A stretch of 26,471 bases of DNA, from positions 1 to 26,471 of the IMG/VR virus record IMGVR_UViG_3300042691_015502; one strand, given 5' to 3'. Shown here one piece after another: positions 1-26,471 of the stretch. Position 1 is the first letter of the stretch. Each line of letters begins with the position of its first letter. Source of the DNA: a virus. A program made the position numbers and the translations under genes. Below the pieces are notes generated by a model that saw nothing but the letters and a program-made list of their open reading frames with translations, did no database searches and was not told the DNA's origin.

Positions 1-22
1 CATAGTATTAACTCTAGTATTA

Positions 23-97
23 TTACTATCATTATTATATATAATAGTAAGTAGTAGGGTTAGACAGTAATATCTTCCGGAAATTTGTATTTACCGG
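23..97 (+). other. AT-rich leader with two hairpins
   Basis: No reading frame of interest lies here. Two inverted repeats can be read directly: TTACTAT (23-29) with ATAGTAA (44-50), and CCGGAAAT (77-84) with ATTT-A-CCGG (89-97, one bulged A) around a TTGT loop. They precede the large structured region and may be its 5' portion or the end of an upstream transcript. The 5' end of any RNA cannot be placed from sequence; I found no TTTG/TAnnTTTG host promoter in front of it. Confidence 0.4.
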
Positions 98-105
98 TCA
101 TATAT

Positions 106-240
106 AGAAACAGTTGTGAATGTATAAAGATGTGGAAATGTCTTTATAATGTCCATGAACTTGGTGAGCAAGGGCTAAAGATGGCTTATTGCAAGAATGT
201 AGAAGCATAGTCTTCTACCGTCATAAACACAACTGTTTCT
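106..240 (+). ncRNA. Cloverleaf domain of the structured RNA
   Basis: AGAAACAGTTGTG (106-118) pairs perfectly with CACAACTGTTTCT (228-240). Inside are three hairpins: TATAAAGA/TCTTTATA (123-130/141-148) capped by a GGAA tetraloop; 160-195 with CTTG/CAAG and TGAGC/GCTTA segments; and GTAGAAG/CTTCTAC (199-205/212-218). The closed four-way junction is topologically tRNA-like, but stem lengths and loops do not match a tRNA and there is no T-arm consensus. Bacterial Y RNAs carry a tRNA-like module, which makes this topology notable next to a Ro60-type protein. Confidence 0.55.
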
Positions 241-248
241 TTTGTAAT

Positions 249-469
249 TACCACAAGGTTTCAGGCATAACCTCTCATCCTGTAAAGCAGGGGTTGACTT
301 GTGGTATATATACTCTCATCCAAGCAGGAATTAAGGATGGTATCTTAGTGCCGTTCGTGGGGGAGTCCATAAGGTTGAACTTACCACTCAACTGGAGGAT
401 TAAGCAACCTCAGGTTAAAACATCCACAAGCGTGGATTGACGGTCAAGGGTTGCAACCTTGTGAGAGTA
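249..469 (+). ncRNA. Two further stem domains of the structured RNA
   Basis: The first domain is TACCACAAG (249-257) paired with CTTGTGGTA (298-306), enclosing AACC/GGTT (269-272/292-295) and CCTG/CAGG (279-282/288-291). The second is TACTCTCA (311-318) paired with TGAGAGTA (462-469). It encloses TCCA-GTTGA/TCAAC-TGGA (366-396), ATCCAC/GTGGAT with a four-base loop (422-437), and CAAGG/CCTTG (445-449/457-461). The reading frame at 189-440 runs through these stems and is not considered a gene. Confidence 0.5.
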
Positions 470-472
470 CAA

Positions 473-528
473 AGAATGCTTCAGCAATTAATATATTATT
501 TAATTGGTTATAAATAAAAAAGCATTCT
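473..528 (+). ncRNA. Repeated RNA stem module 1
   Basis: AGAATGCT (473-480) pairs with AGCATTCT (521-528). The 5' strand is followed by TCAGCA, the 3' strand by G. An inner CAATTAA/TTAATTG hairpin lies between. This is one of three modules sharing the layout AG(N4)CT-W-CAGCA ... AG(N4)CT-G. Confidence 0.55.
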
Positions 529-536
529 GCAATGAA

Positions 537-586
537 AGGCTACTACAGCAATATTTACTTTATAGGAAATAAGTTAATAGTAGCCT
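537..586 (+). ncRNA. Repeated RNA stem module 2
   Basis: AGGCTACT (537-544) pairs with AGTAGCCT (579-586). ACAGCA follows the 5' strand; the 3' strand is followed by GGTTAATGCACCA (587-599), nearly the same as after module 3. The paired bases differ from modules 1 and 3 yet remain fully complementary. Confidence 0.55.
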
Positions 587-592
587 GGTTAA

Positions 593-694
593 TGCACCAC
601 AACTCACTTCCCAAGGGTGAGCAGTTGTAATAGGACAAGCCGTGATACCTCGAAAGTAGGTCAAACAAAGTCACCACTATTACAACTGAGTGCA
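593..694 (+). ncRNA. Long-stem domain of the structured RNA
   Basis: TGCAC (593-597) can close on GTGCA (690-694). Inside, CTCAC/GTGAG (604-608/618-622 approximately) forms one hairpin and CAGTTGTAATAG (622-633) pairs perfectly with CTATTACAACTG (677-688). The latter encloses GTGA/TCAC (642-645/671-674) and an ACCTC-GAAA-G-T-AGGT hairpin whose loop is a GAAA tetraloop (652-655). The CTCAC/GTGAG hairpin touches the long stem, so the two may compete at one base. Confidence 0.5.
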
Positions 695-718
695 GAGGGG
701 CCAAAAATATTGGTGTGA

Positions 719-834
719 AGAATACTTCAGCACAAAATCTATAAACTACAATCAGAACAAGGTTCTCTTATGAGAACTTAACCAGGGAAGGTGTCTGTGT
801 CTAAGTAATTAGGCAGGTTTTTAGATAGTATTCT
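719..834 (+). ncRNA. Repeated RNA stem module 3
   Basis: AGAATACT (719-726) pairs with AGTATTCT (827-834). TCAGCA follows the 5' strand and GTTATGCACCA (835-845) follows the 3' strand, as in module 2. Compared with module 1 the stem differs by one compensated pair (G:C to A:T). It encloses a perfect GTTCTC/GAGAAC hairpin with a TTAT loop near 763-778. Confidence 0.55.
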
Positions 835-844
835 GTTATGCACC

Positions 845-878
845 AAGGACCTGCCTTCCGAAAGGGGGCAGGTACCTT
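845..878 (+). terminator. GAAA-capped hairpin before the DUF2828 gene
   Basis: ACCTGCC (849-855) pairs with GGCAGGT (867-873), extended inward by TCC/GGG around a GAAA tetraloop (860-863) and outward by AAGG/CCTT (845-848/875-878, one bulge). No T-tract follows, so it may be the 3' end or a processing signal of the RNA, or a control element for the gene starting at 916. GGCAGGT at 812-818 could pair with the same ACCTGCC strand. Confidence 0.5.
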
Positions 879-889
879 CCCACAATTAA

Positions 890-901
890 TTAGTAACCAA
901 T
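890..901 (+). promoter_or_regulatory. Shared 12-base leader motif, copy 1
   Basis: TTAGTAACCAAT lies 26 bases before the ATG at 916. The identical 12-mer occurs at 2353-2364, 25 bases before the ATG at 2378. Both follow a strong hairpin and precede an A/T-rich stretch. It could be a phage promoter element or a translation enhancer; neither can be told from sequence. Confidence 0.35.
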
Positions 902-915
902 TAAATTTATATATT

Positions 916-2301
916 ATGTCTAGATTAGTCAATGCAACAAGACAGTATGATGCTTCAACTGCTAATGGAGCTGTCACACATTCAACTAGTTTGAATTACT
1001 GTTTGGATTTATTTTTCTTAGCAGGGGCAAGTAGAAATATGTCAGAGTCTGATATTATACTTGCTTTTGACCGTGCACGTGGTCAGAATAAGAACTTGGC
1101 ATACAAGATTCTGTTCTGGGCGCGTGATGCAAGAGGTGGTGCAGGTGAGAAGAGATTCTTCCAAGTGGTTATGGAACATATCAGTAAGATTGATTCTTAT
1201 GATTATGATCAATTAGCCATACATATACCTGAGTTTGGGTATTGGAAGGATGTATTCAAGATTGAAAAACCAAATGAGAACAATCTCAATTGGTTGGCTA
1301 TTCAACTTGAAGAATCACCTAATGCTAACCTCTTAGCTAAATGGTTTCCGAGAAAAGGTCAGTGGTTTTCAGCCATGCACAAGTATCTTAAACTAACTCC
1401 AAAAGAGTTTAGAAAGAAAATTGTGGGTATGACCAAAGTAGTGGAAACTCAAATGTGTGCCAATGAATGGGATTTGATCAATTATGGTCAAGTGCCTTCA
1501 GTTGCCATGAACAAGCATAGACAAGCATTCTTTAACCGTGATGGTAAGAGATATGCAGAGTATATTGCTGATGTTCAGGCTGGTAAGCAGAAGATCAATG
1601 CTTCAGTATTATTTCCTCACCAACTGTATCAAGCAGTTTGCAAGGGGGAGTATATTGATGCTGTAGAAGCTCAGTGGGATGCTTTGCCTGATTACATGGC
1701 TGGTAGCACAGAAAGGATTCTTCCTGTATGTGATGTCAGTGGTAGTATGACAGGGCTTCCTATGGATGTATCTATTTCTTTAGGGATTTATATCTCTGAA
1801 AGAAACCAAGGTATATTCAAGGATGCATTCATAACTTTCTCAGAGAGACCTGAGATGAATTACCTATCAGGTAGTTTGTCTGAGAGAATGAGACAGTTAC
1901 TGAATGCTAACTGGGGTATGTCTACTAATCTTCAAGCCACATTTGACTTGATTCTTAACAGTGCTGTTAGAGAGTCATTACCAGAGGATGAGATGCCTAC
2001 TAAATTGCTTATCATTAGTGATATGGAATTTAATGAGGCAGACTGTTACAAAACAAACCTTGATGTTATTAGGGCAAAGTATTCTGATGCAGGATACAAA
2101 ATGCCTGAAATAGTATTTTGGAATGTTAACGGTAGACTTGGTAATGTTCCTGCATCTGCTAAAGATTCAGGCATTGGCTTGGTATCAGGCTTCAGTCCTT
2201 CAATTTTGAAGGCAATATTGCAAGGTGAGATTTATTCTCCTGAGCAATTGATGCTTGATGCTGTGGACACTGCACGGTATTCCTGTATTGGAGTTGAATA
2301 A
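916..2301 (+). CDS. DUF2828/TROVE-like RNA-binding protein with vWA domain
   Basis: The 461-residue product has the two-part plan of Ro60-type proteins: a long helical N-terminal region (about 1-265) with family segments such as KWFPRKGQWF, MCANEWDLINYGQVPSVAM and INASVLFPHQLY, then a von Willebrand A domain opening with a MIDAS motif DVSGSM (D273, S275, S277). I recognise this arrangement as DUF2828, related to TROVE; Ro60 and its bacterial relative Rsr bind Y RNAs and misfolded RNAs, often from a neighbouring gene. RNA binding here is inferred. The start at 916 is preferred over the upstream ATG at 838, because 838 lies inside a repeated RNA element (835-845) and the intervening frame runs through a hairpin. 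A terminator follows, so the gene is a single-gene unit downstream of the structured RNA. Its early part uses several CGT arginine codons, suggesting good expression. Confidence 0.85.
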   Translation: MSRLVNATRQYDASTANGAVTHSTSLNYCLDLFFLAGASRNMSESDIILAFDRARGQNKNLAYKILFWARDARGGAGEKRFFQVVMEHISKIDSYDYDQLAIHIPEFGYWKDVFKIEKPNENNLNWLAIQLEESPNANLLAKWFPRKGQWFSAMHKYLKLTPKEFRKKIVGMTKVVETQMCANEWDLINYGQVPSVAMNKHRQAFFNRDGKRYAEYIADVQAGKQKINASVLFPHQLYQAVCKGEYIDAVEAQWDALPDYMAGSTERILPVCDVSGSMTGLPMDVSISLGIYISERNQGIFKDAFITFSERPEMNYLSGSLSERMRQLLNANWGMSTNLQATFDLILNSAVRESLPEDEMPTKLLIISDMEFNEADCYKTNLDVIRAKYSDAGYKMPEIVFWNVNGRLGNVPASAKDSGIGLVSGFSPSILKAILQGEIYSPEQLMLDAVDTARYSCIGVE

Positions 2302-2313
2302 GATTCGGAGGTT

Positions 2314-2354
2314 GGTGACACCTTGGCAACAGAAGTCACCATTTTTCTTTTTTT
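2314..2354 (+). terminator. Rho-independent terminator
   Basis: GGTGAC (2314-2319) pairs with GTCACC (2335-2340), followed by a T-rich tract (2342-2354). It ends the DUF2828 unit. Confidence 0.75.
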
Positions 2355-2364
2355 AGTAACCAAT
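2353..2364 (+). promoter_or_regulatory. Shared 12-base leader motif, copy 2
   Basis: TTAGTAACCAAT, identical to 890-901, sits 25 bases before the ATG at 2378 and abuts the terminator T-tract. The constant distance to the start codon in both copies argues for a functional signal. Confidence 0.35.
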
Positions 2365-2377
2365 AAAAATAAAAAAT

Positions 2378-2608
2378 ATGATTTCAACTATGATTAACAA
2401 CAGGGAGTTTGTAGAAACTCAACACTATTTTAGCTCTGAGATTAACAGTAAGCTAATAAGTGCAACAGAGAAGTATTATGGTTATCCATTAAATTCTGCT
2501 GAAAAACTAGCACTAACTTCTATGGAGTTAAGTGACAAACAATGGCTACTTCAGGAATATGAAAAAGAAGTAACATATCCACCAGCAGATTTAGACAATA
2601 TTTATTAG
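2378..2608 (+). CDS. Small phage protein of unknown function
   Basis: The 76-residue soluble protein is not recognised. It has no signal peptide or membrane segment, is mixed charged and probably mostly helical (ends acidic, EKEVTYPPADLDNIY). It stands alone between two terminators and so is its own transcription unit, with the TTAGTAACCAAT motif in its leader. An in-frame ATG four codons downstream (2390) is an alternative start. Confidence 0.6.
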   Translation: MISTMINNREFVETQHYFSSEINSKLISATEKYYGYPLNSAEKLALTSMELSDKQWLLQEYEKEVTYPPADLDNIY

Positions 2609-2616
2609 TTATTACA

Positions 2617-2642
2617 GGAGTCAGGGAAACTTGGCTCCTTTT
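2617..2642 (+). terminator. GAAA-capped terminator hairpin
   Basis: GGAGTCAGG (2617-2625) pairs with CTTGGCTCC (2630-2638, two G:T pairs) around a GAAA tetraloop (2626-2629), followed by TTTT. It lies between the stop at 2608 and the start at 2659. Confidence 0.7.
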
Positions 2643-2658
2643 GTATTATTAAAACTTT

Positions 2659-2916
2659 ATGATTATGAATTTAGAAGAATTAGAACAAGAAAGAGCAAAG
2701 TGCCAATTACACTTAGAACAGCTTCATATTTATGAACCTAGTGAAGAATGGTACAAAATGAGAAGAGAAGAACTTGAGTATCAAATAGCTTGTATAGAAG
2801 AAGCTATAGAAACTGAGAAAGAGTCAATAAGAGAAAATAACAATGTGAGTGCTGCATTTCTTGTAGTACTGTATGCACTAGTTATAACAGGATTATCAAT
2901 TTTAATATTTATGTAA
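2659..2916 (+). CDS. Coiled-coil, C-terminally membrane-anchored small protein
   Basis: Of 85 residues, roughly 1-60 form a highly charged helix rich in Glu, Lys and Arg with heptad-like Leu spacing (likely coiled coil). Residues from about 63 to the end form a single hydrophobic membrane segment (AAFLVVLYALVITGLSILIF) with almost nothing after it. This is a tail-anchored layout with the charged domain in the cytoplasm. Function is unknown; spanin- or antiholin-like roles are possible but unsupported. A second ATG two codons in (2665) is an alternative start. The next gene begins one base after the stop, so the two are co-transcribed. Confidence 0.6.
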   Translation: MIMNLEELEQERAKCQLHLEQLHIYEPSEEWYKMRREELEYQIACIEEAIETEKESIRENNNVSAAFLVVLYALVITGLSILIFM

Positions 2917-2917
2917 A

Positions 2918-3190
2918 ATGAAAAAGTTATTTATGATTGTGGCACTTATGATTGCCGGAGTTGGTTACTCACAAAAATTACCAAAGAATTTGACACGGTC
3001 AGAGAAGAAGTATGTCAAGAATGTAATTGAAGTTACAAATGATGTTTTAGTAAATGTAACCAAAAGAAATGATGGTATAATAGTAGTAGAATTTTGGAAT
3101 ACTATGTATACTCTCACAGAATTTGGTTATATTGATGAAGTATGGATTTTGGAAGATGAGGATTGGATGGCATTAGGGAATCAAGAATAA
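2918..3190 (+). CDS. Small secreted protein with signal peptide
   Basis: The 90-residue product starts with a textbook signal peptide: basic MKK, a hydrophobic core LFMIVALMIAGVG, and a likely signal peptidase I site at GYS-QK around residue 18-19, a junction common in Bacteroidetes exported proteins. The mature part (about 70 residues) mixes charged and aromatic residues and ends acidic. It may act in the periplasm or be exported, for example in superinfection exclusion, but no family is recognised. It starts one base after the previous stop. Confidence 0.65.
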   Translation: MKKLFMIVALMIAGVGYSQKLPKNLTRSEKKYVKNVIEVTNDVLVNVTKRNDGIIVVEFWNTMYTLTEFGYIDEVWILEDEDWMALGNQE

Positions 3191-3206
3191 TTTAAAATTT
3201 GTAGTT

Positions 3207-3533
3207 ATGTGGTTAGGAAAACTATTTAAGAAAAAACAAAAAAGTTACAACACTGATGGTAAGTATAAATTACTTATCATTGATGATGAAGCGGAGCTGA
3301 TTCATAAGAACCTGGGTATCAATGATGTAAGAGCAGAAGTAATATTAACTAAATGTCTAGAATCATTTGAGAGCAGTGACCGTGTTCATGTTGCAATGGA
3401 AAAGGTTGTTGATATATGTACTCATACTAATGAGATAGTTTTTGCTACTCTTATGATGGCTAAAGTTATTGAGAAGAATGATTCACATGAAAGGATTCAT
3501 AACTTACTCAAAAACATGTTTGGCCGTGGATAA
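3207..3533 (+). CDS. Phage protein of unknown function
   Basis: The 108-residue protein has a basic N-terminus (GKLFKKKQK), a short hydrophobic/acidic stretch LLIIDDEAEL, then helical segments. LLIIDDEAEL superficially resembles a response-regulator strand, but the rest does not follow a receiver domain, so I do not call one. The gene is in the 2659-4160 cluster, 16 bases after the preceding stop, and its 3' end overlaps the next gene. Confidence 0.55.
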   Translation: MWLGKLFKKKQKSYNTDGKYKLLIIDDEAELIHKNLGINDVRAEVILTKCLESFESSDRVHVAMEKVVDICTHTNEIVFATLMMAKVIEKNDSHERIHNLLKNMFGRG

Positions 3534-3738
3534 GTATTTAATTAGCTCTGTCTTAGGATTTAATCTTAAGGCAGAGATAGTTGATCAAAATGGTGAGAAA
3601 GTTAAAAAGGGTTTTGTTAAAGGTGCCTGTCCAAGACGGGCAAAAAAGATCAAGCCAAGGTTATTTGACAAGACCTTTTTTACTCACTATAATGAAGAAC
3701 TAATAGCAAAGATTAGAGATTTAAGAAAATATGATTAG
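3526..3738 (+). CDS. Small basic protein of unknown function
   Basis: Unknown, strongly basic in its middle (KVKKGFVKGACPRRAKKIKP), suggesting nucleic-acid contact, though this is only composition. The start is uncertain: a GTG at 3526 overlaps the previous stop by eight bases and is preferred, while ATGs at 3469 and 3487 would overlap the preceding gene by 47-65 bases. The product is about 70 residues with the GTG start. The stop is followed two bases later by the ATG of the next gene. Confidence 0.5.
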   Translation: MDKYLISSVLGFNLKAEIVDQNGEKVKKGFVKGACPRRAKKIKPRLFDKTFFTHYNEELIAKIRDLRKYD

Positions 3739-3740
3739 TT

Positions 3741-4160
3741 ATGAGAATATCTGTAAACTATGATGATACTGATATAGCAAAAGCACTCAGTAAAATTATC
3801 AAAGATTCTAATTCTGAGGAGTTTGTCAAATTACTTACTCCTATGATATGTGGTAGTTCCCAAACATGTGATCACTTTTTTAAACTTATGCTTGGTAATA
3901 AATTGCCAGATGTCATACCAAATGGTACTTTATGTAAAATGCATTATTCCAATCTTGGTTATGGTGTGGATAAAGAAGCTACTAGGGATAACTTTGCTGA
4001 TCAAGATGAGAATATTACTGTTGTCATAAAAGAATTTAGAGGTTATCATGAGTATAGCTCTTATACTGTTGAATGTATGGTAATTACAGCAGCTGGTTTA
4101 ACTAGACTAGATACTACTTGTGTACAAGCAAAAGATTTAGAAGTTATTGAGGAGTTTTAA
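3741..4160 (+). CDS. Phage protein of unknown function
   Basis: The 139-residue soluble protein has no recognised domain. It contains four scattered cysteines (C37, C43, C65 and others) but no CxxC pair, so no zinc finger is claimed. The second half alternates hydrophobic and polar residues (TVVIKEF, YTVECMVITAAGL), suggesting beta strands. It is the last gene of the 2659-4160 cluster and is followed by a GNRA-capped hairpin. Confidence 0.55.
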   Translation: MRISVNYDDTDIAKALSKIIKDSNSEEFVKLLTPMICGSSQTCDHFFKLMLGNKLPDVIPNGTLCKMHYSNLGYGVDKEATRDNFADQDENITVVIKEFRGYHEYSSYTVECMVITAAGLTRLDTTCVQAKDLEVIEEF

Positions 4161-4201
4161 GAAGTGTATTCTGTGAATATGCTTTTCCTGACCAAATGAT
4201 A

Positions 4202-4250
4202 AAGGGGGCAGGAATGTCCCCTTCTCATTGTTTAGCTATATAATGCTAAA
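4202..4250 (+). terminator. GGAA-capped hairpin plus second hairpin
   Basis: AAGGGG-GCA (4202-4210) pairs with TGT-CCCCTT (4215-4223) around a GGAA tetraloop (GNRA class). A second perfect hairpin TTTAGC/GCTAAA follows (4231-4236/4245-4250). There is no long T-tract, so termination is likely but not certain. The rest of the 152-base gap to 4313 is AT-rich leader; TACATTTA at 4291 resembles a host -7 box but has no correctly spaced -33 partner. Confidence 0.5.
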
Positions 4251-4312
4251 TTTTATTGGTTTAAACTTTTAAGTGTTGGGATAAATGAATTACATTTACT
4301 AGCATATTTTTT

Positions 4313-4591
4313 ATGCCAGTAATGCAATATCAACTCCCAAATGGGAAAGTAGTTCATCTTTCAATAGAGGAATATCTTGATTTAACAGATGAAGATGTGC
4401 AGTACTTGATGTCTCTAGATTATGGAGAACATATCTTAGATCCATTCACAGGATCAGCAGTAGAGAAAAACAAACAAGAAAAATATTATGACTTTGATTA
4501 TCTAGCAGATGATGAAAGTGATGATGATGTGATATCAGATGATGATCCATTTGATGATATCATAGACTTAACGGGCCCACTGGATATATAA
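4313..4591 (+). CDS. Acidic small phage protein
   Basis: The 92-residue protein has a compact N-terminal part (1-57; MQYQLPNGKVVHLSIEEYL) and a very acidic C-terminal half with runs such as DDESDDDVISDDDPFDD. I believe similar small proteins with the PNGKVVHLSIEEYL-type opening recur in crAss-like phages, but I know of no assigned function. The acidic tail could mimic DNA or bind a basic partner. It has a long leader and no close neighbour, so it is probably its own transcript. Confidence 0.6.
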   Translation: MPVMQYQLPNGKVVHLSIEEYLDLTDEDVQYLMSLDYGEHILDPFTGSAVEKNKQEKYYDFDYLADDESDDDVISDDDPFDDIIDLTGPLDI

Positions 4592-4710
4592 TACCTGAAT
4601 TGCAATAAGGTATTAACAACTTATCACTTAGCATGAGTAACTAATGATATAGTAAAAATCTACTCAAAACAATCAATTATTTATTTATTTATTTTTTAAA
4701 ACTTAATGTT
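4592..4710 (+). promoter_or_regulatory. AT-rich intergenic leader of the 4711 gene
   Basis: This contains a hairpin ATACCT/AGGTAT (about 4590-4612) over the preceding stop and, just before the start codon, a tract of four-base TTTA repeats (about 4680-4696). The TTTA tract may act as an unstructured translation enhancer. No TTTG/TAnnTTTG promoter is visible, so a phage-specific promoter is assumed. Confidence 0.35.
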
Positions 4711-5193
4711 ATGAACACAAGTAAAGTTAAAGTTGTAGCTGATGCTACTACAGGTGCAGTTATTAATTTATCAGCAAATCCTCTTTATGGATATGTAAAA
4801 TTAGAACAAAAGAGATCAATTGTAGATGACAATGGATTCTTGCGTGTAAAACCAGTTAGTACTTTATTACATAGTACTGTTGCTGAGCTTGAAGCTGCTG
4901 GTTTTTACAAAGGACAGGAGTTACCAGGTCAAATTGTAATCCAAGAGCGTCTTACTCCATTTAATGAGAAAGCACCACAAAAGGATCTTAAAATTGCAGG
5001 TTCAACAGGTATTGTATGTACTTTAGAAGGACAACCAATCTACCGTAGAACTTTGTATACTGCAGTATCTAATGCAACTGATACATTAATCAAACATGAT
5101 AATGTTGAGCAATTACGTAATGCATATGCAGCACAATCTGGAAAATCTAGTGCTATAGAAAATGCACGTCCAGCTGAAGACTTATCTATCTAA
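4711..5193 (+). CDS. Probably abundant phage protein, unknown function
   Basis: The 160-residue soluble protein has a beta-rich core (ANPLYGYVKLEQKRSIVDD, GQIVIQERL, STGIVCTLEGQPIYRRTLY) and a disordered C-terminus. Five of its seven arginines use CGT whereas neighbouring genes use AGA almost throughout, and it sits alone between a long leader and a strong terminator. Both features suggest high expression. The strand-rich core would fit an OB-fold and an SSB-type role, but 16795-17478 is the better SSB candidate, so I leave this unnamed. The ATG at 4711 is the only sensible start. Confidence 0.65.
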   Translation: MNTSKVKVVADATTGAVINLSANPLYGYVKLEQKRSIVDDNGFLRVKPVSTLLHSTVAELEAAGFYKGQELPGQIVIQERLTPFNEKAPQKDLKIAGSTGIVCTLEGQPIYRRTLYTAVSNATDTLIKHDNVEQLRNAYAAQSGKSSAIENARPAEDLSI

Positions 5194-5218
5194 GATAGTC
5201 TAAGCTATTAGTTAATAT

Positions 5219-5250
5219 GAGAGGGGTAGAAATATCCCTCTCTTTTTTTT
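5219..5250 (+). terminator. Strong GAAA-capped terminator
   Basis: GAGAGGGGTA (5219-5228) pairs with TATCCCTCTC (5233-5242, one G:T) around GAAA (5229-5232), followed by eight T. It ends 12 bases before the next start at 5262. Confidence 0.85.
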
Positions 5251-5261
5251 TATGATTAAAA

Positions 5262-5750
5262 ATGTATAAAATGGAAAAGTTAAAACAAGGAATTAAAAAT
5301 TATCAGTTAAATGCTGGCAAAACTTATATGCAGTATGAGACTGACAGATATTCACAGTATCAAAATTATTTGTACAAAAGAGCACTTTATGGTCTAAATG
5401 CTCTTTCTGAACAAGAACTAGCTACAATGTGTAGTAAAAAGAAACAAAGAATTGTTAATGTTTATAAGAGAGCTCAAGTAGTAATTAATAAACTTAAGCA
5501 AGAGTTTACTATAAGATATACCAATTTTATATTTAAGACTTTGTTTCCAAATAGCCCTTTAACTGACTCATTACTAGCATGTAGTGAGTTTGATGAGAAG
5601 TTTAAAAATACATTGACTTTTAAAGATTTAAACATCTCAAAAGAGGATATTATTACTATCTTTATAGCTGAAGGTATCTTACCTAAAAACTTTTTAAGTT
5701 TAGATAAGGACCCAAATCAGTTACCAAGATTAAAAAACCAAGTAGTATGA
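5262..5750 (+). CDS. Basic helical phage protein of unknown function
   Basis: The 162-residue, Lys/Tyr-rich, mostly helical protein has a segment LYKRALYGLNALSEQELATM followed by KKKQRIVNVYKRAQVVINK, which I associate with small conserved proteins of crAss-like phages without known function. The basic helices suggest nucleic-acid binding, which is inference. ATG codons at 5262 and 5271 are both possible starts. It overlaps the next gene by the four bases ATGA. Confidence 0.55.
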   Translation: MYKMEKLKQGIKNYQLNAGKTYMQYETDRYSQYQNYLYKRALYGLNALSEQELATMCSKKKQRIVNVYKRAQVVINKLKQEFTIRYTNFIFKTLFPNSPLTDSLLACSEFDEKFKNTLTFKDLNISKEDIITIFIAEGILPKNFLSLDKDPNQLPRLKNQVV

Positions 5751-6028
5751 AAACATTCTATGACATCAGAGAGTTGTCTCCATCAAGAGAAAGATGGAGA
5801 CCACTTGAAGTAAAAGTTTTGTTAAGTAGTAAAAAGAAGTATTTAATTAAAGTTATCACAGCAGAAGATAAAAGATCTGGTGATTTAATAAACAAGTACA
5901 TTGTCTGTCCAAAGGATAATTTTCTTGATAAAGATCTTTACATTACTAAAAGCTTTTGGAGTGCTTTAAAGAATTTTCTTTTTAAGAAAGTAAATAAGTA
6001 TCCTGAATTTCCTGAAGAACTACTATGA
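5747..6028 (+). CDS. Phage protein of unknown function
   Basis: The 93-residue soluble protein is not recognised. It has a basic, beta-rich centre (LEVKVLLSSKKKYLIKVITA) and a helical basic C-terminus. ATGA overlaps at both ends couple it translationally to 5262-5750 and to the HNH gene at 6025. It may work with that nuclease, but nothing in the sequence proves it. Confidence 0.55.
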   Translation: MKTFYDIRELSPSRERWRPLEVKVLLSSKKKYLIKVITAEDKRSGDLINKYIVCPKDNFLDKDLYITKSFWSALKNFLFKKVNKYPEFPEELL

Positions 6029-6429
6029 AGCTTAAAGTCTGTGATGGTTGTCAGAAAGAGACAGTCATCTGGAAGAACCATGAGGGATTCAAATACTGTA
6101 AATATTGTTGGAGTTGCCAAAAAGCCATTAATAGTGACAGTTCACAGAAACCAACTGATTATAAGATCCCTCAGGTCTCTTCCAAAAGGAAAAAGAAAGA
6201 CCAAGAGTATCTTAAACTAAGAGAAAAGCATTTATTGGTGAATAACCTGTGTCAGGTAAAAGTGAATGGATGTAGTCATAGTGCTACTGATATTCACCAT
6301 ACCTATGCAGGAGCCAATAGAGATGCTTTTTATTTGGTGCAATCTACGTGGTTAGCAGTCTGTAGGAATTGTCATGATTGGATTCACAGATTTCCAAAAG
6401 AGGCGAGAATATTAGGATATCTTAAATAA
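6025..6429 (+). CDS. HNH endonuclease with N-terminal zinc ribbon
   Basis: The 134-residue protein begins with a cysteine cluster, C6-x2-C9 and C25-x2-C28-x2-C31, likely a zinc ribbon. The HNH core follows: C76 and C83, the DIHHTYAG segment with H91/H92, then C113-x2-C116-H117 and H121 in LAVCRNCHDWIH. The fold binds one catalytic metal plus a structural zinc and cuts DNA. Composition is close to NinG/Rap-type phage recombination nucleases and to free-standing HNH enzymes; I cannot separate these by eye. Its last 13 codons (6391-6429) have a diverged copy at 7091-7129, just after the GIY-YIG gene, suggesting its 3' end took part in an insertion event. Confidence 0.75.
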   Translation: MKLKVCDGCQKETVIWKNHEGFKYCKYCWSCQKAINSDSSQKPTDYKIPQVSSKRKKKDQEYLKLREKHLLVNNLCQVKVNGCSHSATDIHHTYAGANRDAFYLVQSTWLAVCRNCHDWIHRFPKEARILGYLK

Positions 6430-6430
6430 C

Positions 6431-6461
6431 TTTGATTTTTAATTAATTTATGTTACATTTG
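6431..6461 (+). promoter_or_regulatory. Bacteroidetes-type promoter for the GIY-YIG gene
   Basis: TTTG (6431-6434), 19 bases, then TACATTTG (6454-6461) matches the Bacteroidetes housekeeping promoter TTTG-N19-21-TAnnTTTG. The expected transcription start falls at or within a base or two of the ATG at 6466, so the mRNA would be leaderless or nearly so. I found no comparable two-box match before the other units examined. Confidence 0.6.
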
Positions 6462-6465
6462 TGAC

Positions 6466-7086
6466 ATGGGAAGATTAACAAACAAAGTTGTTACACCAGC
6501 AATGTTAAACCAATTAACAAGCTTAGGTGTGTATAAGATATATCATGTAGCTAAAGCTGATGTTTTTTACATTGGTAGTGCTTCAGCAAACCGTGATGTA
6601 AAAGCTTGTCAGAGAGGTTTTTATAGAAGATTTTTAGAACATTTACATTATTTGGAACATAATAAACATAGTTCTAAATACTTGCAAAATGTTGTAAATA
6701 AATATGGTATTGAGGGTTTAAGGTTTGAGATTATTGAAGTTGTTGATTCAACAGATAGAACTCACATACTTGAAAGAGAACAGTACTATTTAGATCTATT
6801 AAAGCCTGGTTATAATTCAAGTAAAGTTGCAAAATGTCCTACTGTAGTTTATACAGAAGAAAGAAAAGATGCAGCACGACAAAGAAGAAAGGGTGTTTCA
6901 CTTGTTGAGAGTGCATATCAAAAGATTAGAAAGTCTATTAAACAATATGATAAAAATGGCACTCTTATCAAAGAATATTCTTCTATACAAATGGCAAGTG
7001 ATGAAACAAATATTAACAGAGCAACTATTAGCAAATGTGCATCAGGTACCAGAAAAAGTGCAGGAGGTTATTTGTGGAAATTTTGA
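6466..7086 (+). CDS. GIY-YIG homing endonuclease with NUMOD1-like C-terminus
   Basis: The 206-residue protein carries the GIY-YIG core: GVYKIYH (from residue 21), FYIGSAS (YIG at 35-37), a conserved Arg in the FYRRFLEHL helix, and the glutamate segment ILEREQYYLDLLKPGYN (about 101-117). The C-terminal part (about 155-206; QYDKNGTLIKEYSSIQMAS, NRATISKCASG and GGYLWKF) is a NUMOD1-type DNA-binding module. Together they make a free-standing homing endonuclease that cuts a target allele to spread its own gene. It sits in an insertion between the HNH gene and a copied HNH tail and has a host-type promoter, whereas its neighbours form overlapping operons. Confidence 0.9.
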   Translation: MGRLTNKVVTPAMLNQLTSLGVYKIYHVAKADVFYIGSASANRDVKACQRGFYRRFLEHLHYLEHNKHSSKYLQNVVNKYGIEGLRFEIIEVVDSTDRTHILEREQYYLDLLKPGYNSSKVAKCPTVVYTEERKDAARQRRKGVSLVESAYQKIRKSIKQYDKNGTLIKEYSSIQMASDETNINRATISKCASGTRKSAGGYLWKF

Positions 7087-7090
7087 TACA

Positions 7091-7129
7091 AATCCAGCAG
7101 AGGCTAGAGTTATGAATTGGTTAAAATAA
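7091..7129 (+). pseudogene. Duplicated 3' tail of the HNH gene
   Basis: In one frame this 39-base piece reads NPAEARVMNWLK-stop. The HNH gene ends FPKEARILGYLK-stop at 6391-6429. Six of twelve residues are identical and most others are similar; 23 of 39 bases match, with a block around CAGAGGC. It begins four bases after the GIY-YIG stop. It is best read as the leftover end of an HNH-type gene whose 3' end was replaced when the homing gene arrived. Confidence 0.5.
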
Positions 7130-7135
7130 TTTATT

Positions 7136-8230
7136 ATGACAAAAGATCAAGTCCAAGAAGAGGCAATTAAAGCTACAGAAGGTAAGCAAAAATGTAGTGT
7201 AGTATTAGGAACAGGTGTAGGTAAGACTTTAGTTGGTCTTACTCACATAGAACATAGTACTACAGAGTTGATGCGGTGTCTTATTGTAGCACCAAAGAAG
7301 GCAATCTTCCAGTCATGGAAAGATGATGCTGTGAAATTTGGTAAACAAAATTTATTAGGTAGAATGGTATTTACTACTTATCTAAGTCTGAATAAACATA
7401 ACCCTAATGATTATGATGCTGTCTATTTGGATGAGATGCATAGTCTATTAGACAGTCACCGGGGATTCTTACAATTATACAAAGGCAAGATCCTTGGTCT
7501 TACTGGTACTCCACCAAAGAGAGACTATTCAGAGAAAGGTAAGTTAGTAAATGAATTCTGTCCTGTAGTATATACATTCAAAGCAGATGATGCTGTAGAG
7601 AATGGAATACTAAATGATTATCAGATCATAGTTCACCAACTGCAATTAACAGAAGAGAAAGTGTATCCAGTCAAAACAGGTAATAGACAGTATATGGCAT
7701 CTGAGATAGATAACTATACTTATTGGTCTAGAAGACTGGATGTAGGGTCAGGCAGTATTCATATGCTTAGAGTGATGAGAATGAAGGCATTGATGGATTA
7801 TCCTAGCAAAGAAAGATATACTAAAAAGCTAATGGACAGCATTAATACAAAGTGTATCATATTTGCTAATACTCAGGCTCAAGCTGATAAGTTATGTAAA
7901 CATAGCTACCACAGCGGTAATAAGGAGTCTGAAGATAATCTAGAAATGTTTAAATCAGGTGAGATTAATAAGTTATCTACTGTACTTCAGTTAAATGAGG
8001 GTGTGAATATTCCAAATCTCAAACAGGGTATCATTATGCATGCATATGGTAATGAGAGAAAGGCTGCACAGAGAATTGGCCGGTTACTCCGGTTAAATCC
8101 AGATGATAAAGCTATTGTTCACATACTATGTTACATGGATACAATAGATGAGAAATGGGTAAAAGAAGCATTAGAGAACTTTGATCAGACTAAAATTATT
8201 TGGAAAGATTTTAATATTTCATTATATTAG
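7136..8230 (+). CDS. SF2 DNA/RNA helicase
   Basis: The 364-residue protein has both RecA-like lobes of a superfamily 2 helicase. Lobe 1 has Walker A GTGVGKT (25-31), motif Ia near LIVAPKKAIFQSW, the DEMH Walker B box (99-102) and motif III LTGTPP (122-127). Lobe 2 has CIIFANTQAQADKL, NEGVNIPNLKQGI and motif VI QRIGRLLR. Such short helicases unwind or remodel DNA during phage replication or recombination; this one is compact compared with host RecQ or UvrB. The ATG at 7136 lies just after the HNH-tail remnant. The ClpS-like gene follows after four bases. Confidence 0.9.
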   Translation: MTKDQVQEEAIKATEGKQKCSVVLGTGVGKTLVGLTHIEHSTTELMRCLIVAPKKAIFQSWKDDAVKFGKQNLLGRMVFTTYLSLNKHNPNDYDAVYLDEMHSLLDSHRGFLQLYKGKILGLTGTPPKRDYSEKGKLVNEFCPVVYTFKADDAVENGILNDYQIIVHQLQLTEEKVYPVKTGNRQYMASEIDNYTYWSRRLDVGSGSIHMLRVMRMKALMDYPSKERYTKKLMDSINTKCIIFANTQAQADKLCKHSYHSGNKESEDNLEMFKSGEINKLSTVLQLNEGVNIPNLKQGIIMHAYGNERKAAQRIGRLLRLNPDDKAIVHILCYMDTIDEKWVKEALENFDQTKIIWKDFNISLY

Positions 8231-8234
8231 TAGT

Positions 8235-8489
8235 ATGGAAGATTACAAAACACATAAACTAGTTATCTATAATGATGATGTAAATTCTTATGACTACATT
8301 ATGGCATGCTTGATTAAGGTTTGTAATCATGAAAGGTTACAAGCTGAACAGTGTGCTATTGTAGCTCATAATAATGGAAAATGTACTGTAAAATCTGGGG
8401 ATTACATGGAAATGTTTGAGATAAAAGGTACATTTGATGACTTAGATATAAAATCAGAAATTAGAGAACATGCAGGTGATATGTATTAA
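8235..8489 (+). CDS. clpS: ClpS-like Clp protease adaptor
   Basis: The 84-residue protein matches the folded core of ClpS. It starts with HKLVIYNDDVNSYDYIM, whose NDD (13-15) corresponds to the N-degron-binding Asn-Asp-Asp of bacterial ClpS, and continues with ACLIKVCNHERLQAEQCA and the IVAHNNGKCTV segment, where H45 corresponds to E. coli H66. ClpS binds proteins with bulky hydrophobic N-terminal residues and hands them to ClpA or ClpC for degradation. The flexible N-terminal extension of E. coli ClpS is very short here (about seven residues), so delivery could differ. The start at 8235 is chosen because it begins just before the conserved core; a longer frame from 8181 overlaps the helicase. 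It overlaps the next gene by 20 bases. Confidence 0.85.
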   Translation: MEDYKTHKLVIYNDDVNSYDYIMACLIKVCNHERLQAEQCAIVAHNNGKCTVKSGDYMEMFEIKGTFDDLDIKSEIREHAGDMY

Positions 8490-8742
8490 TGACAGTGATA
8501 AGCCAAAAAGAGTATCCCAATCTGAGTGGATAACTAAAGGCAAAATATACACAGTAGTTGAGGTTGTTAAAATGAATCTGCAAAATAACAAGCTTGGGTA
8601 TAGACTAAAAGAAGTTCAACTATCAGATCAGTCATTTCCTTATGAATTTTATAGTGCTGAAAGATTTGGTATTGTAAGAGGTATTTTAAAAATGAATGGT
8701 GAAGAAAAAGTTTATGCTGAAGAGCTAGATTTACACATTTAA
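8470..8742 (+). CDS. Conserved small phage protein of unknown function
   Basis: The 90-residue protein has a pattern I have seen in many Bacteroidetes phage proteins of unknown function: VICINDSDKP near the start, then WITKGKIYTVVEVVKMNLQ and LGYRLKEVQLSD, ending with FPYEFYSAERFGIV. It looks like a small all-beta (SH3-like) fold. The start overlaps the ClpS-like gene by 20 bases, indicating coupled translation; whether it works with ClpS is unknown. Confidence 0.6.
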   Translation: MQVICINDSDKPKRVSQSEWITKGKIYTVVEVVKMNLQNNKLGYRLKEVQLSDQSFPYEFYSAERFGIVRGILKMNGEEKVYAEELDLHI

Positions 8743-8743
8743 T

Positions 8744-9184
8744 ATGGAAGACTACACTAAAGATGATGTAGTACAAGCTCTTTTAAAAATTCCTAATGAC
8801 TCAAGAAAAAGAGTTCTTGTTGATCAAAGAAGTTATTTAGTGGGTCTTTTAGCTTTTAGATTTATGCTGAGTGAACATACTATTGCTAAGCTTGTAGGTT
8901 TTAAAAGAGACAAGATAAACCACAATAAAAGACTTGTTTTGCAGTTCCGTAAAGACAAGTCTTACCAAGAAAATGTTTATGTGTATGCTCAGATATTTCC
9001 GTTTGATTTTAATTCTGTTAACACAAATGAACTTATTATTCATAGGTCAAACAGAGTAGAGCTAGATCTTGACCGTAAAGTGTATAGAAAATTAAAGGCA
9101 ATAGGTGCTATCATGAATCATAAGGATGTTAGGACTACAATTAAATTATTTATTGATAAAGGTTTAAAATTATGGGAAGAATGA
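8744..9184 (+). CDS. Putative DNA-binding protein (HTH plus ribbon-helix-helix)
   Basis: The 146-residue protein has two DNA-binding-like parts. Residues about 25-65 (YLVGLLAFRF, SEHTIAKLVGFKRDKINHNK) resemble the helix-turn-helix of DnaA domain IV. Residues about 104-146 (RVELDLDRKVYRKLKAI then TTIKLFIDKGLKLW) read as a beta strand plus two helices, like a ribbon-helix-helix repressor. Both are by-eye fold guesses. If right, it could be a regulator or an origin-binding protein. It starts one base after the previous stop and overlaps the next gene by ATGA. Confidence 0.6.
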   Translation: MEDYTKDDVVQALLKIPNDSRKRVLVDQRSYLVGLLAFRFMLSEHTIAKLVGFKRDKINHNKRLVLQFRKDKSYQENVYVYAQIFPFDFNSVNTNELIIHRSNRVELDLDRKVYRKLKAIGAIMNHKDVRTTIKLFIDKGLKLWEE

Positions 9185-9432
9185 AAGAGTTATGTATACA
9201 AATTATGGAAGAAAATGGGGGAATACCAGAAGGTATGACTATAGCAGATGTTGCTAGAATGAAAGAATTAGAAATGTATAATTGGGAAGAGTATGAAAAA
9301 AGACAAGAAAGACTCAGATTACAACAGTATCAACCAGAAAATACAGGAGAGGCTGCAAAGATTGAACAAGTCAGCAAAAAATTCTCCTCGTGGTATGGTG
9401 AAGCAAGAAAAAACAAAAACAGTGAACAATGA
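9181..9432 (+). CDS. Small charged helical protein of unknown function
   Basis: The product of about 83 residues is rich in Glu, Lys, Arg and Gln, with a long helix (YNWEEYEKRQERLRLQQYQ) and a disordered basic tail. No domain is recognised. The ATG at 9181 overlaps the preceding stop as ATGA; an in-frame ATG at 9172 is possible. The 3' end overlaps the following secreted-protein gene by four bases. Confidence 0.55.
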   Translation: MKELCIQIMEENGGIPEGMTIADVARMKELEMYNWEEYEKRQERLRLQQYQPENTGEAAKIEQVSKKFSSWYGEARKNKNSEQ

Positions 9433-9881
9433 AGAAGGTGATTAATTTGTTAGGAGCAATACTAATTACAGGATGTGTTAGTGCTCAATGGACTTATAAA
9501 ATAAGTGATAATGGTTTTGATGAACCATATAAAATTGCATATACAGCAGTAAATAACAATGCATTTATGAAAATGGAAAATGTAGACAGTTCCATTGTGT
9601 TATATGTACAGGGTGGATACTATTGTGATGAAAGTCCAACAGTAGATGTTGTTTTTGTTGTAAATGGAGTAGATAAAAAATATAAGTTTACGGGGAGTAA
9701 ATCTCAAGATAACAGTGTGGTATTTATTTCATGGTATTTTGAACTTTATACAGATGCAGTAGCAGATTTTAAAGCTGCATCAAGTGTAAGAATCAGAATA
9801 AATGAAAGTTACTGTACTACAGAAGTGTATTCTTTTAACATGAGCAGTAGTAAAGCTGCCTATGATTTCATGATCAAATAA
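9429..9881 (+). CDS. Exported protein with signal peptide
   Basis: The 150-residue protein has a clear export signal, MKKVINLLGAILITGCVSAQ. Cleavage could be by signal peptidase I after VSA (about residue 19), or, because ITGC reads as a lipobox, by signal peptidase II before C16, giving a lipoprotein. The mature part is beta-rich with repeated strand-like segments (SSIVLYVQGGYYCDE, TVDVVFVVNGVDKKYKF, VVFISWYFELYTD) and cysteines that could bond in the periplasm. Function is unknown; a periplasmic or surface role during infection is inferred. ATGA and TAATG junctions tie it to its neighbours. Confidence 0.7.
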   Translation: MKKVINLLGAILITGCVSAQWTYKISDNGFDEPYKIAYTAVNNNAFMKMENVDSSIVLYVQGGYYCDESPTVDVVFVVNGVDKKYKFTGSKSQDNSVVFISWYFELYTDAVADFKAASSVRIRINESYCTTEVYSFNMSSSKAAYDFMIK

Positions 9882-10072
9882 TGTTACATTTTATTAAGTA
9901 TCTAGTGGTATGGATAAGCCAAAACTTGTCCATACCATTCTGGATGGTAGGTCATGTGCATCTGTCTGTAAATATTTACCAAGATGTATATGAGATATTA
10001 GCATCATTTGGTATGAATATACTAGTTGCTGCTGGATTTATTATTGATTATCTAGAACAAAGAAAAAAGTAA
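9881..10072 (+). CDS. Small membrane protein
   Basis: The 63-residue protein has two hydrophobic stretches, about 4-25 (FIKYLVVWISQNLSIPFWMV) and about 42-56 (FGMNILVAAGFIIDYL), ending in a charged EQRKK tail. It is probably an inner-membrane protein with one or two spans. Its ATG overlaps the stop of the exported-protein gene (TAATG), so the two may act together at the envelope. A holin-like role cannot be excluded, but the early-gene context argues against it. Confidence 0.55.
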   Translation: MLHFIKYLVVWISQNLSIPFWMVGHVHLSVNIYQDVYEILASFGMNILVAAGFIIDYLEQRKK

Positions 10073-10076
10073 AATT

Positions 10077-10298
10077 ATGTCACAGAAAAAAACAATAGCA
10101 GCAATGCTATCTGAACATTATCAAGAACCAGTATATTGCTTAGAAGATTCAGCAGATTTTTTAGGTATATCTAAAAGAACTATTGGATCACATAGAAGAG
10201 ATGGTAAACTTAAAGGTATTTTGTTCAGAAAAGGTAGATACTTTTTAGAATCTGAATTAAGGGCTTATTTAGAACAAGAACTTAAAAATATTAAATAA
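10077..10298 (+). CDS. Helix-turn-helix (excisionase/MerR-like) DNA-binding protein
   Basis: The 73-residue protein has a typical HTH_17-type segment: YCLEDSADFLGISKRTIGSHRRDGKLKGI followed by the wing FRKGRYFLESELRAYLEQ, as in excisionase-like and MerR-family proteins. It would bind a DNA site as a small regulator; excision itself is not implied because no integrase is in view. It begins four bases after the previous stop and ends two bases before the radical SAM gene. Confidence 0.75.
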   Translation: MSQKKTIAAMLSEHYQEPVYCLEDSADFLGISKRTIGSHRRDGKLKGILFRKGRYFLESELRAYLEQELKNIK

Positions 10299-10300
10299 AA

Positions 10301-11167
10301 ATGGTAATTGAGAAAGTTACCAGAAAATCTATGACCATTAGACCAAGTGGGAGGAGTACTGATTTTATCAGTCCTTCCTTTGGTCATGGCTGTTTGTATA
10401 ACTGTACTTACTGTTATATGAAAAGACATAAGCCGGAAGGATTATCTGTAGCTACAAATACTATGGATATCCTGACAGAAATTAATTCACATGCTTATTT
10501 TTCTACAGTAGAGAAGCCTAATCAGACAGGAGAGTATGTAACTTATGACATTTCCTGTAATGAAGACTTTGCTCTGCATGCTAAATATCATGACTGGAAG
10601 ACAATCTTTGCATTCTTTAGAGATCATCCACTTGCTATGGGTTCATTTGCTACTAAGTATGTAAATGAAGACTTACTTAAGTTTGATCCTCATGATAAAA
10701 TAAGAATAAGATTTAGTCTGATGCCTGAAGATTATAGAAAAATACTAGAACCTAATACTTCAACTATATATGAAAGATTATCTGCAGTTAGATTATTTTT
10801 AGAATCTGGTTATGAAGTACATTTAAACTTTAGTCCTGTGATAGTTCATGATGATTGGTTAGGACAGTATAGTGCACTATTTCAAATTATAAATTCAGGA
10901 GCTAAGTATCATTCTTGGGATTTTGATGAAGTAAAAGCTGAAGTAATATTTCTTACTCATAATGAGCAGAAACATCTGTATAATTTAGAGCATAAACTTC
11001 CAGGAGAAGAATTACTTTGGAAACCAGAAATACAAGAGAAGAAAATATCTCAGTATGGAGGTGCTAACTTAAGATATAACCGTATATATAAAGGAGATTA
11101 TATTAAAGAGTGGACTGAGTTACATGATAAGATAATCCCTTGGAATACAATTAGATATATATTTTAA
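10301..11167 (+). CDS. Spore photoproduct lyase-like radical SAM enzyme
   Basis: The 288-residue protein has the radical SAM cluster motif C31-x3-C35-x2-C38 (GCLYNCTYCYM) and aligns by eye with spore photoproduct lyase over most of its length: YDISCNED (C86) against FEASCTSD of SplB, where that cysteine is the catalytic hydrogen donor; SFATKYV; IRIRFSLMPEDYR; LEPNTSTIYERLSAVRLF; GYEVHLNFSPVIVHDDW; and the closing SQYGGANLRY. SPL uses a 5'-deoxyadenosyl radical to reverse a UV thymine lesion in spore DNA. Bacteroidetes do not sporulate, although I recall chromosomal relatives there, so the substrate here is unknown; repair of a DNA photoproduct is the leading inference. The conserved cysteine supports activity. 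The gene is in the 10077-11577 run with minimal spacing. Confidence 0.85.
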   Translation: MVIEKVTRKSMTIRPSGRSTDFISPSFGHGCLYNCTYCYMKRHKPEGLSVATNTMDILTEINSHAYFSTVEKPNQTGEYVTYDISCNEDFALHAKYHDWKTIFAFFRDHPLAMGSFATKYVNEDLLKFDPHDKIRIRFSLMPEDYRKILEPNTSTIYERLSAVRLFLESGYEVHLNFSPVIVHDDWLGQYSALFQIINSGAKYHSWDFDEVKAEVIFLTHNEQKHLYNLEHKLPGEELLWKPEIQEKKISQYGGANLRYNRIYKGDYIKEWTELHDKIIPWNTIRYIF

Positions 11168-11169
11168 TT

Positions 11170-11577
11170 ATGATAAAAACATTTAGTGATCCCAAAATTA
11201 TGGGTATGATTAAGAAAATTGCTAATGAACATTGGGGAGTTTCAAAATCCAATGACAGCAATATTGGATATTTATGGTATATGTATGCTGCAGGTACCAA
11301 AGCAGGAACATTCAGACCCTTTATCTTTTTATCAGAGTTGAACCTACTAGTTAAAACAGGTTACACTACTGAAGATGAAAAGCAGAATATGCTTGGTATG
11401 TTACTTAGTGAGGATGAAGATAATGCTAATATAATGGCATATTCTTTAATGACTTTGAGAGAAAACAGAATAAAAGATATGGGATTGTGGACTCTGGATA
11501 ATGATAAATACAGTGAAATTGATTATATTAGAGATATTATTAATACTGAAATATTTATGAACCAATGGCAGAAGTAA
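11170..11577 (+). CDS. Protein with SxDxDN motif, unknown function
   Basis: The 135-residue helical protein's notable feature is MLLSEDEDNANIMAYSLMTL (about 77-96), which matches a motif in 20151-20573 (MLQSEDADNHLIAFESL) and in 23008-24372 (MFKSSDSDNHILAMEIM). The pattern looks like one helical repeat, perhaps of an ARM/HEAT-like scaffold or a protein-docking segment. It starts two bases after the radical SAM gene and overlaps the next gene by 13 bases. Confidence 0.6.
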   Translation: MIKTFSDPKIMGMIKKIANEHWGVSKSNDSNIGYLWYMYAAGTKAGTFRPFIFLSELNLLVKTGYTTEDEKQNMLGMLLSEDEDNANIMAYSLMTLRENRIKDMGLWTLDNDKYSEIDYIRDIINTEIFMNQWQK

Positions 11578-11786
11578 TTTTAAAATTCAAAGAAGATGAA
11601 CTTGAAGATGCTAGAACAGCATTAGATGGTTGGAAATGGAAACATTCTATGTGGGATCTTGATCAATGGCTTAGAAGTGAGATAAAGTATAATGAAAAAT
11701 TATCTGAAGAAAGATATGATGCTTATGAAGCTGTTAGAGATAAGATCCGGGAGATTTTAAATGATGATAACTTAAACATAGAATAA
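11565..11786 (+). CDS. Conserved small phage protein
   Basis: The 73-residue helical protein has a segment WKWKHSMWDLDQWLRSEIKY followed by LSEERYDAYEAVRDKIREIL. The WDLDQWLR-IKY pattern is one I have seen in small phage proteins with no known function. It overlaps the preceding gene by 13 bases; its TAA shares its last base with the ATG of a tiny membrane-protein gene. Confidence 0.65.
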   Translation: MAEVILKFKEDELEDARTALDGWKWKHSMWDLDQWLRSEIKYNEKLSEERYDAYEAVRDKIREILNDDNLNIE

Positions 11787-11881
11787 TGGAATTTGTAATT
11801 GGAGCAGTTATAGTAATTATAATTGCAGGTTTAATAATTTATAAATTAAGAGATGAAGACTATCATGGCTGGGATGATTGA
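11786..11881 (+). CDS. Tiny membrane protein (31 residues)
   Basis: ATG at 11786 overlaps the preceding stop (TAATG), a junction used repeatedly in this genome. The product is one hydrophobic segment (FVIGAVIVIIIAGLIIYKL) with a short charged tail RDEDYHGWDD, that is, a single-span protein with the tail probably in the cytoplasm by the positive-inside rule. Function is unknown. Without it there would be a 145-base gap in an otherwise gapless operon. Confidence 0.55.
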   Translation: MEFVIGAVIVIIIAGLIIYKLRDEDYHGWDD

Positions 11882-11930
11882 CTGTGTATATACAGTCATC
11901 ATTTGGATTATTTATAAAAATTTAGATTAA
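11865..11930 (+). CDS. Possible 21-residue membrane peptide
   Basis: A frame from ATG 11865 (or 11874) to TAA 11930 encodes a short hydrophobic peptide (MIDCVYTVIIWIIYKNL), overlapping the previous tiny gene and ending one base before the next ATG at 11932. The tight fit suggests it is translated, but the length makes this weak. A GACTGT/ACAGTC hairpin (about 11880-11897) lies inside and is an alternative reason for the sequence. Confidence 0.3.
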   Translation: MAGMIDCVYTVIIWIIYKNLD

Positions 11931-11931
11931 A

Positions 11932-12183
11932 ATGACAGAACAAGAATTAATAGATCTTGGCTTTGAAAGAGTAGATATACTTGATGATGAAAGCCAGAAT
12001 GGATATGATTACTACTATTATCATAAGGAGTTATGTTCTGGAGTAATGTTACATAGCACAGATAATATTGATGTTAAAGATAATAAATGGGCTTTGAAAT
12101 CATTTGAGATTCCAGCATTAAATATTAAAGACAGAACTCATTATGATCAGTTTCTTGAAATAATGAACAATATAACTTGTTAA
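11932..12183 (+). CDS. Small acidic protein of unknown function
   Basis: The 83-residue soluble acidic protein starts MTEQELIDLGFERVD and has an aromatic run YDYYYYHKEL in the middle. This opening helix plus beta-strand layout occurs in many small phage proteins, but I do not recognise a named family. It ends three bases before the next ATG. Confidence 0.55.
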   Translation: MTEQELIDLGFERVDILDDESQNGYDYYYYHKELCSGVMLHSTDNIDVKDNKWALKSFEIPALNIKDRTHYDQFLEIMNNITC

Positions 12184-12185
12184 GT

Positions 12186-12563
12186 ATGTTTAGTGGAAAA
12201 TTAGTAAAGAAAGATGGTAAACTAACCTATGCAACTCCTCAAGATAAATTAGCTTATGATATATTCATTAGCAAATTAGAAGAGGGTCAATCAGTAGAAA
12301 TGTACATAGATCTGGCAAGTACAGATCACAGTAAGGCACAACTTGCAAAAGTTCATGCTTGTATTAGAGAAATGGCAAAAGAATCTGGTTATACTTTTGA
12401 TGAAATGAAATGTCTTGTAAAAGATCACGCAGGCTTAGCTTATAAAGATGGTCTGATGATAAATTACAAATCCTTTGGAGATTGTAGTAAAGATGAATTA
12501 ATGTTAGCTATTGAAGCTTGTATACAGATAGGAAGAGAACAGTTTAATCTTAATCTTGGGTAG
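12186..12563 (+). CDS. Phage protein, possibly NinB-like
   Basis: The product of about 125 residues has a central part KAQLAKVHACIREMAKESGY and DEMKCLVKDHAGLAYKDG that recalls the helical core of NinB-type recombination proteins, which bind single-stranded DNA in lambdoid phages. The resemblance is weak and the call is tentative. The ATG at 12186 is preferred over a TTG at 12177 that would overlap the preceding gene. Its 3' end converges on and overlaps by 14 bases the only reverse-strand gene in the window. Confidence 0.55.
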   Translation: MFSGKLVKKDGKLTYATPQDKLAYDIFISKLEEGQSVEMYIDLASTDHSKAQLAKVHACIREMAKESGYTFDEMKCLVKDHAGLAYKDGLMINYKSFGDCSKDELMLAIEACIQIGREQFNLNLG

Positions 12564-12864
12564 GTTCTACATAACCTTCATCCCCTGGTTCTAGTATTTC
12601 TTTCTCATCAAACATGTTATTAGCAATAGCTTGTCTTTCAATTTCAGCAAGCAAAAGAGTAGTGGTGTAAAAATGTTGTTGAAGTTCAGTTTCAAGCTCA
12701 TTATATTTTTTAGACATTACAGCTTTGATATCTTCTTCAATAGTTTCTTTTGGAAGGTTCTTGAAGATATAGTATGATAAACCTTTGACCATTAGGTAAA
12801 AAGCTTTATTTACTTTAATATCTACAACTGTATCTTCTTTTAGCTCTTTTACTTTTACAGACAT
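12550..12864 (-). CDS. Lone reverse-strand helical phage protein
   Basis: The 104-residue protein is read on the minus strand; the plus strand has no credible gene from 12564 to 12896. It is helical (VNKAFYLMVKGLSYYIFKNL; then HFYTTTLLLAEIERQAIANN) with an acidic tail. The FYTTTLLLAEIE-type segment reminds me of small conserved proteins of crAss-like phages, usually of unknown or possibly structural role. It is divergent from ung with 32 bases between the two starts and convergent with 12186-12563, so it must be transcribed separately. On the minus strand TATTTTTG (12888-12881) fits a host -7 box 16 bases before its ATG, but no well-placed -33 box is visible. Confidence 0.7.
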   Translation of the reverse strand: MSVKVKELKEDTVVDIKVNKAFYLMVKGLSYYIFKNLPKETIEEDIKAVMSKKYNELETELQQHFYTTTLLLAEIERQAIANNMFDEKEILEPGDEGYVEPTQD

Positions 12865-12896
12865 AGTATTTAATTTTAAACAAAAATAGAAAAAAA

Positions 12897-13595
12897 ATGG
12901 AATTACAGGAAATTAAACAAAAAATGTTTGATAAACTTGAACCTAGTGGGTGGGGTAGAGTTTTTAAATCTTTTATATTTAGTTCTGACTTTGATCAGAT
13001 AATCAGCAAGTTATGGGAACTAAGTCAAAATGGAAAAAGATTTACTCCACCACTAAAACAAGTATTTAGGGCCTTTGAAGAGTGTCCTTATGATAAACTA
13101 CAGGTAGTAATAGTGGGTCAGGATCCATATCCACAATTGGGAGTTGCAGATGGTATATCATTTAGTTGTAGCAATACAAATAAATTACAACCAAGTCTCA
13201 AGTTTATCTTTCAAGAAATAGAACGGACTGTTTACAATGAGTATCCTACACATCAAGATGTAGATTTAAAGAGATGGTCTAAACAAGGCATACTTATGCT
13301 TAATACAGCTCTTACAGTAGAAGTAGATAAGATAGGTAGCCATTATGATATATGGAGGCCTTTTACTACATACTTGTTAGATTGGTTAAACAGCTATAAT
13401 CCGGGTTTGGTTTACTTGTATATGGGTAAGAAAGCTGAAGAATGGTCAGAATATACCAATGATAACAGTCATAAGTTTGTAGTTAAACATCCAGCAAGTG
13501 CTGCGTATAGTGGAGGTAAATGGGATTGTGATGATGTATTTAACAAAATCAATGAAGTTGTTAAGAGCACAAATGGTAATAAGATAACTTGGTAA
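12897..13595 (+). CDS. ung: Uracil-DNA glycosylase (family 1)
   Basis: The 232-residue protein keeps the UDG active site: the water-activating motif GQDPY (74-78), FSCS for uracil stacking (about 89), LNTALTVE with the uracil-binding Asn (N136), and HPASAAY with the catalytic His (H198) in the leucine-loop position. The motif reads GQDPYPQ where cellular enzymes have GQDPYH, and the loop is HPASAA instead of HPSPLS, so both are diverged. UDG removes uracil from DNA; in a phage this limits mutation from dUTP or deamination. It opens the replication operon, starts 32 bases from the divergent gene, and is followed after one base by the next gene. Length is typical of the family. Confidence 0.95.
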   Translation: MELQEIKQKMFDKLEPSGWGRVFKSFIFSSDFDQIISKLWELSQNGKRFTPPLKQVFRAFEECPYDKLQVVIVGQDPYPQLGVADGISFSCSNTNKLQPSLKFIFQEIERTVYNEYPTHQDVDLKRWSKQGILMLNTALTVEVDKIGSHYDIWRPFTTYLLDWLNSYNPGLVYLYMGKKAEEWSEYTNDNSHKFVVKHPASAAYSGGKWDCDDVFNKINEVVKSTNGNKITW

Positions 13596-13596
13596 T

Positions 13597-14184
13597 ATGA
13601 CAGATATATTTACAAGGTTGATTCAGGAAGGATTAACACCAAATACATACTATGTTTTACACTGTATAAAAGAAAAGATTGTTCCTAACAAATTTGTCAA
13701 TAAAGAATTAGAGTGCAAAAGACTGCAAACGAATCAATGGTTGACAGAAAATTTGGAATTAACAAGTAAAAGTCTTATCTTTATGGAAGAAATTAATGGT
13801 TACTTTAAGAGAACCAAAAAGAAAACTTCACAAGATTTAATGGGGCAAGACTTTGTAAGAAATATAGAGAAATATGTAGAAATATTTCCTAATAAGAAAC
13901 TCTCATCTGGTAAATATGCCAGAGTCAATGCTAAGAATCTTGAAGCACCATTTAGATGGTTCTTTGAGAACTATGACTATGATTGGGAGGAAATAATGAA
14001 AGCCACAGAAAAGTATGTAGATGAATTTAGTATCAGAAGATATGAATTTATGAGAACTGCTCAATATTTTATTAGAAAGCAGAACATAGATAAATCTTTT
14101 GAATCTGATTTAGCTACATATTGTGAGATAATCAGAAGTGGTGATGATGAAGAACAAGTATATTTTAGTGAGAGAGTAGTATGA
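13597..14184 (+). CDS. Replication-module protein, unknown (possible helicase loader)
   Basis: The 195-residue, mostly helical protein has no Walker motif. The N-terminal half includes LTSKSLIFMEEINGYFKRTKKK; the C-terminal half has KLSSGKYARVNAKNLEAPFRW and DEFSIRRYEFMRTAQYFIRKQ, which looks like a conserved domain in this phage group. Its place just upstream of the DnaB-type helicase suggests a helicase loader or a replication-associated DNA-binding role; this is context only. Its stop overlaps the next small gene by ATGA. Confidence 0.6.
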   Translation: MTDIFTRLIQEGLTPNTYYVLHCIKEKIVPNKFVNKELECKRLQTNQWLTENLELTSKSLIFMEEINGYFKRTKKKTSQDLMGQDFVRNIEKYVEIFPNKKLSSGKYARVNAKNLEAPFRWFFENYDYDWEEIMKATEKYVDEFSIRRYEFMRTAQYFIRKQNIDKSFESDLATYCEIIRSGDDEEQVYFSERVV

Positions 14185-14357
14185 TAAATCTAAAACTGAC
14201 TATGATTGCTGTGGTGGGGTCTTTATTTTGCTTTACTGTTATAGATTATTTCATAGTTCCTATGAATTTCTGGCAGTATTTGATAATTGAAGTAATCATG
14301 GCAGTTGTGCATAGTTTCTATAACTATGTTAAAAACAAACATTTAACTAATACATAA
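14181..14357 (+). CDS. Small two-span membrane protein (58 residues)
   Basis: ATG 14181 overlaps the preceding stop (ATGA), and the frame fills the gap exactly up to the helicase start at 14362. The product has two hydrophobic segments, about 7-26 (TMIAVVGSLFCFTVIDYFIV) and about 31-48 (WQYLIIEVIMAVVHSFY), and a basic tail KNKHLTNT. A membrane protein inside a replication operon is unusual; it might tether replication proteins to the membrane or be a small toxin-like peptide. No family is recognised. Confidence 0.6.
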   Translation: MINLKLTMIAVVGSLFCFTVIDYFIVPMNFWQYLIIEVIMAVVHSFYNYVKNKHLTNT

Positions 14358-14361
14358 ACAT

Positions 14362-15387
14362 ATGGCAGAATTATTTAATGGTGCTAGAGCACTACAACCA
14401 GTGAGTGAAAGAGATGCTTTGTATAAGGCATTAGCAAAGATGGCGGCAAGAAGCCGTGGAGATATTAAATCTTTAAAGAGTGCCTGGCCCAAATTTAATG
14501 ATGCCTTTTGTGATGGATTAGAATGGAGAACTATCACTGTAGTAGGTGCTAGACCTGGTACTGGAAAGACTTTATTTATGGAACAATTGATTAGTGATAT
14601 CATAATAATGAATCAGGATCAAAGATTCCGGGTATTAAAGTTTCAGATGGAAATGGTTGATGAAACCAGTGGTATAAGAAAATTTAGTTTAAATACAGGT
14701 GCTGATTACAATACTCTTATGAGTAAAGGTAAGAAGATAGACAAAGATTTATTTGACAAGTGTAAACAGTACTATCAAAGTACAGCTCACAAGGATATAA
14801 TAGATGTAGTCTATGATGCCTGTACAATAGATGAGATGTGTGCTACTATACATTACCAGATGGAGAAACATTCTAGAATGATTGTGGATGAAGAAGGTAA
14901 AGAAAAGAAAGAGTACACTAATATGCTTGTTGCAATAGATCACTCAGCTTTATTTAAAAATGGTAAGGGACAAAAAGATAAATTTGAAATGTTAGGAGCC
15001 TTAGGTGAAGCACTCACCATGTTAAAGAAAAGGTATCCAGTAGCTTTTGTAGTCCTCAGCCAGTTAAATAGAAATATAGATGATCCCAAGAGAGCTGTAG
15101 AAGCTGACTATGGTAACTATGTATTAGATTCAGATATTTATGGATCAGATGCATTATTGCAACATGCGGATGTTGTGCTGGGTATAAACAAACCCTCTCT
15201 AAGAAAAATAAGACAGTATGGTCCAGACAGATATATCATAAATGATGAAGACATTCTAGTCTTTCACTTTTTGAAATCAAGAAATGGTACCACAAGGATA
15301 AGTTTCTTTAAACTTGACAGAGAGCAGATGAGAATAGTAGAGATACCTACTCCAGCATGTGCAACTAAAAAAGTATCAACACAGTAA
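14362..15387 (+). CDS. dnaB: DnaB-type replicative helicase (SF4), short form
   Basis: The 341-residue protein has the RecA-like core of hexameric DnaB helicases: Walker A GARPGTGKT (62-70), the following FQMEM segment, Walker B LVAIDHS (D193) and the motif VLSQLNRNID (231-240), plus a basic C-terminal segment KSRNGTTRISFFKLD with the arginine-finger region. The N-terminal collar domain of cellular DnaB is reduced to about 50 residues, as in several phage helicases. It drives fork unwinding. Its neighbours are an unknown replication gene, Sak4-like, SSB-like and primase genes, forming the core operon. Confidence 0.9.
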   Translation: MAELFNGARALQPVSERDALYKALAKMAARSRGDIKSLKSAWPKFNDAFCDGLEWRTITVVGARPGTGKTLFMEQLISDIIIMNQDQRFRVLKFQMEMVDETSGIRKFSLNTGADYNTLMSKGKKIDKDLFDKCKQYYQSTAHKDIIDVVYDACTIDEMCATIHYQMEKHSRMIVDEEGKEKKEYTNMLVAIDHSALFKNGKGQKDKFEMLGALGEALTMLKKRYPVAFVVLSQLNRNIDDPKRAVEADYGNYVLDSDIYGSDALLQHADVVLGINKPSLRKIRQYGPDRYIINDEDILVFHFLKSRNGTTRISFFKLDREQMRIVEIPTPACATKKVSTQ

Positions 15388-15396
15388 ATTTTAAGT

Positions 15397-16053
15397 ATGA
15401 ATATAAGAAAAGAAAGAGAAAAAGAGTTCTTTGTAGAACACATTGAGACTTTTAAAAAGCTGGGTCTTGCAGATCCACATTTTGTAATTAAAACAGCCTT
15501 TTTTCAGAAAGGTAAATTTGGTAGACAAGTACAGTTATTTGAATCTGAGATTGGTAAAGGTGAAGATATCTATATTGAGTTCTATGATAATGTTACTGAT
15601 GATAAAGGTACTGTGACTGATGTGACACCCTTTAATGAGGACAGACAGTTATTTAAGTATAAGGCAAATCCATTTTATGCTGAAGAGTATGAAACTAAAG
15701 AAGGTACAAACTTCAAAGGTGAGCCATATATTCTTTATACTGTTCCTACATCTGAATTAGTAGCAGTACTTAAAGATGGTACTGAAATTACTTATGCTCT
15801 TTATGAGAAGAGAAAAGAAGATACTAAGAAAGATGATGGTTTACCTAAATTGCAACAAAGTTTAGCATTGTTTCCTGATTTTGAAGAGGATTTTGGTGCT
15901 ACCAAAGAAGTGCAATTAGATGCCGAACTGAACAAAGATGTACCATTGTCAGAAATTACTATTAGAGATTTAGCAGCAATCATGCTTATGAAACCTGTAA
16001 GTAATAGACCATGGTTAAATGATCTGATTAAACAAACAAAAACAGAAATATGA
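15397..16053 (+). CDS. Replication-module protein of unknown function
   Basis: The 218-residue acidic protein has an N-terminal half of mixed helix and strand (HFVIKTAFFQKGKFGRQVQL, GEDIYIEFYDNVTDD) and a C-terminal helical part ending LAAIMLMKPVSNRPWLNDLI. No known fold is recognised by eye. It sits between the DnaB helicase and the Sak4-like ATPase, with a four-base ATGA overlap to the latter, so it is probably a partner in replication or recombination. Confidence 0.6.
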   Translation: MNIRKEREKEFFVEHIETFKKLGLADPHFVIKTAFFQKGKFGRQVQLFESEIGKGEDIYIEFYDNVTDDKGTVTDVTPFNEDRQLFKYKANPFYAEEYETKEGTNFKGEPYILYTVPTSELVAVLKDGTEITYALYEKRKEDTKKDDGLPKLQQSLALFPDFEEDFGATKEVQLDAELNKDVPLSEITIRDLAAIMLMKPVSNRPWLNDLIKQTKTEI

Positions 16054-16772
16054 GTATAGTACTTCCAACAAAAAGAGTAAAGGGTGAAAGAGTGAACCCT
16101 AAAAGATTATTAATTTATTCTAAACCAAAGACTGGGAAAACAACAGCTTTTTCTGGTTTGGATAATAATCTGATTTTAGATTTAGAAAATGGTACTGATT
16201 ATGTAGAAGCTCTCAAAGTCAAAATTAGTAGTTTAAAGGACCTTCAGGAAGTTGGTAAAGCAATTAAAGAAGCTGGACATCCTTATAAGTATGTTACTAT
16301 AGATACAGTAACTGCATTAGAGGATATGATTCAACCTCTTGCTGTAAAACTTTATAGAAATACGGCAATGGGTAAAAACTATGATGGAGAAAATGTAACT
16401 ACATTACCAAATGGTGCTGGTTATTTATACATTAGACAAGCATTCTTTCAAGTTTTAGATTTTATTGATACCTTAGCTCCCCATATTATTTTATCTGGTC
16501 ACATAAAAGACAAAGTGGTAGATGATAAAGGGCAAATGGTTATGTCTGCAAATATTGATTTGACAGGTAAAATTAAATCTTTGATTTGTGCAAATGCTGA
16601 TGCTATTGGTTATATGTACCGAAAAGGTAACAAAACTATCATTAATTTTAAAACTAATGAAGAAGTTACTTGTGGTGCAAGACCTGATCACTTGCGTAAT
16701 GAAGAGATAGAAGTAACTGAGATGAATGAGAAAGGTGAACTAGTATTTCACTGGGATAAAATTTATGTATAA
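16050..16772 (+). CDS. Sak4-like RecA-type ATPase (AAA_24)
   Basis: The 240-residue single-domain RecA-like protein has Walker A SKPKTGKTT (24-32), the strand LILDLENGTDYVEAL typical of phage AAA_24 proteins, and Walker B YVTIDTV (D85). A segment near FIDTLAPHIILSGHIKDK carries the sensor-like histidine. Sak4 proteins anneal or exchange single strands with help from an SSB, and the next gene is an SSB candidate. Overlap with the preceding gene is ATGA. Confidence 0.85.
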   Translation: MSIVLPTKRVKGERVNPKRLLIYSKPKTGKTTAFSGLDNNLILDLENGTDYVEALKVKISSLKDLQEVGKAIKEAGHPYKYVTIDTVTALEDMIQPLAVKLYRNTAMGKNYDGENVTTLPNGAGYLYIRQAFFQVLDFIDTLAPHIILSGHIKDKVVDDKGQMVMSANIDLTGKIKSLICANADAIGYMYRKGNKTIINFKTNEEVTCGARPDHLRNEEIEVTEMNEKGELVFHWDKIYV

Positions 16773-16794
16773 TAACAAATAAAAATAAAAAACA

Positions 16795-17478
16795 ATGGGA
16801 TTAAGTACAACTGACTTAGGAACTGGTGGCAGTGGGCTACCTAAAACAATTTCACCGGGAAATCATGTGTTAAAGATTAATCATGTGGAACTAGAAGACT
16901 TCAAATTTATTGATGGTGCTAAGCACTTGCTTTTACATGTAGAAACAGAACCAATTGAAGGTTTTGAAGGCTTCATGCTTGATAAGGATGATGAAAGTAA
17001 AGGTAGATATGAGGGTCAAATTGGTAGAGTTAAAGCAAGCCAGTATGCATATGCAGATGGTCTAACTAAAACTGGTGTTAAAATTCAGAGAGATAGATCT
17101 ATTTTAATCTTCTTACAAAGCTTGTGTAAAACTATGGGTATAAATGACTGGTTTACTGATCAGGATGGAAAACATGATACTATTGAGGATTTTGTAGATG
17201 CATTTAATGCTACTGCACCTATCAAAGATAAGTATCTTGAGTTCTGTATTGCTGGTAAAGAGTATGAAGGTAAATCTGGATATACCAATTATGACATGTG
17301 GTTGCCAAAAGCAGATAATAAAAAATATGCATTTGGTGAAATAGAGGAAGGAAAAGTTATTACTTTTGATGAATCCAAACATTTGAAAAAATTAGAGACA
17401 AAAGAAGTAAAAGACTTTGGAGATGATGATGATTTTACAACTCCAATCAAAACATCTTCTGACTTCAGCCTAGACTAA
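16795..17478 (+). CDS. SSB-like protein with acidic C-terminal tail
   Basis: The 227-residue protein has a beta-rich middle (GNHVLKINHVELEDFKF; HLLLHVETEPIEGF; GYTNYDMWLP), resembling the DUF669-type phage single-strand binding family. Its C-terminus is an acidic, flexible tail (DFGDDDDFTTPIKTSSDFSL), the kind by which SSBs recruit partners. It follows the Sak4-like gene, a pairing common in phages. OB-fold and ssDNA binding are inferred. The gene ends the cluster before a strong hairpin. Confidence 0.6.
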   Translation: MGLSTTDLGTGGSGLPKTISPGNHVLKINHVELEDFKFIDGAKHLLLHVETEPIEGFEGFMLDKDDESKGRYEGQIGRVKASQYAYADGLTKTGVKIQRDRSILIFLQSLCKTMGINDWFTDQDGKHDTIEDFVDAFNATAPIKDKYLEFCIAGKEYEGKSGYTNYDMWLPKADNKKYAFGEIEEGKVITFDESKHLKKLETKEVKDFGDDDDFTTPIKTSSDFSLD

Positions 17479-17486
17479 TAAGTTAT

Positions 17487-17521
17487 AGGGGGAGTTAGAA
17501 ATGACTTCCCCCTTAATTTTT
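17487..17521 (+). terminator. GAAA-capped terminator between SSB-like and primase genes
   Basis: AGGGGGA-GTTA (17487-17497) pairs with TGAC-TTCCCCCT (17502-17513, one bulge) around GAAA (17498-17501), followed by an A/T run. An ATG at 17501 lies inside this hairpin, so the primase start is placed downstream at 17534. Confidence 0.75.
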
Positions 17522-17533
17522 AAACTAGGTAGT

Positions 17534-18523
17534 ATGATTTCAACAAAGAATTTAATTACTGATTTACAGCAAATCCCAAGAGAATGGATCTTTGAATATT
17601 ATCTTAATTTAAAAGAAAAGCTTACTGGTCAAGATATAAAAATGTTATCTGCATTTAATGCAAAGGACAAAGTTCCATCTATGTTTATTTATTTTGATAC
17701 AGGTTGTAATTATTATAAGTTTAAAGACTTCTCTTCAGGTTATGGCGGTGATGGTGTCCAACTAGTTCAAAGACTATTTAATCTGGACACAAGATCACAG
17801 GCAACATATAAAATCTTATATGATTATCAGGACTTTTTGAATAATAATACTGAATATGTATCTGAAACTCTTGTGTTTCATGATAAGTATAAAGTAGTAG
17901 ATTATGAAATGAGACACTGGAATAACTTTGATCAGACTTATTGGATGGGTTTCAAGATTGGTTCTAAGATGCTTGATAGGTATAATGTAGTTCCTCTAGA
18001 TTTCTTTACTATGAGTAGAACTGAACAAGATGGTACTATAACTTCTCATACATTCAGAAAGTCTCATACTTATGGTTACTTTAGAAATGATGGTAGTTTG
18101 TATAAAATATATATGCCTAAGACTCCTGAAAGGAAATTTATCAAGGTAGAGAACTATATCCAGGGTACTGATCAGTTAAAATATGATTGTAAATATCTTA
18201 TTATTACATCTTCACTAAAGGATCTTATGACATTCAATAAACTAGGTATTAGTAATATTGAGGCTATTGCACCGGACAGTGAGAATACTATGATTGGAGA
18301 AAAAGCTATTGGAGAACTAAAGCTAAAGTATCAGAAGATTGTTGTCTTATTTGACAATGATGACCCGGGTATTAAAGCAGCACAAAAATATGCTCAGATG
18401 TATGGATTTAGCTATATATTGCTACCAATGGAGAAAGATCTTTCAGATTCAGTTAAAGTGCATGGTATAGATAAAGTAAGAGAAACATTATTTCCACTAT
18501 TAAAACAAGCATTATGCATTTAG
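17534..18523 (+). CDS. DnaG-type primase with TOPRIM fold
   Basis: The 329-residue protein has an N-terminal region like the DnaG zinc-binding domain in outline (KVPSMFIYFDTGCNYYKFKD then GYGGDGVQLVQRLF) but without the usual cysteines. The C-terminal TOPRIM domain keeps the metal-binding DNDDPG (D274, D276, D277), yet its first motif reads ITSSLKD (S226-S227-L-K-D230), lacking the usual glutamate. It should make RNA primers for the DnaB fork. The start is 17534; an upstream ATG at 17501 lies within a hairpin. Its stop is overlapped by the next gene. Confidence 0.8.
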   Translation: MISTKNLITDLQQIPREWIFEYYLNLKEKLTGQDIKMLSAFNAKDKVPSMFIYFDTGCNYYKFKDFSSGYGGDGVQLVQRLFNLDTRSQATYKILYDYQDFLNNNTEYVSETLVFHDKYKVVDYEMRHWNNFDQTYWMGFKIGSKMLDRYNVVPLDFFTMSRTEQDGTITSHTFRKSHTYGYFRNDGSLYKIYMPKTPERKFIKVENYIQGTDQLKYDCKYLIITSSLKDLMTFNKLGISNIEAIAPDSENTMIGEKAIGELKLKYQKIVVLFDNDDPGIKAAQKYAQMYGFSYILLPMEKDLSDSVKVHGIDKVRETLFPLLKQALCI

Positions 18524-18813
18524 AAAAAGCAATGAGTGATCTAGAAAAGTACATAGATGCAGCAAAATATGTATATGATGAGTTAAAAAAAGAACTTGAA
18601 AGTGAACTAAAAGATCTGCATGAAGAAATTAGAGATCTTAAAGATATTAGAGAGACACTTCAAGCACAAAATGATTTACTTGAAGACCAAGTTGGTGAGT
18701 TGACTCATGCAAAAGTATTTTTAGAACTTGAGTTGACTGAAACAACAATGGAAAATCTAAGATTAAGTAATGAATTAAAACTTTTAGAAATTGAGCTGGA
18801 TATATCAAGGTAG
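18514..18813 (+). CDS. Coiled-coil protein of unknown function
   Basis: The 99-residue protein is almost entirely heptad-patterned and charged (YDELKKELESELKDLHEEI; QAQNDLLEDQVGEL; LRLSNELKLLEIELDI), thus a long coiled coil, probably a dimeric spacer or adaptor. It begins ten bases before the primase stop and runs 23 bases into the SegE-like gene, so all three are translated together. An ATG at 18532 is an alternative start. Confidence 0.6.
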   Translation: MHLEKAMSDLEKYIDAAKYVYDELKKELESELKDLHEEIRDLKDIRETLQAQNDLLEDQVGELTHAKVFLELELTETTMENLRLSNELKLLEIELDISR

Positions 18814-19216
18814 AGAGTTTACTAACAGTATGATTCCTGAAGGAGCTGTAGGATTTGTGTATGAGATGGAAGCTATTATTGATGGTAAGTCTGTAAGATA
18901 TGTAGGTAAAAAGAATTTTTACTCTACTACAAAGAAGAAGTTTGGTAAAAGAGCTGTTGCTAAGATGACAGATAAAAGAAACAAAAAATATGAGACTGTT
19001 TCTAAAACTAGTTATCAGAACTACTACAGTAGTAATGCAGTTCTTAAAGAAGCTCACAAAGCTGGTATACCAATTAAAAGGTATATGGTTAAGATATGTT
19101 TTTCTAAAATGGAACTTACATATTTTGAAACTAAGTATCAGTTTTTGAGAGAGGTTCTTGAAAAAGAAGAGTATTTGAATGGAAATATTCTAGGTAGGTT
19201 TTATAAAATCAAATAA
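18791..19216 (+). CDS. SegE-like GIY-YIG endonuclease
   Basis: The 141-residue protein matches the SegE-type GIY-YIG family by eye: an opening WIYQGREFTNSMIPEGAVGF, GFVY (21-24) in the GIY position, VRYVGKKNF (YVG at 37-39), a long Lys-rich segment with KRNKKYETVSKTSYQNYYSS, and the acidic ELTYFETKYQF helix bearing the catalytic Glu. The family opening matches upstream of the first ATG (18830), so the start is the TTG at 18791; a stop lies just before it. It is probably a homing or nicking enzyme that spreads between related phages. It overlaps the coiled-coil gene by 23 bases. Confidence 0.8.
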   Translation: MSWIYQGREFTNSMIPEGAVGFVYEMEAIIDGKSVRYVGKKNFYSTTKKKFGKRAVAKMTDKRNKKYETVSKTSYQNYYSSNAVLKEAHKAGIPIKRYMVKICFSKMELTYFETKYQFLREVLEKEEYLNGNILGRFYKIK

Positions 19217-19217
19217 T

Positions 19218-19625
19218 ATGACAGAAGTAGAATTAACAAGCCTCCTATTTAGGTTGGCTGATTTTGGTATTACAGGTGTTAAAGTAAAATATGATGGTGG
19301 AGGAGACTCAGGAGCCATAGAATGGATAGGTTATACAAAAAAACCTTGTGAAACTCCAGAAGATGTAAATGATAATATAGATGATTGGGAAGAAGATTCA
19401 AAATTATTAAACATTGATCATAATCTTTTTGCGGAGCTTGAGACATTTGCAGAAGAGAAACTTCTTGATGAAATAGAAGATTGGTGGAATAATGAAGGTG
19501 GTTGGGGAAAATTGTGTATTTGTGTTCCTTCAGGTAAATATCAAATTACTAATAACATTAGAATCACTGACCATGAAACATATAATCATGAAGGCAGTAT
19601 TCTAGATAAAGCAGAAGAAGATTAA
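19218..19625 (+). CDS. DUF6878-type protein
   Basis: The 135-residue acidic protein has the pattern ITGVKVKYDGGGDSGAIEWI and, later, WWNNEGGWGKLCICVPSGKY followed by NIRITDHETY, which I recognise as the DUF6878 family. That family has no known role. It is followed by an overlapping TAATG junction with a small helical gene. Assignment is by motif memory. Confidence 0.7.
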   Translation: MTEVELTSLLFRLADFGITGVKVKYDGGGDSGAIEWIGYTKKPCETPEDVNDNIDDWEEDSKLLNIDHNLFAELETFAEEKLLDEIEDWWNNEGGWGKLCICVPSGKYQITNNIRITDHETYNHEGSILDKAEED

Positions 19626-19804
19626 TGGAAGACTTTGAAAGATGGTTAATTGATGAGTTGGAAACTCAGACATTAACAGATGAGTTAAAAGATGAAATAC
19701 TTGAAAGAGTAAGAGAATTATATGAACAGGCACAGAGTGAAGGATATAGTGAAGGTGCTAATGTGCTTAGAGATGAGATTATTGAGTTATTAAACAAAAT
19801 ATAA
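19625..19804 (+). CDS. Small helical acidic protein (59 residues)
   Basis: ATG 19625 overlaps the preceding TAA and its own TAA overlaps the next ATG at 19804, filling exactly the space between two genes. The product is strongly acidic and helical (MEDFERWLIDELETQTLTDE; LKDEILERVRELYEQAQSEG). No family is recognised. The two overlapping junctions make it a convincing gene. Confidence 0.65.
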   Translation: MEDFERWLIDELETQTLTDELKDEILERVRELYEQAQSEGYSEGANVLRDEIIELLNKI

Positions 19805-20151
19805 TGGCACATCCTTGGCAGCATGCAAAATCATCAGCTAAGAAGTTTGGAGGATCTCCTGTAGATTATCTAGCAATACATAACTGGTTTGATGAAACTA
19901 AGGCCTGGGTAGGTCATAGTATGCACAGAATGTTTAGACATCACAGTGAAGGTATATTTGAATGTGAGCAAAGATTTGGTATGGTGATTACCAACTCTGA
20001 CGGCAAAGATGTATATGTAAGGTATGTTGGTGAGCAGCATGTCAAGGAAGATTGTAATAATTACATTCCTACTGCAAAAGAATGGATTGATATGATTGAA
20101 TCTGGTAAGCCTGAGAAATGGGCAATAAAAACTTTAAAAATTGAAGACTGA
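19804..20151 (+). CDS. DUF6915-type protein
   Basis: The 115-residue protein opens AHPWQHAKSSAKKFGGSPVD and has DWF/NWFDETKAWVGHSMHR-like and RHHSEGIFECEQRFG segments plus VRYVGEQHVKED, which I recognise as the DUF6915 family of unknown function in phages and bacteria. Several conserved His residues (RHHSEGIF, GEQH) could bind metal. The stop overlaps the next ATG (TGATGG). Confidence 0.75.
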   Translation: MAHPWQHAKSSAKKFGGSPVDYLAIHNWFDETKAWVGHSMHRMFRHHSEGIFECEQRFGMVITNSDGKDVYVRYVGEQHVKEDCNNYIPTAKEWIDMIESGKPEKWAIKTLKIED

Positions 20152-20573
20152 TGGCAAAGATGATTTTTGACAAAGAAGAAACAAGGAACTTGCTTATGAT
20201 GCTGCAATCTGAAGATGCAGATAATCATCTTATAGCATTTGAATCCTTGAAGAATGTTGATTTTAAAAAGTATATAGGAGAACTGTTAGTTCTCTATAAG
20301 TTTAGTGGACATAGTATGAGTAATTGGTTAACAAACTGTAATAAAATTGCAATGAGATTTCAAAATACATTTGCAAATGAAGTACCACTCATCAGTAGTC
20401 CCAAAACTTTAAGTCTGATTACACAACACAAAGGTTCTAAAGCTTCGGTTGAGCTATTTATGGAATTCTTTATTAGAGATATGTCAAGGATGTTAGAATC
20501 CATTGGCTATCCTACTGACAAATTTGAGATAAATATTAAATTTAAAGATGATGGACAGACAACAGAGTCTTAG
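20151..20573 (+). CDS. Protein with SxDxDN motif beside the vWA/MoxR pair
   Basis: The 140-residue helical protein has MMLQSEDADNHLIAFESL (about 15-33), the same motif found in 11170-11577 and 23008-24372. No other domain is recognised. It overlaps the zinc-peptidase/vWA gene by 26 bases, so it is likely translated with it and may act in the same complex. Confidence 0.6.
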   Translation: MAKMIFDKEETRNLLMMLQSEDADNHLIAFESLKNVDFKKYIGELLVLYKFSGHSMSNWLTNCNKIAMRFQNTFANEVPLISSPKTLSLITQHKGSKASVELFMEFFIRDMSRMLESIGYPTDKFEINIKFKDDGQTTES

Positions 20574-21732
20574 TAAAATTGCAAAAGAGTTGATGTTGAA
20601 AGAGCCTTTCTACGGGTTCTTTCTTATTAATCTAAACAAAGTTTGGGATGGTAGAAGGGTTCCAACTGCTGGTGTTAGCAAGAATAATATTAATTATCAA
20701 CTTGCAATCAATCCTGAGTTTTGGGAAAGTCTTAGTGATAACCACAGACTTGGCTTATTAAAACATGAATTGCTTCATATTGCATTTGGACATCTTACTA
20801 CTTTCTTTAAGTTTAGTAATAAGAAACTTGCAAATGTTGCAATGGATATGGAGATCAATCAGTATATATCTAAAGAATGGCTACCTGAAGGTGGTATTGA
20901 TATAGATAATTATGCTGATCTTAATCTTGATAGAAAAGCAGGTTGTAGATATTATTATGACAAGCTAAAAGAACTTCAAGATGAGAAAGAAAAGAATGGT
21001 ACTTGTGGTAATGAACCTATGGATCAGTTACTAGATGCTATGGCAAATGGTGAACTTGATGATCATGCTACCTGGGAAGAGTTTGAAAACATGCCTGAAG
21101 CTGAGAAAAAGCTAATTGAAAAACAATTACAGAAAGTTCTTAGTGATGCTAAAGATCAGACTCTTAAGAAGAGAGGAACTATTCCTGGAGAAATTGAAGA
21201 TGTAATCATCATTGAAGAAGTTACTAAACAAAAATTTAATTGGCGGAATTATATCAGAAGATTTACTGGTGTAAGTACAAAAGTGTTTACTAAGAAAATC
21301 AGAAGAAAAGAAAACCGTAGATTTAGTGATAATCCGGGTCTAAAAGTAAAAATGAAACAACACATGTTACTAGCTATTGATACTTCAGGTTCAGTAAGTG
21401 ATTCTGAATTGCAAGAGTTTATGAGTGAGATATATCATATTTATAAATGTGGTGTTGATATTACTATAATTCAGTGTGATACCATTATCAGATCAATTGA
21501 ACCTTACACAGGTAAATTTGAGATGAATGTATTGGGTAGAGGGGGAACTGAGTTTGACCCTGTACTAGAATATTTTAATGCAAATCTTGGTAAATATACA
21601 AGCCTGGTGTATTTTACTGATGGTGAATGCCGTGCAGATGTAAAACCTAGAGGTAATACTCTATGGGTTTTGTCAGAACAATCTTATATGAATGAGGAAT
21701 TACCAGGTAAAGTTATTAAATTAGAATTATAA
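20548..21732 (+). CDS. HExxH metallopeptidase-like and vWA protein (DUF2201-type)
   Basis: The 394-residue protein joins two parts. The N-terminal part has a zinc-peptidase signature KHELLHIAFGH (H73, E74, H77 and further G81-H82). The C-terminal part is a von Willebrand A domain with MIDAS LAIDTSGSVSD (D278, S280, S282) and later FTDGEC. This layout is that of DUF2201/VWA-like proteins, usually encoded next to a MoxR ATPase, as here. MoxR-vWA pairs act as chaperone-like, metal-linked remodelling systems. Peptidase activity is inferred from the motif. Overlaps the previous gene by 26 bases. Confidence 0.85.
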   Translation: MMDRQQSLSKIAKELMLKEPFYGFFLINLNKVWDGRRVPTAGVSKNNINYQLAINPEFWESLSDNHRLGLLKHELLHIAFGHLTTFFKFSNKKLANVAMDMEINQYISKEWLPEGGIDIDNYADLNLDRKAGCRYYYDKLKELQDEKEKNGTCGNEPMDQLLDAMANGELDDHATWEEFENMPEAEKKLIEKQLQKVLSDAKDQTLKKRGTIPGEIEDVIIIEEVTKQKFNWRNYIRRFTGVSTKVFTKKIRRKENRRFSDNPGLKVKMKQHMLLAIDTSGSVSDSELQEFMSEIYHIYKCGVDITIIQCDTIIRSIEPYTGKFEMNVLGRGGTEFDPVLEYFNANLGKYTSLVYFTDGECRADVKPRGNTLWVLSEQSYMNEELPGKVIKLEL

Positions 21733-21742
21733 AAAAAGAGTT

Positions 21743-22912
21743 ATGAGTCAAGTACAATTAAATGTTGATGAGTTAAAAAGCTTTATTAAGCACATGGTTA
21801 AGAATAACCAACATATTCAGTCTGAAGGTAAAGTACCTGTGGCAATTAATATTGAGGGTGATGCTGGTCTTGGTAAGACTTCAGCTATCATGCAGTTGGG
21901 TAAAGAATTGAGTATGCAAGTTGTTAAGCTGAATTTATCTCAGTTAGAAGAATTGGGTGACTTAGTTGGGTTTCCTGTAAAAGAATTTGAAATACAAAAT
22001 GCTGAAGGTAAAACTACCTGGATTAATGAATCTCAGATAAATGCAGCAACAAGCAAAGGATACAAAGTTATAGGTAAGAGAATGTCACATGCTGCTCCTG
22101 AATGGATTCAGGGTAAAGGAGAAGGTGGTTTCTTAATTCTTGATGACTATACCAGAGCTGATGCAAGATTTATGCAAGCAACTATGGAGATATTAGACAG
22201 ACAAGAATATGTATCTTGGAAGCTACCAAAGAACTGGCATGTTATCTTGACTACTAATCCAGACAATGGTGATTATAATGTTACTAGTCTTGACGTAGCT
22301 CAGAAGACTAGATTTATCTCTGTTGAGTTAAAATATGATTCAGATGTATGGGCTAAGTGGGCAGAGAAAGCAAATATAGATGGTAGATGTATTAACTTTA
22401 TGTTGATGCACCCAGAATTGGTAAGCCAAAGAGTTAATCCAAGAGCTATTACTACTTTCTTTAATGCTATTAGTTCTATTGAGAAGTTTGAAGCAGACCT
22501 ACCTCTAATCCAAATGATTGGTGAGGGTTCTGTTGGTGTAGATTTTAGTTCAATGTTTACTATGTTTATCAATAATAAGCTAGATAGAATCATTAGTCCA
22601 GTGGACATCCTAACCAAAGATGAGCAGTATGTAATGAACTCTCTTACTAATGCTGTTGGTAAAGATGATGACTTCCGTGCTGATATATCTAGTGTTATTG
22701 CAACAAGGGTGATTAATTATTCTCTTACTTTGGCTGACAAAGGAGCAGTAGGTAAACCAATTATTGACAGGATAGCTAAGCTTACTACTGACTGTGATGC
22801 ATTTACTGATGACCTTAGATATTATATGGTCAAGGAGATTGTTAACGGTAACAAAGTTAAGTTCTCACAACTGATGATGAATCAGAACGTGGTGAAGATG
22901 GCTGTCAAGTAA
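21743..22912 (+). CDS. MoxR-family AAA+ ATPase
   Basis: The 389-residue protein has Walker A GDAGLGKT (39-46), Walker B FLILDDYTRAD (D134-D135), a sensor-1 segment HVILTTNPDNGDYNV and an arginine-rich MoxR-type continuation (QRVNPRAITTFF). MoxR ATPases remodel partner proteins, typically together with vWA proteins such as the one encoded just upstream. The two genes are separated by ten bases. Function in the phage is unknown; one idea is maturation of a phage or host complex. Terminator hairpins follow. Confidence 0.9.
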   Translation: MSQVQLNVDELKSFIKHMVKNNQHIQSEGKVPVAINIEGDAGLGKTSAIMQLGKELSMQVVKLNLSQLEELGDLVGFPVKEFEIQNAEGKTTWINESQINAATSKGYKVIGKRMSHAAPEWIQGKGEGGFLILDDYTRADARFMQATMEILDRQEYVSWKLPKNWHVILTTNPDNGDYNVTSLDVAQKTRFISVELKYDSDVWAKWAEKANIDGRCINFMLMHPELVSQRVNPRAITTFFNAISSIEKFEADLPLIQMIGEGSVGVDFSSMFTMFINNKLDRIISPVDILTKDEQYVMNSLTNAVGKDDDFRADISSVIATRVINYSLTLADKGAVGKPIIDRIAKLTTDCDAFTDDLRYYMVKEIVNGNKVKFSQLMMNQNVVKMAVK

Positions 22913-22927
22913 AGCAAACATAAAGCT

Positions 22928-22997
22928 GTTCCCCACCAAAAGGAACTTAAAATTTAATTAAAACAAACATAAGGGGAGATAAAACTCCCCTTTTTAA
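22928..22997 (+). terminator. Two hairpins ending the vWA-MoxR unit
   Basis: GTTCC/GGAAC (22928-22932/22942-22946) is followed by the stronger AAGGGGAG/CTCCCCTT (22971-22978/22985-22992) with a T-tract. The second is a standard intrinsic terminator placed just before the start at 23008. Confidence 0.75.
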
Positions 22998-23007
22998 ACT
23001 TAAAAGA

Positions 23008-24372
23008 ATGAAAACATACTTACATATTTATGAAGTAGATGCAGATGACAATGAGCTAATCATAAAGATTGAACCTTTATATTGTGCAGAAAGAGATTCT
23101 AATGTAATAAATGTAACTGATAAGGATTATACTCCTTCAAAGGGAGATAAACTTTATTTTCTACCTGGTGTAAATATTCCCCGGGTAAAACTAAAAGACT
23201 TGTCTTTGCAACATGGTATTAAAACTACTAGAAATATAAATGATGCTACACATATCTTTGCTGGTAAGAACACTAAAGATAAGATTACAAGCGGAACTTG
23301 GTATTATTCTATACAAACTTCTGCTGTTAGAGCTATTCTTAATGATCCTGAACTTGTAATGGATGATTATTATAAAGAAAATCTTACACAAGCTTTAGAG
23401 TTTTATACAGAAGATGAAATTATTTTAGATTATTCTGCAGCTGGTCAACTTAGAAATTCAGAATTAGCATTTGTAAAAAGATACACTTATAATAGTGTTT
23501 CTAGATATTCTAGTGTATATTATTCAGTAGACAGTGACCATACAGATTTATTTCCAGATATCTTAACCATGGATATTTATGATGAAAGTAAGTTACTTAA
23601 ACACATTAATGGTGATGATGCTGCTACTATAGATGCAACAATGTTCCAACAAATTAGTGATATGTTTAAGAGTTCAGATTCAGACAATCATATACTTGCA
23701 ATGGAGATTATGGCTAATTCTAACTACATAGATAGTTTATTGTATCTTGAGATGTTATTTAAAGATCATGCTGGCAAAATGTATAACTGTCATACTAGGA
23801 ACCATGTGAATTTCAAGTCTTTACTTAGTTATCTAGGTAAAAGTAAAAACAATATGGATACTAATGTAGATGATATTATGAAGTCTCTTATTAACAAAGA
23901 TGTCCTTGATACAGATAAAATAAATATTCTTATGGAGCATTATTCTGATGAAATTGGTAGAAGAGGAAACAGTACATTTTTTAAAGTAAAAAGTATAACT
24001 GTCAATGAAGAAACTCTCCAGTTACTAAATACTAACTATGTTTATGAAGAGCTCCCAGATTTTGTTCCTGAAGGTGTTGTAGAGATACCTGAGATACATG
24101 GAGACCTTGTAGATCTTAACAGTTTGTCCCCAGGGGTGGCTGAGGTTGCTGATGTATGCAATGAGTCTGCACAGGAGGTAGAACTCACTGATGAAGACAT
24201 AGAAGATGTATTTACTAATATTGTTAGAAATGAACTCAAGTCAGAGTTAATAGCATTAGAAGAGCAAGATGAAGTTTCTGGATTAGAAACAAATAAAGAA
24301 CCTGAGCCTGAAGAGGAAATAGATAATAATCAAACAACACAAACTAAAGATGATGACTTTGAATGGTTCTGA
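23008..24372 (+). CDS. Large acidic-tailed phage protein of unknown function
   Basis: The 454-residue protein has several regions. Residues about 65-115 (LSLQHGIKTTRNINDATHIF, then TSGTWYYSIQTSAVRAIL) loosely resemble a BRCT-like strand/helix pattern. The centre contains the SxDxDN motif MFKSSDSDNHILAMEIM (S222-N227). The C-terminal ~90 residues are highly acidic and disordered and end DDDFEWF, like the recruiting tails of SSB-type proteins. No catalytic motif is seen. Its place before the PD-(D/E)XK nuclease and DNA polymerase suggests a replication or recombination accessory role. It is preceded by a terminator, so it opens a unit. Confidence 0.65.
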   Translation: MKTYLHIYEVDADDNELIIKIEPLYCAERDSNVINVTDKDYTPSKGDKLYFLPGVNIPRVKLKDLSLQHGIKTTRNINDATHIFAGKNTKDKITSGTWYYSIQTSAVRAILNDPELVMDDYYKENLTQALEFYTEDEIILDYSAAGQLRNSELAFVKRYTYNSVSRYSSVYYSVDSDHTDLFPDILTMDIYDESKLLKHINGDDAATIDATMFQQISDMFKSSDSDNHILAMEIMANSNYIDSLLYLEMLFKDHAGKMYNCHTRNHVNFKSLLSYLGKSKNNMDTNVDDIMKSLINKDVLDTDKINILMEHYSDEIGRRGNSTFFKVKSITVNEETLQLLNTNYVYEELPDFVPEGVVEIPEIHGDLVDLNSLSPGVAEVADVCNESAQEVELTDEDIEDVFTNIVRNELKSELIALEEQDEVSGLETNKEPEPEEEIDNNQTTQTKDDDFEWF

Positions 24373-24376
24373 TGAG

Positions 24377-25363
24377 ATGGAGAAATTCTATCAGAATAAA
24401 TTTTATTTTAGCTATAGCGGGTTGAATAAGCTACTTTATTCACCTGCTATGTTTTACAATCATTATGTGCTCAACCAGCGGGAAGACAGTAAGGATGCTC
24501 ACCTTGTAGGAGGGAGCGTCCTACACTGTTTACTCTTTGAGCCAGAAGCATATGATGATAAATTTATCAGCATACCTGGGAAACTACCCAGTGAAAACCC
24601 AAAGAAAATTATTGATAATATTTTTAGAACACATCTTGGATATGGAAATAATTCATTAACTTTGGAGGACTACTCACAAGATATACTCACACAGCTACTC
24701 ACAGCAAATCTTTATCAGAATCTTAAAACAGATCAGCAAAGACTTGACAAGATTCTTACTGATGACCACAAAGAGTATTTTGAATTCCTTAAAGAAAGTC
24801 TAGATAAATCAATAGTAGATCAACCTACTTTGGATGGCTGCAAAGCACAGGTAGAGATACTAAAGAGTAATAAAGACATAAGATCTTTATTAGCACTAGA
24901 TATAACTGAGGAAGACACCCACATTCAGACCTATAATGAGTTGCATATTAAGGTTGACCATGACAAATTACCTTTTGGTTTTCACGGAATTCTTGACAAT
25001 GTTGTAGTTGATACTGAGGCAAAGGTGATATTCATCAATGACCTCAAAACTACTGGCAAGTCAATTCAGGATTTCCCAGAAGCTGTTGAGTACTACAAGT
25101 ATTGGATGCAAGCTGTTATCTATACTATTCTAGCTTCAGATAAGTTCTTGAAAGACAAACCAGATGCTAGAGACTGGCAAATACAAGTAACCTTTATTGT
25201 AATTGACAAATACAATTTAGTTTATCCTTTCCAAGTCTCTACAGAAACAATGACCAAGTGGAAGAGTGATTTCAAATCTGTTATACAAATAGCCCAATGG
25301 CATTATGTACAGAAGAGATATGACTTACCATTTGATCTTGCAGTTGGTAATATTAAATTGTAG
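24377..25363 (+). CDS. PD-(D/E)XK nuclease (RecB/RecE-like)
   Basis: The 328-residue protein has the RecB-type nuclease core: the opening YFSYSGLNKLLYSPAMFYNH, the Gly/His GSVLHCLLFEP segment, the metal-binding Asp in GILDNVVVDTE (D207), the catalytic DLKTT (D222, K224) and Q245 in YWMQAVIYT. These enzymes are single-strand or 5'-3' exonucleases used in phage recombination; with the Sak4-like and SSB-like proteins it could complete a recombination set. The ATG at 24377, five bases after the preceding stop, is preferred to an upstream in-frame ATG at 24350 that overlaps it. Confidence 0.85.
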   Translation: MEKFYQNKFYFSYSGLNKLLYSPAMFYNHYVLNQREDSKDAHLVGGSVLHCLLFEPEAYDDKFISIPGKLPSENPKKIIDNIFRTHLGYGNNSLTLEDYSQDILTQLLTANLYQNLKTDQQRLDKILTDDHKEYFEFLKESLDKSIVDQPTLDGCKAQVEILKSNKDIRSLLALDITEEDTHIQTYNELHIKVDHDKLPFGFHGILDNVVVDTEAKVIFINDLKTTGKSIQDFPEAVEYYKYWMQAVIYTILASDKFLKDKPDARDWQIQVTFIVIDKYNLVYPFQVSTETMTKWKSDFKSVIQIAQWHYVQKRYDLPFDLAVGNIKL

Positions 25364-25368
25364 AACTT

Positions 25369-25941
25369 ATGGTTATTAGTGCGCTTTATAAGAAGTACTT
25401 TCAGAAGTCCAAGATATTTTTATATCCGCTCTTGGACATTAAAAGAGGTACAAGTGTAGTTCCTAAAGAAACTTATGTTTCATGGGAGAATACATTAACC
25501 CCTGAGGATATGAAATTAATATGTGTTTATCACACCCGGACTGATGCTGAATATATTAACTTTGAAAAGAATATTTTACTTAAACATTCTAGACTTTGTG
25601 ACTATGTTAAAGCTGATGCTGTGACAAGTATATTCACATTTGATTTTTCTGATTTAAGTGATGATTGGGACCATTTTATAAATGGTAGGTATAGCAAAAT
25701 GGATATAAAAATAAAGCGTAGAATTTTGGATTTCTTTGATAGCAACAGTGGCAATTACTATTATGTAAATAGTTATTTATTCCCTATTCCTCATTTTAAG
25801 TTATATGCAGAGTTGCTGGATGTACCAGTAGCTCTTGTAAAATCTGTAGGTGAGCTTTGTGATAAACCTAACTTAGATAAGGAAAAATTAGTATTGGAAG
25901 TTGCAAACTTGGAAAGTATAGAAAAAACAGTAAATTTGTAA
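25369..25941 (+). CDS. Conserved phage protein of unknown function
   Basis: The 190-residue soluble protein contains FQKSKIFLYPLLDIKRGTSV and VPKETYVSW near the start and FDFSDLSDDWDHFINGRYSK in the middle, a pattern I associate with an uncharacterised protein conserved in crAss-like phages between the nuclease and DNA polymerase genes. No catalytic motif is recognised. It starts five bases after the nuclease stop. Confidence 0.6.
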   Translation: MVISALYKKYFQKSKIFLYPLLDIKRGTSVVPKETYVSWENTLTPEDMKLICVYHTRTDAEYINFEKNILLKHSRLCDYVKADAVTSIFTFDFSDLSDDWDHFINGRYSKMDIKIKRRILDFFDSNSGNYYYVNSYLFPIPHFKLYAELLDVPVALVKSVGELCDKPNLDKEKLVLEVANLESIEKTVNL

Positions 25942-25960
25942 AAATTAAAACCAACAAGAA

Positions 25961-26311
25961 ATGAGTGAAAACACAATGATGCTTGTACAGTCTACATGGA
26001 ATGACAAGCAAACTTTTAGAATGATTCCTATTACTGAATCTTGCCCTTATGTGGAGTGTATTTTTGATCCAGATACTAAGGTATTTGTAGTGATTTCTAA
26101 GATTAGAAAAGTATCATTACACATGTTACCAAAAGTAGATGACTATGGTCAACCTAAAACTGGTACTAAAGGTATGCTACAAGAGAGACACAAGATAGAG
26201 GTATTTCAAGAGTTCTATCTGGAAGATAAAAATGCAATAGAGGAATTAATTAAATTATTTGCAGTAAATTCAAAGTTTAATTACAAGAAGTTTATGGCTG
26301 AGCAAGCTTAA
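25961..26311 (+). CDS. Small phage protein of unknown function
   Basis: The 116-residue protein has a beta-rich middle (CPYVECIFDPDTKVFVVISK) and a helical C-terminus (NAIEELIKLFAVNSKFNYKK). I do not recognise a family. It is the last gene of the unit before a strong terminator and the DNA polymerase, so a polymerase-accessory role is possible but unsupported. Confidence 0.55.
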   Translation: MSENTMMLVQSTWNDKQTFRMIPITESCPYVECIFDPDTKVFVVISKIRKVSLHMLPKVDDYGQPKTGTKGMLQERHKIEVFQEFYLEDKNAIEELIKLFAVNSKFNYKKFMAEQA

Positions 26312-26330
26312 ACAATTCCAAAAAACCAGA

Positions 26331-26365
26331 AAGAGGGTGGGTACCAAACAACACCCTCTTTTTTA
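26331..26365 (+). terminator. Intrinsic terminator before DNA polymerase
   Basis: AAGAGGGTG (26331-26339) pairs with CACCCTCTT (26352-26360), followed by five T. It separates the polymerase gene from the upstream unit. Confidence 0.85.
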
Positions 26366-26404
26366 TTTAATTAAACGGGGGGACAGCTTAACTGAACAAA
26401 TGGT

Positions 26405-26471
26405 ATGAGAACACATTGGGTAATGGATTATGAGACCCTAAGCAATTGCTTTATTGGGGTATTTGAAGATG
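26405..26471 (+). CDS. DNA polymerase, family B type (5' end only)
   Basis: Only the first 22 codons are in the window: the start MRTHWVMDYETLSNCFIGVF includes the DxE exonuclease motif (D8, E10) in the MDYETL context typical of the 3'-5' proofreading domain at the N-terminus of crAss-like phage polymerases. The rest lies beyond the right edge, so family B versus A cannot be proven. The leader carries a GGGGGG run after the terminator and no Shine-Dalgarno sequence. Confidence 0.65.
   Translation, partial: MRTHWVMDYETLSNCFIGVFED

Follow-up and report, generated by a model that had tools for sequence, protein, structure and literature searches.

The window, by which we mean all 26,471 nucleotides of a 26 kb virus record, encodes a short ClpS-like protein between a helicase and a small protein whose gene overlaps the 3' end of clpS (Table 1). 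The clpS-like ORF runs from ATG to TAA, and its coordinates and frame are exact. The helicase matches those of Flavobacterium and Bacteroides phages. Elsewhere in the window are four genes with recognizable families, also listed in Table 1. One of these belongs to the spore photoproduct lyase family, and as judged by its family matches, its product is possibly a DNA photoproduct repair enzyme of the phage.

Table 1. Features of the window, with the basis for each assignment.
Feature	Coordinates	Strand	Basis
DEAD/ResIII-type helicase, fixed upstream neighbour	7136..8230	+	Pfam ResIII, Helicase_C
clpS-like gene, 84 amino acids, ClpS core without N-terminal extension	8235..8489	+	Pfam, AlphaFold2 model, PDB matches
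Codons for N13-D14-D15 (E. coli N34-D35-D36), N-degron alpha-amino contact motif	8271..8279	+	Alignment
Codon for H45 (E. coli H66)	8367..8369	+	Alignment
Overlap of 20 nt between the 3' end of clpS and the start of the 90-amino-acid gene	8470..8489	+	Locus comparison
Partner gene downstream of clpS, 90 amino acids, weak SH3-like model	8470..8742	+	Co-occurrence
DUF7788/DUF2828 protein	838..2301		PHROG 850, annotated as RNA-binding
Radical-SAM protein, spore photoproduct lyase family	10301..11167		TIGR03886, 298 bits (cut-off of 437.55 not reached); Pfam SPL, 77 bits
Uracil-DNA glycosylase family protein	12897..13595		
VWA / metallopeptidase-like protein (DUF2201) adjoining an AAA ATPase, like a MoxR-VWA pair	20548..22912		

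The product of the clpS-like gene matches the ClpS family of Pfam (PF02617; 52.8 bits, E = 3.4e-14, with a cut-off of 23). It is far under the cut-offs of the ClpS equivalog models in NCBIfam (the top score is 25.7 versus 117), and it has a weak match to PHROG 27368, which is annotated as ATP-dependent protease. The first phmmer matches in the PDB were designed TPR proteins, which match over repeated weak stretches only, so we attribute these to chance. An AlphaFold2 model of the phage protein, with 53 homologues as input, has a pLDDT of 90.7 and the secondary structure E-H-H-E-H-E. Foldseek with this model returned 38 chains at E ≤ 0.001, and all 38 are ClpS (a malarial ClpS-like protein is among them). 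With VIA-align, the top PDB chains are all ClpS, with Z of 13–15; Mycolicibacterium ClpS is at Z = 15.3, and Caulobacter ClpS in complex with an N-end-rule peptide (3dnj) has an rmsd of 0.8 over 74 residues. A preliminary description of this DNA, made from the sequence alone, had taken the gene for a phage-encoded ClpS-like adaptor. The PF02617 score and the predicted fold, which matches ClpS, bear this out: the window's ORF is a true ClpS.

The ClpS proteins of E. coli and Caulobacter (3o2b and 3dnj) have the same fold, and the Asn, Asp, and His contacts are present in the window's protein, but they are only about 14–18% identical to it, and the phage protein lacks their N-terminal extension and proline junction. 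ClpS from Bacteroidota is much closer. For instance, ClpS from Paenimyroides and Brumimicrobium (L021 and L027) are 41–54% identical to the phage protein. Bacteroidota ClpS share with it the NDx motif, N17, an aromatic gatekeeper, the QAEQC helix, and the GKC-VK strand. Unlike the phage proteins, they have an invariant histidine (30 of 30), a charged or polar helix 3, and about 23–37 residues before the motif (E. coli ClpS has 33).

The window's ClpS has many close relatives in viral contigs, with about 95 unique homologues. The Crassvirus major capsid protein (PF23898) is encoded in all 10 of the records of at least 100 kb that contain the gene block, and in 12 of 21 overall; one 115 kb relative encodes terminase, portal, crAss capsid, and DNA polymerase. 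The block in the window is syntenic with its relatives, and the putative place in the Crassvirales of the window, which is itself a fragment, rests on this synteny. We conclude that clpS is a core gene of one Crassvirales lineage. The median pairwise dN/dS is 0.28 and none of the 584 pairs exceeds 1 (computed over 70 codons, leaving out those that overlap the next gene). So clpS is under strong purifying selection and is not a chance ORF. Phylogeny bears on where it came from, a question that the preliminary description had raised by suggesting a search for host origin: in a tree of 109 ClpS rows, the 46 phage ClpS form one clade (99/90) that is nested inside the main group of Bacteroidota ClpS, which supports an origin from Bacteroidota, although the 73 usable columns are too few to fix the exact donor. 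Bacteroidota are also the likely hosts of these phages.

About 80 loci have the same fixed order of helicase, clpS, and 90-amino-acid gene. Independent searches with the helicase and with the 90-amino-acid gene gathered 155 loci, and 150 of these have clpS and the 90-amino-acid gene together. Another two contain clpS and the helicase, but the 90-amino-acid gene was not detected. Just two loci (L196 and L197) clearly lack clpS, and these are missing the 90-amino-acid gene as well; another (L217) ends at the helicase. We found no family for the 90-amino-acid partner, and the best hits of a fold search, to SH3 domains, were not significant (E = 0.2).

The two genes overlap by 20 nt in 69 of 81 cases and by 23 nt in another 9. 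Proteins of the phage clade end with a tail of about eight residues (ESYMH or AGNMY) that is absent from the hosts' ClpS. We considered that this tail might be a functional substitute for the lost N-terminal tail, but in 78 of 81 loci it coincides with the region around the start codon of the downstream gene. The tail is probably dual coding; its conservation is most simply explained by the second reading frame together with translational coupling, rather than by the function of ClpS. The tail does persist in L097 and L098 even though a GIY-YIG-like ORF separates clpS from its partner. This inserted ORF (L097:4723-5433 and L098:952-1662) clusters with the window's own GIY-YIG/NUMOD1 homing-endonuclease-like gene. 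The insertion parts the otherwise overlapping frames of clpS and the partner, and both ends are intact.

To describe the pocket, we aligned the window's protein to E. coli ClpS and to 30 Bacteroidota ClpS. In Caulobacter ClpS, the alpha-amino group of the N-degron is contacted by Asn47, Asp49, and His79 (PMC12493166), whose counterparts in the window's protein are N13, D15, and H45. The alignment verifies the preliminary description's statement that NDD and the histidine are kept, as far as the window's protein is concerned; across the family, these residues are not universal. Of 95 unique phage relatives, 93 retain N13 and D14 and 74 retain D15; position 45 is histidine in 82, aspartate in 9, and asparagine in 4. 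On the tree, these replacements of H45 require about nine changes, and well-supported branches force three of them. The other pocket residues resemble those of Bacteroidota (N17, the aromatic residue at 19, and A41), except that A44 stands where the hosts have Val or Ile. As compared to E. coli ClpS, the gatekeeper is Tyr19 instead of Met40, and Ala41 and Ala44 replace Met62 and Val65.

In two viral contigs (L228 and L286), the ND dipeptide is gone and the ORFs are intact. Both are divergent members of the family; in each, the NDD loop has become KN[IV][DE]H and asparagine is at the position of the histidine. The loop that they have in common may be of convergent origin. We asked if a compensated frameshift lay behind the loss of ND in L228, but the DNA has in-frame substitutions instead. 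Searches from L228 and L286 for a wider subfamily with this loop matched only these two sequences. Because the histidine is replaced in 13 of 95 relatives and ND is lost in two, holding N-degrons is not the function of every member. Still, the pocket residues make N-degron binding likely for the window's protein and for most, not all, of its relatives.

The preliminary description also noted a very short N-terminal extension, and here the relatives support both the observation and the ATG start. Just 12 residues precede NDD in the window's ClpS, and about 5 precede the core strand. Of 83 loci, 80 have their closest ATG exactly 12 residues ahead of the motif and the other 3 have it 11 residues ahead, and the enlarged set of loci shows the same short N-terminus. 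Among 47 unique ORFs, 18 are preceded by an in-frame stop that lies one or two codons ahead of the ATG, and in these 18 an extension would not fit. We did consider a hidden extension that begins at an upstream TTG or in-frame ATG, but these stops argue against it, and the conserved block begins at the ATG. T6-H7-K8, which adjoin the core, hardly vary within the phage clade and are variable in the hosts. This stretch lies outside of the helicase gene, whose stop is 4–29 nt upstream in nearly all loci. An early value of 13 for a host extension, along with some blanks (L017, L032, L034, and L024), did not reflect short host proteins: by eye, the odd values came from ND dipeptides that occur ahead of the motif, or from absent ATGs, in the hosts' N-termini. 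The disordered extension, which corresponds to residues 1–25 of E. coli ClpS and enters the ClpA channel, is not present in the phage ClpS.

In E. coli, the entry of this extension into the ClpA channel matters for delivery, as blocking the extension inhibits delivery (PMC9663308). ClpS without its extension is stabilised in vivo against ClpAP (PMC12974527). The preliminary description had listed three options for a phage ClpS: to redirect the host's N-degron pathway, to compete with the host's ClpS, or to protect phage proteins. Because delivery in E. coli needs the extension in the ClpA channel, its absence across the clade favours competition or protection and speaks against redirection or the delivery of new substrates.

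The surface that docks on the chaperone also differs. In helix 3 of E. coli ClpS, Glu79, Glu82, and Lys84 contact the N-domain of ClpA (PMC12493166). These positions align to D56, E59, and F61. The docking lysine is not kept in the phages, nor is it consistently kept in the Bacteroidota hosts. Position 58 is Leu, Met, or Ile in 39 of 46 phage sequences, and all 46 have a non-polar or aromatic residue at position 61, whereas both positions are mostly charged or polar in the hosts. These substitutions suggest a changed docking surface, which could be tighter or lost alike. As for the partners, we found no match to ClpP or to Clp_N (the N-domain of ClpA/C type) in 16 records of relatives, nor to L/F-transferase in 21 records, several of the records in each set being fragments. 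Among Bacteroidota genomes, ClpS is present in 146 of 148, L/F-transferase in 58 of 61, and Clp_N in 61 of 61 (an upper bound for ClpA/ClpC, since ClpB has Clp_N too). Because the sampled phages lack ClpP, Clp_N, and L/F-transferase, any Clp partner must be the host's.

Other phages encode ClpS as well. Those of the jumbo phages Atu_ph07, PA5oct, Phosso, Vibrio phage 2.275.O, and GAP32 are of the E. coli type and not of the Bacteroidota type, and Atu_ph07 encodes further Clp proteins besides ClpS (PMC6102473). The ClpS of PA5oct and Phosso keep the extension, with 25–26 residues before the motif. Vibrio phage 2.275.O (L318, MG592671) has just 12 residues before NDD, with Asp in place of His; its ClpS is unrelated and E. 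coli-type. As judged by these sequences, the Vibrio phage and the crAss-like clade apparently converged on a short N-terminus and Asp. The ClpS of three uncultured phages of 634–642 kb (LR756502, LR756504, and LR745206) are of the Bacteroidota type and are 42–53% identical to the window's ClpS, but they lie outside the crAss-like clade on the tree and, unlike it, they have an extension of normal length (26–29 residues before the motif). So the short N-terminus is a fixed property of the crAss-like clade and not of phage ClpS generally. In Erwinia phage Kaldavass and Cronobacter phage GAP32 (L319 and L320), ClpS is 177 amino acids long; it has a long N-terminal addition and a pocket loop without the ND motif. 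A record filed as Acinetobacter phage (L321, CAKLQH020000043) has clpS beside clpA and argC, as in a bacterial chromosome, and was probably misfiled.

We propose, with a confidence that falls a little short of even, that the phage gene encodes a bare ClpS core, which works within the Clp/N-degron pathway of the host and does not deliver. The phage ClpS would hold N-degron proteins in its pocket, as the kept residues suggest, and would dock on ClpA or ClpC of the host, at the N-domain. Because it lacks the extension that is required in E. coli ClpAP, and so has nothing to be pulled into the unfoldase channel, the cargo would not be handed over and the phage ClpS would not be degraded. The net effect would be competition with the host's ClpS, for N-degron proteins, for the unfoldase N-domain, or for both, so that N-degron proteins are spared in the course of infection, including phage proteins or cleavage products. 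The requirement for the extension is known for E. coli ClpA, and the Bacteroidota partner may work differently.

If the Bacteroidota unfoldase does not depend on the extension, then the phage ClpS could instead be a delivery adaptor, feeding chosen N-degron proteins of the host or the phage to the host's ClpAP or ClpCP. The pocket is kept in the window's protein, and the ClpS of jumbo phages were proposed to bring targets to the host's ClpAP (PMC7824862). Furthermore, the extension has its normal length in PA5oct, Phosso, and the 634–642 kb phages, so some phage ClpS plausibly do deliver. However, the extension is absent throughout the crAss-like clade even though the tree implies that the ancestral ClpS carried one, and we consider delivery by this clade rather unlikely.

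We also considered that the ClpS fold was reused for phage-specific binding (of the SH3-like neighbour, the helicase, or another N-terminus), unrelated to Clp proteolysis. This would fit the fixed neighbourhood, with the helicase on one side and an overlapping partner on the other, and the joint loss of clpS and the partner, but the overlap alone predicts joint loss. Reuse might also explain why T6, H7, K8, Y21, A24, and C25 are near-invariant in the clade and variable in the hosts, why the histidine was lost repeatedly, and why ND was lost in two contigs with open ORFs. But a fully reused fold would not need N13 and D14, which are kept in 93 of 95 relatives, nor a host-like pocket (N17, F/Y19, and A41), so reuse seems more improbable than delivery. 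Finally, a few members (L228 and L286) have a degenerate pocket, which might suggest that clpS is a recently captured host gene that is decaying and unimportant. This is hardly credible given the presence of clpS in 150 of 155 loci with the helicase or partner, the median dN/dS of 0.28, and the single old monophyletic clade.

Going beyond our proposal of a non-delivering core ClpS, the extension-less ClpS that a whole Crassvirales lineage has as a core gene might shut down or reprogram the host's N-degron pathway, as a natural counterpart of the laboratory ClpS without its N-terminal extension and as a case of a general anti-adaptor strategy of phages. The repeated change of His to Asp or Asn and the short N-terminus and Asp of the Vibrio phage suggest such a general strategy; we see it as possible but doubtful. 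Phage-encoded ClpS and the idea that the host's ClpAP is redirected have already been published (PMC7824862; PMC6102473 for phage ClpS). In the literature that we searched, we found no papers that join crAss-like phages or Crassvirales with ClpS or Clp proteolysis, and within the searchable literature the extension-less core ClpS of Crassvirales appears to be new.

Earlier phage ClpS were noted in passing and were always guessed to feed the host's protease; with a nearly universal and strongly conserved ClpS that has no delivery tail, the opposite guess can now be tested, namely that a lineage of phages keeps its host from degrading N-degron proteins. If our proposal is correct, then the phage protein would be a natural inhibitor of N-degron degradation in bacteria, and it would be a tool for separating the binding of N-degrons from their delivery. 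It would also provide one of the few concrete hypotheses for how crAss-like phages take over their hosts.
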